Below are positions 1 to 64,000 of a stretch of DNA of 64,000 nt, in pieces. The notes under the pieces are model-generated. The model was not told where the DNA came from and ran no database searches. It worked only from the letters and a program-made list of their open reading frames with translations. The stretch lies in the NCBI RefSeq assembly GCF_006546655.1, contig NZ_VIAQ01000015.1, positions 124,001 through 188,000 of the forward strand. The letters run 5' to 3'. The DNA is from Methanolobus vulcani (lineage in GTDB: Archaea > Halobacteriota > Methanosarcinia > Methanosarcinales > Methanosarcinaceae). Both the position numbers and the translations under genes were made by a program. How positions within the stretch are numbered: position 1 is the first letter of the stretch; every line of letters starts with the position of its first letter.

Positions 1-486
1 TCTGATTGATGTGAATGAGTTTGTAGTCTTTGTTCAGGACAGCTATTAAAACACCTACATAGTCCAGATATTCATATGCTTTATTGCGATCATGCAGAAG
101 TGAGTCGTGTTGTTCTTTGATACGCAAAAGTGCTGTGATCTTCTTGTCCAGTTCAAACCTATCGGCAGGCTTTTTAAGAAAATCATCTGCACCGACTTCT
201 ATACCTTTCTGGTGATCGTCCCTTGATGAAAGGGCGGTAAGCATTATTATAGGTATAAAATCGAGTTTATAGTCATGTTTGATGTCTTGCATACATCAAA
301 ACCATCCATTCCCAGCATGACGATATCAAGTAAGATTAGGTCCGGCTCTTCTTTTTTCACTATTTTTAGTGCTTCCTCACCTGTGGAGGCCGTGATCACA
401 TCATAATTGTCCGTAAGGTATGATGTAAGAACCGCGACGTTGATCTTCTCATCGTCTACTATCAGTATTTTATCCTTCCCCGTCAA
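1..486 (-). pseudogene. Receiver-PAS signalling protein, frameshifted and cut by the window edge
   Basis: The 5' part encodes a response-regulator receiver (ILIVDDEK acidic pocket, LILLDIVM with the phospho-acceptor Asp, then GMDGFDVC). The frame breaks at about 286-288. Reading one base shifted continues the same domain without loss: FIPIIMLTALSSRDD, then GADDFLKKPADRFEL with the conserved Lys, then a coiled linker and the start of a PAS-like segment (LDYVGVLIAVLNKDYKLI) running off the left edge. Adding one G after the Cys-Lys codons would restore the full receiver, so this is a single-base deletion or a sequencing error. The start is a TTG with a weak ribosome site. The family is a two-component receiver joined to a sensor domain; the output partner is outside the window. 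Confidence 0.75.
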
Positions 487-712
487 AATATCACGGGTAT
501 AATTATATCATCCGCACGTATATTATATTATTGTTTTTATACAGCAGTCAACATTATTTTACAAAAGTCAGTACTTTTAGGGAAGAGCCCTGAAACTATG
601 GAAGTGCTATATTGTGACAACTGGACTGCAGAATCCTTTTACAATAGGTATATGTTGAATTCCCAGGGCTCGCGGTGATTGTTTTAAGAACTTATAGTTG
701 AAGTTGAAAGTC

Positions 713-726
713 AAAAAATAAAAAAG
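713..726 (-). terminator. Oligo-T terminator after glnK
   Basis: Directly downstream of glnK on the minus strand is a run of six T, one A and six T. Archaeal RNA polymerase terminates at such U tracts without a strong hairpin. No stem was seen here. Confidence 0.5.
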
Positions 727-740
727 GATGGAGGGAGCAC

Positions 741-1079
741 TTAGAGTGCTTCTCCGTCTGTTTCTCCTGTACGGATCCTGATGATCTTGGTTACAGGTGT
801 GATGAATATTTTTCCATCTCCAATGGAACCTGTTGCAGCAACCTTCATGATTATGTCTACAATTTTGTCTACATTATCATCGTCTACTACCATTTCCATC
901 TTTATCTTTGGCAACAGGTCGACACAGTACTTGCGTCCTCTCCACTGCTGCATAACGCCCTTTTGCTTACCACGGCCTTTTACATCGGTCACGGTTATAC
1001 TTTCAAATCCAGCTTCATCAAGGGCATCCTTGACCTCGTGGATCTTTGTTGGCCTTATTATTGCTTCGATTTTCATCAT
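741..1079 (-). CDS. glnK: P-II nitrogen regulatory protein GlnK
   Basis: A 112-residue P-II trimer subunit that reads 2-oxoglutarate and ATP/ADP and blocks its partner ammonium channel when nitrogen is sufficient. The sequence has the N-terminal MKIEAIIRP strand, the T-loop, and the C-terminal GDGKIFITPV signature. In the T-loop, Tyr51, the residue uridylylated in bacteria, is kept (RGRKYCVDLLPK), while position 46, often Tyr, is Trp. It lies 6 bp after amt in one operon. Its ribosome site (GGAGTGA) overlaps the amt stop codon, so translation is probably coupled. The start has two adjacent ATG codons; either is possible. Confidence 0.95.
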   Translation of the reverse strand: MMKIEAIIRPTKIHEVKDALDEAGFESITVTDVKGRGKQKGVMQQWRGRKYCVDLLPKIKMEMVVDDDNVDKIVDIIMKVAATGSIGDGKIFITPVTKIIRIRTGETDGEAL

Positions 1080-1085
1080 TTAACA

Positions 1086-2564
1086 TCACTCCTTCAGGAT
1101 TGCAAATTCTGGGTATGCACTGATTCCGTGTTCTACTACATCAAGTCCGGCGATCTCGTCTTCTTCAGATACGCGGAGTCCGATAATTGCATCGATTATC
1201 TTGAAGACTATGAATGAGATCACAAATGCCCATACTATACTGAGTATTGCACCTACGACCTGGATCATGAACTGTGCGGTACCGCCGTAGAGAAGTCCTG
1301 CTCCAGCTGCTGTGTATGCTGCATCTGCAAGCATTGAACCATCGCCCTGGCCGAGTGCGAAGATACCTACAGAGATTACTCCCCATGTACCACAGTATCC
1401 GTGTACTGCTACTGCACCGACTGGGTCATCCAGCTTGAGTGTGTTTTCATTGAACATTACACCTGCGTATACTACAATACCTGCAATGATACCTATTACT
1501 ACTGCTGCCCAGTTTGCTACTGAACCACAAGGTGCTGTGATTGCTACAAGACCTGCAAGCATACCGTTTGCAGTAAGTGATGGATCTGGCTTTCCAGTCT
1601 TCATCCAGGTAATTATCATTACCATGATTGCTCCTGCACCTGCTGCAAGGAATGTGTTTACAATAACAAGATTTGCGTATGGGTCGTTTCCATCGAGGGT
1701 ACTACCACCGTTGAATCCTACCCATCCAAGTGCAAGGATAAGTGTACCGAGGAATGCCAGTGGAAGGCTGTGACCTGGAATTGCTACTGCCTTACCATTC
1801 TTGAACTTGCCGATCCTTGGACCTACAATCATTATACCTGCGAGTGCCGAGTATCCACCAATTGAGTGTACAACACTGGAACCTGCAAAGTCATGGAATG
1901 TTTCTCCAATTGCATCGACGAGGAAACCGCTTGTAAGAATTCCTGAACCGCTCCATACCCAGTGTCCGTATACAGGGTAAATGAATGCGACCAACAGGAC
2001 TGTATAAATAAGGTATGACTTGAAATCAGTCCTCTCAGCCATTGCACCTGATACGATTGTTGCACCGGTTGCTGCGAAGACCATCTGGAACCACCATCCG
2101 TTCCATGTTGCGTTGTCCATTGCGCCCATAAGCATGAATTGGTCTGTTCCTAATATGCCAGCTGCATCTGCGCCGTACATAATTCCCCATCCCACGAGCC
2201 AGTATACTATTATACCGAGACAAATTGTCATAAAGTTCTTCATGAGGATGTTAGCAGTGTTCTTTGTTCTGGTGAGACCAATTTCCACCAGTGAGAAACC
2301 TGCATGCATGAAGAAGACCAATGCACCACAGAGTAAAAGCCACATAAATGTGAGTGCTGTCTGGAGATTTCCAATATCTTCTGCATTTACTCCAATATCT
2401 TCTGCATTTTGTGCGATATCTTCTGCATTCTTTTCGATTGCAGCTGCGTTTTCGTCAACTGTTGCAGCTGCCGCTGTACCTATAAATACCATAAAAATGA
2501 CGCTCATTAGCAGTAAAGCCTGCCAAATCATCTTTGAATTGATTTTCTTTGATATTCCATACAT
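1086..2564 (-). CDS. amt: Ammonium transporter Amt with N-terminal heptad-repeat extension
   Basis: A channel of the Amt/Mep/Rh family that conducts ammonium across the membrane; the length and the run of about eleven hydrophobic helices fit. Family hallmarks include the segment around HAGFSLVEIG and the twin-His regions (VHSIGG and VHGYCGTWG). The ATG at 2562-2564 is preferred over an upstream GTG because AAAGGTG sits six bases before it. An unusual part follows the signal-like first helix: about 30 residues of tandem seven-residue repeats (NAEDI core) predicted to lie outside the cell ahead of the channel. First gene of the amt-glnK operon, with a good TATA box upstream. Nitrogen control by NrpR is expected from the family, but no canonical operator was recognised. 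Confidence 0.95.
   Translation of the reverse strand: MYGISKKINSKMIWQALLLMSVIFMVFIGTAAAATVDENAAAIEKNAEDIAQNAEDIGVNAEDIGNLQTALTFMWLLLCGALVFFMHAGFSLVEIGLTRTKNTANILMKNFMTICLGIIVYWLVGWGIMYGADAAGILGTDQFMLMGAMDNATWNGWWFQMVFAATGATIVSGAMAERTDFKSYLIYTVLLVAFIYPVYGHWVWSGSGILTSGFLVDAIGETFHDFAGSSVVHSIGGYSALAGIMIVGPRIGKFKNGKAVAIPGHSLPLAFLGTLILALGWVGFNGGSTLDGNDPYANLVIVNTFLAAGAGAIMVMIITWMKTGKPDPSLTANGMLAGLVAITAPCGSVANWAAVVIGIIAGIVVYAGVMFNENTLKLDDPVGAVAVHGYCGTWGVISVGIFALGQGDGSMLADAAYTAAGAGLLYGGTAQFMIQVVGAILSIVWAFVISFIVFKIIDAIIGLRVSEEDEIAGLDVVEHGISAYPEFAILKE
2371..2433 (-). repeat. 21-bp tandem repeats in amt
   Basis: Three consecutive 21-bp units, each carrying ATATCTTCTGCATT on the plus strand, starting at 2371, 2392 and 2413, with a decayed fourth unit after them. 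They encode the heptad repeats with the NAEDI core and look like recent in-frame slippage duplications. Confidence 0.85.
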
Positions 2565-2622
2565 GAGTAACACCTTTGTTTCGTCTTTTTAGGAAGACGG
2601 ATGCTATGTGTAGACTTCATCC

Positions 2623-2630
2623 TATTTATA
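2623..2630 (-). promoter_or_regulatory. TATA box of the amt-glnK operon
   Basis: On the minus strand the sequence reads GTATAAATAGGA, a near-consensus archaeal TATA box. Transcription would start about 25 bases downstream, near 2600, giving a leader of roughly 35 bases before the amt ATG. Confidence 0.65.
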
Positions 2631-2691
2631 CTCATCGATATTTGCAACCCTTTCTCTAGTTTTTAGCATAAAATCCAACAATTTATTCTAA

Positions 2692-2714
2692 TAGTTGGTC
2701 GTATTTGGCAACTA
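2692..2714. promoter_or_regulatory. Inverted repeat upstream of amt, possible operator
   Basis: Perfect six-base arms TAGTTG and CAACTA separated by 11 bases, about 60 bases upstream of the TATA box. It does not match the known NrpR sites (GGAA-N6-TTCC or GGTA-N6-TACC). The rest of the roughly 380 bases between amt and the next gene holds only the promoter and the neighbour's terminator. Confidence 0.25.
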
Positions 2715-2941
2715 AATCAGATTAATAATTGCAAATCCCACACAATATCTATTTTTAGTATTTAGTAATATAAAAAAAGTTCTGTAATTTCACTCACTTG
2801 CCCCATGTTCACAGCAACCACATGGACAAGAGTTTAAAATCACAACACAAATTAAATTTTCAATCAAGACATTAAACTTTGACACAACATTCATCTCCCA
2901 TATCGGAAGAATTGGAATTGTCCATTTCTATTTACTGAAAA

Positions 2942-2967
2942 TAAAAAGGGAACTGTCATAAGTTCCC
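2942..2967 (-). terminator. Hairpin terminator of the exported-protein operon
   Basis: Stem GGGAACT / AGTTCCC (seven perfect pairs, six-base loop, 2948-2967), followed on the minus strand by a T-rich tract (CTTTTTATTTT). It lies 20 bases beyond the stop of the lipoprotein gene. Confidence 0.75.
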
Positions 2968-2986
2968 GATACCGCAGATATACTGG

Positions 2987-4057
2987 TCATTCCATTGATT
3001 CTGCAACCTTGATCAATTCCTCTCTGTCCTCCGGGTACATTGAAATCAATATTCTGATACCGTTTATTTCCCAGTCCAGCGTGCTATTATCATTGATGAA
3101 TGCAACCAACTCGCCTTCTTCTCCATTTATTGTGATCTTCTCTGTTTTTTCATGCGAAGCAATCGTTGGTGCCATTACGATATTTCGATTCTCATTGAAC
3201 TCTTCAATGATGTTAATAGTAGTTTCCTCATTTGAATAGGTGATACCAACAAATGTTCCCTCAACACCAGCTGCTTTGTAAGCCTCGTTATCCACGATAA
3301 TCCTTGCGAGATCAGAACCTTCCGGCAAATAGGAAGGTGCCAGTATGTTGTAATTTGAGATATTTTTGGCTTCTTCCAGTGTTAGTTCAGGCTGGTTGGG
3401 GAGGGATTTAGTGATGACAACTTCAACATCTTCAGGAATCATAAACTCTTCATCTTCTATGCCTGTATTGGCTTTGAAATCCTGATATTCTACTATTCCT
3501 CTAGATCCATCATTGTCGATAGCTTCCAGTTTCACCGGCATCAATGTCTCAGTATCTATCCAGATTTTTACTTCAGGAGTGTTATCTCCTATCTTAGAAA
3601 GGAGTACATACGACTTGCGACCTTCATAGTTCTCAACTTTCAAAAAGCTTACATCTGCTTCATTCAGGAAATTCTCAATTATGTATGAATAGTCAGTCTG
3701 TTCATTTTCTCCGGGCATTCCAGGTCCGTCGTATATCTGGTATGCATCGTCTTCAGAATCATATCTCCACGTTTGTCCGCCGTTGTTAACTATAATTGTT
3801 CCTGCTTCTTCCTGAGGAAGTATCATGGTCTTTTTCGATTTATCCGGATTTTTTTGCAGTATCTCATATTCCATTGTCTGTGTGTCTTCTCCATATGTGA
3901 CTGCGATCCGGACAGTGGTAGAATAATCTTCCAGGGATGAATATTTTTGTTGCACTTTTTCAGTGATCTCCTTCGCTGACATTTCGCTCTCAGTACAACC
4001 GGAGGTTAACAGAACAACTCCCAGTAATATCAATACTATCAATAATTTTCTTTGCAT
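2987..4057 (-). CDS. Exported lipoprotein with LolA-like and DUF4367-like domains
   Basis: The N-terminus is a lipoprotein signal: short basic region, hydrophobic core and lipobox LTSGC, predicting a lipid-anchored protein outside the membrane. Residues about 25-220 resemble the LolA/outer-membrane lipoprotein carrier fold seen in archaeal surface lipoproteins (YSSLEDYSTTVRI, then a long beta-rich stretch). The last 130 residues (from LTLEEAKNISNYNILAPSYLP) match the fold usually called DUF4367. This C-terminal part is plainly homologous to the whole of the gene just upstream (4076-4588), 18 bp away in the same operon. The function is unknown; binding of a lipid or hydrophobic ligand at the surface is an inference from the fold. 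Confidence 0.8.
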   Translation of the reverse strand: MQRKLLIVLILLGVVLLTSGCTESEMSAKEITEKVQQKYSSLEDYSTTVRIAVTYGEDTQTMEYEILQKNPDKSKKTMILPQEEAGTIIVNNGGQTWRYDSEDDAYQIYDGPGMPGENEQTDYSYIIENFLNEADVSFLKVENYEGRKSYVLLSKIGDNTPEVKIWIDTETLMPVKLEAIDNDGSRGIVEYQDFKANTGIEDEEFMIPEDVEVVITKSLPNQPELTLEEAKNISNYNILAPSYLPEGSDLARIIVDNEAYKAAGVEGTFVGITYSNEETTINIIEEFNENRNIVMAPTIASHEKTEKITINGEEGELVAFINDNSTLDWEINGIRILISMYPEDREELIKVAESME

Positions 4058-4075
4058 TCTATCTGCACCGCCATT

Positions 4076-4588
4076 TTATTTCATGGACTCTGCAATTCTG
4101 ACCAGTTCATTCATTTCAAGATTATGAGATAAAACAGAGACTCTGATGCCATTAGTGTCCCAGCAGATCTCCATTGCTTCCTCATGGTATATCCTCATTT
4201 CACCTTCACATCCGTTTATTGTTATCTCTTTATGCTCTACATCATCATCTGATGCAGGAGCTTCAAAAGTGAATTCCTTTGTTCCTGAAAAATCCTCTTC
4301 TACAAAAAAAGCACAAGTTTCATTTGTGTAAATCAATTGTGAATAGCCGGCAAAATCCGGACCTTCCGATGTTCCATTTACTAAACACATGCTCTGCATT
4401 TCATATCCGTCAGGCAGGCAGGTAGGTATCAGTATACTGTTGTTCGAAATCTGTTGTGCCTGTTCTAATGTAATATTGCAGTTTTCCTTGGGAGGAAAAA
4501 TACCACTCTCCGAACTGTACTCTGTGGACGATAAACCAAATAATAAAAACCCAATTAGCAACAATGTTGCTAGTAATTTTACTGCCAT
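4076..4588 (-). CDS. Exported DUF4367-like protein, paralogue of the downstream lipoprotein
   Basis: A 170-residue protein with an N-terminal signal or anchor helix (LLATLLLIGFLLFGLSS) and one DUF4367-like domain. It shares the order LTLEQAQQISNNSILIPTCLP ... EITINGCEGE ... WDTNGIRVSV ... ELVRIAESMK with the C-terminal third of the protein encoded downstream (2987-4057). It has extra Cys residues near both ends of the domain, possibly forming disulfides outside the cell. It is the first gene of the two-gene operon. The pair looks like a domain duplication; the role is unknown. Confidence 0.75.
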   Translation of the reverse strand: MAVKLLATLLLIGFLLFGLSSTEYSSESGIFPPKENCNITLEQAQQISNNSILIPTCLPDGYEMQSMCLVNGTSEGPDFAGYSQLIYTNETCAFFVEEDFSGTKEFTFEAPASDDDVEHKEITINGCEGEMRIYHEEAMEICWDTNGIRVSVLSHNLEMNELVRIAESMK

Positions 4589-4851
4589 TTAATTCCCTAA
4601 AACTTCCTTTCGTCACGCTCTGTGACAATTTTTATTATCATATACTGAATGAAAACATTACCTATTTTTTCAATCAAATTCTCAATATATTACTTCTTAC
4701 TATATTTGGTTTATGGAGTCATGTATTGTCAAATACGCATTTATATGCACTGTAGTAATATATTCAAAATCAAAGCTCACAGCTAAAATCCGCTATCAAT
4801 GGATGTAATTAAAATGAAGTAAAAAAATAAGTTTCAAAAACTGAAATCATA

Positions 4852-5826
4852 TCAGAGTTTTTTCATCTTGCTGTATTCCATAACTGATGAAACAGGATGT
4901 GTATCTACATTTATGCCAGCTTCCTCAACAGCAGCAACAGAGTTAATTCCAACCATTACAGGAATTCCTACTTTACCTCTTTCAATTGGTGCATAGAGAA
5001 CATCCTCTCCCGGATCTCCGATGGCCAGGTGGCCTGAAATGTCATGTTTAGCTGCCACATTTAGTAGCTCTTCAGCCCTTGTTGCAGCTGATACAGGAAT
5101 TTGGCGAACATTAGCAAGCATCTTCCCATTACCAGTATCAATAGCTTCAAGAATGGATGTTGCTTTTCTTCTCAGGAAGATTTTGATAGGATCAATAGAT
5201 GTTCCGCTGTATGATATAAGGTCCAGGAATCCTGCAGGTGAGTAATCCTCCATCTGCATAAGCCCTCCAAAAACCGGCACCACGGGTATTCCACTGTTAA
5301 GGAGTAATCCGTCAAAAGTAATACTACACACAGTTGCTATGGCAACTTTGCCATCAGGGACATAAATATCAAGGTCAGTGTCTTCTTCAATAATCCCAAC
5401 TCTTGGGCTGATAGTGGCACCGTGATCCATGGCATATTTTATTATATCAGTGGCATTGTCATAGTCGTTTTTATCAATATTCGTAATATTGACTATCACG
5501 TTCCCTTTTCCTGTTTCGAGGTTATAGTCTGCCTTGTAGATCAGCTCTTCTATCCTGGTGATTACAAAACCGAATCTGTCACTGATAAGGGCATCATTGA
5601 GTTCCTTTCTTCCACGTTCTGTGATAGTACGTCCGATGTATCCGTGCTTCTTGGTAAAGCCACGCTCATCCAGTATCCGTAAATGATACCTGACAGCTCT
5701 TTCTCCAATTGCATAACCACGGTTATGGAGCTCATCAGCGATAAGGCGTGCACCTAAAGGCTTGTCGCTTTCATTGATAATACGCATGATCTCGACAAGC
5801 TTTCTTTCAACGTTTGGATCTGTCAT
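4852..5826 (-). CDS. nrpR: Global nitrogen regulator NrpR, HTH plus one NrpR domain
   Basis: A transcriptional repressor that binds operators of nitrogen-assimilation genes and leaves them when 2-oxoglutarate is high. Residues 1-75 form a winged helix (LIADELHNRGYAIGERAVRYHLRILDERGF). The rest is a single NrpR (DUF128) effector domain (VNITNIDKNDYDNATDIIKYAMDHG, VPVFGGLMQMED). This one-domain layout matches the NrpRI type of Methanosarcina, where a second HTH-less protein, NrpRII, helps contact the basal machinery; that partner is not in the window. The natural target, amt-glnK, lies about 2.3 kb away. The ribosome site GGGTGA precedes the ATG. A near operator GGAA-GGTTAC-TTCA occurs in its own leader at 5849-5862. 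Confidence 0.92.
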   Translation of the reverse strand: MTDPNVERKLVEIMRIINESDKPLGARLIADELHNRGYAIGERAVRYHLRILDERGFTKKHGYIGRTITERGRKELNDALISDRFGFVITRIEELIYKADYNLETGKGNVIVNITNIDKNDYDNATDIIKYAMDHGATISPRVGIIEEDTDLDIYVPDGKVAIATVCSITFDGLLLNSGIPVVPVFGGLMQMEDYSPAGFLDLISYSGTSIDPIKIFLRRKATSILEAIDTGNGKMLANVRQIPVSAATRAEELLNVAAKHDISGHLAIGDPGEDVLYAPIERGKVGIPVMVGINSVAAVEEAGINVDTHPVSSVMEYSKMKKL

Positions 5827-5922
5827 TTTTTCACCCGAAGATGTTTGTGGAAGGTTACTTCAACGGCGTATAGTTATATTTTTGTCTATTTAAGATGTGC
5901 GATAAACAAATAATATTGTTTC

Positions 5923-7602
5923 TTATATTCTTCCGGTTCTCAGTATATAAATTACAAGCCACATTCCCAAAAAGCCTGCCATGAGAAAACCAATTACGCC
6001 CAATAAAGGTACTCCCCAGATGTGTGGTTCCATACCGGTTTGTATGATTAATGATGAACCGACGATTATAGCCGAGATGATAAGGCTAAATGAAAGACGG
6101 TTACTTGCAGCATCGATCTCAGACACAACCCTGTCAAATTCATGTGGGTCAAAACGCAATTTGAGGTAACCTCTTTCTGCAATATCAAGAATATGTCCTA
6201 TCTTCATAGGTGCTTTATGGAGCACCCGCGCCCAGTTGCTTGCATCCTTGTATGTATTCCCTGCAATATTAGTAAGTCGCAACCTGTCCTTTATCGCTTT
6301 TTTTGCAAATGGCTCTGCTATAATTGCAAGGTTGATTTCAGAATCCATGAGGTTTCCAAAGCTTTCAGCAGTCATTGCCCCTTTGGAAAGCAATGCAACA
6401 TTAGAGGGGACTCTTACCTTATACTTTCTCAGTAGGTTAATCATTTCCTCAAGTATTAATGCAGTGTCAAGTTGTCCAAGTGGTCTGCCATAGTACTTGT
6501 ATATCAACTGGTCAATATCGATCTTAAGTGCTGAAAGATCTGTGTTTTCATCAATAGAGCCCAGTTCCCTGAGAAGCTCAATGTAAAGGACCGTATCTCC
6601 TCTTGTAATGGCTATCAGGTCATCAATAAGCAGGTTGCGCATGTCCTGTGATAGAAATCCTGCCATACCGAAGTCAAGAAGTGCTATCCTTCCATCCTTC
6701 ATTATGAATATATTTCCGGGATGAAGGTCCGCATGGAAAAAGCCATCATCATATATCTGTTTCATAAAGGCTTTCAGGACATCGATGCCTATTTCCCGCC
6801 TGTCGACTTCCATGCGGGCAAGTTCTTCAAAAGAATTACTTTTTACACCATCTATAAATTCAAGTGTGAGTACTTTTGCACTGGTGTAGTCCCAGTACAC
6901 TTTGGGAATGTATATTCTTGGATCATCCCGGAAATTGCGAGCAAAATGGTCTGCATTCCTGCCTTCCTGGGTATAGTCCATTTCTGCTTTTATGCTACGC
7001 TCAAATTCCTCAACAATCCCAATGGGCTGGTAGAGTTTTGCTTCCGGCAGGTGCTCTTCTGTAAAATAAGCAATGCTGTACATGATGTCCAGGTCGGAAT
7101 TTATGATCTTCCTTATGCCTGGTCTCTGGACTTTAACAACAACATCTTCGCCGCTTTTTAGTTTGGCACGGTGTACCTGTCCGATAGATGCTGCTGCAAT
7201 GGGATCTGGTTCAAAATACTCAAAAATTTCCTTTGTTTCAGAACCAAGTTCCGATCGAATGAGCTTTTCCACTTCGCCCATTTCAAATGGCTGGACATTA
7301 TCCTGGAGCTTTGAGAACTCATTTGCATATTCAGGTGGAATAAGGTCCTGACGCATGCTGAGAATTTGCCCGAGCTTAATATATGTGGGTCCAAGTTCCT
7401 CAAGCATCATTCTGGCTTTTACTGGTCCGGTATCAGTATCCTTTAGGACTTTCTCCTGTTTTCTGATACGCGATCTAAGTGGCCTGATGCTGCGAAGTCC
7501 CATGCGGTCGACAATGTAACCGAATTCATATTTTATGAGTGCATCAACGATCTTTCCGTATCGTCTGATCATTGAATACCTATGGATCTTTCTCTGTTTC
7601 AT
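5923..7602 (-). CDS. ABC1/UbiB-family atypical kinase, membrane anchored
   Basis: Member of the ABC1/AarF/UbiB/ADCK family. The KxGQ motif (GPTYIKLGQILSMR), the Ala-rich loop replacing the usual glycine loop (AAASIGQVHRAKL), the catalytic Lys (VVVKVQRPG), the catalytic loop (FHADLHPGNIF) and the metal-binding LLDFGMAG are all present. The 559-residue length and two C-terminal transmembrane helices (from about residue 505) are typical. Family members support quinone or other isoprenoid lipid metabolism through ATPase or kinase activity. Methanosarcinales use methanophenazine, so a role in that pathway is an inference only. It lies 96 bp upstream of nrpR on the same strand. Confidence 0.88.
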   Translation of the reverse strand: MKQRKIHRYSMIRRYGKIVDALIKYEFGYIVDRMGLRSIRPLRSRIRKQEKVLKDTDTGPVKARMMLEELGPTYIKLGQILSMRQDLIPPEYANEFSKLQDNVQPFEMGEVEKLIRSELGSETKEIFEYFEPDPIAAASIGQVHRAKLKSGEDVVVKVQRPGIRKIINSDLDIMYSIAYFTEEHLPEAKLYQPIGIVEEFERSIKAEMDYTQEGRNADHFARNFRDDPRIYIPKVYWDYTSAKVLTLEFIDGVKSNSFEELARMEVDRREIGIDVLKAFMKQIYDDGFFHADLHPGNIFIMKDGRIALLDFGMAGFLSQDMRNLLIDDLIAITRGDTVLYIELLRELGSIDENTDLSALKIDIDQLIYKYYGRPLGQLDTALILEEMINLLRKYKVRVPSNVALLSKGAMTAESFGNLMDSEINLAIIAEPFAKKAIKDRLRLTNIAGNTYKDASNWARVLHKAPMKIGHILDIAERGYLKLRFDPHEFDRVVSEIDAASNRLSFSLIISAIIVGSSLIIQTGMEPHIWGVPLLGVIGFLMAGFLGMWLVIYILRTGRI

Positions 7603-7844
7603 GAGGCCCCGGACTTTGATTTTTTTATTTGGATGTATTATTCATTTGTACTGGCTTTATTATTAAATTATCGCACAAAATAATATGTTGCAAACATATC
7701 TTTTCGCATTCCAGATTGTACTTTCCTTAAATTAAAGGGACAGTTATATAATTACTAATATCCGAGTATTAATGTCAGAATAAATACCAACTAAATACTA
7801 AAATAAAATGGTTTTATTCAACAATACAAAAGGAGTGGGAATAT

Positions 7845-8114
7845 ATGTTATTTTTCGATATAAGCACATGGGACCCGCAGGATAATGAAAAGGTAATTGA
7901 ACATTTCAAGAATCTCAGGCCGCCTGCAGGAATAACAATAATCAACCAGTGGGTAGACCTCAATGGAGGACGCTATTTCATACTTTACGAGGCTGAGAGC
8001 AACGAAGCATACGCAGAATTTAACATTCCATGGTCCGATGTCTGTCTGATTGACAGTGTTCCGGTAATGGAATCGACCGATTTTATCAAGCTGATGATCT
8101 CAAAGGGATTATAA
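7845..8114 (+). CDS. DUF3303-like small methanogen protein
   Basis: An 89-residue protein beginning MLFFDISTWDPQDNEKVI, with the conserved blocks QWVDLNGGRYFILYEAES and NIPWSDVCLIDSVPVMES. These match the DUF3303 family, common in methanogens and of ferredoxin-like alpha-beta appearance. The ribosome site AGGAG lies nine bases before the ATG. It is monocistronic, flanked by genes on the other strand. Function unknown. Confidence 0.75.
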   Translation: MLFFDISTWDPQDNEKVIEHFKNLRPPAGITIINQWVDLNGGRYFILYEAESNEAYAEFNIPWSDVCLIDSVPVMESTDFIKLMISKGL

Positions 8115-8146
8115 ATCTATTTTGACTTAATCATCAAGACTTTCCT

Positions 8147-8758
8147 TTATTCTTTTTTGTTTTCTGTCAGGCTTATCACTTTCTTACGATTTCCTATCTT
8201 TACTGTAAAATCGCCTTCCGGTAATGTGCAAGTATCATATTTCCGGTGAAATCTGCCTTCATTGTCAGCTTTGATGGTCTGCGTTGCCAGAAAGTCCAGT
8301 CTGACATCATTCTCACCTTCAACAGCATTTCCGCTAATGATGATTTCATAATCTCCTTGGGGAACGTTCTTTTCATAGAACTGTGCAATTCCATTCTCCG
8401 CATCAAAACTGCGTTTAAAGTCAACAAACATCCTCACAATGAAAGTAAGGTCATGGACTTTCTGTGCCATTACCTGGAAACTATTGCTTCCTCCCGGAAT
8501 TCCCACTTTTTCAAACAAATGTTCGTATCTGTTATCTGTTACAGGGGCAATAATTGAAAACGAGACTGCCATTGTGATGTTTTCATTGGCTCCGGTTCTG
8601 CCCGTTATGTCCAGAATGTCACCCGTACATGGACTAAGTGGAAAAAAGCTCCACTCTTCCACAATTGCTTCGGGATTTCCTTCCCTGTGTTCAGTTGTTA
8701 AAGAATAAAGTGCCTTTGAAAAATTTAAAAAGAGGTTGTTATCTTTGCTGAAGGGCAC
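8147..8758 (-). CDS. Hypothetical protein, beta-rich
   Basis: 203 residues with no family I recognise. There is no signal peptide or membrane helix. It is rich in predicted beta strands with a C-terminal part (PEGDFTVKIGNRKKVISL) resembling an Ig-like or peptidase-regulatory sandwich. The start is a GTG with an AGGAGG ribosome site almost touching it, which is unusually close; no alternative in-frame start lies nearby. It follows the phasin-like gene by 15 bp, so the two are probably co-transcribed and may act together. Confidence 0.6.
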   Translation of the reverse strand: MPFSKDNNLFLNFSKALYSLTTEHREGNPEAIVEEWSFFPLSPCTGDILDITGRTGANENITMAVSFSIIAPVTDNRYEHLFEKVGIPGGSNSFQVMAQKVHDLTFIVRMFVDFKRSFDAENGIAQFYEKNVPQGDYEIIISGNAVEGENDVRLDFLATQTIKADNEGRFHRKYDTCTLPEGDFTVKIGNRKKVISLTENKKE

Positions 8759-8773
8759 TCCTCCTTTTCAGGC

Positions 8774-9118
8774 TTAAAGGTCTTCCTTATTGTCGGAGTC
8801 TACTAATTTGTCTATCTTGGCTTCAAGACTTGAAATTATATCTTTAAGTTCCCTGACTTCATCCTTTGTTGCAACATCTGCCTTGGTGATGGTATCCTGG
8901 ACTTTTGATGAGATCTTCTTTTCAAGTTCTTCCTTCTGCTTCTTCTGTTCGTCCATTACTTCACGGACAAACTTCTTGCCTTCTTCCTTTTTGATCTCCC
9001 CATTTTCGACAAGATCATCAGTGATGTCCTGTATCTTTTCTTCAGTCAGTGCCCATAAGCCAATTCCAAAAAGACCAACTTTTTTCATGACTTCTGTGAT
9101 GTCTGTAACGTCTTTCAT
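8774..9118 (-). CDS. Phasin-like coiled-coil protein
   Basis: 114 residues: a short hydrophobic helix near the N-terminus (VGLFGIGLWALTEEKIQDITDDLV) followed by a long charged coiled coil (KKEEGKKFVREVMDEQKKQKEELEKKI). This layout is that of the PhaI/phasin family, which coats polyhydroxyalkanoate granules in bacteria. In methanogens, which are not known to make such granules, the role is open; binding to a membrane or protein surface is plausible. First gene of a two-gene unit with the hypothetical protein downstream. Confidence 0.65.
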   Translation of the reverse strand: MKDVTDITEVMKKVGLFGIGLWALTEEKIQDITDDLVENGEIKKEEGKKFVREVMDEQKKQKEELEKKISSKVQDTITKADVATKDEVRELKDIISSLEAKIDKLVDSDNKEDL

Positions 9119-9207
9119 TTTAAACCTCCAATGATTAATTAGCAGGTGTTAGAATAAAAATCTTGTTCTGGAAATATGACTACGTCTGGAACTAATATAC
9201 CAGCAGC

Positions 9208-9237
9208 AAAAAAAGAGTTGCGGGCCCGAAGGCCAAC
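9208..9237 (-). terminator. UUCG-hairpin terminator of atwA
   Basis: Downstream of the atwA stop the minus strand reads GGCC-TTCG-GGCC, a GC stem closed by a cUUCGg tetraloop, with outer GTT/AAC pairs after a small bulge. Seven T follow (9208-9214). Confidence 0.75.
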
Positions 9238-9241
9238 GTGA

Positions 9242-10963
9242 TTAATTCTCTACAAGTTCATGCAGGTCATGCTCGAGATACTTTGCATTGCTCATTTCAA
9301 TGAGCTTCTGGCAAACATCTTCCGGGCTTCCATCCATTGTGATCTCTGCATCGTCTATAAGAATAGCCCTATGTGCCGCTTCCTTTACAAAATCGGTATG
9401 ATGACTTACAAACACAATTGTAGTGCCGAATTTCCTGTTTATGTTCTTCAGGGAATTGGTCACATCCCTGAGTGTCACAGGGTCAAGGTCACCGAATGGT
9501 TCGTCAAGCATGAGTATTTCAGGACTTGTGACAAGTGCCAGTGCTATGTATGCCCTGACATGTTCTCCACCGCTTATCTGGTATGGTGTTTTGTCCAGGA
9601 TTGACATTGGAAGGTCAAGTGTTTCAAAAACCTCGGCAGCTTGAGTGTCAACAGTGCCTTTGGTTATTGAAGGGAATAGTTTTGCATAAATGTCAATGGA
9701 TAAACCAATCTCACGGAGAGCCTTGTCCTTTTCTTCCTCGGTAACTTCAGTTATCCTGTAAAGTGTATCGAGATTTTCATCAGAGATGCCAAGTTCAGCA
9801 GCTTTCTTCCTTGCATACTCCAGAGAACCTTCGCCTTTCAGACGGAGTCTGAATGCCAGTTGGTCTCTTATTGTAGAGTGTGGCGACAGGGTGAAATCCT
9901 GGTGCATAATGCTCATCTTACTGCGAAGATCCAGGCGTTGTATGGTAAAATCAATGATATTGAGCCACTTTCCGTCATGAAGGTATGTGATCTCTCCTTC
10001 TTTAGGGAATCTGAGACCTTCTATCATTTTAAGTAGTGTTGTCTTTCCGGAACCCGATGGTCCGATAAGGGCAGTTATCTCTCCTTTATTTATGTCAAGG
10101 GAAAGGTCTTCGAATTTCAGGACTTCTCCTACACGCAGCAGAGCAAAGCGGTTTGAAAGTCTTCTCACTTTTATGATAGGTTCCTTGCTGGTAATCTCTG
10201 CCAGAGGAGTCTGCTCTTTGATATCCTTTAGGAAATGTTTCAGCACATCTTTAGCTTCTCCAGTTTCGATAACTTTTCCTTCTTCAAGGTAAACAACCTT
10301 GTCTGCAAGGTAAAGGTGGATCTCCGGTAGGTGTGAAACAACAACAATCGGAATGTTAAGTTCTTTTCTGATGTCTTTTATTACATCAAGCATCTCCTGT
10401 TTTGTACCGGGATCGGTCATTGTTACCGGTTCGTCAAGGAGTAGAAGTTTTGGTTTTGCTGCAAGCTGGCGGGCAAGTATGAGTCTCTGTTTCTCGCCAC
10501 CGCTTAACAGGTTTGAAGAGTGTTTTGCTTTGTGTTCAAGCCTGACAAGGCGCATGTAGTACATTGCCTCTTCGTACATCTCATCATAATGAAGTGCATC
10601 TGGCTCAGGTAATCCTTCGTGACCTTCTATAATGTAATTCAGCTTGCGAATGATATTTTCAATGGCAGGGCCGTTCCAGAGTCCGAAATTGCGCTGAAGG
10701 TGTATTGCACTGTTGTGGGTCAGGAATTTGATTTTTTCCCTTTCAGGATTTGGTTCTATCCTTTCTCCATTCAGCTCAAAGTAACCGGAATCAAAGTCCT
10801 CAATACCACGAAGAATCTTCAAAATAGTAGTTTTCCCACTGCCGCTCTTTCCGGTAATTCCTAATATTTCACCGTCTGCAACATCAAAACTTACATTATC
10901 AAGAACTCTTTTTTTGTCACCATTGAACTCGTATTCTTTAACGATATTCCGTACTTCAAGCAT
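9242..10963 (-). CDS. atwA: Methyl-coenzyme M reductase system component A2 (AtwA)
   Basis: A soluble twin ABC-type ATPase without membrane segments that takes part in ATP-dependent reductive activation of methyl-coenzyme M reductase. First cassette: Walker A GKSGSGKT at residues 38-45, signature LSGGEKQR at about 153, Walker B LLLLDEP at about 173. Second cassette: Walker A GPSGSGKT at about 301, signature ISGGEHVRA at about 463, Walker B LMLDEP at about 484. The insert between the second Walker A and signature, about 150 residues, is characteristic of A2. Start: the ATG at 10961-10963 has GGAGGT six bases upstream; a TTG two codons earlier is less likely. It lies downstream of the GGGP synthase gene but after an oligo-T tract. 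Confidence 0.93.
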   Translation of the reverse strand: MLEVRNIVKEYEFNGDKKRVLDNVSFDVADGEILGITGKSGSGKTTILKILRGIEDFDSGYFELNGERIEPNPEREKIKFLTHNSAIHLQRNFGLWNGPAIENIIRKLNYIIEGHEGLPEPDALHYDEMYEEAMYYMRLVRLEHKAKHSSNLLSGGEKQRLILARQLAAKPKLLLLDEPVTMTDPGTKQEMLDVIKDIRKELNIPIVVVSHLPEIHLYLADKVVYLEEGKVIETGEAKDVLKHFLKDIKEQTPLAEITSKEPIIKVRRLSNRFALLRVGEVLKFEDLSLDINKGEITALIGPSGSGKTTLLKMIEGLRFPKEGEITYLHDGKWLNIIDFTIQRLDLRSKMSIMHQDFTLSPHSTIRDQLAFRLRLKGEGSLEYARKKAAELGISDENLDTLYRITEVTEEEKDKALREIGLSIDIYAKLFPSITKGTVDTQAAEVFETLDLPMSILDKTPYQISGGEHVRAYIALALVTSPEILMLDEPFGDLDPVTLRDVTNSLKNINRKFGTTIVFVSHHTDFVKEAAHRAILIDDAEITMDGSPEDVCQKLIEMSNAKYLEHDLHELVEN

Positions 10964-11025
10964 TGTCAAACCTCCATGGGTTATTTCGGTCTGAAGGCAA
11001 ATAAAAGAAAAAGGTAATCCTTCAA

Positions 11026-11769
11026 CTATTTCTTAATGGCTGAAACCAGCTCTTCTACCTTGGCAGTAACGTTAGAACTCTCTTCAAGGATAGTTCCTGT
11101 AACTATCATGTCCGCTCCGGCAAGAGCACACATCTTTGCAGTCTCTCCATCACGTATTCCTCCGCCAACTATCAGTTTGTTGTCTCCGAGGACGTGTTTG
11201 ACCGCACCTATCATTTCCGGAGTGACCGGTGAATCTGCACCGGATCCTGCTTCAAGATAGGTATAGTGCATACCAAGATATTTTCCTGCAAGTGCGTATG
11301 CTACTGCAAGTTCTGGTTTGCGTTTTGGTATGAGCTTTGCATCACCTACCCAGCCAACAGTTCCTCCCGGCTCTACTATAATATATGCCATGGAGATGGG
11401 TTCAATTCCACTCTTGTAAACAACCGGAGCGCCCATTGCCTGATTGGTGGTGATGTAGTTAATATCACGGGAATTAAGTAAGCTCATAAAAAATATAGCA
11501 TCGGCATGTTTGCTGACGCCTGATGCATTTCCCGGGAATAATATTGTGGGTTTGTCTGTTCTCTCTTTTATTTTTAGGAGCGTCTGGTCAAGGAGCACTC
11601 CTCCGGCTCCTGTGGAACCACCGACCATTATAGCATCTGTTCCCCCGAGCGTAGCAGCATGAGCTATTTCTGCTGCCTGATCCGGGGTTTGTGATGCCGG
11701 GTCGATAAGTGTCAAGTGAACTGTACCTTCGCTTTCAGCGATCTTATCAAGGTACTCTTCCACTTGCAT
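11026..11769 (-). CDS. Geranylgeranylglyceryl phosphate synthase
   Basis: TIM-barrel prenyltransferase that joins geranylgeranyl diphosphate to sn-glycerol-1-phosphate, the first committed step of archaeal ether lipids. Recognised from HLTLIDPASQT, MVGGSTGAGG, LFPGNASGVSKHADAIFFMSLLNS, YTYLEAGSGADSPV and the phosphate-binding VGGGIRDGETA. The proper start is the ATG at 11767-11769 (MQVEEYLDKI): the same reading frame continues upstream, but that stretch is the L40e gene in another frame. A TGATC motif lies just ahead. It is 8 bp downstream of L40e, in one operon. Confidence 0.92.
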   Translation of the reverse strand: MQVEEYLDKIAESEGTVHLTLIDPASQTPDQAAEIAHAATLGGTDAIMVGGSTGAGGVLLDQTLLKIKERTDKPTILFPGNASGVSKHADAIFFMSLLNSRDINYITTNQAMGAPVVYKSGIEPISMAYIIVEPGGTVGWVGDAKLIPKRKPELAVAYALAGKYLGMHYTYLEAGSGADSPVTPEMIGAVKHVLGDNKLIVGGGIRDGETAKMCALAGADMIVTGTILEESSNVTAKVEELVSAIKK

Positions 11770-11777
11770 GAGAACGA

Positions 11778-11927
11778 TCAGCCGCCTCTTGATTCCTTGG
11801 ACTTCATGCGTAGGCTTTTGCCGCCGCATTTTCTGCATCTTGTTGCACGTACTGCATTGCGTGCATTGCAGTCCATACAGATCTTCTTAATCAGTATTCT
11901 GTTTTCAGCTTCTGGAAATCTTGCCAT
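11778..11927 (-). CDS. rpl40e: 50S ribosomal protein L40e
   Basis: A 49-residue, strongly basic zinc-ribbon protein of the large ribosomal subunit. It begins [20 protein letters not shown], continues through two CxxC-type pairs (CMDCNARN and CRKCGG) and ends in a basic tail KSKESRGG. A ribosome site AGGTGA sits six bases before the ATG. It is too short for default gene calling and is partly hidden by an overlong reading of the GGGP synthase frame. It heads the operon with GGGP synthase, linking translation to membrane lipid synthesis. Confidence 0.92.
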
Positions 11928-12106
11928 TATTTTTCACCTGAATGATTATGATATGTAATTAGGATAATAGGCTGCTTACATGATGCTCAAAACATATAAT
12001 TGTTTTGGCAAATTCCAAGCTCATTTCATGTCCTATTGATTAGTTCTGAGACTACTTTCTATGGTATAAATATTGCTGCTAATTTTCTCTTTTTCAGGAC
12101 TAAGTA

Positions 12107-12115
12107 TTTATAAAA
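12107..12115 (+). promoter_or_regulatory. TATA box of the double winged-helix gene
   Basis: TTTATAAAA centred about 26 bases before the ATG at 12137, with no ribosome site between. Transcription should start at or next to the start codon, giving a leaderless mRNA. Confidence 0.6.
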
Positions 12116-12136
12116 ATTCATCATTAATAATGAACG

Positions 12137-12790
12137 ATGGATATGTCAAAAGAGGATCTGGAACAAAGAAAGAAGGAATGGTATGCAAGGATGAAGAATG
12201 AGGGTAAGCTCAACAGGGACCCAAAAGAGGATCATGACGCAAAACTGAAGACCCTGCAAAATCCTGTAAGAAGGAATATCATCACAAGCCTGAATAAAAA
12301 GAAGATGACATTTGACGAGCTAAAGACCGAATTCAACCTTGATGACATGCCGCTAAAACTGCATCTGGGGATGCTTGAGGATACTCTGTACATTGAAAAA
12401 GAAGATGAGCATACTTATGTTATCACACCACGTGGTGAGGAATATCTTGAGAGTGTAGAGCCAAAGGACGACCTGAAGGTAAGATGGCAGGAATGGCACG
12501 AGAAAGCAAAGAAAGAAGGAAAACTCAAGGAGAACCCTACTGAGGACCATAAGGCAGGCCTGAGAACTATGCAGAATCCCACTCGCAGACACATTGTTGA
12601 AAATCTGGGTGAAGGAAAAATGACCTATGACGAGATCAAGGAAAAGTTCGATCTTAATGATATGCAGGCCAGACTGAATCTCGATATGCTTGTGGATACT
12701 CTCTACATTGAAAAAGAGGACGACACAACTTACGTTCTGACACCACGCGGCGAGGCATTCCTTGTGAATGTTGATCCGAAGCACCTGTAA
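12137..12790 (+). CDS. Tandem winged-helix regulator with internal duplication
   Basis: 217 residues made of two copies of the same unit of about 105 residues. Each has a charged lead (WYARMKNEGKL / WHEKAKKEGKL), a short ED-H motif, then an ArsR-like winged helix (LQNPVRRNIITSL ... MTFDELKTEFNLDD / MQNPTRRHIVENL ... MTYDEIKEKFDLND) and a wing ending ITPRGEEYL / LTPRGEAFL. Two DNA-binding heads in one chain imply recognition of a direct or inverted double site as a monomer. No effector domain is visible. The ATG at 12137 fits a leaderless start; ATG 12143 is an alternative. Target genes are unknown. Confidence 0.8.
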   Translation: MDMSKEDLEQRKKEWYARMKNEGKLNRDPKEDHDAKLKTLQNPVRRNIITSLNKKKMTFDELKTEFNLDDMPLKLHLGMLEDTLYIEKEDEHTYVITPRGEEYLESVEPKDDLKVRWQEWHEKAKKEGKLKENPTEDHKAGLRTMQNPTRRHIVENLGEGKMTYDEIKEKFDLNDMQARLNLDMLVDTLYIEKEDDTTYVLTPRGEAFLVNVDPKHL

Positions 12791-12801
12791 TTATATTTTT
12801 C

Positions 12802-12830
12802 CGGGCGGGCTTGTATTTGTTGCCTGCCCG
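12802..12830. terminator. Hairpin between convergent genes
   Basis: Nine-pair stem CGGGCGGGC / GCCTGCCCG with one G-U pair and an 11-base loop, lying between the ends of the winged-helix gene and the DUF3795 gene. No long T tract follows on either strand, so its role as terminator is moderate. Confidence 0.45.
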
Positions 12831-12869
12831 TAAATAGTTCGATATATGTAAGATACAGATATATTTGAT

Positions 12870-13130
12870 CTATTCTTCATTGGTCCATATTCTACATTGC
12901 TCAATTTTGATCAATGGATCAAAACCTTGTTCTTTTCCCATATTGGAAAGCATTTCACAGGGAAATATTTCACATTCACCACAATGATTGAGTTCTTTTG
13001 CTTCACAACATGTTTTTACACCACATTCTCCTCCCCAGAATGTTTTTTCCATGTTTAAGCATCCAGTGCATGAAACCTGTTCTTTACGCTCACATGAATC
13101 ACAAAGTACTCCGCATCTAGATTCAAACAT
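12870..13130 (-). CDS. DUF3795 cysteine-rich protein
   Basis: A small cytosolic protein with 11 Cys in about 86 residues. The pattern (SRCGVLCDSCERKEQVSCTGC, then GGECGVKTCCEAKELNHCGEC, then FPCEML) is that of DUF3795, a presumed zinc- or iron-sulfur-binding family frequent in methanogens. I prefer the ATG at 13128-13130 (MFESRCG) with GAGGA five bases upstream; ATG 13142 is an alternative. It is transcribed alone, convergent with the winged-helix gene. Function unknown. Confidence 0.75.
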   Translation of the reverse strand: MFESRCGVLCDSCERKEQVSCTGCLNMEKTFWGGECGVKTCCEAKELNHCGECEIFPCEMLSNMGKEQGFDPLIKIEQCRIWTNEE

Positions 13131-13233
13131 AACATTCCTCATTTTTGCCGATAATTTCTTTCTGAAAGGTAGCAATCATATTTTCTAAGCTTCAGGATAT
13201 TGACAATTCTAAAACTACTTATTGTTCACCCAA

Positions 13234-14142
13234 TTAATTATTTTTTCTAAAAAGATAGATACATAGCAATACAACAGCAACTGCCGTTGCTCCCGCAAAT
13301 CCCTGGATTGTCATCTGTTCAGCTTCGGAAGATTGTAGGTAACTGCTGTTTGAATCTTCTTCATCGAGCTTGACATCTTTTGTTATACTGTAAAGTTCAA
13401 GCATCAACTGAGAATCCTCTGTTGTTGTAGTATTGGGATATCTTTCCCAGACGCCCCGGATTTTATTTTTGTATTCCTCCTTCATCTCTTCTGAAATATT
13501 GGAATTATCAATGTATCTTATAACTTCAACCTGACCTTCGGGAACGTATGCGACAAAAGCAAACAGGCCATATGGAAGGTTAACCACTTCCACCAAAGAT
13601 TTCTGTATTTCCAGATATTCCTCAGTACCGCACACTACTAACAAATAGTTCATGAGTTCGGACTCGGACTGCACTTCCACTGGTTGCATTGCTTCCAGTT
13701 CCTCCGGACTATATATGCTGAAAGCTTCCTCTTCAATCATAGGTCCAATTTCAGCCATAAATGGATAATCATATACAGTAATATTGAATGGGTATCTATC
13801 CCATACATCCTGTAGCCCGCTCTTATATCTTTCCTTTTCTTCTTCAGAGACACTAAAATTGTCGATATATCCCATATAAACAGTTTGACTTTCAGGTCTA
13901 GTAGCGGCAAAGGCAAGCGCCCGATATGGCATTCTCTTGACAACATCCGGTAGGGAAGCCTGTAATGCCAAATAATCTTCAACTTCCTGCATTCCTTCTT
14001 CACCTAATTCGGCTTCAAATTCTTCAAGCTTTAATTGAGCAGCATCCTTTTCTTCCTCTTCAGTCGAGGACATTGCAGGTTGTATCAGGCACAGACACAA
14101 TACCATAGCAACAATGTATAACATTAACAATCTGATTTTCAT
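13234..14142 (-). CDS. Exported membrane-anchored protein with an internal duplication
   Basis: The N-terminal signal peptide (LLMLYIVAMVLCLCLIQPA) and a C-terminal transmembrane helix with basic end (AVAVVLLCIYLFRKNN) predict an outward-facing anchored protein. The ectodomain holds two copies of a unit of about 70 residues: MPYRALAFAATRPESQTV-YMGYIDNFSVSEEEKERY...DVWDRYP and LPYGLFAFVAYVPEGQVEV-IRYIDNSNISEEMKEEY...GVWERYP. It is highly acidic. I do not recognise the family. A start 12 codons upstream (14178) is possible but has no better ribosome site. Confidence 0.65.
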   Translation of the reverse strand: MKIRLLMLYIVAMVLCLCLIQPAMSSTEEEEKDAAQLKLEEFEAELGEEGMQEVEDYLALQASLPDVVKRMPYRALAFAATRPESQTVYMGYIDNFSVSEEEKERYKSGLQDVWDRYPFNITVYDYPFMAEIGPMIEEEAFSIYSPEELEAMQPVEVQSESELMNYLLVVCGTEEYLEIQKSLVEVVNLPYGLFAFVAYVPEGQVEVIRYIDNSNISEEMKEEYKNKIRGVWERYPNTTTTEDSQLMLELYSITKDVKLDEEDSNSSYLQSSEAEQMTIQGFAGATAVAVVLLCIYLFRKNN

Positions 14143-14335
14143 TCCTTTACAAATCCGGCGGTGTTCTTGTTTTTGCATTTCAGTTATCTATTCTGACTTG
14201 CAGATTATTCAGTTTCATTCTGATACTGAATTTTTCTATTTTATACAAATAATCACATATAGTCCATTAAAAAATTTATGGCCATAATCTCCAACTAAAA
14301 AAATAGACAGATAGTTAACAAATGCTAAAATGGGA

Positions 14336-14371
14336 ATCAAAAAAAGAAAATAAATGAGGTACATGACCTCA
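14336..14371 (-). terminator. Hairpin terminator of the gatCAB operon
   Basis: Stem TGAGGT / ACCTCA with a five-base loop at 14355-14371, followed on the minus strand by TTTATTTTCTTTTTTTG. It begins a few bases beyond the gatB stop codon. Confidence 0.75.
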
Positions 14372-14377
14372 CTAAAA

Positions 14378-15799
14378 TCACTCATTCAGTTTTGCAAGCA
14401 CTTTCTCTCTTGCTTCACGGGCATCGGCACGTCCCTTTGTCTTCTGCATGACCTTGCCCACGATGAAGTTAAGGGATTTTTCCTTTCCTCCAAGGTAGTC
14501 CGCCACTGCGTCAGGGTTCTCGGCAATTGCTTCTTCAACTGCTGTTGCAACGATGTCATCTTCCACCTTGAGAAGACCTTTCTTTTCAACAATGTCCTGT
14601 GGTTTGCCACCGTCATCAAGAACTGTACGTATGATCTCAACACCACTCTGTTCAGTGATTTTGTTACCTGTTACAAGCTCAACAACTGCAACGATGTCCT
14701 CTACTGTGAATGCATCGATACTGAGTTCACGGTAGTTTAGTTCACCTTTTAGGATGTCAGAAACCCATACGGCTGCGTCCTTCGGGTCAACCTTTGCCGC
14801 AACTTCTTCGAAGAAGTTAGCCACTTTTATCTCGGTGGTGAGTGCTCTTGCATGTGTTTCGCCAAGACCGTACTGCTCCATGAAACGCTCTCTCTTTGCG
14901 TCAGGAAGTTCCGGCAGAGTCTCGCGTATTCCCGGCACCCAGTCAGCAACTCTAAGAGGAACGAGGTCAGGTTCGGGGAAGTAACGGTAATCATGTTCTT
15001 CCTCCTTGGTACGCATGGAAATAGTTACTCCCCTTGCTTCATCGAAGTGCCTTGTCTCCATGACGATTTCTCCGCCACGTCTGATGTGGTTCTTCTGCCT
15101 CATAATCTCATAGACAAGAGCTCTCTCAAGACCCTTGAATGAAGAGATGTTCTTAACTTCAACACGGTCTCCCCAGAATACGGAAACGTTTGCGTCCGCC
15201 TTCATTGCACCTTCGAGGTCACCATCGAACACACCAAGATAGTCAAGTATGCTCTTGAGTTTCTCAAGATAACGTCTTGCTTCCTTTGGGCTTCTCATGT
15301 CAGGCTCACTGACGATTTCGATAAGTGTCATGCCTGAACGGTTGTAGTTGATAAGTGTACCCTTGGACCTGTCAATGGTTCCCATATGCTGCAATCTTGC
15401 AGGATCTTCTTCAATGTGGGCACGGGTGATACCAACTACGTGTTCCCCGTCCTCGCCTTCAATAATTATTTTCCCATTGGCTGCGATCGGGAAATCGTAC
15501 TGTGTAGTCTGGAAGTTCTTTGGAAGGTCAGGGTAGTAGTAATTCTTCCTGTGGAACTGGGTCTGCTCCACAATACTACAGTTAAGTGCAAGACCGACCT
15601 TTATGGCAAATTCCACTGCCTTCTCGTTAAGAACCGGCAGCGAACCTGGAAGTCCGAGACATACAGGACATACGTGTGTGTTTGGTTCGGAGTCATGGTA
15701 CTCTGTGGAACAACCACAGAACAACTTTGTCTTGAGCTTGTTCAGCTGGACGTGAACCTCAAGTCCAATTCTTATTCCGTCAGGGTTCTCGTAAACCAT
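14378..15799 (-). CDS. gatB: Asp/Glu-tRNA amidotransferase subunit B
   Basis: GatB binds the mischarged tRNA and phosphorylates the Asp or Glu so that ammonia from GatA can amidate it. Seen: IGLEVHVQL start, zinc-type CGCSTEYHDSEPNTHVCPVC, LPVLNEKAVEFAIKVGLALNC, FHRKNYYYPDLPKNFQTTQYD, the kinase-like core, and the C-terminal YqeY-like tail (NFIVGKVMQKTKGRADA). 473 residues, usual length. Its ATG overlaps the gatA stop by one base, so translation is coupled. Third gene of gatCAB. Together these supply Asn-tRNA in organisms lacking an asparaginyl-tRNA synthetase; archaea make Gln-tRNA with GatDE. Confidence 0.96.
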   Translation of the reverse strand: MVYENPDGIRIGLEVHVQLNKLKTKLFCGCSTEYHDSEPNTHVCPVCLGLPGSLPVLNEKAVEFAIKVGLALNCSIVEQTQFHRKNYYYPDLPKNFQTTQYDFPIAANGKIIIEGEDGEHVVGITRAHIEEDPARLQHMGTIDRSKGTLINYNRSGMTLIEIVSEPDMRSPKEARRYLEKLKSILDYLGVFDGDLEGAMKADANVSVFWGDRVEVKNISSFKGLERALVYEIMRQKNHIRRGGEIVMETRHFDEARGVTISMRTKEEEHDYRYFPEPDLVPLRVADWVPGIRETLPELPDAKRERFMEQYGLGETHARALTTEIKVANFFEEVAAKVDPKDAAVWVSDILKGELNYRELSIDAFTVEDIVAVVELVTGNKITEQSGVEIIRTVLDDGGKPQDIVEKKGLLKVEDDIVATAVEEAIAENPDAVADYLGGKEKSLNFIVGKVMQKTKGRADAREAREKVLAKLNE

Positions 15800-17226
15800 T
15801 ATGCCACCTCCGGAGGTCTTCTGGTGTGATGATCGGTATTCTGTTCGAAGCTGTAAGCAGCCCTGATGATGGTGTTCTCATCGAAGTGCTTACCGATTAT
15901 CTGGAGTCCCACAGGCATTCCATCTGATAATCCACATGGAACTGAGATGGATGGCACACCTGCGAGGTTGATCGGTACTGTGTTGACATCAGCAAGGTAA
16001 AGTGAAAGCGGGTCATCTATCTTCTCACCGATCTTGAATGCCGGTGCTGGCATTGTTGGTGCCATGAGCACATCAACGTTTGCAAGAGCCCTATCGAAGT
16101 CCTGCTTCACAAGTGTCCTTACCTGAAGTGCTTTGAGATAGTACTTATCATGATAACCTGCTGAAAGTGCATAGGTTCCGAGAAGTATCCTGCGTTTTAC
16201 TTCAGGGCCAAAGCCTTCTGCACGGGTCTTTGATGCCATTACGTGCCAGTTGTCACCATCTGCACGGTATCCGTATCTTGTTCCGTCAAAACGTGCAAGA
16301 TTTGATGAGGCTTCACTCATGGCTATAATATAATATGATGCAAGGGCATATTTTGTGTGTGGCATGGATACCTTCTCGTAGGTAGCTCCCATATCCTCGA
16401 ATTTTGATATTGAGTCCCACACTGCCTTTTCGACATTCTCATCGATGCCCTCTCCGAAGTATTCTTCGGGAACACCGATCTTCATGCCTTTTACATCGTC
16501 CTTCAGGGCATCGCTGTAAGTGTTCTCCCTGTTGATGGATGTGCTGTCCCTGCTATCGTAACCTGCTACAACATCCATGATGGTTGCAATGTCTGCTACG
16601 TTTGTTGCAAGGGGACCTATCTGCTCCAGTGAGTTTGCGTATGAGATGAGTCCGTACCTTGAAATGCATCCGTAGGTTGGTTTTATTCCGACTACTCCAC
16701 AGTATGCTGCAGGACACCTGACTGATCCTCCTGTGTCAGAACCAAGTGATACTGGTGCTTCGCCTGCTGCAACAACTGCTGCACTGCCACCTGATGACCC
16801 TCCGGGTACCCTGTCCATGTCCCATGGGTTGAATGTTGGTCCGTAGTAGCTTGATTCAGTGGACGTTCCCATGGCAAATTCGTCCATGTTCGTCTTTCCA
16901 AGAATTACTGCACCTGCTGCCTTCAATTTCTCAATGACATGTGCATCGTATGGTGGCACATATCCCTGAAGTATCTTTGATGAGCAGGTTGTGGAGAGTC
17001 CCTTTGTGGAAATGTTCTCCTTGATTGCGATTGGCACACCTGCAAGAGGGCCTTCATGACCGTTTGAGTCTATCTCACGGGCTGCGTTGATAGCCTCGTC
17101 AGAGACGGTGGTGAATCCGTTTATCTTGCTTTTGCCAATGGTTTCAATGTAAGAGGCAGTGACCTCTTCGGCTGAAGAGTCTGCAATTTTCTGTCTGATG
17201 CCTGAAATGTCTGTCCATGCTGCCAT
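15799..17226 (-). CDS. gatA: Asp/Glu-tRNA amidotransferase subunit A (amidase)
   Basis: Amidase-signature enzyme that releases ammonia from glutamine or asparagine for GatB. The Ser-cisSer-Lys triad is intact: Lys in [10 protein letters not shown], the Gly/Ser-rich [13 protein letters not shown], and the nucleophile Ser in [20 protein letters not shown] follows. 475 residues, usual length. It lies 9 bp after gatC and overlaps gatB by one base. Confidence 0.96.
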
Positions 17227-17235
17227 TTGTCCACC

Positions 17236-17517
17236 TCACATAATCTTTGGAGCTTTGAAGTTTCCTTCCTGCTTGTGTTCGGTGTTTGCAAGCACATCTT
17301 CCTGTGGCATCGATTCTGTGACTTCATCTTTCCTGAACACGTTCACAATGTCCGCTACATGGTATGTTGGCTTTACGCCTTCGGTGTCGACCTCATCGAG
17401 CTGCCCGAAATAGTCCAGTACGGAGTTAAGCTTCTCTGCATATGCATCAGATTCTTTTGCATCGATCTCGATACGTGCGAGCCAGCCTACGTGTTCTACC
17501 TCTTCTTTAGTGATCAT
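17236..17517 (-). CDS. gatC: Asp/Glu-tRNA amidotransferase subunit C
   Basis: A 93-residue clamp subunit that wraps around GatA and GatB. It starts MITKEEVEHVGWLARIEI and has the family blocks LNSVLDYFGQLDEVDTEGV and PTYHVADIVNVFRKDEV. First gene of the operon. Its promoter lies in the AT-rich gap shared with the divergent exporter operon. Confidence 0.93.
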   Translation of the reverse strand: MITKEEVEHVGWLARIEIDAKESDAYAEKLNSVLDYFGQLDEVDTEGVKPTYHVADIVNVFRKDEVTESMPQEDVLANTEHKQEGNFKAPKIM

Positions 17518-17639
17518 CGTAAGTTCCTCTAGTTGAAATGGGATATAGTTATAATATGTAATAATTTAAGTCTTAGAAAAGCAGGCGATTATATTAAAAA
17601 TGTTGGTTAAGGACGGAATCAATGTAGTTTTTATTTTAA

Positions 17640-17661
17640 TAATAACAAATTGCTGTTATTA
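17640..17661. promoter_or_regulatory. Upstream palindromic operator of the exporter operon
   Basis: Perfect eight-base arms TAATAACA and TGTTATTA around a six-base spacer. It ends six bases before the TATA box and is the mirror partner of the palindrome at 17677-17698. Confidence 0.6.
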
Positions 17662-17667
17662 ATCAAC

Positions 17668-17675
17668 TATATATT
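17668..17675 (+). promoter_or_regulatory. TATA box of the exporter operon
   Basis: TATATATT placed between two palindromes. A start about 26 bases on falls at about 17697, only a few bases before the ATG at 17705, so the mRNA is nearly leaderless. Confidence 0.6.
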
Positions 17676-17676
17676 T

Positions 17677-17698
17677 TGTTAGTAATGTCCTACTAACA
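17677..17698. promoter_or_regulatory. Downstream palindromic operator of the exporter operon
   Basis: Perfect eight-base arms TGTTAGTA and TACTAACA with a six-base spacer, occupying the space between TATA box and expected start site. A protein bound here would block polymerase. The half-site TACTAACA resembles the TAATAACA half-site of the upstream palindrome. Confidence 0.7.
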
Positions 17699-17704
17699 GA
17701 TATC

Positions 17705-20014
17705 ATGTCTGCAAAAGATGTCTATGGAAAAATAGGGTATTTCATAGAGAAATGGCCCAAAGGAATAATTCTCGTAGCTATTCTCTTGATTATCATTGCA
17801 ATTCAGGGTGCAGGCTTGATAGAGCAGAAAAGCGGAATAGACACCTTCGTATCAAAGGATTCGGATATCTACCTGAACTATGATCATCTTTACAAACAGA
17901 ATTTTGGTAATGACCTTGTGCTGGTGCTCGTAGATTCCGATGACGCAACGGATTCTGAGGTTCTGGAAACCATCGATGATTTTGACGGGATCATAGGGAC
18001 AGATAAGAACGTTGAAACCGTGATGAGTATGGCATCCCTTGTAAAGGATGCAGCGTATTCTGTAACCGGTCGAAATGAGATACCAAACGATGATACTATA
18101 CAGGCAATAATTGCCCAGCTTCCATCTGCCTACGTTGACCAGTTCCTGCCCGACAGCACGCATACTATTATTATGGTCCAGATGACCAGCGGCATTGATG
18201 AAGATAACAAGAAAAGAGTTCTTAATCAGGTCAACAGGGCACTCGATACAGTAGATTTCCCTGCAGGCACAACAGCAGTTGCCACAGGTGATCCTGCATT
18301 TTTGATAGCGATGTCTGAGGAAATGAGCTCAAGTCTTCAGAGCATGCTCCTGCTTGCTTTCATATTGATGATCCTGGCTCTGCTGGTAGTCTTCCATCAT
18401 GTAAGATGGTGTCTTCTGCCATTGCCGGTAGTTCTTGTAGGCCTTGTATGGACATTCGGAGCAATGGGCTATATGGATATACCCATGACAATGGCAACCA
18501 TGGCAGTCTTCCCAATCCTGATAGGACTAGGAGCGGACTATGCTATCCAGTTCCACAATCGTCTTGAAGAAGAACTGGCAAAAGGCGAGTGCGTAGAAGA
18601 GGCCGTCATTGATACAATAAAGCACACAGGTCCGGCAGTAGGCACAGCAGTGGTAGCTACTTCTCTTGGATTTGTCGCCCTCTTTATTTCCAGCGTACCA
18701 ATGATACAGGATTTTGGAAAAATAAGCCTGATAGGAGTAATACTCTGTTATATTGCTTCCATGTTCATTCTTGTATCAATACTATATCTGCTGGACAGGC
18801 GGGATGAGAAAAAGGCATGTAATTCCTCTGGTCGGAATGTTCCGGCAAAAAAACAGGTCAATACAAATGATACGGCAATCGGAAGAGTTCTCAGAAAAGT
18901 ATCGATGTTCTCGGCAAAGCGGCCTATAATCGTAATTTCCCTGGCGCTCATACTTGCAGTTTCAGGCCTTTATGCCGATGAGAAAGTCGGTGTGCAGACA
19001 GATACAAAGGACTTTGTTCCCCAGGACATGCTTGCTCTGCAGAATCTTGAAAAACTGACCCGTGTCATGGGCGGTATTGACCAGATCAATATCATTGTCA
19101 AGGCCGATGACATAAAGGACCCTGATGTCCTGCAATGGATGGTTGATTTCTCGCAGCGGGAGGTAGATGACAACAGTCATATTACGGATTCAGGCAGCAT
19201 TGCTTCGCTGATATATTCCTCATACGGTTCCATACCCACTGACGAAGATACTGTAGACTATATTATTGACAGCATGTCTTCGACAGTCACTGGCCAGTAC
19301 ATCGAAGGCGGGAACATGGGAGTCATCAATCTTGATCTTGATAAGGACCTCTCTTCCGAACAGATATCCAATACCATCGATCAGGTAGAAAGCGATCTGC
19401 AATGGTATAATCCACCGGCAGGGGTCTCGGTAACAGTTACCGGTTCAAAAGTTACCACCACGTCGATCATAGATGCTCTCACATCCGGAAGAACTCAGAT
19501 GGGTTATCTTGGAATGGCCATCATCTTCCTCGGTATGCTGGTGATCTACAAGGACTGGTTGAAGGCGCTGGCCACCATATTACCAATTGTTATGGTCACC
19601 GGATGGATTGGAGGTGTGATGTACCTGCTCGATATGTCATATAATCCGCTGACAGCCACACTTGGTGCTCTTGCGATTGGTATTGGTGCAGAGTTCACGA
19701 TACTTATGCTTGAGCGTTACTTCGAGGAACGTGAAAATGGACTGGAACCCTATGATGCTCTGGAAAAGGCCGCCTCTTCCATAGGACCTGCTATTATTGC
19801 TTCAGGTTCCACTGTGATATTCGGCTTCTCAGCCCTGATAATATCCTCATTCCCTATGATAAGTGCCTTTGGAAAAGTAACGGTAATAGCCGTGGCTTTT
19901 TCGCTGGTAAGTACTGTCTTTGTCCTGCCGCCTATCATGGTAAACCTTGATCTCTGGAGGTCAGGACGCAAAACAAGTGAAAAACATATTGAATCTAACA
20001 AGGTGAGTATATGA
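17705..20014 (+). CDS. MMPL/RND-superfamily exporter (HAE3 type)
   Basis: 769 residues with the duplicated RND plan: a helix, a large outer loop (SGIDTFVSKDSDIYLNYDHL ...), a bundle of about five helices ending near residue 360, then the same again. Helix motifs ILIGLGADYAIQFHNRLEEEL and LAIGIGAEFTILMLERYFEERE mark the two SSD/MMPL repeats; in both, the polar and acidic residues of the proton path are present. Family members export hydrophobic or amphiphilic compounds or lipids by proton antiport. It overlaps the next gene by four bases and heads a unit with a surface protein and a TrmB regulator. The substrate is not known. Confidence 0.88.
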   Translation: MSAKDVYGKIGYFIEKWPKGIILVAILLIIIAIQGAGLIEQKSGIDTFVSKDSDIYLNYDHLYKQNFGNDLVLVLVDSDDATDSEVLETIDDFDGIIGTDKNVETVMSMASLVKDAAYSVTGRNEIPNDDTIQAIIAQLPSAYVDQFLPDSTHTIIMVQMTSGIDEDNKKRVLNQVNRALDTVDFPAGTTAVATGDPAFLIAMSEEMSSSLQSMLLLAFILMILALLVVFHHVRWCLLPLPVVLVGLVWTFGAMGYMDIPMTMATMAVFPILIGLGADYAIQFHNRLEEELAKGECVEEAVIDTIKHTGPAVGTAVVATSLGFVALFISSVPMIQDFGKISLIGVILCYIASMFILVSILYLLDRRDEKKACNSSGRNVPAKKQVNTNDTAIGRVLRKVSMFSAKRPIIVISLALILAVSGLYADEKVGVQTDTKDFVPQDMLALQNLEKLTRVMGGIDQINIIVKADDIKDPDVLQWMVDFSQREVDDNSHITDSGSIASLIYSSYGSIPTDEDTVDYIIDSMSSTVTGQYIEGGNMGVINLDLDKDLSSEQISNTIDQVESDLQWYNPPAGVSVTVTGSKVTTTSIIDALTSGRTQMGYLGMAIIFLGMLVIYKDWLKALATILPIVMVTGWIGGVMYLLDMSYNPLTATLGALAIGIGAEFTILMLERYFEERENGLEPYDALEKAASSIGPAIIASGSTVIFGFSALIISSFPMISAFGKVTVIAVAFSLVSTVFVLPPIMVNLDLWRSGRKTSEKHIESNKVSI

Positions 20015-21078
20015 TATCCCTCAAAAATGCAAGGATGCTGATGGCAGCTATCCTGCTGCTCAGTAGTGTACAGTTTGCTTCGGCAACTATAGATGACAGC
20101 GTTGTTTCAGAGATCGCAGATGATTATTACGATGTTTACGGCTCTCCTCATCTGGTAGCAAACCTCGCATGTGATGATACATTTGATAGGGGAGACGATG
20201 CTATCCTGTATGTGAACCTCATGAATGATGGTCAGCTCACAGGTTACGAAGCAAATGACGATAATATCGATGATGATCTCGATGAATATGGGGAAACCAT
20301 GACCCGGTCATTCATGTCAAGTGAACTTGCATCTGACAGGGCGATCACAACGGCTGATTCGATAACTGCAACACTTTCACTTGTAGATACTGATGCTCCT
20401 ATAGACATTCAGCTTGATACTGAGCTTCTGGGGTCTATTAGTTCCGGCAGGTCACTTTCATCACCAGCAGAATTTCCTATCGAAATATATGATGATGCAG
20501 AGGCAGGCACCTACAGGCTGAAGCTCTTTGTGACCTACAGGTATCAGAGAGACTCTGCTGTCACTCCTCCGTATGGTGATGTGTATTACTGGTATGAGGA
20601 TATGAACCAGACAATGTACATCGATGTTGTTGTAGAGGATGAACCTTATTTTAAGGTGATAAAGACTGAATCTGATATTCAGCAGGGTGACAAGGAAACC
20701 GTCAATATTACATATGCAAACACAGGCGATAACGTTGCATACGACTGTATTGCAAGGATAAGCGTCGTTGATCCTTTCACGACCACAGACGATGAAGCAT
20801 ATCTTGGTGATATGTATCCGGGTGATTCAAAGACAGCAACCTTTGAGGTGAATGTGGCAGATGATGCAACGGTGAAATCCTATGCAATCAACACTGAAGT
20901 GAAATATACTGATGAACATGATGACAGTCAGTATTCTGATGACCTGAAGGCTCCGGTGGATGTAGGATCATCACAGTCCGGTCTGGATGGAAATATCATG
21001 ATAGGTGCTGTTGTTCTTGTTGGTATTATTGGAACGCCTTTGTACATGCGGTCCAGGAATAAAAGAAAAGAAGAATAA
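20011..21078 (+). CDS. COG1361-type surface protein, partner of the exporter
   Basis: 355 residues: signal peptide (MLMAAILLLSSVQFASA), two or more Ig-like beta-sandwich repeats of the COG1361/S-layer-associated kind (VKVIKTESDIQQGDKETVNITYANTGDNVAYDCIARISV region), a C-terminal transmembrane helix (IMIGAVVLVGIIGTPLYM) and a basic tail. It faces outward. Its ATGA overlap with the exporter gene argues for coupled translation and a joint role, perhaps as the extracellular adaptor of the pump. Very acidic, suiting a salt-tolerant surface. Confidence 0.8.
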   Translation: MISLKNARMLMAAILLLSSVQFASATIDDSVVSEIADDYYDVYGSPHLVANLACDDTFDRGDDAILYVNLMNDGQLTGYEANDDNIDDDLDEYGETMTRSFMSSELASDRAITTADSITATLSLVDTDAPIDIQLDTELLGSISSGRSLSSPAEFPIEIYDDAEAGTYRLKLFVTYRYQRDSAVTPPYGDVYYWYEDMNQTMYIDVVVEDEPYFKVIKTESDIQQGDKETVNITYANTGDNVAYDCIARISVVDPFTTTDDEAYLGDMYPGDSKTATFEVNVADDATVKSYAINTEVKYTDEHDDSQYSDDLKAPVDVGSSQSGLDGNIMIGAVVLVGIIGTPLYMRSRNKRKEE

Positions 21079-21142
21079 TAATGAACAGGGATAAAGTATG
21101 ACCATAGGGAAATAACAAATAAAGGAACTACGGTAAGTAATT

Positions 21143-21934
21143 ATGATGGACAAACTGATAGAAGCACTTCAGCAACTGGGGCTAACATCTTATGAAGCAA
21201 AGGTCCTGATTGCACTTACCCAGTATGGAAGTGGCACGGCTGCGGATATCCATGCCCTTTCAGGTATTCCGCGCTCCGCAGTTTATGGTGTGATTACAAA
21301 ACTCGATGACAAGGGACTGATCGAGACTCAGAATACCAAACCCATGCGCTATAAGGCACTGCCACCGGAAGTACTGATTAACAGGTTGAAGGCGGACTAT
21401 GAGAAAGCTATTGAATTCTCTGGTGACCAGCTTGAGAACATATACCATGCGAAGGATGGCGATAAGGAAGAAGGCTCGGTCTGGAATATAAGCGGTGTGA
21501 AAAATGTCAATGATAAGATAAACCTGATGCTGGAATCTGCCGGAGAAGAGATTGTATTTGCTTCTTCATATTCTTCTTTATATGAAGTGACAAAAGTCTA
21601 TCCAATAATGGACAGCATAAAAGATACAGTCCAGAAAAAGATCCGTGAAGGTGTGCAGGTAAAAATCACCGGGCGTGACAAGGAACATGTGGGGGAGTTT
21701 GTCAAGGAATTTCCAGGAGCTCAGGTCAGGGTCTACGGCAAAGTAAAAAAATCCAGTCCGCTTAAAGGCGGAATATTGCTTGTGGACAATAGGGAAATTC
21801 TCGTCATTACTATAAAAAATGATGTTGTCCCCATTAGTCTCAATGCCACATGGTATGGCGGACAGGAGCATGTGGAGATATTCAGGCATTTTGTAGATAC
21901 TGAATGGGAATCATCTACTCCGATATCTGTATGA
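21143..21934 (+). CDS. TrmB-family transcriptional regulator
   Basis: 263 residues. The first 70 form the TrmB winged helix (LQQLGLTSYEAKVLIALTQYGSGTAADIHALSGIPRSAVYGVITKLDDKGLI). A dimerising coiled coil and the C-terminal ligand-binding domain follow. In the family, this domain resembles phospholipase D and binds sugars, but many members sense other compounds. It is the third gene of the exporter unit, 64 bp on. The likely targets are the two palindromes around the exporter TATA box. The start is one of two adjacent ATG codons. Confidence 0.85.
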   Translation: MMDKLIEALQQLGLTSYEAKVLIALTQYGSGTAADIHALSGIPRSAVYGVITKLDDKGLIETQNTKPMRYKALPPEVLINRLKADYEKAIEFSGDQLENIYHAKDGDKEEGSVWNISGVKNVNDKINLMLESAGEEIVFASSYSSLYEVTKVYPIMDSIKDTVQKKIREGVQVKITGRDKEHVGEFVKEFPGAQVRVYGKVKKSSPLKGGILLVDNREILVITIKNDVVPISLNATWYGGQEHVEIFRHFVDTEWESSTPISV

Positions 21935-22024
21935 CTAATTGCTTTTTAACTTGTGTGCAATATACTGTATTTATGATATTGTGATTATCGTAGTTATTAA
22001 TAGGTAATAGGGAAGTCCGGGAGT

Positions 22025-22702
22025 ATGGCCAACTACAAAAATCTATGGTTAGATGTTGAGGGAAAAGATATTCCGGCAACAATCCAACTTGATCCGGTCA
22101 TCTTCAGGTATACACATCCTGATGCTCATATTCTTGATGTTGCATGCGCCACAGGAAATGTAAGTATAAAACTGGCTTCACATGGATTTTTGGTCACAAG
22201 CATCGACATTAATCGCGATGCTCTGGAAATGACTGCAAAAGCTGCCACAGAAAATGAAATCCAGATGGCTCCTGCATTTGCAAGAGCCACAGCCGTTGCT
22301 CTTCCTTTTGCAGAAGAATGTTTTGATGTTGTTATTATGCAGGCTTTTCTCACGGTTGTTGGTTCAAAGGAAGACCGCTCCAGAATTGTGCGTGAAGCCT
22401 GCCGTGTCCTTAAACCGGATGGTCATCTCTACATTGCAGATTTCGGACAGACGTGGCATTCGCAAATTTATCGTAAACGTTACCTCAGGGACTTGCCTGT
22501 GACAAAAGAAGAGGGTTCATTTTTAGCTTATGATGAGAAGACCGGTGAGGTTGCTTATACTGCTCACCATTTTACTGAGAAGGAACTTGTTTTTTTGTTA
22601 ATTGAGAATGGTTTTGAGGTTGAGTTTTTCAAAAGGGACACTTTTATGACAAGGACCGGGAATCGGGTAAATGGGTTTGTTGTGGTGGGGAAAAAGAGTT
22701 GA
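22025..22702 (+). CDS. Class I SAM-dependent methyltransferase
   Basis: 225 residues of UbiE/Methyltransf_11 type. SAM motif I is ILDVACATGNVSIKLA, with acidic residue after strand 2 (VTSIDINRD), motif III LPFAEECFDVVIMQAFL and post-motif ACRVLKPDGHLYIADFG. The substrate is unknown. The 3' end of the gene, from about 22454, is repeated at 23902-24129 in decayed form beyond the transglutaminase gene. Confidence 0.85.
   Translation: MANYKNLWLDVEGKDIPATIQLDPVIFRYTHPDAHILDVACATGNVSIKLASHGFLVTSIDINRDALEMTAKAATENEIQMAPAFARATAVALPFAEECFDVVIMQAFLTVVGSKEDRSRIVREACRVLKPDGHLYIADFGQTWHSQIYRKRYLRDLPVTKEEGSFLAYDEKTGEVAYTAHHFTEKELVFLLIENGFEVEFFKRDTFMTRTGNRVNGFVVVGKKS
22454..22683 (+). repeat. Direct repeat, copy 1 (3' end of methyltransferase gene)
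   Basis: About 230 bases from TGGCATTCGCAAAT to TGGGTTT at the gene end that recur, with scattered substitutions, at 23902-24129. Confidence 0.9.
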
Positions 22703-22852
22703 TCTTTTTCTTCATATATTTTGGTATGAATTTGAATCTGTAATTCTCTCACAAAATTGATAGCCTGCAACCATGGAAGGCATGCACAATCGCATAAACC
22801 ATTAAAATGAGGAATTCTACAGAACTGAAAAAAGAGAAAGAAGATGAAAAAA

Positions 22853-23737
22853 TTAATAATAACTGTGAGGAATAGAATACCAATTATCAGGTGCATCTCC
22901 TGTACCTGAACTTATATCAATGATGTATTTATTGTTATAATAATACCAGAGTTCTACCACAGAGTAGTTTTCATCCCGGAAGTAATCGAAGTCAATATCT
23001 TCGTAATTGTCAGGATAGACCACTTCCTCAAGGTCATCGTCATAGTACGGACCTACTGTGGCATCCACAGGGAACCATTCCCCATCCTCGTAGACTTCGA
23101 CCCATGCATGTCCACCATTAATGTTACTGCTAGTTACCTGACCCATAACAACCCTTAAGGTATCTTCATCATATTCACCGGAGCCCATCAGTAACGATGC
23201 AAGAGTATTAGCCTGTTCGGCACAATCACTCACGATCTCACCTGACACAGGGTTTGAATCGAAGTCCGGAGTATCCTGCAGAAACTCCGTAGGAGTGAGC
23301 CATCCATCCGGCTGGTTGTTCAGGGTAGCATCAGATACCCATATCCATGAAACTGCAGTCTTATATATCTCATCTGCGTCATCAAAGTCTTCATCCCTAA
23401 GATAGTCCTGCACAGCATCAGCGTATGGTGTTACATATTCCTGAACCCGTAAATCACCTGTCGTTTCAGGAGGATTGGCCTGAATAAAATCTTTGAGTTC
23501 TTTTTTGTCAGCCGCTTCCTGCTGTATCCATGGAACTGGATCCATAAGGATATTTTCAGAAAGAGTGTTTGAAGGAACAGCATTTATTGTATCTTCTGAT
23601 CTCATATTGTCTGAAACATTTTCTTCAAGAGATACAGAAGAAAAAGATGTAGTTGAATCATCGTCTTCATCAGATGCAGCATACACCGAAAACATCAGTA
23701 TTGCTACCAGGAAAATAAGAAGTATCGATTTTTTCAT
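22853..23737 (-). CDS. Exported transglutaminase-like protein
   Basis: 294 residues with a clear signal peptide (LLIFLVAILMFSVYAAS). The transglutaminase/cysteine-protease triad is complete: Cys172 in SDCAEQANTLASLL, His210 in GGHAWVEVY and Asp225 in WFPVDATVGP. It acts outside the cell, where archaeal members are thought to cleave or cross-link peptides; the substrate is unknown. A stretch of about 60 Ser/Asp-rich residues links signal and domain. It lies reversed between a methyltransferase gene and the decayed copy of that gene's 3' end. Confidence 0.85.
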   Translation of the reverse strand: MKKSILLIFLVAILMFSVYAASDEDDDSTTSFSSVSLEENVSDNMRSEDTINAVPSNTLSENILMDPVPWIQQEAADKKELKDFIQANPPETTGDLRVQEYVTPYADAVQDYLRDEDFDDADEIYKTAVSWIWVSDATLNNQPDGWLTPTEFLQDTPDFDSNPVSGEIVSDCAEQANTLASLLMGSGEYDEDTLRVVMGQVTSSNINGGHAWVEVYEDGEWFPVDATVGPYYDDDLEEVVYPDNYEDIDFDYFRDENYSVVELWYYYNNKYIIDISSGTGDAPDNWYSIPHSYY

Positions 23738-23901
23738 AGTATTTAGCCCTATTTGACTACATGAATTCTGTTTGGTATGTTAACTATAACTCCCTTCCTT
23801 TTATATAATTTTAGTTATCACTACAATAAATTAGTTATTTATAACAAAAATTAGTCGTGTAAAGTGTTTTGCAGCTTTACGTGGAACAAAACAATTACTT
23901 T

Positions 23902-24133
23902 GTGGCATTCGCAAATCTATCGTGAACGTTACCTCAGGGATTTGCCAGTGACAAAGGAAGAGGGTTCATTTTTAGCCAATGATGAGATAACCGGTGAATT
24001 TGCTTATACTGCTCATTATTTTACTGAGAAAGAACTTATTTTTTTGTTGATTGAGAATGGGTTTGAGGTAGAGTTTTTTAAGAGGGATACGTTTGTGACG
24101 AGGACAGGGAATCAGGTTAATGGGTTTCAGTAA
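23902..24133 (+). pseudogene. Methyltransferase 3' fragment
   Basis: It encodes the last 75 or so residues of a close homologue of the methyltransferase at 22025-22702 (WHSQIYRERYLRDLPVTKEE ... FFKRDTFVTRTGNQVNGF). The SAM-binding N-terminal two thirds are missing. An ATG 38 bases upstream gives an open frame, but its leading residues are unrelated, so a working enzyme is excluded. Confidence 0.85.
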
Positions 24134-24274
24134 CTTTCATTGATACAGTTGGAACATTGGCCATAATTATTATGTACATTTGATAAATTGTATAATGTAA
24201 ACAGTCTGATAAAGAATCCGATTCTTTCTTTTTCTTTTCAGTACTTGCAGCAACATTGTCATTGAGGATCAACG

Positions 24275-26812
24275 ATGGACCGGAAGTTCAAATTCAGCCT
24301 TATAATCCTGTTATTTATGGTATCGTTCATATGTGCAGCCGGAACATCGGCTGCACTAAAGGAACAAACAGAAAACTCTCTTGAAGTTTCAGATGTAATT
24401 TCAATATCCAACGTAACAGATTCTTATTTTGAGGAACTTGCCAGAGATGAAAATGTAACTTATACGGATCGAACCCTGCTTGGTTGCTGGAGTCCTGATG
24501 GCAGCAAGGTTCTGGTACTAACAAGATACGCTCCGTTAGGTGAGCCCGAACTGGATGCATTCTATCTTGTAAATGCAGATGGTACTGAGCCCAAAGAGAT
24601 TATAGCAACCAGAAATAACACCATGGATAGGTCACTGGAATTAGTAGCAGATGAATATTTTAAAATAGCCCGGTGGAACTCTGCCGGTGACAGTTTCGCA
24701 TTTAATGCAAATGTTGTTCGTGTGAACAATACTTTTGTCGTCATAAATGGTGAGACTTTTGTGGGGGCAGCAGGCATGGGAATTGTCTGTATTGCAGACG
24801 TTGATGGTGATGTCGTAAGATCTGTAGGTACGGGTTTGTCCGGGGTGGATTCCATAAGGGTAAATTCTACAGACATAGGTCGTGTACATGGGTTGGAATG
24901 GGAACCTGATGGGACAGATGCAGCTGTGATAATCGATGGCCAATTGCATGTGACTGATCAGTACGTTTCCTTTTTGAACCAGCTAACCAACAGTTCCATT
25001 GAAGAAAGTATAGATGAATGTATGTGGAATCATCAAGGTAACAGAATAGCCTTCGCTGGAGAAGACCTATGGATTATCGACAAACATGATGGAAGCAGCC
25101 TTAAGAAACTTGCTTCGAATGCGGATAGACTTATTGGCTGGAGTCTGGATGATAGTATGATCTATTATTCGAGCTTTGATGATGGAATCTCTTCACAATA
25201 TGTCGTGCGACTGAATGACAGTAAAATAACAAAGATGAGCACTGGGAGCTTAGATGATTCTCTCATCATTGGTCCGGATGGACGGATATTGTTCACGACC
25301 ACATTTGCCAGCGGTAAATATTCCACTAATTCATGCCTTTATGTTGCTGATGCAGACGGTAATAACCAGAAACTGCTTGAGGAAAAAGAATACCGATATC
25401 CTGCTTATCTGGCAGGGGTTTCCTGGAGTCCGAAAGGGGATAAAATAACAGTCTCAGACGGTATCATAAATGCAGATGGTTCCGCAAAGGTGGATATTCC
25501 TTTGCGGCAGTCATTCTCATGGCATCCTTCCGGTGATTATATTGCATTTGAAACAGGTGATTCTGTAGGTAAGATATATACCACCAGAGTATGTATTGCA
25601 AATTCTGATGGCAGCGGAATAACCCAGATATCTCCTGATGACGATTGTTCGTATTCTTTTGATGGCTGGAGCCCTGACGGAAGCAGGATGCTGATCACGC
25701 GATATGATCTTAATTTTACAAAGCAGGAATTGCTTGTCGTCAGCTTTGAGGGTTTTGAGGAACGATCATTGAATACCATCTCTCCAGAAGCTCCATCAGA
25801 AGAATGGAATATATCTTTAGGAGTGGCTAATGCTGACGTTTTAAGAAGTGTGGAACAAACATCAGATGGTGGGTATATAGTTGCAGGTACATCAAAATCT
25901 CTTGCAGAGGGTTCCAAAGATGTATGGTTGGTTAAGCTCGATAAAGAAGGGAACATTGAGTGGAACAATACTTATGGAGATAAGTATGCAGAGTGGGGCT
26001 TTGTGGCAAAGCAAACGTCAGATGAAGGATATGCATTATCAGGTTATTCATTTCCCAATGGGTTTGGTCAACCCTATCTTTTAAAAGTCGACAAAGATGG
26101 AAATGAAGAATGGAGCAAAATTGATGATGAAATCAGCCATGATGATTATCTAGAGTATGTAGCTGAGCGTACCAGTGATGGAGGTTACATTATTGCTGAT
26201 ATCATAGAGTATGAAAAACCAGATCCTAATGGTTTAGACCTTTTAGTTGACATGGATATCAATCTTACAAAATATGACAGGGATGGGGTCAGGGAATGGA
26301 ATACTACATTTGGCCAGGAAATATATTCAGAGCTTATAGAAGTGGATTTACATCCTGTAAGACAAACTAGTGATGACGGATACATAATTGCCGGAACAAT
26401 GGTAGTGAATAAAACAAACAATTATGATATCTGGCTGATCAAGACTGATGAATCTGGTAATGAACAATGGAACAAAACCTATGGTGGACCAATGGATGAT
26501 TCGGCATTCTGTGTATCATTAACTTCTGATAATGGTTATGTTATTGCAGGAATGTATAACGATTCATGGGGATTTAGTGTGGAAGGTTCTGCTTTCATAC
26601 TTAAAACAGATGCCGATGGAAACAAGGAATGGATTAAAGAGTTCTCTAATTGTACACTCTCTTCCGTTGAACAGACATCAGACAATGGTTATGTTGCTGC
26701 TGGTATTAAGGATGGTAGGTCATGGGTAGTTAAGCTGGAAGGGGATAAAGCTGTAAGCGATGATTCAAATGTTTTGCATAAGCTGTTGAACTATATCTAC
26801 AGTTTTTTTTAA
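24275..26812 (+). CDS. Large exported beta-propeller protein
   Basis: 845 residues with a signal peptide (FSLIILLFMVSFICAAG). Residues about 60-510 are TolB-like PD40 blades (WSPDGSKVLVLTR, WNHQGNRIAFAGE, WSPKGDKITVSD, WSPDGSRMLITR). Residues about 520-830 are repeats of the type TSDGGYIVAGTS...DVWLVKLDKEGNIEWNNTYG, five to six times, a second propeller. It presumably binds proteins or glycans at the surface. There is no C-terminal anchor. It has a shorter paralogue at 29158-30837. Confidence 0.8.
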   Translation: MDRKFKFSLIILLFMVSFICAAGTSAALKEQTENSLEVSDVISISNVTDSYFEELARDENVTYTDRTLLGCWSPDGSKVLVLTRYAPLGEPELDAFYLVNADGTEPKEIIATRNNTMDRSLELVADEYFKIARWNSAGDSFAFNANVVRVNNTFVVINGETFVGAAGMGIVCIADVDGDVVRSVGTGLSGVDSIRVNSTDIGRVHGLEWEPDGTDAAVIIDGQLHVTDQYVSFLNQLTNSSIEESIDECMWNHQGNRIAFAGEDLWIIDKHDGSSLKKLASNADRLIGWSLDDSMIYYSSFDDGISSQYVVRLNDSKITKMSTGSLDDSLIIGPDGRILFTTTFASGKYSTNSCLYVADADGNNQKLLEEKEYRYPAYLAGVSWSPKGDKITVSDGIINADGSAKVDIPLRQSFSWHPSGDYIAFETGDSVGKIYTTRVCIANSDGSGITQISPDDDCSYSFDGWSPDGSRMLITRYDLNFTKQELLVVSFEGFEERSLNTISPEAPSEEWNISLGVANADVLRSVEQTSDGGYIVAGTSKSLAEGSKDVWLVKLDKEGNIEWNNTYGDKYAEWGFVAKQTSDEGYALSGYSFPNGFGQPYLLKVDKDGNEEWSKIDDEISHDDYLEYVAERTSDGGYIIADIIEYEKPDPNGLDLLVDMDINLTKYDRDGVREWNTTFGQEIYSELIEVDLHPVRQTSDDGYIIAGTMVVNKTNNYDIWLIKTDESGNEQWNKTYGGPMDDSAFCVSLTSDNGYVIAGMYNDSWGFSVEGSAFILKTDADGNKEWIKEFSNCTLSSVEQTSDNGYVAAGIKDGRSWVVKLEGDKAVSDDSNVLHKLLNYIYSFF

Positions 26813-26917
26813 ATTGGACTGGAAGAGAAAAGTAAATGAATATTGCAGGTTCATATCTATCACAAAAAGAGCCGGTTATGTATCTGCATATCCGCTTTTC
26901 ATCAGGAGCTGATACTC

Positions 26918-27736
26918 ATTACTCACATAATTGTTGATCAGGATCTTTGCACAGGCTGCGGTATTTGTGCAAAGATATGTATGCTAGGTATTATCGAATT
27001 AGATGAAAAGTCAAATCTTCCACAGGTGCAGGAAGCAAACATACTTCGCTGCATTAAATGTGGACACTGCGAGGCTTTCTGTCCGTCTCAGGCGCTGCTT
27101 CTGAACATGCGCCCGGATGAGAAAATTATCCTGCCTGCCGGTGCTGGTGATATCTCTACAGAGAATATAGGTTTTTATCTTAAGAAACGCAGGTCTGTTC
27201 GGCATTTTACAGAAGATCCTGTTCCACGGGAAAAAATACTTGAAATCCTTGACATTGCCCGCTACGCTGCATCAGGAACCAATGGTCAGCCGGTTCAGTG
27301 GCTCGTTGTTCACGACCCGGAAAGAGTCAGGAAGATTGCCGGACTCACAATCGAATGGATGGAAAGCCTTGTGAATACCTCTCATCCTATGAGTGCCTAC
27401 GTACCTGCATTTATTTCAGCATGGGAACATGGCCACGATGTCATCTGCCGGGATGCTCCGCATCTGCTCTTTGCACACATTCCTGAAGAAAATCCGATTG
27501 CACCTGTCGATGCCATAATCGCGTTAACCCATTTCGATATCACAGCTCCTGCATTTGGAGTAGGTACCTGCTGGGCTGGCTTTGTTGCAGCGGCTGCAAC
27601 AGATTACAAACCTCTACAGGAAGAACTTGGCCTGCCGGAAGGAAGAAAAAGCGCTTACGCAATATTATTCGGAAATCCCCAGTATAAGATATATGGCATT
27701 CCACGCAGGAAGCCACTTGAAGTTATGTGGCAATAA
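26918..27736 (+). CDS. Ferredoxin-domain nitroreductase
   Basis: The N-terminal 65 residues carry two 4Fe-4S sites (CTGCGICAKICMLGII and CIKCGHCEAFCPSQAL). The remainder is an FMN-dependent nitroreductase fold (KKRRSVRHFTEDPVP, RYAASGTNGQPVQWLVV, WAGFVAAAATDYKP, ILFGNPQYKIYGIPRRK). It is a flavin oxidoreductase probably fed from ferredoxin; the substrate is unknown. The start is odd. Homologues begin with an ATG just before THIIVDQDLC, but here that codon is ATT (26918-26920), with AGGAG nine bases upstream. The only standard upstream start in frame is TTG at 26843, which would add 25 unconserved residues. Confidence 0.82.
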   Translation: MTHIIVDQDLCTGCGICAKICMLGIIELDEKSNLPQVQEANILRCIKCGHCEAFCPSQALLLNMRPDEKIILPAGAGDISTENIGFYLKKRRSVRHFTEDPVPREKILEILDIARYAASGTNGQPVQWLVVHDPERVRKIAGLTIEWMESLVNTSHPMSAYVPAFISAWEHGHDVICRDAPHLLFAHIPEENPIAPVDAIIALTHFDITAPAFGVGTCWAGFVAAAATDYKPLQEELGLPEGRKSAYAILFGNPQYKIYGIPRRKPLEVMWQ

Positions 27737-27813
27737 TGCAATTTCAAAACTTAGTTGAATGCCCTTAGAAAAGAACTTTTAATTGAACAAGTAAAACAGC
27801 ATTTCATCAAAAA

Positions 27814-27844
27814 AGTAAGCAAATCCTGCAATTGTCTTGCAGGA
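27814..27844 (-). terminator. Hairpin terminator of fae
   Basis: Perfect eight-pair stem TCCTGCAA / TTGCAGGA with a five-base loop (27824-27844), nine bases past the fae stop. A T-rich tract containing TTTTTT follows on the minus strand. Confidence 0.75.
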
Positions 27845-27853
27845 ACATTTCAT

Positions 27854-28357
27854 TTATGCAAATGGGTGTGCTGCACTGTCCTTTTTAGCAAGTGCTTCAT
27901 CAACGGTAGGAATTCCGTCAACTGCACGTTTGATTGCAAGTTTCGTTGCTTCGTAGTTGAACTCGTAGATCTTATCCTTGTCTTTAGCATCCCACTCGAT
28001 GAATACTGAAACAATGATAAGAAGGTCTTCAGCCTCATCTTTTGGAATAACTCCTTCTTCCACACTGTCCATTACAGCTTTTGCAATGGATGCCTGAGCA
28101 GGTCCGAACATCAGGGATGCCTGTGCCACATTCTTTATTGTTACCTTGTTTACAAGGAGTGTTGCTGGTTTTGGTGTAACATTCGGTTCAAGTACAGCAA
28201 GTAAAGGAGAATGTCCCTGTCTTGGCATTGCAAGTGAATTCATGAATGCGTTCTCAACAGCACTTCCTTTTCTTCCTATCACAAGGTCTATGTGAGCAAC
28301 TTCCGGTCCTTCGCCAACCAAGGCTTCGCCTACCAGACTATTTATTATCTTTGTCAT
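27854..28357 (-). CDS. fae: Formaldehyde-activating enzyme
   Basis: 167 residues. It condenses formaldehyde with tetrahydromethanopterin or tetrahydrosarcinapterin to methylene-H4MPT in the cytosol. Family blocks: LVGEGPEVAHIDLVIGRKGS with the catalytic-base His22, PRQGHSPLLAVLEPN, VNKVTIKN, FGPAQASIAKAVMDSVEEG and IPKDEAEDLLIIVSVFI. This is the stand-alone form, not the Fae-Hps fusion also found in methanogens. It is divergent from an HxlR regulator across 147 bases that contain a palindrome. Confidence 0.95.
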   Translation of the reverse strand: MTKIINSLVGEALVGEGPEVAHIDLVIGRKGSAVENAFMNSLAMPRQGHSPLLAVLEPNVTPKPATLLVNKVTIKNVAQASLMFGPAQASIAKAVMDSVEEGVIPKDEAEDLLIIVSVFIEWDAKDKDKIYEFNYEATKLAIKRAVDGIPTVDEALAKKDSAAHPFA

Positions 28358-28392
28358 ATTATCTCCTCAATCAGGACTCCTGAGAAATGCAT

Positions 28393-28410
28393 TGTATGAT
28401 TTGTCATACA
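28393..28410. promoter_or_regulatory. Palindrome between fae and hxlR
   Basis: Perfect seven-base arms TGTATGA and TCATACA around TTTG, 36 bases upstream of the fae start. A second symmetric element, TCAGGA-C-TCCTGA, lies at 28371-28383 within the fae leader. Candidate operator for the divergent HxlR protein. Confidence 0.5.
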
Positions 28411-28504
28411 TAAGTCATTTCTACCGACCCTTATTTTCACTTAATACCTACTATGAGAACATGTAAATACTTATTCTAACCATTTGGTAACCTGGTGAGA
28501 AATC

Positions 28505-28882
28505 ATGGGAGACCTGGAACGCAGTCCTATAGACATGGCAATAAAACTAATAAGCAAGAAATGGACGCTCAACATCATCAGGGATATGTTCTGTGGAAAA
28601 AAGCAATTCAATGAATTCTTAAAAAGTAATCCAAAGCTTAGCAGCAAGGTGCTGTCTACTAAATTGCGTCAACTGGAGCAGGACGGGTTGATAGAAAAGG
28701 TCATCGTATCCAAGACACCGGTTACCATAGAATATCACCTGACCGATAAAGGAAAAAACCTGAATAAAGTGCTCTATGAACTCTCTGGTTTTGCATACAG
28801 GGAGTGTGCTGATGAGTTAACTCCTGAATGTACGGAGCACAGCTATGAACTAACTAAAGAGCTGTTGAATATAGAGGATTGA
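28505..28882 (+). CDS. HxlR-family transcriptional regulator
   Basis: 125-residue MarR-like winged helix of the HxlR/DUF24 family (LISKKWTLNIIRDMFCGKKQFNEFLK ... LSSKVLSTKLRQLEQDGLIEK ... EYHLTDKGKNL). In Bacillus, HxlR turns on formaldehyde-fixing genes and senses formaldehyde through an N-terminal Cys. Here the residue before the conserved Pro is Ser7, so that mechanism is not conserved; Cys30 and two C-terminal Cys remain. Divergence from fae makes fae its probable target. GGTGA precedes the ATG. Confidence 0.88.
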   Translation: MGDLERSPIDMAIKLISKKWTLNIIRDMFCGKKQFNEFLKSNPKLSSKVLSTKLRQLEQDGLIEKVIVSKTPVTIEYHLTDKGKNLNKVLYELSGFAYRECADELTPECTEHSYELTKELLNIED

Positions 28883-29157
28883 AAATACTCATTTCTGGTA
28901 TACTTCACTTTTTTCCGTGGAAAGCGTGATGATGCGGACTTACTCCGTATTCCCTGTTATTTTTCCCCACGCCCTTAAAGAACATATAATTGAACGTCCC
29001 CTCCTCCGTCGCCGTTCTATGTAGATCCTCAATTCTCCTGGCTTTTCTAAACCCTGCGCCTTTGTCTCATCTAAATGCAACGTTTCATAAGGTCGTTTCA
29101 GTCAAAATTAATCATTCGTTTCATCCAATTAACTTTTGACAAATATGAGGCGATATT

Positions 29158-30837
29158 ATGAAATTATCCAATACAAACGCAAAATCATCAAAAAAAATAT
29201 TTCCCGGTAATTATGACCGGAAAAAGTCTGCTTCAATTTCTGCATGTATTTTAAGATTCAGGATTCCAGTATTTGTCCTGATTATTCTGGCCTGTCTCTC
29301 TCTTCAGCCAGCAGTTGCAAGTAGTAATACGGAACATTTAAATGCAACTATTGTAGCAGACCTTCAACAGACAGCAGGTGAAGACCTGCTCAGTCTTGTG
29401 GATACTGATGTTTATGAAGGCTATGACGAAAACACGACTCCTTATTTTAATGTAATCTGGAGTCCGGATGGTGATCAGATGTTAATTCAGACATCTGTTT
29501 TTCTTCACATAATAGGGGGAGGGGATTTTGGCAGTGCCAGGGTATATGCACTTTATATTGCAGATGCAGACGGTTCTAATTTAAAACGTGTTTCATGGGG
29601 AGAATCAAAATCCAGTGAAGGTAAGGTAATTAGATCACCTGTATGGAGTTACTCTGGTGATTATTTTGCATATGTTGAGGAATCAACAGGGGGAATGTAT
29701 CGGGTAACATCTTCCCGGCTTGTAATAATGTCAAATGATCTTCAGCCAGTTCATAAAATCGATCAGGACATAGATGTAAATGGAGCATTATCTGAGATGC
29801 CTGTTAATTTTAAATGGTCATCGGTGGAAGACAAAATTATCACTTTTACCCCGGGAAACTTAGTTGTTTACGATCTGGAAGAGAATACTAATTTCAGTTT
29901 AGGCATAGGTGATAATTATTTCGAAATTAGCGATGTTGCATTATCAGGTGACGGGAGCAAACTAGTATTCTCGATGTTGGAAGAGAATTATACCAAATTC
30001 CATGAAGAAATGTTTCTTGTAGACATTGAAAACAGAGTTATTAACCAGATCTATTCCGTAGAGGATGCACATTTTTATTCTGTAAAATGGAGTCCCGATA
30101 GTAAAAAGCTGGTATTCATTCAAAATAGTCATTCAGAAGAAGATGGCACCCTTTGTAATGGTGTGTACCTCAAAGATTTGGATGCAGAAACACCTGTTAA
30201 AATACCTGTATTAGATTATGGAAGTATTGAGGAGTGGTACCCGGACAGTGAAAGACTTTTAGCTATGAAGAGCTCTGTTGACTCATATGAATTATTTTCA
30301 CTTTCAATAAATGGAGATATAGATAATTTGTTCACAGGCGATTCTAGCCTTGATGCAGTGGTTAGTGAAAATGGTTGTGTCCTTGCTATCTGTCGAAACT
30401 TAGATCCGGATGTGCCATCATACCCCAGAATGTATAATCTTACTTTGCTCAGCGGGCAGAATCAGATGACAATAGATAATGTGTCATATTACAGTCTGGA
30501 AGGTAACAATCTTATTTTCGTTTCAGATGCAAAGATTTCATATCTCAATACCGCTACGAATGAAACGTGGTCAATTCCATCACCAATAGAGTATCCTGAA
30601 ACAATTGGTCTGAATCCTTCAGGACATTCAATAGCTGTTGATAGTTACATCCTGGAACTTCAGGGTTTTGAAGATCAGGCAGCCACATCAACAGGAAACA
30701 ACACTTACAGTTCAGTTCCCGATGAAGTGGAGGTTACTAATGAAAGGAATAAACAGTCAGAAACGGGAAATGATAACATTGCTTCTTCTTTCAATGAGAG
30801 AATTGGTACTTTTTGGAAGTGGTTACAGGGAAATTAG
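29158..30837 (+). CDS. Exported PD40 beta-propeller protein
   Basis: 559 residues. A long basic N-terminal region precedes the signal helix (FRIPVFVLIILACLSLQPAVAS). PD40/TolB-like blades follow (WSPDGDQMLIQTS, WSYSGDYFAYVEE, LSGDGSKLVFSM, WSPDSKKLVFIQN). It is related in order and motif to the N-terminal half of the protein at 24275-26812 but lacks the second propeller. About 275 bases upstream are gene-free; only a weak CGGA-CTTAC-TCCG hairpin was noticed there. Function unknown; surface protein. Confidence 0.78.
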   Translation: MKLSNTNAKSSKKIFPGNYDRKKSASISACILRFRIPVFVLIILACLSLQPAVASSNTEHLNATIVADLQQTAGEDLLSLVDTDVYEGYDENTTPYFNVIWSPDGDQMLIQTSVFLHIIGGGDFGSARVYALYIADADGSNLKRVSWGESKSSEGKVIRSPVWSYSGDYFAYVEESTGGMYRVTSSRLVIMSNDLQPVHKIDQDIDVNGALSEMPVNFKWSSVEDKIITFTPGNLVVYDLEENTNFSLGIGDNYFEISDVALSGDGSKLVFSMLEENYTKFHEEMFLVDIENRVINQIYSVEDAHFYSVKWSPDSKKLVFIQNSHSEEDGTLCNGVYLKDLDAETPVKIPVLDYGSIEEWYPDSERLLAMKSSVDSYELFSLSINGDIDNLFTGDSSLDAVVSENGCVLAICRNLDPDVPSYPRMYNLTLLSGQNQMTIDNVSYYSLEGNNLIFVSDAKISYLNTATNETWSIPSPIEYPETIGLNPSGHSIAVDSYILELQGFEDQAATSTGNNTYSSVPDEVEVTNERNKQSETGNDNIASSFNERIGTFWKWLQGN

Positions 30838-30914
30838 GGGCGATTAACTAACGTCCTTCTCTTCCAATCAAATGCACTGTCACTGCGTAAACAATCACAT
30901 TGAACACAACAATT

Positions 30915-31226
30915 TCAAATATTTCCATTCAGTACGGCTGCCAAGGCTACAATTACAAAGACAGCAAAAGTAACTATCATTGCTATGATAAGCTTTTTTT
31001 CATCCACATCACTCAAGTTCCGGGCATTTGGGTTTGCAATGAAAAATATCCATACGGGAAAGCTTATTGATATGCCCCAGAACAAGTATTTTACTTCGTG
31101 ATAATTTACTATTCTCATGGCTGTAGCAGCAATAAGTGCAATAAAAATCCATCCCGAAGCAATAAAACAGGTTATTACTTTTTTTTTACTGATAGAAGGG
31201 GCCCATGATAATCTGTTTTCACTCAT
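30915..31226 (-). CDS. Small membrane protein, three predicted helices
   Basis: 103 residues with hydrophobic segments at about 16-38, 46-64 and 80-100 (TCFIASGWIFIALIAATAM, LFWGISISFPVWIFFIA, IAMIVTFAVFVIVALAAVL). No family recognised. It lies 67 bp upstream of the YHS-FrhB gene's far end and is read in the same direction, but no shared role is evident. Confidence 0.6.
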   Translation of the reverse strand: MSENRLSWAPSISKKKVITCFIASGWIFIALIAATAMRIVNYHEVKYLFWGISISFPVWIFFIANPNARNLSDVDEKKLIIAMIVTFAVFVIVALAAVLNGNI

Positions 31227-31293
31227 GCCTTAATATTTTGCATAGACATTATAAAAAGTTATTGCAAAATCTTAAAAATAATATGGAGAAATA

Positions 31294-32454
31294 TTATATA
31301 TTCTGCCGGCGGTTGATAGAATACATCTGTATCTTCTTCATCTTTGCGAGGTTCATGGCATTTTTCATCTCCTTTTCCTCAAGCAGACGGGCATCAATAT
31401 AACCATTGTCCACTGCCTCGTTGAAAATCTCATATCCAATGCTGGAACGTGCAAGAACTGTAGTCCAACCCTGAGGGGTACCCACACCTCCAAATGAGAT
31501 ATCTGAATTCTCAGCCGCCATGTCGGTGCAGTATTTGCATGAACTGCTCCTGTACTGGTCAAACTCATCAAGCGGGAAAACCCTGAGTTCATCCTGTGTC
31601 TGGAACTCGAATTTGCCCTTGCGGATTTTCATCGATTCAATATCTGCAAGCTTCATATCCCTGTTCTCAATGAACTCTTTGATACCTTCGTAGTAGAAAG
31701 TATCCATGCAGAATAGGCCCATTTTCAGGATATTTGCTCTCATGAAATGGTGCAGGAAACCCTGCGGACTTTTCTGCATCTTGGTGACCGCATCGATATT
31801 ACAGCTTGGTCCGACAAAAGCAATGCTTCTCATGCCCTCTTTTACCGCGTCCATCAAAGCCTTCAGGGTCATGCTATGGCTGTAAATGCTGCCGGAACCT
31901 TCAAGGATGTCCTCATAGGTCTTTGCAACAATAGGAACAGGTTTCCAGGGCTCTTCTTCTGATTTGGTGGTTACAATAGCGCAGTCAATGAGTCCTGCAT
32001 CCAGTGCATATCCAAGCATGGCAGTCACAACGCCGCCATCCTGGCCGTTAATCTCAGGCAGAGCTGACTTTGCACAGTAAGCGTTACGCAGCTTACCAAC
32101 CAGCCCGTTTTCAGTAGTAATGGTTCTTGGACACTGGTTGTAACAAACACCACATGCTGTACACTTGTCTACAAGAGTGGGTGTTTCATCCTTAATAACA
32201 ATAGAATCACAGGAAGCAGCGCAGGCTCCGCAAAGAGTACAGATTCCAGGCTTGATAATATCTTTCCTGAGCTTTCCAAAAGAGATCTTTTCCTGTTCAG
32301 CTATGGACTTCTTCAGGCGTACGACTCTCTTTTGAACAATATCAAATTTATCTTTACATTCAGGCGAGCAGAAACTATATTTTTTTCCTGCATAATTTGC
32401 AGAATATGAGTTATCTTCCTGCACCTTATTTTTACATATAGGATCGATAGGCAT
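31294..32454 (-). CDS. YHS-domain / FrhB-type F420 oxidoreductase fusion
   Basis: 386 residues in three parts. Residues 1-40 are a YHS/TRASH metal site (Cys7, then YSFCSPEC with Cys29 and Cys33). Residues about 68-115 are two 4Fe-4S ferredoxin sites (CTLCGACAASC and CTACGVCYNQC). The remainder is the F420-binding FrhB/FpoF/FdhB flavoprotein domain (GQDGGVVTAMLGYALDAGLIDCAIV, FVGPSCNIDAV, KYCTDMAAENSDISFGGVGT). Proteins with this core move electrons between F420H2, FAD and iron-sulfur centres. It is divergent from a small siroheme reductase at 32714; the two together match the halves of F420-dependent sulfite reductase. Confidence 0.85.
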   Translation of the reverse strand: MPIDPICKNKVQEDNSYSANYAGKKYSFCSPECKDKFDIVQKRVVRLKKSIAEQEKISFGKLRKDIIKPGICTLCGACAASCDSIVIKDETPTLVDKCTACGVCYNQCPRTITTENGLVGKLRNAYCAKSALPEINGQDGGVVTAMLGYALDAGLIDCAIVTTKSEEEPWKPVPIVAKTYEDILEGSGSIYSHSMTLKALMDAVKEGMRSIAFVGPSCNIDAVTKMQKSPQGFLHHFMRANILKMGLFCMDTFYYEGIKEFIENRDMKLADIESMKIRKGKFEFQTQDELRVFPLDEFDQYRSSSCKYCTDMAAENSDISFGGVGTPQGWTTVLARSSIGYEIFNEAVDNGYIDARLLEEKEMKNAMNLAKMKKIQMYSINRRQNI

Positions 32455-32509
32455 CGTAATCTCCCAGGATCGCGGATGTCCTTAGTATAATGTGTACATT
32501 GTTCTTATT

Positions 32510-32517
32510 GTATAAAA
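32510..32517 (-). promoter_or_regulatory. TATA box of the YHS-FrhB gene
   Basis: Minus strand GTTTTATAC. Expected start about 32486, leader about 30 bases. Confidence 0.45.
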
Positions 32518-32530
32518 CTAAATTTGAATT

Positions 32531-32566
32531 TAATAATCATGATGGTTCGCTGCATAATGATTATTA
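32531..32566. promoter_or_regulatory. Large palindrome in the divergent promoter region
   Basis: Perfect ten-base arms TAATAATCAT and ATGATTATTA separated by 16 bases. It lies between the presumed promoters of the YHS-FrhB gene and the siroheme reductase, fitting a shared operator, though a hairpin is also possible. Confidence 0.55.
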
Positions 32567-32713
32567 GTTATAATTATTATTTATGAGAAATTTTGAGGCA
32601 TAATGTTTTTACACGATATGCCATATCAACTAGACTTGTTTTTAAATTACTGAATGTGCATTTCATTACATAATTCATTAAACAAAATACCAACTGGAAC
32701 AGAAGTGACCCAA

Positions 32714-33568
32714 ATGGTAAAAACCAACACAAACAAAGACCTGCTCAAGGAGAAAGGTTTCCTTTCCCAGAGGCAGGAAGATTTCTTTTCAATGCGCCTG
32801 CATGCTGCGGGTGGAAATCTGACATCCGACTACCTGAGGGCAGTTGCAGATGCAGCAGACCGTTATGGCAAAGGCTATGTTCACGTAACTTCCCGCCAGG
32901 GAATTGAAATTCCGTTCGTCCATCTGGATAATACCGAAGCCGCCAGAAATGAAATGGATTCTAATGACATAGGGCCTGGAGCTTCAGGCAAAAAAATACG
33001 TGCTGTAGTTGCCTGTCAGGGAGACAGAGTGTGCAAACGAGGCCTCATCGACTGTCAGGGACTATGCGAAGAAATAGATAAGCTCTATTTTGCAGAACCT
33101 GTTCCATATAAATTCAAGATAGCAGTAACAGGTTGTCCTGCATCATGTCTTAAAGTTCAGGAGAATGATTTTGGTATCATGGGATTCTCTGAACCGATTT
33201 TTGTGGAAGAAAATTGCGTAATGTGCAGAGCTTGCGAGAAAGCATGTGGTACATCAGCCATAACAATAGAGAATGGAAGTCTCTATCTGGATATGCATAA
33301 ATGTGTGTCCTGTGGTTCATGTATCAGGGCATGCCGAAAAGATGCCATTCAAAGTAGGGAACAGGGATTCACAATATTTGTCGGTGGTAAAGTAGGTAAA
33401 AAGCCACGTATGGGTGATATGCTACTCAGGACATCAGACCGGTCGGTTGTTTTTGATGTACTTGAAAAATCCGTGAATTACTATCGTGAAAATGCTCTGG
33501 AAGGCGAAAGACTCGGTGATGTGATCGATCGGGTAGGCCTTGATGATTTCAGGGAAACAATAATGTAG
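32714..33568 (+). CDS. Small dissimilatory sulfite reductase-like protein
   Basis: 284 residues. The N-terminal part is the sulfite/nitrite reductase ferredoxin-like fold (GFLSQRQEDFFSMRLHAAGG, VHVTSRQGIEIPFV). The siroheme-4Fe4S ligand set is complete: C-x5-C (Cys101, Cys107 in CQGDRVC) and C-x3-C (Cys141, Cys145 in TGCPASCLK). Two ferredoxin sites follow (CVMCRACEKAC and CVSCGSCIRAC). This is the Dsr-LP type of methanogens. It could reduce sulfite or another small anion. Start: the ATG at 32714 has AAGTGA five bases ahead and begins at the conserved region; an ATG at 32654 is less likely. Confidence 0.87.
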   Translation: MVKTNTNKDLLKEKGFLSQRQEDFFSMRLHAAGGNLTSDYLRAVADAADRYGKGYVHVTSRQGIEIPFVHLDNTEAARNEMDSNDIGPGASGKKIRAVVACQGDRVCKRGLIDCQGLCEEIDKLYFAEPVPYKFKIAVTGCPASCLKVQENDFGIMGFSEPIFVEENCVMCRACEKACGTSAITIENGSLYLDMHKCVSCGSCIRACRKDAIQSREQGFTIFVGGKVGKKPRMGDMLLRTSDRSVVFDVLEKSVNYYRENALEGERLGDVIDRVGLDDFRETIM

Positions 33569-33843
33569 CTTTGATTGTCGCAGAGATAACGTATTCCTCT
33601 TTTGTGTGCAAACGTGAAAGTAATCTTAAGAGTTTGTCATCAGGTATTGCGTTTCTGTCCTTTTATAGCGGGGGCTTTTATCAGTCCCCTGACACATTTT
33701 TCTCTCATAAAACTAATAATGAGTGATGAAGGTACACTGATTTTTTTATCCTGATTTCGACACAGTCTCCTTTTTTTAAGACCATATTTATATATGTAAT
33801 CATATTTATTCTTACCTTATATCTTAAGGGGTATTTGATTCAC

Positions 33844-34779
33844 ATGTCATTATTAACGAAAGGACTTATCGCTCTGTTCTTCTTATTAATCATAAGTAAC
33901 GGGGTTACAGGTTCAGAAAACGAATATGCATCAGAAGAGCAACAAATGCTTGATCTTATCAACGAGGAAAGAGCATTATATGATCTTGAACCACTAAGCT
34001 TCAATGCAATCCTGAACGATGTTGCAAGTGAGCACAGCAAAGAAATGATTGAAAAAGATTACTTTTCTCATGATTCCTATGATGGTACTTCTTTTTCAGT
34101 AAGGATGGAAAATGCAGGTTATGATATCCTATATGCAGGTGAGAACATTGCTATGCGTTATCCTCCGGATCTCATTGCAGCCCATGAGGGTCTTATGAAT
34201 TCTCCAGGGCACAGGGCAAATATTTTAAATCCAAATTACAACGAGATTGGAATCGGTATCTGGGTTGGTGAATACTCCGGTTACAGCAACGTTGCCATGT
34301 ATACTCAGGATTTTGGCTGGAGTGATTCAGCAACTCCTTCTTTACAGGTAACAAGCAAAAGTCCAACAAGCAGTATAACTGAATCTGATGGATCTACTCA
34401 GGTATTTTCCATCAACACAAACATCGAATGTGATATTTCCTGGTTATTTGATGATGAGACCATTAAGGTCGATAATAATGTTGTGTCTTCTTATTGTGAA
34501 ATAGTTCCCCCGGCAAGCGGAACTTATCAGGTAAAGGCAACAGCATCAGATCAAGGTGAAGACTTAGTGACTCAGTGGACGTGGACTGTCACAGAAGAAA
34601 CTGTCCAAATGAAAGGGGATTCCAATAATGATGGTAAAGTGAACATTATTGACTTTAGAGCATTTGCGCAGGTTTATAAAAGCGCAACCATCGAATCAAG
34701 CAAATGGGCAGATTTCAATGATGATGGTTTGATAAACATTATTGATTTTAGGGCATTTACACAGGTGTATAACAAATAG
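33844..34779 (+). CDS. Exported CAP-domain protein with C-terminal dockerin
   Basis: Signal peptide (LIALFFLLIISNGVTG), then a CAP/SCP-PR1 domain at about 25-165 (MLDLINEERALYDLEPL, ASEHSKEMIEKDYFSHDSYDG, GENIAMRYPP, MNSPGHRANILNPNYNEIGIGI). An Ig/PKD-like sandwich follows at about 170-255. The last 55 residues are a type I dockerin-like pair of calcium loops (DSNNDGKVNIIDF and DFNDDGLINIIDF). It is outside the cell; the dockerin should dock to a cohesin or fold as a calcium-stabilised end. I prefer the ATG at 33844; a TTG three codons earlier is possible. TATA at about 33787-33795. Confidence 0.85.
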   Translation: MSLLTKGLIALFFLLIISNGVTGSENEYASEEQQMLDLINEERALYDLEPLSFNAILNDVASEHSKEMIEKDYFSHDSYDGTSFSVRMENAGYDILYAGENIAMRYPPDLIAAHEGLMNSPGHRANILNPNYNEIGIGIWVGEYSGYSNVAMYTQDFGWSDSATPSLQVTSKSPTSSITESDGSTQVFSINTNIECDISWLFDDETIKVDNNVVSSYCEIVPPASGTYQVKATASDQGEDLVTQWTWTVTEETVQMKGDSNNDGKVNIIDFRAFAQVYKSATIESSKWADFNDDGLINIIDFRAFTQVYNK

Positions 34780-34909
34780 TTTAAAAATGTTTCAGGGAAA
34801 CAATAAAGTATCCCTGATTTGTATCTTTCCTATATCACACTAAAGACATGCCGGAATTCTATGTGTTTCCGGCAGAAAAAACGACCATTATTCTGGTATC
34901 GGAGCACTC

Positions 34910-35893
34910 ATGAACGCAGAAACCAAAGCTCAACTTATTTCTGTGGGTTCTGTAAATATGGACCCCTCACTTATCCACTGGCTAACCATTCCCACAGCAG
35001 GTCCCGGAGCAGGAAACATTGCTTTCTTTTTCAACTCTGAAGGACACCGTGTCCGTCTTGCTGTAAAAGAGAATTCCCCTCTGGAAGCTAAAATGGAAGG
35101 CGAGGCGCTTGTAATAAGAAAAGATGGAGTAGAGATTGCCAGAGGTATTATTGAAGAAGAGCTTATCCACTGTCCTGATCAGGCGTTCATAACCATGTGC
35201 GAGAAATGCATCTATGACTGCAAATTCTGTCCGGTTCCCAAACTCAACGGTAAGGTCAAGAGCATGGAGCAAATGCTTAAGATGATAGCAGAAGCCAACG
35301 AGACTGGTAGGATGAAAGCTATTTCAATTACTTCCGGTGTGGAAATCTCAGCCGAAGATGAAGTTGACAGAGCTGAAAAACTTATCCGCAGGCTCAGGGA
35401 AAAGTACAATGTACCAATCGGAGTTTCAGTCTATCCTACCGAGGATTCAACCTGCAGACTAAAATTTGCAGGTGCTGATGAGCTCAAATACAACGTTGAG
35501 ACAATGGACCGCAAACTCCACGCAGAATTATGTCCTGAACAGGAACTCGAATATCTGCTTGATGCTCTCAGGGAAGGAGTAAAGGTATTTGGAAAAAACA
35601 AGGTTTGTTCCAATGTCATTATCGGTCTTGGAGAAACTGATGAATCTGCAAAAAAGGGAATTGAAGAGCTTGTTTCAATCGGTGTTGTTCCGATTCTCAG
35701 GGCAGCCGCAAAGCACCCTCTGCGCGAAGGCGAGGTTACAATAGAAAGACCGTCTGCAGAAAGATTACTTCATCTTAACCGTTTCCTGAAAGAGAAACTG
35801 GATGAAGCAGGTTTGCGTGCAGATACTTTTAAGACGATGTGCCTGCCGTGTACTGGATGTGACATCAATCCTCATATTGATTTTGAAGATTAA
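34910..35893 (+). CDS. Radical SAM protein
   Basis: 327 residues. The cluster motif CxxxCxxC is CIYDCKFC, preceded by another Cys (CEKC). A biotin-synthase-like barrel follows (ISITSGVEISAEDEVDRAEKLIRRLR, GVSVYPTEDST, VCSNVIIGLGETDESAKKGIEELVSIGVVPILRAAAKHP) with a C-terminal CLPCTGCD that could bind a second cluster. Resembles BioB/HmdB-type enzymes, but the product is not evident. AGC-rich ribosome site GGAGC six bases before the ATG. It stands alone. Confidence 0.82.
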   Translation: MNAETKAQLISVGSVNMDPSLIHWLTIPTAGPGAGNIAFFFNSEGHRVRLAVKENSPLEAKMEGEALVIRKDGVEIARGIIEEELIHCPDQAFITMCEKCIYDCKFCPVPKLNGKVKSMEQMLKMIAEANETGRMKAISITSGVEISAEDEVDRAEKLIRRLREKYNVPIGVSVYPTEDSTCRLKFAGADELKYNVETMDRKLHAELCPEQELEYLLDALREGVKVFGKNKVCSNVIIGLGETDESAKKGIEELVSIGVVPILRAAAKHPLREGEVTIERPSAERLLHLNRFLKEKLDEAGLRADTFKTMCLPCTGCDINPHIDFED

Positions 35894-35913
35894 CTCTCAA
35901 AAAAGAATCAAAC

Positions 35914-36438
35914 TTATAAATCCTCTTTCAGAACAGCGTATATGCAGCTATCCTGTACAACGTTATTCTTGATTACATTGTTTTTAAGAATTGCTTCACA
36001 TCTGAAGCCTGCTTTTTCAAGCACTCTTCGAGAGGCTGTATTCCTGGAAAATGGCTGCGCATAAACCCTGATAATGTCATAGTTCTCAAAAAGATACTGT
36101 GTCATGCATCTGACTACCTTTGGCATTATTCCCCTGCCCCAGTACTCCTCAGCCAGAAAATATCCGATTTCCGTATTTTTCCGATGTATGTTTTCCTTGA
36201 AATAAGCTCCTATACTTCCGGCAACTCTGCCGTCAATTTCAATGGCAATCTGTTTAGAGTCTGCATCTTCCAGTCTGGCAAATGAAATATACTGTTTTGC
36301 ATCTTCAATTGAGTAGGGGTGAGGAAATCCGTCTCTCAAGTTGTTGGCTATCTTTCTGTTATTTGCAATAGAGGCCAGCCTTTCTGCATCTCTTTCTTTC
36401 CATTCTCTCAATGTAAAATTATCAGTAACAATTAGCAT
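35914..36438 (-). CDS. GNAT acetyltransferase (RimJ/RimL type)
   Basis: About 174 residues of N-acetyltransferase fold: N-terminal FTLREWKERDAERLASIA, IGAYFKENIHRKNTEIGYFL, the acetyl-CoA loop EYWGRGIMPKVVRCM and the final TASRRVLEKAGFRCEAILKN. Probably acetylates a protein N-terminus or a small amine. The ATG at 36436-36438 is at the conserved start; a start 14 codons earlier is possible. Confidence 0.82.
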   Translation of the reverse strand: MLIVTDNFTLREWKERDAERLASIANNRKIANNLRDGFPHPYSIEDAKQYISFARLEDADSKQIAIEIDGRVAGSIGAYFKENIHRKNTEIGYFLAEEYWGRGIMPKVVRCMTQYLFENYDIIRVYAQPFSRNTASRRVLEKAGFRCEAILKNNVIKNNVVQDSCIYAVLKEDL

Positions 36439-36492
36439 TCTATATATCTGATAAGTGAATGCATCTATAAAAAGAGTCACAACTACCGGACA

Positions 36493-36723
36493 TCATCGTA
36501 TCCTTTTCTCAATAATTCCGGGCCATACAGAAGCTGCCACTATCATACTGAGAATAAAAACAAAGATCATACCTGCAATGATATCAACCTGACTATAGAG
36601 CGGTACGGTTCTGGAATTATTAACCGCAATTGACAGAACTGCAAAAACAACCACAAGTACGAGTGAAGAGGCAACGCTGGCAATAAAAGCATACTTTCCT
36701 TTATTCTCCAAAATATTATCCAT
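36493..36723 (-). CDS. Small two-helix membrane protein downstream of copA
   Basis: 76 residues with helices at about 13-33 and 44-66. GGAGATG precedes the ATG. It lies 15 bp after copA and so is likely part of the copper operon; a role as copper or assembly accessory is inferred from position only. Confidence 0.65.
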   Translation of the reverse strand: MDNILENKGKYAFIASVASSLVLVVVFAVLSIAVNNSRTVPLYSQVDIIAGMIFVFILSMIVAASVWPGIIEKRIR

Positions 36724-36738
36724 ACGTTCATCTCCTCT

Positions 36739-39507
36739 TTATTTTATCCTGCTTCTCTTCATTAGCAGTGAATTGGTTGTAACCGATACGGAACTCATGG
36801 CCATGAAAGCCGCTGCAAGTTCCGGTGTTATGACGATCTTTGCAATAAATGGGTAAAGAATCCCTGCTGCAAGGGGAATTCCAATACTGTTGTATCCAAA
36901 TGCCCAGAACAGGTTCTGCTTGATCTTGTTCATAGTCAGGCGGCTGAGCCTGATAGAAGCCAGTACATCCCTGAGGTCGTTCTTTATCAGGACTATCTGT
37001 GCAGACTCCATTGCAATATCGGTTCCCGCTCCCATTGCAATACCGATATCTGATTGTGTCAGTGCAGGTGCATCATTTATTCCATCACCTACCATTGCAA
37101 CAATCATGCCTTCATCCTGTAGTTTTTTGATCTCAGATGCCTTGTCTCCGGGAAGAACCTCTGAGAGCACTCTCTTGATACCAAGCTGTGATGCAATGGC
37201 ATCGGCAGTTCTCCTGTTGTCTCCGGTTATCATCACAACTTCAATATTCATCTTCTGAAGTTTCTCAACTGCTTCCTTTGAGTTCTCCTTGAGTGTATCT
37301 GCAACGGCAACAAGTCCGATTACGCTACCTTCTGTTGCAACTATCATGGCAGTCTTGCCTTCGGACTCAAGCTTTTCCATGTTTTCGTTGATTGAAGACA
37401 CATCAATACTATTATCTTCCATGAGCTTACGGGTTCCAAGCAGTATTCTGCTGCTATCAATCGTAGCTTCAACTCCGTGTCCTGCGATTGAATTAAAATG
37501 ATCAACGCTTTTCAGGGTGAGTTCTTTATCTTCGGCGGCCTTTACAATAGCTTCTCCCAGAGGATGCTCGGAGCCTTTCTCTGCGCTTGCTGCAATTGCA
37601 AGTATTTCATCTTCCGCGTGTCCGGCGGTTAGTATCACATCTGTAAGTTCAGGCTTGCCTTTAGTGAGTGTGCCTGTTTTATCAAACACAATGGTATCGA
37701 TTTTCAGTGTAGTTTCAAGGGCTTCTCCGCCTTTGATAAGAATTCCATTCTCGGCTCCTTTTCCTGTGCCAACCATGATGGCGGCAGGAGTTGCAAGTCC
37801 AACGGCACATGGGCATGAAATTACAAGAACTGTGATTGAGATTAGCAGTGAGAACAGGAACGGACTTTCAATTCCTGAATTAACGGCAGCATTGAATGCT
37901 TCGTATCCAATGAAATACCAGAAGAAGAATGCAACAAGTGCGATTACGTGCACGACAAGAATAAAGTGACCTGCAACAACATCAGCAATGCGCTGTATTG
38001 GTGCTTTCGAGTTCTGTGCGTTCTCCACAAGCTCGATAATTCTTGCAAGGGCAGTGTCAGCACCGACCTTGGTTGCCCGGAATTTCAGTGCACCAGACTT
38101 GTTGATGGTTGAACCTATCACCATGTCATCGACATTTTTCTCAACAGGTATGCTCTCACCTGTTATCATGGATTCATCAATTGCAGAGGAGCCTTCGATA
38201 ACAACCCCATCAACGGGAATCTTCTCGCCGGGTCTTACAAAAACAATGTCATCAGCCTGTACATCCTCAACAGGAATTTCCTTTTCCTCATCTGCAACGA
38301 TGATACGTGCGGTCTTTGCTTGAAGTCCAATGAGCTTTTTAATGGATTCGGATGTTCTTCCCTTTGCCCTTGCTTCAAGGTATCTGCCAAGTGTTATGAA
38401 AGTGATAAGCATCACAGCGGTGTCATAGTACACATGCTCGTAACCGGGACCAAGGTTCAGGTAGGTAGCTGCGATACTGATAACATAAGCAGCACCTGTT
38501 CCGGTTGCAATGAGCAGGTTCATATCGGTAACGCCATGCTTCAGGCCTTTGTAGGTGCCGACAAAGAATTGTCTTCCTGGGAACACCATTACAATAGTTG
38601 CCAGCAGGAACAGCAGGTTCTTGTTTGAAAAGAAATCAGGTACAAATCCAAAGTATGCAGGGAACATGTTGCTCATGTTTCCAAGCATTATGGGGATAAG
38701 AATTACAATGGATATCAGCAGGTTATTTCTCTGGCTTTTGATCTCTTTTTCTCTTTCTTTTCTTTCCCTGTCTTCAGCTTCATGTCGGTCAGCCGGCAAA
38801 GAGGCGGTGTATCCTATACCTTCAATAGCTTTTCTCATCTCATCAACTGAGACAAGTGATGAATTGTACTCTACCTGTGCTCTTCCGGTTGTGATATTCA
38901 CATTTGCGGAGCTCACACCTTTGAGTCTATTAAGTACCTTTTCTACATTCTGCGAACAGGCGGCACATTTCATGCCTCCAACTTCAAGTACAACTCTGTC
39001 CCTGACAACATGGTAACCAATTACATCAACGGCTTTTTCCATATCTTCAAGACTGACAAGTGCTGGGTCATAGCTTACTGATGCTCTTTCCATTGGCAGA
39101 TTTACTGAAGCCGATGTAACGCCATCCATCTTCTTCAAAGTTCTTTCAACATTCTGGGAACAAGCGGAGCATTGCATTCCTGATACTTTGAATGAAACTT
39201 CCTTTATAGAACCTGCTTCTACTTTATTATCTTCTGTTTCGTCATACTTTATTAAGATTGGACATGCAGCTTCATCTTCAGATTCCGGAACTGTGCAGGT
39301 ATCTTCTCCAACTTCATATCCTGCTGCTGTGATTGCCTGTTTGATTTCATTAAGAGTTATTGCATCCGGATTGAAATCAACAGATGCGTCCTCATCCTCA
39401 AGACTTACATCTACAGAGTTCACTCCTTCCAGATTTGATATTGCATCAGTGACGCGCTTATGGCAATGCATGCACGTCATGCCATAGACTTTGATATTAG
39501 CTTTCAT
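36739..39507 (-). CDS. copA: Copper-exporting P1B-type ATPase CopA
   Basis: 922 residues, long for the family because of three N-terminal heavy-metal domains (GMTCMHCH at 9, GMQCSACS at 110, GMKCAACS at 178). Eight predicted helices include the CPC ion site ([12 protein letters not shown] at 563-574). The actuator TGES, the phosphorylation DKTGTLT at 609-615, HPLGEAI (HP motif) and [10 protein letters not shown] are all present. Pumps Cu+ out of the cytosol. It is 37 bp downstream of copZ and in the same operon. Confidence 0.95.
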
Positions 39508-39544
39508 TTGCAGAAAAAAAGAATTGTAACAGGATTTTCATTTA

Positions 39545-39754
39545 TCAGGCTATTACGGTGTAACCGGCATCTGTAACTGCTGCCTTGATGGCATCAAGAC
39601 TTGCAACATCAGGGTCAAAGGTTACTGTAGCTTGCTTTGCTGCGAGGTCAACTTTCACTTCACTGATGCCTTCTATAGCTCCTATGGCTTTTTCCACATT
39701 TGCCTGGCAGTGTCCGCACATCATACCTTCTATTTTGATATCTTCAGTTGTCAT
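39545..39754 (-). CDS. copZ: Copper chaperone CopZ-like protein
   Basis: A 69-residue single heavy-metal domain with the Cu+ site GMMCGHCQ and the ferredoxin-like HMA fold (VEKAIGAIEGISEVKVDL, ATVTFDP, IKAAVTDAGYTV). It hands Cu+ to the CopA N-terminal domains. First gene of copZ-copA. A TATA-like TTATAAAC lies about 20 bases upstream, and another, TATATAAT, about 40 bases upstream. No copper-responsive regulator gene is visible nearby. Confidence 0.9.
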   Translation of the reverse strand: MTTEDIKIEGMMCGHCQANVEKAIGAIEGISEVKVDLAAKQATVTFDPDVASLDAIKAAVTDAGYTVIA

Positions 39755-39826
39755 GATTTTGCCCCAATATGTTTATAAGGTGTACTAATTATATAGGTTT
39801 CACGTTTGTGAACTGTTTGCATTTAG

Positions 39827-40849
39827 TCATGCGGTTCGCACACATTGTTCTATCATTTCTTTCCACTCAGCAGGATTTTCAACCAACAGGAAATGTTTCT
39901 TCATGTTGCTGGAATCCTCTGATACAATAAGTTGCTCTTTTTTTAGGAATCCACCTTTTAATTCCACACCAACTATCTTTTTGTTAGGTATCTCTAGCTC
40001 GGCAGTTCCTGCAGTATCCAGAAAAATAAGGCGTTTATTTGTGAGTAAAGTGAGATTTGCTCCATTTCTGGATGAAAGGATAAGGTGCTCTCCTCTGACG
40101 TATTCCGGACGCATACTTTCCAGTATCTCTTTTATGGCCTGCAGTTTTCTTGAACTGAGTGGATATAATTTGAGTTTCTTTTTTCCTGTTACAAGGGTTA
40201 TACGGCCGGATTCACAGTGCATTCCTATAAAGTCTTTCAGTTCGATACGTTCCTCAATGTCCGAACGTTTTGAGAACAGGCCTGAACTTATTCTTTGCAA
40301 AAATATGTTTTTGTTAGTGATCTTAAGTGTAAATTTTTCGTTACCTAACATTACAGTTTCACTGGCAAGAATCTGTTCTCCTCTTTTCAGAATTGCTCCG
40401 CCGTTGTTTCCTTCCTGCTTTTCTGATTTATCATTTCCATATTGTATATCAGAATTTGAGCACTCATCTGGAAGATAATAGTTTAGCATCTCAACAAGCA
40501 GATAGCCGTCGATTAGTTTGAGGTTGTGCTGTGCTGCTTCTTGTATAGCTTCCTTTGTAAAGGATGAACTTGTAACAATTATGACGCCATCCACATGGTC
40601 ACGATACCTGATACTGCTGTATTCCCTGATATCTTTTACACCAACAGGGTCTGTGTATCTTTTTGCCTGAACATTCCATGTGTGTATCAGACCAAAATTC
40701 TCTATCCTGATCACAAGGTCGATTCCTTTGTCCCTGGAGTATTGGGTAAGTTCCGTGTGGTATCCCATTTTTGAAAATAGTTTTGAAAGCAAAACCTCAA
40801 AATCCTGTGGGTCAGTTTCAAGCAGGTGCTCAACAGTCCATTTTGCCAT
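39827..40849 (-). CDS. Mrr-type nuclease fused to two PH-like domains
   Basis: Residues 1-125 are an Mrr-cat restriction endonuclease fold: Glu18 in DFEVLLSKLF, Asp44 in KGIDLVI, and QAK (61-63) in WNVQAKRY, the PD-(D/E)xK set, then VDGVIIVTSSSFTKEAIQEA. Residues about 150-245 and 247-335 look like two bacterial-PH-like beta domains (EQILASETVMLGNEKFTLKITNKNIFL and GANLTLLTNKRLIFL). The likely activity is DNA cleavage, perhaps of modified DNA, with the C-terminal domains binding partner or membrane. No methylase is nearby. Confidence 0.75.
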   Translation of the reverse strand: MAKWTVEHLLETDPQDFEVLLSKLFSKMGYHTELTQYSRDKGIDLVIRIENFGLIHTWNVQAKRYTDPVGVKDIREYSSIRYRDHVDGVIIVTSSSFTKEAIQEAAQHNLKLIDGYLLVEMLNYYLPDECSNSDIQYGNDKSEKQEGNNGGAILKRGEQILASETVMLGNEKFTLKITNKNIFLQRISSGLFSKRSDIEERIELKDFIGMHCESGRITLVTGKKKLKLYPLSSRKLQAIKEILESMRPEYVRGEHLILSSRNGANLTLLTNKRLIFLDTAGTAELEIPNKKIVGVELKGGFLKKEQLIVSEDSSNMKKHFLLVENPAEWKEMIEQCVRTA

Positions 40850-41101
40850 TATTCTAGCCCTAAAATACGAATTTGTCTGATATTCTTCTATTCTGATTTA
40901 TAGTAAATTTATAATCAAATATCTATCTTTTTTATGTTTATTTGTTTTGGCCTATTATGTATGGTATTGTTGAGTTTCCACACAACCATGCAAAAACTTA
41001 AATGCATTGAAGATAGATTGTAGGAAGAATTAACACATCTATATTAAATCATGTCTACAGTTAAATATCTGTAAATTATATTATTCAAAAGGGTGAATCG
41101 A

Positions 41102-41494
41102 ATGGATGATATAGAATCTATCAGGCAGAAAAGAATGCAGCAACTGCAAGAATCTCTGGAGAAGAAGGACTACCCTTCAAACCCTGTAACAATAAATGAC
41201 GCTTCCTTTAGCGAGTTTGTGTCTAAATATCCGCTTGTTCTTGTTGACTGCTGGGCACCCTGGTGTGGTCCATGTCGCATGCTTTCTCCGGTCCTTGACG
41301 AACTGGCTGTTGAAATGCAGGGGAAAGTCGTGTTCGGGAAACTGAATGTGGACGAGGAAAAAATGGCAGCCATAAAGTTTGGAATCACCAGCATTCCTGC
41401 AATGCTGATATTCAAAAATGGTGAGTTTGTCGATAAACTTATAGGTGCTGTCCCAAAACAGAATATTATCCAGAAACTTCAACCTTACATCTGA
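41102..41494 (+). CDS. Thioredoxin
   Basis: 130 residues. Active site WCGPC (Cys55, Cys58) in VDCWAPWCGPCRMLSPVL, then cis-Pro in FGITSIPAMLIFKNGE. An N-terminal extension of about 25 charged residues is not part of the usual fold. The ATG at 41102 has GGTGA five bases ahead; a GTG three codons earlier is less likely. It sits nine bases before mmp14 and is co-transcribed with it. Confidence 0.92.
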   Translation: MDDIESIRQKRMQQLQESLEKKDYPSNPVTINDASFSEFVSKYPLVLVDCWAPWCGPCRMLSPVLDELAVEMQGKVVFGKLNVDEEKMAAIKFGITSIPAMLIFKNGEFVDKLIGAVPKQNIIQKLQPYI

Positions 41495-41503
41495 GGGATA
41501 TAA

Positions 41504-42940
41504 ATGTCACATAAACCAAGAATTGCAGAAAGCCCTTCAGTCCGTTTACTTGATTTAAAGGACAAATCAAAATCATATTTTATTGTAGCGTCAGTAGAAG
41601 TGGGTAACACCACCACAAAGTGCATCCTTACCGCAACCAATCTTGAAGACGGTAAAACCAGACTTGTAAAAAAGACTGTCAGCATGACAAGGGATGTCCG
41701 TCCTCCAAAACCCGGGGAAGAGGTTTTTGGTAAAACACTCAATGGTGTTGAACTGACAAGGGAGTCTGTTGGCGAACTTGTAAAGAATACTCTTCTGGGT
41801 GCGGTAAAAGAGGCAAATCTTGACATAAAAACTGACGTTCATTTTGTAGTCCGTTCAACCGGTGTTGTAGCGGGTTTTGATTCCCCTGATGAGGTTGGAG
41901 AATTCATCAAGGCATTGGCAGACGGTTGTCTTCTGGCAGGTGTTCCACCAAACAGAATGACCCCACCAATGTCAATTTCAAATATCCCAGACCGGTTCCA
42001 GAAATATTCCAAACTTGAGAAAGTTATATTTGACGGTGCGGTGGCAAGTGTAACTCCTCCTGTCGGTGCGACAGGTGTTGAGATCGTTGCTAATGAGATG
42101 GAAGGTGAGCTTGCAACAGCCGGAATCAAGGAAGGTGCAAAGTGGGTGGATGTTGATTTCCGCAACCCATGTATGTCAATGGATTTCGGTACAACCCTCG
42201 ACGGCAGAATTATCAGTCCTGATCTCCCTTATGCAAAGACCATAGGCAACTTCTGTGGTTATGCAGGCGCAATTCCTGATACTATTATTAAGGGAACCGG
42301 CATGGTTGATTCCAAAAAAGGTACTGCACTTGACATTTTCGATGGCAAATCCCTTGATGGCATTGCACTCAAACTTAAAAGCAAGGTTGTAATGGAATAT
42401 GCTGAAAAGATACTGAGTTATATTGTTATTGAGAAAGTGCCCAAAGGGCGTACAAGATATGGTAGTGTACCGGTAAACTCCGAAGCAGCAGATGCTATTA
42501 ATGTTGTTCTTATTGGTTGTGATGTAGGTGAGAACGGTTCAGATCTTGATAAACTTGCACAGCTTGGTGCTGAGATATATGAAAAGCACAATGTGAAGGT
42601 TTTGTTTGCTGTTATTGATGAAGTAATGGCACGTGTTGTACAGCGTCTTGTAAAGGTTGCACAGGATGAAGGTATTGTCTTTGAGGACAGTGCAATAGGT
42701 ATCACCGGAAGGGCAGGTATCACAGGAAACAAACCAAAGCTGGTACTTAAATATCTCCATGAGCTTGGAATAAATCACAATATCGAAGAGCACGTGGTAT
42801 TCGTAGATGATGGTCTTGCACGTGGTGCTGCTGTAATGGCAAGATGCATGAATTCCCTTGGAACGACATTCAATCCACTGGGTGGTAAGAGGGGTGGAAA
42901 ATGTATTCTGGCACAGCGTATTAAATTACAGAACAAGTAA
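41504..42940 (+). CDS. Methanogenesis marker protein 14
   Basis: 478 residues matching my recollection of the methanogen-restricted marker 14 family. An ASKHA-like nucleotide site is suggested by VASVEVGNTTTKCILTATNL near the start and MDFGTTLDGRI later. Other blocks are MTRDVRPPKPGEEVFGKTL, GYAGAIPDTIIKGTGMVDSKKG and VFVDDGLARGAAVMARCMNSLGT. The family occurs with methanogenesis, but its reaction is unknown. Its place directly after a thioredoxin gene hints at a redox-linked or reactivation role. Confidence 0.8.
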   Translation: MSHKPRIAESPSVRLLDLKDKSKSYFIVASVEVGNTTTKCILTATNLEDGKTRLVKKTVSMTRDVRPPKPGEEVFGKTLNGVELTRESVGELVKNTLLGAVKEANLDIKTDVHFVVRSTGVVAGFDSPDEVGEFIKALADGCLLAGVPPNRMTPPMSISNIPDRFQKYSKLEKVIFDGAVASVTPPVGATGVEIVANEMEGELATAGIKEGAKWVDVDFRNPCMSMDFGTTLDGRIISPDLPYAKTIGNFCGYAGAIPDTIIKGTGMVDSKKGTALDIFDGKSLDGIALKLKSKVVMEYAEKILSYIVIEKVPKGRTRYGSVPVNSEAADAINVVLIGCDVGENGSDLDKLAQLGAEIYEKHNVKVLFAVIDEVMARVVQRLVKVAQDEGIVFEDSAIGITGRAGITGNKPKLVLKYLHELGINHNIEEHVVFVDDGLARGAAVMARCMNSLGTTFNPLGGKRGGKCILAQRIKLQNK

Positions 42941-42965
42941 GGTTCAGAACAAGAATAATATGAAT

Positions 42966-42982
42966 TGGCAGGATACCTGCCA
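42966..42982 (+). terminator. Hairpin terminator after mmp14
   Basis: Seven-pair stem TGGCAGG / CCTGCCA with a three-base loop, followed by a T-rich tract (GTTAATATTTACCTTTATTTTGG split over two lines). It lies 26 bases past the stop. Confidence 0.65.
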
Positions 42983-44057
42983 GTTAATATTTACCTTTAT
43001 TTTGGAAGTAGGTTTAAAAACAGCTATAACAAAACTAATTTCTAAGCTCTTCTCTTCTGCTGCCTTTTCATTTCTTTTTGGAACTCGATCTCATGTTTTT
43101 TCATAGATCTGTCATGCCTGTTGGGTTTTGCACCTTTCAAAATAGCACCTCATAAGCGATCACAAATGATTCGTTTAACTACCTGCAAAGCATAAAGCAA
43201 CGAACATATGGTCAATTGTACCTTGACTTTAAAATATCCTACCTCTGTTATTGTTGATTATTTTCCAGTTTGGCATAACGGAAATTTATATCTTTTGCTT
43301 TTTTCTCGTGAAGGGGCGGAGTTCGCTTGATTATAATTTCAGTTTAGAGTTCTATCCCTATTTTTGATAACTATGGAATGTATTTGAGATGAGAGTTTCA
43401 TCCGAGGGTACTTTGTTAGGAATATTGGTAATAGCAGTAAAAATACTAATGATGTATGTTGTATATACATAATAGGTATTTATTTCCAATGTAGCGTATG
43501 TAGGTCATTACGCCGGAGTGCAATAATGGTATGTGGGTAGCATCGATGATGCAACTGCAAATCAACAATCCTTATTATTGAAACTAAATATTATTAGCAA
43601 AATTATATATACTTATAAGTAGAATCAGCATTGACCTATAGGGCTCTTCAAATTATCCCTAACATGTTTTGCCCTATTTGTCACTATTGCATAATTGTGA
43701 ATATTCAGCTTGTAAACAGGCAAAAGCAAGTTGTGCTTAGCTATATCATTTTTATAGTTACTGCTGAATGTGGGTATTGGAAGGTTATATTCTCAAAAAT
43801 CCTTCCTGTTGTATTAGTAAGGATCTTTAATTATAATTCCAGTTCAATGGCCTGTTTTCCATTACATGTGCACTTTTTTTGGTTAATTTCATGGATGAAT
43901 ATAACTCCTTTTGGAAGGCTCATCGAGTTTTATTCGACCCAACCTCATATTATTAACAGCAGAAAATATAATTCGATAAATATATATGCTAGATTAGTAT
44001 ATACGAATACAAATATCATCTAAGTAACTAATAATTATGCCCAACGAGGGGAATATA
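42983..44057. other. Gene-free kilobase
   Basis: No credible coding region in either strand over about 1.07 kb. A 130-codon open frame at 43631-44023 (plus) starts with TTG, has no ribosome site and an AT-driven composition rich in Ile, Tyr and Asn, and is rejected. Promoter-like TATA strings occur near 43600-43620 and 43990. It may hold an untranslated RNA or long regulatory region for the chemoreceptor gene. Confidence 0.5.
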
Positions 44058-46073
44058 ATGGAAATAAAAAAGGTATTGAAATTAAATAACATACCATTGA
44101 AACAAAAAATGATGGTAAGTTTCGGACTGGTAATTCTTTTAATGGCGATCATCGGATATATCGGCTATTCGGGAATAAACAGCGTAAACCATGACATCGA
44201 GCATATTGTCACAGAGCATGCCTCTGCAGCAGTAATCGCCAATGAGATGTCCACGGCATCCGAGATGAGTATGAGGGGTGTTTCTTCTTACCTTGCAGGA
44301 GAGGAGGACGGGAAGGCCATGTTTGAAGAGGGGCTTGCGGATATGAAAGTAAGTCAGGAACAACTTGACACGCTTCTTGATGAACCTGAAGATAGGGAGA
44401 CACTTGCTACAATAAGTACTATGATGGTGGATTTCGAGGAAACTGGCTATAGCCTGATGGATGCACATGACCAGAACGTGATACAGAGAGACACCGGTAT
44501 GGGTATGATGGAAGGTGCTGATGCAGCCGGTGAACCTTTCATGGAGCTTGCCAAAGAGAAAGGTGATACTACAGCTCTTGATCTTGTATGGGCACAGGCA
44601 ATGGCATTCAATGATTATCTGATCACAGGTGAAGCTGAGGAAAAAGATAACTTTGATGAGATCGGTGCTGAGATAAAGGCCCTAGACAATTACGAGGATT
44701 ACAGGGAATTCTATGAAGAGTTCGAGCCCGCAGGTCTGGCTGTTTTTGAGCAGTATGGTCTCTATCTTGAAGCAGATGCTGCTGAAAAGGTGGCCTATTC
44801 CGAGTTCGAATCGGACTCCGAACAATTGACATCTGAACTTGCAACCCTTACCGAATCACAGGAAGCACAGATAAATGAGGTCAGCGAAGAAGCCTACGCA
44901 GATTCTAACAATGCCCTGTATCTTCTTGTGATCCTTCTTGTCGGAGCAATGTTGGTGGCAGTGGCTGCAGGTGTCTACATAAGCAACAACATTACAAGTT
45001 CTGTAGGTAAAATGCTCGATGCAACCAAAAAGATAGCTGATGGCGACCTGACAATAACTCTTGATGACGAGTCCACGGATGAACTTGGACAGCTTTCAGA
45101 AGCAATCAATTCAATGGGAGGACGGCTCCGTTCTCTTGTAGGGCAGATACAGACAGCTTCCTATACAATGACCCGGCAACTTCAGGGAAACAGTTCTGAG
45201 ATGGAAACAATGGCAGCTGCATCAGAACAGATATTTGAAAGTATATCGTTGATCGTAAAAGGTACCAATAATCAGTCATCAAGGACAGAAGAAGTGTCCC
45301 ATGCAATGAGCGATATGACCGGAACCATCCAGGAAATAGCTACGAATGCCCAACAAGCTGCAGTGGATGCAAACAATGCGAACAATCTGGCAGAGGAGAT
45401 AGGTAGTACTTCCCGAGAACTTTCTGCCATGATGCAGAGGATAGAGCAGGCAGTTGGGAATTCTGCAAATGTCATTAGTGATCTGGATGAAAAATCCATG
45501 AGGATCGGTGAGATAGTAAGTCTTATCACCAACATTGCAGACCAGACCAACCTTCTGGCACTCAATGCAGCGATTGAAGCAGCAAGGGCCGGTGAGCATG
45601 GACGTGGATTTGCGGTTGTGGCAGATGAGGTCCGTAAACTTGCGGAGGACTCCGGTTCAGCTGCACAGCAGATCGCAGATCTCATACATGAGATTCAGGA
45701 AGGTACTGAACATGCAGTTTCCTCTATGAAGAACGGAACTGATGAGGTTGCAACGGGTGTAGCTTCCATTGAACAGACCTCAGGGGCTATAGGGGACATT
45801 GTCAGTTCCATAGCCGGAGTGACCATAATGATTCAGGACATTGCTGCTGCTGCAGAAGAACAATCTGCTTCGATTGAAGAGATAACATCTGCTATTGAAG
45901 AAGTTGCAGATATTTCAAACCAGTCTGCAGCAGGATCTGAATGTGTCTCAGATGCGATTAATGATCAGAACAAAGGAGTGCAGGGATTTGCAGTATCCAT
46001 AAAAGCCCTTGCTGAAAAAGCTGATGAACTGGAAAAGGCTACATCTATGTTCCAGATTGAAGAAAGGCTCTAA
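44058..46073 (+). CDS. Methyl-accepting chemotaxis protein
   Basis: About 671 residues. TM1 ([22 protein letters not shown]), an extracellular four-helix ligand domain of about 260 residues, TM2 ([22 protein letters not shown]), HAMP, and a cytoplasmic signalling hairpin with the tip [20 protein letters not shown] and [19 protein letters not shown]. It senses an unknown outside cue and controls CheA. The ATG at 44058 has GAGGGG six bases ahead; an earlier ATG at 44037 is weaker. Hybrid kinase gene follows. Confidence 0.93.
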
Positions 46074-46082
46074 AAGCCTTTC
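46062..46082 (+). terminator. Hairpin terminator overlapping the chemoreceptor stop
   Basis: Eight-pair stem GAAAGGCT / AGCCTTTC with a five-base loop containing the TAA stop codon, followed by TTTTATAATTTT. Confidence 0.75.
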
Positions 46083-46223
46083 TTTTATAATTTTACGAAT
46101 GTAGGTTATTATGTTAATATGATTCTCTATAAGGCAAGTACATTTGATTTCAATAAAGTAAAATTGATATACAATAATTATTATTTCCAGTAATGCTTAT
46201 ACGCTATGACAGGAGCAAAACAT

Positions 46224-48872
46224 ATGTTACCAAAACCTGTAAAAAAAGCTGATGGGAACGATATATCTCTATTTTCTGACAAACCGTTAACAGCTATTTA
46301 CAGGAACAGAACTGAAATAGCCGATCTTCTTACAAATTACTTCGGTTCAGCTCTCGGTAAGAATGAACTATGTACTTTTTTCACAACGGGTTCCATCGAT
46401 CATGATGAACTAAGAGCGATCTTCAGTGAAAGAGGAATGGATATCCAGCCGTATATACAGTCCTCACAATTTGAACTTATTAATATAGGCCCTTCGATTT
46501 TCAATGACCCTGAGTTCCTCTCTGAAAATATGAAGGATATCCTTGGCTGTAAACAGGAACATGCAGTTGCCAATGGTTTTTCAGGGTGCCGGATAAACAT
46601 CGACCTTTGTGATGTTGAAGGGCAGGTTTTCTCATGTATCAATAATTGCAGGGAATGTATTGAGAGTCTTGTTTGTGGAAATGATGCAAATGTCATGTGC
46701 AGTTGTCCTATGGATGCATTTTCAGCACATGAGATATTTGAGATGATGGACAGGAGGGAAAGTTTCATTCTGAAGACGGATGACAGATGGGTTTTCCTGA
46801 AGGACCTGTTAAGCAACAAATACAGGAAGCACCTTCGCTACACGCCGGAAATGATGAGACAGATAGGTGAAGAGAGATCGGTCTACAGGAACAGTCCTGT
46901 GGTAGCGATCATGTGGGAGGACAAAGAGTTACATCCTGTAAAGCAGGTTTCAGAGAACATCTCTATATTCGGTTATTCCATGGACGACTTCAGCTCAGAA
47001 AAGCTCCATTATAAGGATATCATACATCCTGAGGACCGTAAAGGCTACTTTGCCGGTCTGCAGGAATGTATTAAAAATGGACATAAAGAGTTCAACAGGG
47101 AATATAGGATAATAGGCAGTACCGGTCAGGTGCACTGGGTGAATGAACGCTCAATGATAGGGCATGGACACAATGGTATAAAATATCGTGACCAGGGCAT
47201 TATTGTTGATATCACTGATAAGAGGATTGCTGAAGAAGCCTTGCAGAGATCGGAACAGAAATTCAAGATGATCTTTGATAACTCCAATGATTCTATCTTG
47301 ATGATAGATTATGAAGGTCACTTCCTTGAAGTGAATCATGTCGCTCATGAGCAATTGGGTTACATGCGCAGTGAAATGCTTCAAATGAGGGTTCATGATA
47401 TCTGCTCCTCCGAACAGAGTGTAGTTCTTGGAGAGATGAGGACCAGGGTCCTCAGCGAAGAACATTCCATTTTTGAGGCTGAATTTGTCAGGAAGGACGG
47501 GACTTTATTACCTGTAGAAATAAATGCAAGTGTTCTTGAATACGATGGAAATGACGTGATACTTGTCATAGCCCGTGACATCACCGAGCGCAAAAAAGCT
47601 GAAATGATGCTCGTCGAGGCAAAATATGATGCCGAGGCTGCCAACAGATCAAAGAGTGAGTTTGTGGCAAATATGAGCCATGAACTGAGAACTCCGTTAA
47701 ATGCTGTTATAGGTTTTTCGGATGTAATGCTTGAAGGGGCGTGTGGAGCGCTTGAAGAAAGGCAGGAAAAGTACATCCGGAATATATCCACTGCCGGTAA
47801 TCATTTACTGGACATGATCAATGATATCCTTGATCTTTCAAAGGTGGAAGCCGGAAAAATGATACTGCATCCGGAAGAATTCCCTGTCAGGGATGCACTT
47901 GATGAAGTAATTATGCTGTTGAATCAACTGGCATCGAAGAAGGATCTGGAACTGATCACTGATGTAAAACCCTGCAATATCCAGATAAATGCTGACAAGA
48001 GCAAGATAAAACAGATATTGTATAATCTGATAAGCAACGCTATTAAGTTCACACCCGAAAGGGGTTCTATCATGATCAAGGTACGATCATGGACCGATAG
48101 TGTTGTTTTCTTTGTAAAGGATTCAGGGATTGGCATCTCAAAGGTAAATCAGGGGAAATTATTCCAGCCTTTCAGCCAGATCGACTCTGCCTCTACCAGG
48201 CGTTACGCAGGCACCGGACTTGGTCTGGTCCTGACGAAAAGATTTGTGGAAATGCACGGTGGGGAAATATGGGTTGATAGCGAAGAAGGCGCAGGGAGCA
48301 CCTTTGGTTTCAACATTCAGATGAGTGGGCCCGTATCCGGGATAGAGGATGAGGGACAGGATGACTGCAAAATTACCGATAACAATCTCACTTCAGGTCA
48401 GGATCTGATCGGACAGGATGCCATCGGTGATGTTGAAATAATGGCTTCTGACAATTCTACTGAAGATGCACCACTTATACTTGTAGTGGATAATGATGTT
48501 AAGTGCAGTGAATTGTTAACTCTCACTCTGACAACAGCAGGATACAGGGTCATATGTGCCTATAACGGGTACGATGCACTTGACCTGGCAAGGACTCTGA
48601 GGCCATTTGCCATAACTCTTGGTATCGTTTTACCCGATATGGACGGATGGGAGACATTGGAGCATCTTAAATTTGATGCGGTTACATGCAACATCCCTGT
48701 GATCATGGTCTCGGTGCTCGACGAGGTGAAAAGATCAGCAGAATTGGGTGCAATCGCTCACCTGACCAAACCTGTGGATAAGACGAGGCTGTTCGAGATA
48801 CTCTCGGAATATGAGAGATCATTGGATAGAAGGGGACCAACATCATTCCCTGAATGCGAGATGTTGCAATGA
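46224..48872 (+). CDS. Hybrid sensor histidine kinase with MEDS, PAS, PAS and receiver domains
   Basis: About 882 residues. Residues 10-190 look like a MEDS sensory domain with an unusual Cys cluster (Cys138, 142, 145, 151, 159, 161). Two PAS domains follow (to about 460), then HisKA with His486 (NMSHELRTPLNAVIGFSD), HATPase (NLISNAIKFTPERG, DSGIGIS, GTGLGLVLTKRFVEMHGG) and a C-terminal receiver. In the receiver the phospho-acceptor position is Gly800 (TLGIVLPDMDG where Asp is usual) and the acidic pocket reads VDND. It is cytosolic; no TM helix. The ATG 46224 has AGGAG eight bases ahead; ATG 46206 is less likely. Confidence 0.88.
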   Translation: MLPKPVKKADGNDISLFSDKPLTAIYRNRTEIADLLTNYFGSALGKNELCTFFTTGSIDHDELRAIFSERGMDIQPYIQSSQFELINIGPSIFNDPEFLSENMKDILGCKQEHAVANGFSGCRINIDLCDVEGQVFSCINNCRECIESLVCGNDANVMCSCPMDAFSAHEIFEMMDRRESFILKTDDRWVFLKDLLSNKYRKHLRYTPEMMRQIGEERSVYRNSPVVAIMWEDKELHPVKQVSENISIFGYSMDDFSSEKLHYKDIIHPEDRKGYFAGLQECIKNGHKEFNREYRIIGSTGQVHWVNERSMIGHGHNGIKYRDQGIIVDITDKRIAEEALQRSEQKFKMIFDNSNDSILMIDYEGHFLEVNHVAHEQLGYMRSEMLQMRVHDICSSEQSVVLGEMRTRVLSEEHSIFEAEFVRKDGTLLPVEINASVLEYDGNDVILVIARDITERKKAEMMLVEAKYDAEAANRSKSEFVANMSHELRTPLNAVIGFSDVMLEGACGALEERQEKYIRNISTAGNHLLDMINDILDLSKVEAGKMILHPEEFPVRDALDEVIMLLNQLASKKDLELITDVKPCNIQINADKSKIKQILYNLISNAIKFTPERGSIMIKVRSWTDSVVFFVKDSGIGISKVNQGKLFQPFSQIDSASTRRYAGTGLGLVLTKRFVEMHGGEIWVDSEEGAGSTFGFNIQMSGPVSGIEDEGQDDCKITDNNLTSGQDLIGQDAIGDVEIMASDNSTEDAPLILVVDNDVKCSELLTLTLTTAGYRVICAYNGYDALDLARTLRPFAITLGIVLPDMDGWETLEHLKFDAVTCNIPVIMVSVLDEVKRSAELGAIAHLTKPVDKTRLFEILSEYERSLDRRGPTSFPECEMLQ

Positions 48873-48937
48873 GCAGGCACCAAGACTGTCAACCAATCAA
48901 AGATATGCAGTTATTTTCTCAATTATGATATTCTCCA

Positions 48938-50665
48938 TTACTTCGGGATACCAAGTTTTGAACACAACTGTTTTAGGTCCTTTGTGTTAAGGACATCATC
49001 AGGTTCAACCCATGCTCTTCTAGCCATATTGATCCCAAATTCAATGTTGTCCAGATGGTCGATTGCATGAGTATCCGTGTTGATTGCAAGCATCACACCA
49101 CGCTCTTTTGCACGCTTTGCGTTAATATCGTCCAGGTCAAGTCTCCACGGGGATGAATTGATCTCAAGGACCTTATCATTGTCCTTTGCGGTTGCGATCA
49201 CCTTCTCAATATCAACATCATAAGCAGGACGTTTACCGAACTTCCTTCCAGTGGGATGGGCCAGTATATCAACGTGTTCGTTCTCAAGGGCAGAGACTAT
49301 TCTCTTTGTCATCTTTTTCCTGTCCTGATCAAGTCCCGCATGGACTGCGACAATCACAATATCAAGTTGTTCGAGCAGGTTATTGCTGTAATCCAGCTTA
49401 CCATCTGCCCTGATATCACACTCGGTTCCAGAGAGTATCCTTATCCCATCGTATTTTTCGTTGAGTTTATCAATAGCATTGATATGTTCAAGCAATCTCT
49501 TATCTGACAGGCCGTTGGCCACACCTGTTGAGTGTGAGTGGTCGGTTATTGCGATATACTCATATCCTCTCAAAATGGCAGCATCTACAATTTCTTCAAT
49601 AGTATTAGCACCGTCACTCCAGGTAGAATGTACGTGAAGGTCACCTTTAATGTCCTTTCTTTCGATTAGCTGTGGAAGTTTTCCTCTAAGAGCAGCTTCG
49701 ACTTCGCCTCTGTCCTCCCTTAGTTCAGGTGGCAGGTATTCAAGTCCAAGATTCTCATAAAGGTCTTCTTCACTGCTGAATTTTGTGAGATTACCTGTAC
49801 TTTCATCAGTTAGTCCATATTCATTCAGGCTGTATCCTTTTGAGATTGCAAGCTTTCTCAGGTGGATGTTGTGTTCCTTTGAACCTGTAAAATGTTGCAG
49901 CATGGAACCATAGGAATCCCTGCTTACAATCCTAAGGTCAACGTGGAAATTTCCGGGATAAATGATGGCTGCTTTAGCTGTTCCTGATTCCAGTACTTCT
50001 TCCACCTTTTCCATTCCGGTAAAATAGCTGATTGCTTTCTCCGGTTCTTTGGAGATTGCTATAAGATCAATATCACCAACAGTGTCCTGTTTTCGTCGCA
50101 GGCTTCCAGCAATTGCCACCTTCTCTATATCAGGACATAAGTCCAGAAAATCCACAATTTCCGTGGCTATCTCCTTTGCCAGCACGTAAGGATGTCTTCC
50201 GTGGTTTTTGTCTTCTTTTTGTCTTGCAATGGAGCGCAGTATTTTCTCTTCCTGCTTTTCTCCCATGCGTGGAAGTCTTCGTATTCTGTGTTCCCTTGCA
50301 GCCCTGCTGAGTTCATCAACTGTCTGCACACCAAGTTTTTCATAGAACAGTCTTGCAGTTTTAGGACCTATTCCGGGGATGTTCATTATTTCTATAATTC
50401 CTGCGGGAATCTCATCCATTGTTTTTTCATAGGCTTCAAAAGTTCCTGTTTCAAGCATTTCCACGATCTTGCTTTCGAGTATCTTGCCTATACCTGGAAT
50501 ATCTTCGATGCTTCCTTCTTTATGAATCACCTGAAGCTCCTCGTCAAGTCCTTTGATTGTGCGTGCTGCATTTGTGTAGGCTCGTGTCTTGAACTGGTTT
50601 TCGCCTTTGAATTCAAGCATTTTTGCCATATGGTTGAACTTTTCAGCTATCCGGATATTGTCCAT
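48938..50665 (-). CDS. polX: Family X DNA polymerase/PHP exonuclease (PolX)
   Basis: 575 residues. Helix-hairpin-helix repeats (IEDIPGIGKILESKIVEML, MNIPGIGPKTARLFYEKLG), the polymerase X palm with GSLRRKQDTVGDIDLI, then from about 335 a PHP domain (GDLHVHSTWSDGANTIEEIV, ITDHSHS, ILSGTECDIRADG, DILAHPTGR, NTDTHAID) with 3'-5' exonuclease and AP-endonuclease potential. Acts in base-excision repair. The start is ATG 50665; the frame is open for 73 more codons upstream, but that is the 3' end of the DUF166 gene in another frame. Confidence 0.93.
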   Translation of the reverse strand: MDNIRIAEKFNHMAKMLEFKGENQFKTRAYTNAARTIKGLDEELQVIHKEGSIEDIPGIGKILESKIVEMLETGTFEAYEKTMDEIPAGIIEIMNIPGIGPKTARLFYEKLGVQTVDELSRAAREHRIRRLPRMGEKQEEKILRSIARQKEDKNHGRHPYVLAKEIATEIVDFLDLCPDIEKVAIAGSLRRKQDTVGDIDLIAISKEPEKAISYFTGMEKVEEVLESGTAKAAIIYPGNFHVDLRIVSRDSYGSMLQHFTGSKEHNIHLRKLAISKGYSLNEYGLTDESTGNLTKFSSEEDLYENLGLEYLPPELREDRGEVEAALRGKLPQLIERKDIKGDLHVHSTWSDGANTIEEIVDAAILRGYEYIAITDHSHSTGVANGLSDKRLLEHINAIDKLNEKYDGIRILSGTECDIRADGKLDYSNNLLEQLDIVIVAVHAGLDQDRKKMTKRIVSALENEHVDILAHPTGRKFGKRPAYDVDIEKVIATAKDNDKVLEINSSPWRLDLDDINAKRAKERGVMLAINTDTHAIDHLDNIEFGINMARRAWVEPDDVLNTKDLKQLCSKLGIPK

Positions 50666-50679
50666 GTTATCCCGTTGGA

Positions 50680-51348
50680 TCAGTTTTCCTTCTTTCTTTT
50701 GATGGCGTCTTCCACGGCTTTTTTGTGTATGTCGCCGGATTCGTGTATGCCGCCCATTCCGCCTCTTACAGCCCTGCATGGGTATTGCTGTATCAGAAGT
50801 CCGGCTTTTGCAGGTGCATCTTCCACTTTTGTTCCCACAAGATCTTTTGCCATGTGCCATGTGCTTCCACAGGGTGCCCCGCATAATACTTTGACCGAAC
50901 TGATTATACCTTTATCGATGTCAACTTCAAGTTCAGGTATTGACAGGTATTTGCAGAGTTCTTCCGTTTCAGGTTTTGCTTCAAGAGTGCAGCAAATGTC
51001 TTCTACTTCTATGAGCATTCCATATTTTGTTGCTATTCCCTCTAGTTCCACAACTGGTGCTTTTGAAGCACCTCCGGGAATTATCAGGGCTTTAACACCT
51101 GCTTTTCCTGCCATGTGGGCTATTGCAACTGTGAGGTCGGGGTGAAGGGAATAAGTTATCACGATGTTGGAATCAAAAACTGATGCATCTATGTTGAGTC
51201 CTTCCAGGAATTCCTCGGGCTCGTCTATAAAATCGGGCAAAAGTTCAGGAACTGCTGTTTGAACGACTTTAAGGTCAGTTTTTGAGAGGATGGTCTCAAT
51301 GAGCCTGTTTCCGTATTTTCCTCTGGTGATTACTCCGATGGTGGTCAT
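50680..51348 (-). CDS. DUF166 family protein
   Basis: 222 residues beginning MTTIGVITRGKYGNRLIETI, with VITYSLHPDLTVAIAH, LIIPGGASKAPVV, EDICCTLE and a Cys-bearing VLCGAPCGSTWHMAKDLVGT near the C-terminus. This matches DUF166, an archaeal family that I recall being tied to archaeal-type thymidylate synthase activity, though I cannot verify this. A tmk gene 330 bases away (dTMP to dTDP) fits that reading. The ATG 51348 has GAGAG ahead; the upstream open frame is not conserved-looking. It is 14 bp before polX. Confidence 0.75.
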   Translation of the reverse strand: MTTIGVITRGKYGNRLIETILSKTDLKVVQTAVPELLPDFIDEPEEFLEGLNIDASVFDSNIVITYSLHPDLTVAIAHMAGKAGVKALIIPGGASKAPVVELEGIATKYGMLIEVEDICCTLEAKPETEELCKYLSIPELEVDIDKGIISSVKVLCGAPCGSTWHMAKDLVGTKVEDAPAKAGLLIQQYPCRAVRGGMGGIHESGDIHKKAVEDAIKRKKEN

Positions 51349-51489
51349 TTTTCTCTCTAAAAAGGTTACTTCCTTTGCATATATGCCTGCCGGATATGCG
51401 GTGTTGGGCAATTAAGGTGAGACGTGTGTATTTATTCAACCGATTAGTATATTTAGTAGGATAAAACATATTCTCATGAGGTTTTGATT

Positions 51490-51618
51490 ATGGACGAATA
51501 CGACCCCAATAAAGTTTATTTCAGGTGCAATGCTTGTGAGTTCTTATTTATGGAAGACCCTTCCCTGTTTCCGGTGAGGTGTCCACAGTGCAGCAGTGAG
51601 AATGTTTCAAGGACCTGA
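51490..51618 (+). CDS. Small zinc-ribbon protein
   Basis: 42 residues: MDEYDPNKVYFRCNACEFLF, a short linker with a Pro-rich turn, then VRCPQCSS and a short tail. The two CxxC pairs 14 residues apart form a rubredoxin-like zinc ribbon. GAGGT sits eight bases before the ATG and a TATA-like sequence about 35 bases upstream. It lies between the divergent DUF166 and tmk genes, read towards tmk. Too short for routine gene calling. Confidence 0.75.
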   Translation: MDEYDPNKVYFRCNACEFLFMEDPSLFPVRCPQCSSENVSRT

Positions 51619-51680
51619 ACTTAAGTTCTGTTTGTCCTCTGGAACAAATTCTAAATAGTATTCCTTTGCTTTCATTGTTG

Positions 51681-52295
51681 ATGTCAATGAAAGGTAAACT
51701 AATTACTCTGGAAGGTATCGACGGTTCCGGTAAGTCCACAATGACGGAGCGGCTGCGCTCAAATCCTGATTTTAAGGATTTTGTTTTCACCAGGGAGCCA
51801 ACAACCGGCTGGATCGGCGATGCTGTAAACCGTGCCATCCATTCGGATACTGATAACCTTGCAGAGCTTTTGCTTTTCACCGCAGACCATGCGGAACATA
51901 TTTCAAAACTCATCCTGCCTGCACTTGAGAGCGGCCAGAATGTTATCTCTGACAGGTATTCAGGAAGCAGGTATGCATATCAGGCTGTAACACTTAAAGG
52001 CAAATTCCCTGAGCCAATGGAATGGATTCAGCAAATACACCACGGATGGACAGTTGATCCTGACCTGACAGTCCTTTTTGATATTGACCCGAAGATATCA
52101 GTAGAGAGGTGTGGTAACCGTGGTGAGCAGACCAAATTTGAGAAGATAGATTTCCTTGAGGAAGTAAGGGCAAATTACCTGAAGCTTGCAGAAGCGCATC
52201 CTGAGAGGTTTGTTATTATCAACACCGACAGGCCGGTGGATGAGATTGAGAAGGATGTTCTGGATGCGATATTCTCTTTACTAGAAAATAAATAA
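51681..52295 (+). CDS. tmk: Thymidylate kinase
   Basis: Phosphorylates dTMP to dTDP with ATP. P-loop LEGIDGSGKST, the DR-x motif VISDRYSGSRYAYQ, and the lid-type segment are present; about 204 residues is usual. A TATA-like CTAAATAGTA about 26 bases ahead of ATG 51681 suggests a leaderless mRNA. ATG 51687 is an alternative. Confidence 0.93.
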   Translation: MSMKGKLITLEGIDGSGKSTMTERLRSNPDFKDFVFTREPTTGWIGDAVNRAIHSDTDNLAELLLFTADHAEHISKLILPALESGQNVISDRYSGSRYAYQAVTLKGKFPEPMEWIQQIHHGWTVDPDLTVLFDIDPKISVERCGNRGEQTKFEKIDFLEEVRANYLKLAEAHPERFVIINTDRPVDEIEKDVLDAIFSLLENK

Positions 52296-52305
52296 GGATT
52301 GAGAA

Positions 52306-52328
52306 TTGAAATCTCTTTTTTCCTTGTT
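52306..52328 (+). terminator. Terminator after tmk
   Basis: Short stem GAGA / TCTC with a seven-base loop, followed by TTTTTT. Confidence 0.45.
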
Positions 52329-52359
52329 TTTTGGATTATTTTGTGCTGTTATTTGAGCT

Positions 52360-52725
52360 TCAAGCAGCTTTTCCACCAAGCAAACCAACTATAGCTCCAA
52401 AACCAGTAGTGACAATATTCTCACAAATAGATAGTACATTATTTTGAGCTTCTGTGAGTTCAGGATATGTGAAAGCAATATACAAATTTGTAATGAATGC
52501 CAGCACTGTAGCTACGGATACTGCAACGAATGCTACTTTAAATGTCGGTGAAAGTGAGATATTCCCATTTCCTTGAGTACCAAGGGTGTCTGACATCTTA
52601 TCTTTATAAATTGAAGATGCCTTTAGAGTTATTTTTGAATCATCCTTCTGGACGATATCTGTTTGTTTCAGTGGGCTACGAAACGATTCTAATACAATAT
52701 TCGGTATTAAAGACAAATTACCCAT
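52360..52725 (-). CDS. Hypothetical membrane protein
   Basis: 121 residues: a polar N-terminal half, a transmembrane helix at about 65-88 (AFVAVSVATVLAFITNLYIAF) and a Gly-rich hydrophobic end (IVTTGFGAIVGLLGGKAA) that may be a second short helix. No family recognised. Confidence 0.55.
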   Translation of the reverse strand: MGNLSLIPNIVLESFRSPLKQTDIVQKDDSKITLKASSIYKDKMSDTLGTQGNGNISLSPTFKVAFVAVSVATVLAFITNLYIAFTYPELTEAQNNVLSICENIVTTGFGAIVGLLGGKAA

Positions 52726-52840
52726 GCTCTCACATTTAATAATTTGTTTGCAGGATTATATATTTATCCAGACAAAAGTTGCTTAGGTGAGCAGGGTATT
52801 CGATAGAAATTAGTTTCTGGTAAAATAGCTGAATGAAGTG

Positions 52841-52869
52841 AAAAAAGGAGTAACCAGTATCGGTTACTC
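52841..52869 (-). terminator. Hairpin terminator containing a stop codon
   Basis: Eight-pair stem GAGTAACC / GGTTACTC with a six-base loop at 52848-52869, followed on the minus strand by CTTTTTTC. The TAA of the gene at 52864-53100 lies in the stem. Confidence 0.8.
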
Positions 52870-53100
52870 AAGTCCGTTCTCATCAGCGAATTTGATGAGA
52901 GCTTCTCCAAGGGTTCTTGTGTATTTAGGGTTAAGATTGAAACGTGACTTTTTCTGTCCGCCTCTTTCCTTTGCGATCTCTATGTATTCGTTCTCGTATC
53001 TCTCGCTTGTTGCAAGTGTGATGGTCAGGAACCAGCCTGCTCCCATCTTTATTTCTCCGTAGTTCTCGCCTATATCTACTATTTCTTCATTGTCTGCCAT
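52864..53100 (-). CDS. Conserved small archaeal protein, unknown function
   Basis: 78 residues with a beta-sheet-then-helix look: IVDIGENYGEIKMGAGWFLTITLATS, a basic middle (AKERGGQKKSRFNLNPKY) and a final helix (TLGEALIKFADENG). The order of strands and the IDIG-type start faintly recall the PC4-like single-strand DNA-binding fold, but I cannot support that. It ends in a strong terminator, consistent with its being a real, independently expressed gene. Confidence 0.7.
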   Translation of the reverse strand: MADNEEIVDIGENYGEIKMGAGWFLTITLATSERYENEYIEIAKERGGQKKSRFNLNPKYTRTLGEALIKFADENGLE

Positions 53101-53243
53101 GATTACACCGATAATTAAAATTTGAATTGAAATTTAAATCTGAATTCAATAATGTAATTGAACTTAAGTTCACATTATTTTTATTCGTATATAATATTAC
53201 TCTGAAATCTCTGTAAAAAGTGTGTTTGGTTGCAGTATTTGGT

Positions 53244-53954
53244 TTACTGCCTGACCATTTCCAGTGGAATTGATCCGTTATGCAGGGCAGTTGCCACAAG
53301 TGCGCCCTTTATTCCGATATCTTCCAGTATCTTAATGTCTTCCACGTTGCTTACACCGCCACCCAGAAGCACATTATGCCTTGAGATTGAAACGATTTTA
53401 CTTAAGAATTGTGAATCTACGCCGCTTGATGTGCCCACCCTGTCAAGATCGAGGATTATGATGTCAGCAAGGTCGTAGTCATTGAGTAGTTCTACTATCT
53501 TGAACGGGTCTTCAGGCAGTTCGGGGTCGTTGGTGAGTATCTTGCCGTGCTTTTTGTCAATACTGACACTGATTCTTCCGGGGTAAAGGGAACTAGCTTC
53601 TTTTATAGTTTCAAGTGAGGCGGTTTCGGTTCCGAGGATGACGGTCTGTACGATTTCCATCACGTCTTCGGTTTCTGAGACTGATGTTACGCCGGGGTCG
53701 AGCATTACTTTTGCTGATTCTGAGACTGCCTGTATGATATCGAAGTTCTTTTCTCTCTTGCCTATTTTCTCAAGCAGGTTGAGGTCTGCGATGTAGACTT
53801 CTGCTGGTTTTACGGTGTCTTCTATCTGTTTTGCATCGGATGTATTGCATATATGACTTGAAAAGTGGATGGGCTTGTATTCACTACGAGTGCCGCCCTG
53901 TGCATGGACTATTGTCCGGTTGAATATATCAAGAACGAAGATGATACGAAACAT
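53244..53954 (-). CDS. HisA/HisF-related TIM-barrel protein
   Basis: 236 residues starting MFRIIFVLDIFNRTIVHAQGG, with phosphate-binding loops VMLDPGVTS, VILGTETAS and LLGGGVSNVEDI and the strand IIILDLDRVGTSSG. It belongs to the HisA/F-related methanogen family (TIGR00734-like), distinct from true HisA. Head-to-head with mfnB with only 45 bases between, it may act in coenzyme biosynthesis (methanofuran or tetrahydromethanopterin); this is an inference from position. Confidence 0.82.
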   Translation of the reverse strand: MFRIIFVLDIFNRTIVHAQGGTRSEYKPIHFSSHICNTSDAKQIEDTVKPAEVYIADLNLLEKIGKREKNFDIIQAVSESAKVMLDPGVTSVSETEDVMEIVQTVILGTETASLETIKEASSLYPGRISVSIDKKHGKILTNDPELPEDPFKIVELLNDYDLADIIILDLDRVGTSSGVDSQFLSKIVSISRHNVLLGGGVSNVEDIKILEDIGIKGALVATALHNGSIPLEMVRQ

Positions 53955-53987
53955 ATATAATTGATACATCTGTCATGCTATAAAAAA
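53953..53987. promoter_or_regulatory. Interlocked divergent promoters of the HisA/F-related gene and mfnB
   Basis: For mfnB the TATA element TATATAAT (53953-53960) overlaps the other gene's start codon. For the HisA/F-related gene the TATA element TTTTTTATA (minus strand, about 53978-53986) lies just ahead of the mfnB ribosome site GAGG. Expected starts are near 53982 for mfnB and near 53954 (leaderless) for the other. Confidence 0.5.
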
Positions 53988-53999
53988 GAGGTTAATAAT

Positions 54000-54698
54000 A
54001 TGAAGTTACTTATAAGTCCGATCAACCCAGAAGAAGCAGTTGCAGCATACGAAGGCGGTGCTGACATTGTTGACGTGAAGAATCCTAAAGAAGGTTCACT
54101 CGGTGCAAACTTCCCGTGGATTATAAGTGCTGTGAAGGAATCCATTAATTCCGGAAAGCCTATCAGCGCAACGATCGGCGACTTTAATTTCAAACCGGGA
54201 ACTGCATCCCTTGCAGCTCTTGGCGCGGCAGTTGCTGGTGCAGATTACATCAAGGTAGGTCTTTTTGATGTCCAGACCGAGGAACAGGCACTTGAGATGC
54301 TTACCAATATCACAAAATCAGTAAAGAGCTACGATGCTGAGAAGAAGGTTGTTGCATCAGGTTACTCTGATTACGAGCGTATCAATTCAATCAACCCACA
54401 GCTCCTCCCTGCAATCGGTGCAAAGGCAGGCGTTGATGTTGTGATGGTCGATACAGGTATCAAGGACGGACGCTCAACCTTTGAGTTCATGACCGAGGAA
54501 GAGCTTACTCAGTTTACAACAGCTATCCGCAAGGAAGGACTTCTTTCCGCACTTGCCGGAACCCTCAAGTTCGAGGACCTCCCTGCTCTGAGGCGCATCG
54601 ACCCTGACATCATCGGTGTTCGCGGCATGGTCTGCGGCGGCGACAGGTCATCCGTCATTAAGGCAGAACTTGTCGAGAAACTAAGGAATGAGATGTAA
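54000..54698 (+). CDS. mfnB: (5-formylfuran-3-yl)methyl phosphate synthase
   Basis: 232-residue TIM-barrel enzyme (formerly DUF556) that condenses two glyceraldehyde-3-phosphates to the furan precursor of methanofuran. Seen: MKLLISPINPEEAVAAYEGG, the catalytic-Lys segment VDVKNPKEGSLGANFPW, FNFKPGTASLAALGAAVAG, DYIKVGLFDV, and IIGVRGMVCGGDR. GAGG lies eight bases before ATG 54000; the upstream open frame is not conserved. Confidence 0.93.
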   Translation: MKLLISPINPEEAVAAYEGGADIVDVKNPKEGSLGANFPWIISAVKESINSGKPISATIGDFNFKPGTASLAALGAAVAGADYIKVGLFDVQTEEQALEMLTNITKSVKSYDAEKKVVASGYSDYERINSINPQLLPAIGAKAGVDVVMVDTGIKDGRSTFEFMTEEELTQFTTAIRKEGLLSALAGTLKFEDLPALRRIDPDIIGVRGMVCGGDRSSVIKAELVEKLRNEM

Positions 54699-54728
54699 CT
54701 TCGGTTACTTCTTACTTTATTTTTTGAT
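54695..54728 (+). terminator. UUCG hairpin terminator of mfnB
   Basis: Stem GTAAC / GTTAC closed by a cUUCGg tetraloop (54695-54708), containing the TAA stop, then a T-rich tract. The remaining 280 bases to the transposase show no gene. Confidence 0.7.
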
Positions 54729-55012
54729 TTTTGTTTGTATTTTTCAGCTTTTTTACGCTCCAGCCTTGCTATTGTTATGAGATAGATGGTTGGTGGATTG
54801 TAATTGCACGGACTGTGATTTATTCCTGAATAGAACAGGGATATTTTATAAATGCCCGATTAAATCCTTCCGATTAGTCAATGTTAATAGAAAATATTCT
54901 TCCAAGAACGCTTAATGAACCAAGGAATAACTATAGAGAACTTCGATAAACACATTGTCTCTCCGTCAACATATCAATTAATTATAAATAATTATTAAAT
55001 AAATTAAGGATC

Positions 55013-55957
55013 ATGGTTGACTTAACTGATTTTGCTCTAAACGAAGAATATAAGCGACTTCAATCTATTGGAGACAAGCTTGCTGAAATCGAATCACTGA
55101 TTGACTGGAAACTTTTTCGTCCAATCTTAGAATCAATGTATAAGAATAGAACAGCTTCAGGCGGTAGGCCTGAAGCTGATGTCCTTGTGATGTTAAAAAT
55201 GCTTGTTCTGCAACAATGGCATGGACTTTCTGATGCTGAACTTGAAAGACAATGCATTGATAGAATATCCTTTAGGAAATTTCTGGGATTTCCAGAATAT
55301 GTACCAGACAGTACAACTGTTTGGTCATTCAGGAAAAGAATTTCTGACAACGATAAAGAGAGCAAAATATGGAATGAAATGCAGAGACAACTTGATGTTC
55401 TTGGATTGAAGATCAAAAAGGGGATGATTCAGGATGCCACTTTCATTCATTCCAACCCAGGTCATGCTAAAGCCGATAAGCCCAGAGGAGAAGATGCTAA
55501 TACATCAAGAAGCAAAGATGGAGATTGGGCTAAAAAAGGTGGTAAATCCCATTTTGGATATAAATTCCATACAATTGTAGATAAGGATTATCTACTAATC
55601 AGAAGATTTCAAACAACAACTGCATCAGTGCATGATTCACAAGTTGATCTATCTGAAAAAGGAGAAGTTGTCTATAGGGATAAAGGATACTTTGGAGCAG
55701 CTGCAAAAGGTTTTGCAGCAACAATGCAAAGAGCTGTAAGAGGACATCCATTAGGAATAGCAGATATTCTTAGAAATGAACGGATAAGTGTGCAGAGAGT
55801 CCCATGTGAAAGAGTATATGCAGTAACAAAAGAAGTGTTCAAAGCAGGAAAAGTGCTTGTTACAACTGTAGAAAGAGTGAATGTAAAAATGTTAATGACG
55901 GCTTTTTCTTTTAACTTGCATCAATTGAGGACGCTAAAAAAGAAAGGAACTATTTAG
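55013..55957 (+). mobile_element. IS5-family transposase
   Basis: 314-residue DDE transposase. An N-terminal DUF772-type region (YKNRTASGGRPEADVLVMLKMLVLQQWHGLSDAELERQCIDRISFRKFLGF) is followed by MIQDATFI (first Asp), VYRDKGYFG (second Asp) and CERVYAVTK (Glu). Full length and apparently intact. A strong nine-pair hairpin follows directly. I could not find convincing terminal inverted repeats or target duplications on either side, so the element ends are undefined. Confidence 0.88.
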
Positions 55958-55976
55958 GATAGCGGATGCTATCCTA
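55955..55976 (+). terminator. Hairpin at the transposase stop
   Basis: Perfect nine-pair stem TAGGATAGC / GCTATCCTA with a GGAT loop, starting in the TAG stop codon. No long T tract follows; it may stop transcription or be the subterminal part of the element end. Confidence 0.6.
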
Positions 55977-56099
55977 GATAATCACGAAAATAAGGGAAAA
56001 AGAGCAAAATCCAGAAAATGTAGTATGAATTTAGGTCAGAATTATCTAATGACTTAAAAAATACAGGGTTAATCTGAATCCTCTATATGATTGGATTAT

Positions 56100-56330
56100 T
56101 GAAGGAATTGATGTTACATGTCCAAAGAAACCCCATAATAAAGTCTCAGCCCAACGTTAATGATGTTGATTCTTGCTTCATACCTCGCCCTAGCGGGCAC
56201 AAGTCCACAAGCTCACCCCACCTGAGCGGCGGTGCATAATGCCATATTCTTAATATTCAAAGCAGCATTCAAGTCCCTGTCATGAACAGTACCACACTCA
56301 GGACATGACCATTCACGAACACTTAGGGGC
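56100..56330 (-). ncRNA. Probable omega RNA/right end of the TnpB element
   Basis: TnpB guide RNAs overlap the 3' end of tnpB and run to the right end of the element. Here the sequence past the stop holds a small hairpin GCCC-TAGC-GGGC (56187-56198) like those at IS605-group right ends. The exact limits and guide cannot be set by eye. Confidence 0.35.
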
Positions 56331-57340
56331 ATATTCTCTTTTTTATAACCACAATTGCTGCATGTCTTACTGCTTGGTTCAAATTTATCTATTCTCAGAA
56401 CGGTTTTACCGTTCCATTCTGCTTTATATTCAAGTTGCTTGCCAAACTCAAACCATGATACATCACTGATTGCTTGTGCAAGATGATGGTTCTGCTGCAT
56501 ATCCCTAATATTCAAATCTTCAATAGCTACCGCTTGGTTCTCGCTTATGAGCCTGTGTGACACTTTATGCAGAAAATCACGTCTTTGGTTTGCTATCTTT
56601 TCGTGAAGTCTGGCAAGTTGCTGTACTGCTTTCTTTCTATTGTTTGAGCCCTTCTTTTTTCTAGAAAGTCTACGATTCAAGACCTTCACACGTTCAATAT
56701 TTTTCAGAAGGTGTTTTGGGTTATCGATCTTCTCACCGTTTGACAGGGTGGCAAAGTGAGTCAGACCAACATCTATACCGATAGTTGAATCTGCGTCATA
56801 TGGTTGTTTTGCAGGCGTTTCTAACCCATCATGAACTGTAATGGAGACAAAGTATTTCCCTGCATTCCGTGATATTGTAATTGTTTTAGGAGTACCTCCA
56901 AATGTCCTGTGGTACCGGCATTCTACGTTGCCTATTTTAGGTAGTTTTAGATATCCTGCATCGAAATCTACTGTGTACCCCTGATGAAACTGGAATGATT
57001 GTCTCGCATTTTTCTTTGACTTGAATCGAGGGAACCCTGAAAAATGTGGATCCTTCTTTAGTTCCCTGAAGAAATTATCATATGCTATATCCAGATTAAT
57101 CAGGGTACGAATCAGAGGTATCGACATTACTTCTTTCAACCACAGATGCTCATGCTTAAGTTCGTGTACCATCTTAAGCTCAAGTTCATAATGTGAAAGT
57201 GACTGCCTTGTTTTCTCATAACAAAATATCTTAGTTTGAAGTCCCCAATTATAGATAAACCTACATGCATTAAATTGCTTCTCGAAGAACTCTTTCTGTT
57301 CTTTTGTTGGGTACAGGCGGTACTTGTAGGCTTTCAACAT
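56213..57340 (-). mobile_element. tnpB: IS200/IS605-group TnpB RNA-guided nuclease
   Basis: 375 residues from ATG 57340 (MLKAYKYRLYPTKEQKEFF). N-terminal helix-turn-helix/OrfB region, RuvC catalytic set complete (Asp in GIDVGLTHFA, Glu in AIEDLNIRD, Asp in HDRDLNAALNI), and a zinc ribbon CSNCGYKK / CPECGTVHD. No TnpA transposase accompanies it. The frame is open for 82 codons further upstream without TnpB features, so that part is excluded. It lies immediately before the first cdc48 leader copy. Likely cuts DNA at the donor site or acts as a regulator. Confidence 0.9.
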
Positions 57341-57617
57341 TTTTACAAACTCATCTAAAATATTCTGTTTTCTTTTCCCATTTGCAGTTAGAACATATAT
57401 GTCTATGTGTCCGGTGAGATTTCCTGACGACCAGACGAACACAGCGAGGGTAAGGCTTTGGATTTTCCAAATGATTAGCAACAAGGCAAAGACTATATCC
57501 TTTTTGTTTTGCAATTTCCCGAAGATAGGCCAGCTTTCCCATGTTGCTTGCCGAGGTAATCTTCCTGCTAATCCTTTCTTCTCCATGGGTCATAAGGATG
57601 TAACCTGCTTTTCGTCC

Positions 57618-57771
57618 ACTCCCGAAAACCCCAGAAACGTTAAATCATACTTCTGCTGAATATATTATAAATGAAGACCATCGATTCCGTAATTACAGGA
57701 TACCCTGAGGTGACAGCTTGAGTGAAGAGATCACTATAAAAGTAGGTCAGGCTTATCCAAGGGATGCGGGC
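57618..57771 (+). repeat. cdc48 leader copy A (with 18 codons of cdc48)
   Basis: 154 bases aligned without gaps to 60926-61079 with about 13 differences by eye. Includes the TATA element TATTATAAAT, the palindrome GTAATTAC, the ribosome site GAGGTGA and the first 18 codons of cdc48. Confidence 0.92.
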
Positions 57772-57786
57772 TGCTTGTTAAACTGA
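57718..57786 (+). pseudogene. Truncated cdc48 5' fragment (22 codons)
   Basis: TTG start with GAGGTGA, then 18 codons identical to Cdc48 except Val7 to Ile, ending at the DAG tripeptide. After that the sequence diverges and reaches TGA four codons later. The promoter and ribosome site in front look intact, so a 22-residue peptide could be made. Best read as the scar of an insertion or duplication. Confidence 0.85.
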
Positions 57787-57837
57787 AAAAAGAGATGGCA
57801 TTTCTTAGGTTTTTGTGAATCATATTTTCTTTAATAT

Positions 57838-58006
57838 GGTACGTTACCTACTTTGTGTATCATGTATGTTACACTAAATCCGTTGTGTACCATATAACCT
57901 CAAATTTGGTACGCTACCTATTTTGTGTATCATTCATGTTACACTAACTCATTTGTGCATCATAGAGATTCAAATTTGGTATGCTACTTGTTTACCCATA
58001 TAGATA
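57838..58006. repeat. 70-bp tandem repeats
   Basis: Units start at GGTACGTTAC (57838), GGTACGCTAC (57908) and GGTATGCTAC (57978, partial): an exact 70-base period, 2.4 copies. Within each unit the motif TTGTGTAYCAT occurs twice, 30 and 40 bases apart, so it appears four times. They lie between cdc48 copy A and the end of the Fic gene. Confidence 0.85.
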
Positions 58007-59110
58007 TCATACGTCTTCAGTGATATCCATCAGCCTTCTAAAAGAATAAACTGCAGGCCGCCTACCACTGCCTTGACGGATTGTGGTAATTATGTCATTA
58101 TTAGACATTTCTTTTAATATACGTACAGCAGTCATTTTTGGAATAGCTGAATTATTCGTAAACATTGTTGTATTAAATATCGGTGTTGAAAAAATAGTGT
58201 CTATTGCAGAGATCGAATACTGTGAACGAGTAATCTCCGGGACTGTTTCTTTCATTTCATTATAAAGATGAAGAATTTTACTCGCTTTGTCGCAGTTATC
58301 CTGTGACTGCTCATTCAATGCGGTTAGAAAAAAAGATATCCAACTGTTCCAATCTTCATTTTCAGAAATACCCTGAAGTGCATCGTAATAAGCATCCCTG
58401 TTCTTTTCAAGGTAGGAACTCAAATAAAAAGCAGGTTTTGATATCAAACCTTTTGAATAAAGTATAAGAGGAATTAGCATTCTTCCAATCCTGCCATTAC
58501 CATCTCTAAATGGATGAATTAGTTCAAATTGTCCCTTTAAAACAGCAAGCTGGACTAGAGGGTCTTTATCGTCACTATGGAGATAATTCTCCCATTCAGA
58601 AAGTGCATCTGGAATTCTGGTTGAGCTTGGTGGTATGAAAGTAGCTTCTTCTATCGGTGAGCCCGGGGAAGCTATATAATTTTGAATGCGTCTGATGTCA
58701 CCAGGTTCTTTATCTCTTCCGCGCACGTTCGTGAGTAAGATCTTGTGAAGTGTACGGATCATGTTAAAATGAATTGGTTTTTCTTCTAACAATGATTCAG
58801 CTCTTAAAAGTGCTTTACGATAATTAAGAACCTCATGTATATCATCTCTTCTTTCAAAAAGCCCTGTTTCGTTAGGATCAGCTTCGTATTCAAATACATC
58901 TTCAACAGAAGCCTGTGTTCCTTCTATTCTTGAAGAAGAGACCGCTTCCTTTGTAATAAGGGGTGAAAGAAGGACATTTGGATTTACGATTCCTCGCATG
59001 ATTCCATCGTATCTTGCAAGTGAAGCATTTGCTTTTCCTATTAAACTGACATGTGCAGCCCAGTCGATACAGTCTAATGGTAGTTCCATGGGCTCATAAG
59101 GTTCCAGCAT
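58007..59110 (-). CDS. Fic-family protein (AMP transferase) with winged helix
   Basis: 367 residues. Fic motif HPFRDGNGRIGR at 199-210 is complete (catalytic His199). The N-terminal inhibitory helix motif SSSRIEG at 58-64 with Glu63 marks a self-inhibited class II Fic. Flap region before the motif and a C-terminal winged-helix-like domain (from about 285, MTAVRILKEMSNNDIITTIRQGSGRRPAVYSF) are present. It transfers AMP to a target protein, or removes it. It sits between two copies of the cdc48 leader. Confidence 0.9.
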   Translation of the reverse strand: MLEPYEPMELPLDCIDWAAHVSLIGKANASLARYDGIMRGIVNPNVLLSPLITKEAVSSSRIEGTQASVEDVFEYEADPNETGLFERRDDIHEVLNYRKALLRAESLLEEKPIHFNMIRTLHKILLTNVRGRDKEPGDIRRIQNYIASPGSPIEEATFIPPSSTRIPDALSEWENYLHSDDKDPLVQLAVLKGQFELIHPFRDGNGRIGRMLIPLILYSKGLISKPAFYLSSYLEKNRDAYYDALQGISENEDWNSWISFFLTALNEQSQDNCDKASKILHLYNEMKETVPEITRSQYSISAIDTIFSTPIFNTTMFTNNSAIPKMTAVRILKEMSNNDIITTIRQGSGRRPAVYSFRRLMDITEDV

Positions 59111-59215
59111 TGTGAATCACGCACATCTTTATTATCTTATAATTTATTAAAGTTAGTAATTGTCCGGATTATTTTACAGAATGTCTTTTTCTTTGTCAAA
59201 TGCTAAAATCTTCGA

Positions 59216-59322
59216 CTCCTCCCCGAAAACCCCATAAACCGTTAAGCCACATCTCTACTGAACACATAAATAAACAAAGATTCTGGATTCCATTATTACA
59301 GGAATCCATGACCTAACAGCTC
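59216..59322 (+). repeat. cdc48 leader copy B, decayed
   Basis: About 107 bases aligning to the upstream part of copies A and C (CCCCGAAAACCCCA, ATTACAGGA, AACAGCT). It ends just at the cdc48 start codon. The TATA element and ribosome site have drifted. Its 5' end is closer to copy A than to C. Confidence 0.75.
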
Positions 59323-60067
59323 ATTCATTCTTCTGTAAAATGAAGAACGTATAACCATATTCGTCCGGGTACACTCTGAAGAGCTTAATCTCTCTTCTGT
59401 TAAACTCAAGTATCATTTCTGCCTCGGTGTTTCCTTTATAGTTATCACTGATTTTATCGACTCTTTTTTCCAGATTGGCGTAAAAATCATACCATGTAGA
59501 AGCTGGCAGTTTAAAGCTGTCAATGAGATCATATCCTACTGCCATGATAACTTTTTCAGTATCAGCTATGCTCTTGATATCAGGATAACAATCCTGCCAG
59601 AATTGAACTACTTCCGAAGAAGGCTCATCCGTGAACCATGTACTTTCTGTCAGTGCCACGTAACCTCCTTCCTTTAGAAACTGTTTCCAGTAGCTAAGTC
59701 CTTTTTCAAAACCAATGACAAAAATGGAGCCCTCTGCCCAGATAACATCAAATTCCCCGTTTTCAAACGGAAGATCGTCCATAGAAGCACAAACTGTGCT
59801 AATCCTGTCATCAACTCCTTCTTTAACTGCATTTTCCATCAGTTTATCCAGAAAAGGCTGGTAAATGTCAGTTGCAGTGATGTGACATTCCTTGCAGATC
59901 TTCGCAAGGTGTATTGTCTGCATACCCACACCACAACCAATGTCAAGGATCTTAGTGCCTGCAGGGAGGGAAGAAAGCAAATTAAAGGCTTTTTCAGTAC
60001 ATTCATTACTGCCGGGTCCCTGTCTGGGTAACCCGTCAAAAATCTCAAAAATTGGTGATTCTGCCAT
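59321..60067 (-). CDS. Class I SAM-dependent methyltransferase
   Basis: 248 residues. SAM site ILDIGCGVGMQTIHLA, acidic ITATDIYQP, SMDDLPFENGEFDVIWAEG, FLKEGGYVALTES. Related to a family of small-molecule methyltransferases. Its stop codon lies at the edge of cdc48 leader copy B. It forms a pair with the acetyltransferase 113 bp upstream, inside the island. Confidence 0.85.
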   Translation of the reverse strand: MAESPIFEIFDGLPRQGPGSNECTEKAFNLLSSLPAGTKILDIGCGVGMQTIHLAKICKECHITATDIYQPFLDKLMENAVKEGVDDRISTVCASMDDLPFENGEFDVIWAEGSIFVIGFEKGLSYWKQFLKEGGYVALTESTWFTDEPSSEVVQFWQDCYPDIKSIADTEKVIMAVGYDLIDSFKLPASTWYDFYANLEKRVDKISDNYKGNTEAEMILEFNRREIKLFRVYPDEYGYTFFILQKNE

Positions 60068-60180
60068 AAAACTCTCACAGAGATAATTGATTAAATCTGT
60101 TGTGGTATCCTGACAGTGAGTACGTATTCATCAATATTTTCCTTAAAATTCTTCAAGCTTCTCTCAGTTAGGATTCCGGT

Positions 60181-60771
60181 TTAATCATATTTGCTTCTCA
60201 ATATCTCCAACTTCTCTTCTGAAATATCCTCGGTGGTCAAACCAAAAAGTAGTCTGTCATGCCATTTACCATTTTTCGACCAATATCTCTTTTGTTGTCC
60301 CTCTGGCTTAAAACCTGCTTTGATCATTGTTTTTTCAGAACCAATATTTCCTTCTGCACAATCCCCCGTGATTCTGAATGCGCTAAGTACACTAAAAGCA
60401 AAATATGTCAGAAACTCACAAGCAGCACTGCCATACCCTTTTCTCCATTGAGTGTCATCGATCTGATATCCTATGAGATAGTTTCCATTTGTGAATTCTA
60501 TTGGTAACAATGCACATTGGCCAATAAACACACCCGAATCCTTTTCCCTGATTGTGAATACATGCATATCCGGTATATTGTTCGCTTTTAATGATTCACT
60601 GATCGAATTGATCAATGGTGAAAAATAAGCTAATGTATCCTCTTCTTTGTTTGGTCCGAAAAACAGATATTCACATACATTCTGTTTTGCGAGCATCGAT
60701 GCTATATCACTTAAGTCTGCTTCTGTACAATAGCTATAAACAATATTACCGCAGTTCCATTTTCGCTTCAT
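60181..60771 (-). CDS. GNAT acetyltransferase
   Basis: 196 residues, Acetyltransf_3/RimL type: IGYQIDDTQWRKGYGSAACEFL (acetyl-CoA loop), GDCAEGNIGSEKTMIKAGFKPEGQQK. Substrate unknown. Same direction as the methyltransferase that follows; both lie between cdc48 leader copies B and C. Confidence 0.82.
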   Translation of the reverse strand: MKRKWNCGNIVYSYCTEADLSDIASMLAKQNVCEYLFFGPNKEEDTLAYFSPLINSISESLKANNIPDMHVFTIREKDSGVFIGQCALLPIEFTNGNYLIGYQIDDTQWRKGYGSAACEFLTYFAFSVLSAFRITGDCAEGNIGSEKTMIKAGFKPEGQQKRYWSKNGKWHDRLLFGLTTEDISEEKLEILRSKYD

Positions 60772-60925
60772 TTTTGCCCACCAATTTAAAAATCATTCCG
60801 CATTTTTTATTGTGAGTTATAGAGGGATATGACTTGCTTTTAATAAAGTGCTCGTTTTCTTAGATCTGATACATTTTCAGAAAATTCCTGATCATTTGAT
60901 AACTACGAATTATGTATTGCTTCAC

Positions 60926-61079
60926 ACTCCTGAAAATCCCAGAAACGTTAAATCATACCTCTGCTGAATATATTATAAATGAAGATCATTGATACCGTAA
61001 TTACAGGAAACTCAGAGGTGATAGCTTGAGTGAAGAGATTACTGTAAAAGTAGGTCAGGCTTATCCAAGGGATGCAGGC
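60926..61079 (+). repeat. cdc48 leader copy C, functional
   Basis: The in-place promoter, leader and first 18 codons of cdc48, matched by copies A (57618) and B (59216). Confidence 0.92.
60968..60980 (+). promoter_or_regulatory. TATA box of cdc48
   Basis: TATATTATAAATG, placing the start near 61000 in the palindrome GTAATTAC; the leader is about 25 bases with GAGGTGAT ahead of the TTG start. Confidence 0.6.
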
Positions 61080-63257
61080 AGGGGAATTGCCAGGCTCGAT
61101 AAGACTCTCATGCAGAAGGTCGGTGCTATAAGTGGCGATATAATCGAGATCAAGAGCAAGGAGAAATGCTACGCAATAGTCTGGCCGGGCTATCTAGAAG
61201 ATGCAGGCAAGGACATAGTACGCATAGACGGCAACCTGCGTAATAACGCCAAAGTTGGTATCGATGATTCAGTGACACTCAAAAAAGTGCAGGTCGTGGA
61301 AGCAGAAGCTCTCACCCTTGCACCAACCAGGGAAACCCACCTCGTGGGCGGAGCACGTTTCATACTCAGGATTCTGGAAGGCCGTCCGGTTGCAAAAGGA
61401 CAGAACATCCGTGTCGAGACAGTGAACAACCCTATCTCTTTTGTCGTACTCTCTACCAAGCCATCGGGTCCGGTGGTAGTGACCCGCAACACCCAGATAA
61501 ATCTGCGTGAGAAAGCAGCCATAGCAGAATCAGCTGCAGGTCAGGTCACGTATGAGGACATCGGAGGTCTGCAGCGTGAACTCGGACTTGTGCGTGAGAT
61601 GATAGAACTCCCGCTAAAGCACCCGGAACTATTCAACAAACTTGGCGTCGACCCTCCAAAAGGAGTCTTGCTCTTCGGTCCTCCCGGAACCGGAAAGACT
61701 ATGATAGCAAGGGCAGTTGCCAGCGAAACCGATGCCAATTTCATATCCGTAAGCGGACCTGAGATAGTTTCCAAATACTACGGTGAAAGCGAGCAGAAGC
61801 TCCGTGAGATATTCGAGGAAGCCCAGCGTAACGCCCCAACTATCATTTTCGTTGATGAGATAGATTCCATAGCTCCAAAACGAGATGAGGTAGTCGGGGA
61901 AATGGAGCGCAGAATAGTTGCTCAGCTACTCTCACTCATGGACGGACTTGCATCCAGAGGCAAGGTCATAGTCATAGCAGCCACCAACCGCCCCAATTCT
62001 ATTGATGAAGCCCTGCGTCGTGGAGGAAGATTTGACCGTGAGATAGAGGTCGGAATCCCGGATTCAGACGGAAGGCTGCAAATCCTCTATGTTCATACAA
62101 GGGGGATGCCTCTTGAAAAAGACTTGGAGCTAAAGGAAATAGCCGCAGTAACCCACGGTTTTGTAGGTGCTGACCTATCATCCCTGTGTAAAGAGGCTGC
62201 AATGCACGCCCTCAGGAGATTGCTCCCTGAACTTAAGATTGATGACGTTGAAGACGAAATTCCGCCGGAGTTCATGGAAAAGCTGGAAGTCACCAGAAAG
62301 GACTTCGATGAAGCTCTGAAAAATATCGAGCCATCGGCCATGCGTGAGGTTTTCGTGGAAGTCCCTCATGTGAAATGGGATGACATCGGCGGCCTTGATG
62401 GAGCAAAACAGGAACTTGCAGAAGCAGTAGAATGGCCTCTGAAATATCCTGCCCTCTTTGAAACCGTGAACACAAAACCACCAAGGGGAATCATGCTCTT
62501 TGGTCCTCCGGGAACCGGAAAGACCATGCTCGCAAAAGCTGTTGCAACAGAAAGTGAGGCAAACTTCATCAGTATCAAAGGACCGGAACTCCTCAGCCGC
62601 TACGTTGGAGAATCCGAACGTGCAGTGCGTGAAACTTTCCGCAAGGCAAGGCAGGCTGCACCAACAATAGTATTCTTCGATGAGATTGATTCAATGGCAT
62701 CAGAACGTGGTTCAAGTACCGATGCACATGCAACCGAACGTGTTGTAAGCCAGATTCTCACAGAGATAGATGGTGTTGAGGAACTCAAGGACGTAGTGAT
62801 AATCGCAGCCACTAACCGTCCTGATATTGTAGATCCTGCGCTTCTGCGCCCAGGAAGATTCGACCGCCTGATATACGTCCGTCCTCCTGACAAACAGAGC
62901 CGCGAAAAGATATTCAATATCCACCTTGCCGATAAGCCGCTTGCAAAAGACGTGGACGTGGAAGAGCTTGCAGAAATTACAGAAGGTTACGTTGGTGCTG
63001 ACCTCGAGTCCATCTGTCGTGAAGCTTCAATGCTGGCTCTGCGTGAAGTAATCACTCCGGGTCTCAGTCAGGAAGAAGCTCTGAAAAAAGCAGAAGGTAT
63101 CAAGATTACATATGATCATTTTCTCAAAGCCAAAAGTCGTGTGAAGCCAACAACATCTCGCAGCGCCATGACATTCTACGAGCAGGCTGCTGAATCATTT
63201 GCCAGGTATGCTGCAAACGAGGAAGAAAAGGATATTGATGAAAGGGCGTATCAGTAA
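61026..63257 (+). CDS. cdc48: Cdc48/VAT AAA+ ATPase
   Basis: 743-residue hexameric unfoldase, archaeal p97 homologue that feeds proteins to the proteasome. N-domain at 1-175 (double-psi barrel, [19 protein letters not shown]), D1 Walker A GPPGTGKT 218-225 and Walker B IIFVDEID about 273-280, D2 Walker A 493-500 and Walker B IVFFDEID. Arginine fingers and C-terminal helices are present. TTG start with perfect ribosome site GAGGTGAT three bases ahead. Its 5' region is repeated twice upstream. Confidence 0.96.
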
Positions 63258-63305
63258 GGAATCAACAAGAAAAGAAGTCAAATATATTAATTAAATTAAA
63301 AAAAA

Positions 63306-63338
63306 TCAAAAAACAAAAAGGGACAATCAGAGTCCCTT
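63306..63338 (-). terminator. Hairpin terminator of the downstream chemoreceptor
   Basis: Seven-pair stem AAGGGAC / GTCCCTT with a seven-base loop (63318-63338) covering the stop codon, followed on the minus strand by TTTGTTTTTTGATTTTTTTT. May act for the convergent cdc48 too. Confidence 0.78.
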
Positions 63339-64000
63339 CTTATTTTCTTCTAGTTTTGGTGCATCTTCATGCATCACATTTTCCTCGCTGGCAAGAACAA
63401 ACTTGCTGACCATTTCCTGCATTGAAACAGCCATGCCTGCAAGTTCCTGGGAACTCTGTGCCAGTTCGTGCATGGAAGCGTTCTGCTGTTCCACGGATGC
63501 GGAAGTCTGCTCGGTTCCGGCTGCTGTCTCTTGGGATATAGATGTAACATCCTCGATAGAAGCAGTGATCTCCTCAATGCTGGCAGACTGCTCCTGTGCA
63601 GCAGCAGCAATGTTCTGGACCATTTCAGAAACCTTGATGGAACCATCAACGATTTCCCTCATGGCAGTGACAGTTTCATTAAGTGCAGCCACGCCTTCAT
63701 GTACAGTAGTGTTTCCTCTCTCAACTGAATCAACCACTACGTTAGTCTCAACCTGAATCTCATTGATCAGATCGGATATCTGGCTTGCCGCTTTTCCTGA
63801 TTCCTCTGCAAGCTTACGAACTTCGTCAGCCACAACAGCAAAGCCTCTTCCGTGCTCTCCTGCACGTGCGGCTTCAATTGCAGCATTAAGAGCAAGCAGG
63901 TTTGTCTGGTCTGCAATATTGGTTATGAGAATGACAATCTCACCTATCATCTTGGATTTTGATTCAAGTTCCTTGATAGCATCAAAAGATTCTATGGAAC
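63327..64000 (-). CDS. Methyl-accepting chemotaxis protein, C-terminal part
   Basis: The cytoplasmic signalling domain: hairpin tip [49 protein letters not shown], then [23 protein letters not shown] and a C-terminal tail. The frame stays open to the right window edge, so the sensor part lies outside. Close in type to the chemoreceptor at 44058. Confidence 0.93.

Follow-up and report, generated by a model that had tools for sequence, protein, structure and literature searches.

In Methanolobus vulcani, a gene for an FrhB-type protein and a gene for a siroheme protein stand back to back, which raises the question whether their products form a split F420-dependent sulfite reductase (Fsr), as the initial annotation of this locus had proposed. 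The locus was analysed within a window, i.e. the whole stretch of 64,000 nucleotides taken from contig NZ_VIAQ01000015.1 (Table 1), and compared with homologous loci in other genomes.

Table 1 Features of the window discussed in the text (positions are those of the window).
Feature	Position	Strand	Remarks
Fae (formaldehyde-activating enzyme) and HxlR regulator genes	27854-28882		divergent
YHS + 2x[4Fe-4S] ferredoxin + FrhB-type FAD/F420 oxidoreductase (YHS-FrhB)	31294-32454	-	386 aa, intact ORF
YHS domain (DPIC..FCSPEC)	32341-32448	-	Pfam YHS
Perfect inverted repeat, 10-bp arms, TAATAATCAT-N16-ATGATTATTA	32531-32566	.	between the divergent genes; candidate shared operator
Group IIId Dsr-like siroheme/[4Fe-4S] protein with inserted two-cluster ferredoxin domain	32654-33568	+	304 aa as listed, intact ORF
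Secreted CAP-domain protein with dockerin domain	33835-34779		methanogen-encoded
Radical SAM gene	34910-35893		
Small membrane protein	36493-36723		
CopA-type P-type ATPase	36739-39507		

Domain anatomy of the two proteins

The two ORFs lie on opposite strands, approximately 200-260 bp apart, and they encode YHS, two-cluster ferredoxin, FrhB and siroheme domains, in agreement with the domain calls and coordinates of the initial annotation. The YHS domain of the FrhB protein (residues 3-38; 40.3 bits compared to a cut-off of 30.3) carries the DPxC and FCxxxC cysteines expected of such a domain. Both ferredoxin motifs are canonical (C72-x2-C-x2-C-x3-C82 and C98-x2-C-x2-C-x3-CP), and the FrhB_FdhB_N and FrhB_FdhB_C domains (PF04422 and PF04432; 87 and 149 bits) were found far over cut-off. 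C218, C249, C306 and C309 of the FrhB domain were invariant in the ortholog alignment, and the core residues overall (these cysteines, GQDGG and SIYSHS) showed high conservation or invariance. The closest PDB sequences in phmmer searches were the F420-reducing CODH subunit 8riu_B and Fsr, while an AF2 model (mean pLDDT 82) matched the folds of 8riu_B (TM 0.76), 8rja_E (0.75) and 7np8 (0.71). Judged by its N and C domains, its FAD/[4Fe-4S] residues and its predicted fold, the protein is a member of the FrhB/FdhB F420 oxidoreductase superfamily, which also includes the plant 7-hydroxymethyl chlorophyll a reductase (5dqr was among the matches).

The protein resembles FrhB and FpoF in its FrhB_FdhB N and C domains and its FAD and [4Fe-4S] residues, but it scored under the equivalog cut-offs of both (201 vs 331 bits for FrhB, 122 vs 475 bits for FpoF) and it has a YHS domain. 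Its best match in sequence and fold is the CODH zeta subunit, the F420 reductase of Ca. Ethanoperedens (8riu_B), with which it shares an N-terminal dicluster ferredoxin followed by an F420 reductase; however, the two are only 34% identical and belong to different clades, the YHS domain is a difference here too, and no CODH gene adjoins the FrhB gene. This YHS domain is the sole one detected in the M. vulcani genome and is missing from three Methanolobus FrhB paralogs. C29 of the domain is replaced by His in some ANME-2 orthologs, and in the M. profundi ortholog (L098:5178-6338) the domain is degraded, with the cysteine motif partly lost and the remainder of the protein intact. A literature search combining "YHS domain" and "FrhB" found no description of such a fusion.

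The siroheme protein consists of a nitrite/sulfite reductase half-domain (NIR_SIR_ferr, 69.5 bits) and a siroheme domain (NIR_SIR, 122 bits) with an inserted two-cluster ferredoxin, whose two Fer4 motifs (residues 188-198 and 217-227) would bind the peripheral and an additional [4Fe-4S] cluster. The siroheme-[4Fe-4S] ligands C121-x5-C127 and C161-x3-C165, already recognised as a complete set in the initial annotation, were invariant in an alignment of eight sequences, as were the sulfite-binding residues R48, R116, K153 and K155 (corresponding to R355, R423, K460 and K462 of Fsr). Because its relatives begin at M21, the ORF probably starts there (ATG at 32714). By its coupled motif, its extra clusters and the four Arg/Lys residues, the protein is classified as a group IIId Dsr-LP (PMC3448663). 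It is similar to the group IIId Dsr-LPs of Susanti and Mukhopadhyay 2012 (PMC3448663) and to AsrC (TIGR02912) in length, siroheme motif, clusters and the four Arg/Lys residues, but differs from both by its divergent FrhB neighbour, and from AsrC by scoring under the equivalog cut-off (175 vs 324 bits). An AF2 model of this protein had a pLDDT of 56 from too shallow an alignment and was left out of the inference. The siroheme protein and a short group-I-like Dsr-LP are the only two PF01077 proteins in the M. vulcani genome. Group III Dsr-LPs are common in methanogens and have been described as "biochemically uncharacterized" (PMC6286981). In a Methanoperedens-family genome, two different Dsr-LP genes form a tandem resembling a DsrA/DsrB pair (L140:5134-6962).

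Relationship to Fsr

The locus has much in common with group I Fsr (MjFsr 7np8, MtFsr 7npa, MiFsr 9tn7), namely homologous FrhB- and Dsr-type modules, two ferredoxin domains, the siroheme ligands and all four sulfite-binding residues. It differs from the single fused polypeptide of Fsr by its two separate, divergent genes, by the extra N-terminal YHS domain and by a canonical second ferredoxin motif. The FrhB protein lacks the extended loop by which Fsr (MtFsr 171-189) holds its partner ferredoxin domain (PMC10229431); in the phmmer alignment, approximately ten residues are deleted there. In phylogenetic trees, each protein was excluded from the Fsr I and II clades and fell in a different clade than its Fsr counterpart. 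YHS-FrhB formed a supported Methanosarcinales clade of its own, separate from Fsr-N and nearest to Asgard FrhBs, which are 44-52% identical to it and have no YHS domain. The siroheme protein fell in a Methanolobus/G139 clade, sister to the Dsr-LPs of Methanosarcina and Methanohalophilus; the next group outward comprised the Dsr-LPs of sulfate clusters, while Fsr I and II formed a separate clade. Fission of an Fsr is ruled out by the trees of both proteins. On the reading favoured here, YHS-FrhB and the siroheme protein are of separate ancestry and came to lie side by side, in divergent orientation, within the lineage of Methanolobus. The closest Asgard FrhBs (L226, L227, L233, L235 and L236, near 8000-9400) carry about 120 additional C-terminal residues, and HdrA-like genes lie near the FrhB gene in Loki and in one Hel locus.

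Distribution of the gene pair

Orthologs of YHS-FrhB (57-93% identity) occur in Methanosarcinaceae, ANME-2 and Methanoperedenaceae and, by the cut-off chosen in the analysis, in 112 of the 186 genomes of the order Methanosarcinales. Outside the order, a phylum sample yielded only proteins of at most 42% identity, and their alignments left out the YHS part, starting at the ferredoxin domain or close to it. YHS-FrhB is an uncharacterised F420-type protein that is conserved order-wide, Methanosarcina and Methanoperedens included, and carries a metal-binding-type domain as a fusion.

Among 27 Methanolobus genomes, YHS-FrhB was found in 24 and the siroheme gene of the window type in 15; the two are divergent neighbours in 14 of the latter, and in the remaining one (G128) the siroheme gene occupies the same site with FrhB gone. 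The conservation of the pair, which the initial annotation had put forward as a check, holds within Methanolobus but not in relatives outside it, where the genes are not neighbours. Ten Methanolobus genomes have an intact YHS-FrhB gene without a window-type siroheme gene, and in two of these the slot still contains decayed C-terminal pieces of the latter (G115, E=8e-11; G132, E=2e-8). These remnants indicate that the pairing is ancient within Methanolobus and that the siroheme gene has been lost repeatedly (at least three to four state changes), with FrhB retained; FrhB hence has a role independent of the siroheme gene. The case for coupling draws mainly on adjacency in this one genus, which is weak evidence, since the flanking radical-SAM/CopA block is syntenic too.

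Across the order, both genes co-occur in 14 genera, FrhB occurs alone in three, Dsr-LP alone in none and neither in ten (Fisher p 3e-5, phylogeny ignored). The presence sets were compiled by hand from homolog tables with E-value cut-offs, and many of the genomes are incomplete MAGs. At the genome level, a Dsr-LP is present without an intact YHS-FrhB in 22 genomes; the siroheme gene without FrhB occurs in many Methanosarcina and Methanoperedens genomes.

Association with sulfate assimilation

M. vulcani itself has a CysN-CysD-CysH operon (L291:5849-9191, G000:C4) that lacks the flanking Dsr-LP and PiT transporter of other Methanolobus, and PF01507 confirmed its CysH/CysD-type proteins. In the genus, a sister paralog of the Dsr-LP lies within CysH/CysD/CysN/PiT/TusA clusters, and clustered paralogs were also found with CysH and/or Sat in Methanohalophilus, ANME-2 and Methanoperedens-family genomes (outside M. 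vulcani, the names CysH, CysD, CysN, Sat, PiT-type transporter and TusA were read from the sequences of the neighbours). A group-III Dsr-LP was present in all 13 Methanolobus genomes with CysHD compared to 5 of 14 without (Fisher p 0.0006, phylogeny ignored); the independent phylogenetic contrasts number three to four, with none in the opposite direction, which is too few for significance. The window-type siroheme gene is present in each of the five Methanolobus genomes that have CysHD and lack a clustered Dsr-LP. Conversely, a clustered Dsr-LP is retained in every one of the three CysHD genomes in which the window type is missing (G114, G130, G132). In G125 a 46-aa remnant beside CysH (E=7e-15) is what is left of the clustered Dsr-LP, and the window-type gene is intact. 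The paralog of the sulfate cluster and the paralog next to FrhB appear to replace each other in Methanolobus. This apparent replacement, together with the CysHD pattern, points to the siroheme protein being most likely a sulfite reductase of assimilation or detoxification. On the other side, the window-type gene also occurs in five genomes that lack CysHD. The apparent replacement of paralogs in Methanolobus is a natural experiment, and both the role as sulfite reductase and the question of the donor can be tested in cultivated species.

The palindrome between the two genes

The perfect palindrome reported in the initial annotation was located between the two genes. Arms of 10 bp arise in 2% of dinucleotide shuffles of this AT-rich intergenic region, so the palindrome alone is only mildly unusual. 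Its core occurs once in the genome, and among close pair loci its conservation was 91%, compared to 78% for the remaining intergenic region, which suggests a shared regulation of both genes. However, the whole palindrome or its FrhB-side arm is retained in several FrhB-only genomes (G114, G130), and it is missing from three pair loci of other clades (L101, L102, L104). It is therefore not tied to the siroheme gene alone and was ruled out as a hallmark of the gene pair. It fits an operator, perhaps foremost one for FrhB.

Proposed function and alternative explanations

We infer substrate, electron donor and regulation from anatomy, conservation and genome patterns. The siroheme protein is probably a sulfite reductase of sulfate assimilation or detoxification, in line with the reductase function first suggested, as judged from its conserved residues and the co-occurrence with CysHD. 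As a free-standing group IIId Dsr-LP, it would reduce sulfite to sulfide in the cytoplasm, with nitrite as a possible alternative or side substrate, and would either complete the CysH-CysD-CysN route, replacing the absent clustered Dsr-LP, or detoxify sulfite. YHS-FrhB, with FAD and three [4Fe-4S] clusters, may accept electrons from F420H2 and pass them to ferredoxin-type partners, among which the siroheme protein would be a plausible acceptor, neither sole nor obligate. The palindrome between the promoters could mediate joint regulation. This explanation, with a Dsr-LP sulfite reductase and YHS-FrhB as a divergently encoded, plausible but non-obligate F420H2-derived donor under shared regulation, is the one we favour, at slightly better than even confidence. 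Native extracts of M. acetivorans showed no methyl-viologen:sulfite activity despite four Dsr-LPs (PMC9295563), which counts against a role as sulfite reductase. An alternative reading is that the siroheme protein is a nitrite rather than a sulfite reductase, or a siroheme-based redox sensor. In M. infernus Fsr, nitrite is bound by this set of four residues (PMC13381448), and the F420H2-dependent enzyme FsrII is a reductase of nitrite (PMC9295563); however, the sulfite-binding residues are substituted in FsrII (PMC9295563, PMC10229431) and all four are kept here, while the clustered relatives and the co-occurrence with CysHD indicate sulfur. The sensor, also raised in the initial annotation, finds no counterpart in the protein, which has no sensor output domain, and we regard this whole reading as improbable.

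The two proteins might also be unlinked neighbours, with an ordinary ferredoxin as donor to the siroheme protein and YHS-FrhB serving another system, e.g. metal or redox homeostasis near CopA or a general exchange of electrons between F420H2 and ferredoxin. The order-wide occurrence of YHS-FrhB without a fixed partner, its older radical SAM and CopA neighbours, the clustered Dsr-LP paralogs without an adjoining FrhB and the independent loss of either half all fit this explanation, whereas the genus-level co-occurrence and the palindrome conserved between the divergent promoters speak against it; we consider it a serious possibility, though not the probable one. A specific two-protein complex, in which electrons would pass from F420H2 via FAD and [4Fe-4S] clusters to siroheme and on to sulfite (or nitrite), seems to us unlikely. 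It is in keeping with modules identical in kind to those of Fsr, with 14 divergent pairs, most of them with a conserved palindrome, and with the co-occurrence at genus level. In addition, a complex of separate Fsr-N and Fsr-C subunits has been proposed as an evolutionary intermediate (PMC3448663), and an F420 reductase of the same fold docks CODH via its N-terminal ferredoxin domain (8riu, PMC11493965). Haloarchaeal aFsr, an Fsr-N homolog with aSir, offers a similar two-gene concept of F420-dependent sulfite reductase (compared by description only), but its aSir is of the assimilatory type and not a Dsr-LP (PMC3448663). Against such a complex, both proteins fall outside the Fsr clades, FrhB has no platform loop, and each gene persists without the other, FrhB in the ten Methanolobus genomes and the siroheme gene in G128 and others. 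The 22 genomes with Dsr-LP but without an intact YHS-FrhB make an obligate split Fsr unlikely. The split Fsr initially proposed is thus supported in part: the modules, the ligand sets and the divergent pair stand, while the phylogeny, the missing loop and the non-obligate pairing speak against it. Were the two subunits to cooperate nonetheless, they would form a convergent F420H2-dependent sulfite reductase in which a Dsr-LP is combined with a YHS-FrhB recruited independently, to which we give a rather low probability; if true, it would parallel the stage before fusion that has been hypothesised for Fsr and would provide sulfate assimilation in Methanosarcinales with a sulfite reductase without Fsr.

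Genomic neighbourhood of YHS-FrhB

No fixed gene partner of YHS-FrhB was found across the order, and its neighbours vary by genus. The older neighbours are the radical SAM gene and CopA, found in genera g9 and g14 too; in several Methanosarcinaceae genera the older syntenic block comprises the CopA-type P-type ATPase, the small membrane protein and the radical SAM gene. A search for a plasmid origin gave no match. The window also encodes the secreted CAP-domain protein and the Fae/HxlR pair listed in Table 1. L109 and L111 each have a homologous Fae/HxlR pair in the vicinity of an FrhB paralog that lacks YHS (L109:6322-7449, L111:6689-7735); upstream of this paralog are genes for a DUF2193 protein and a MIP channel. 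In Methanolobus bombayensis, a YHS-less FrhB paralog directly follows larB-, larC- and larE-like genes, named by eye from the sequence (L110:4142-8236).
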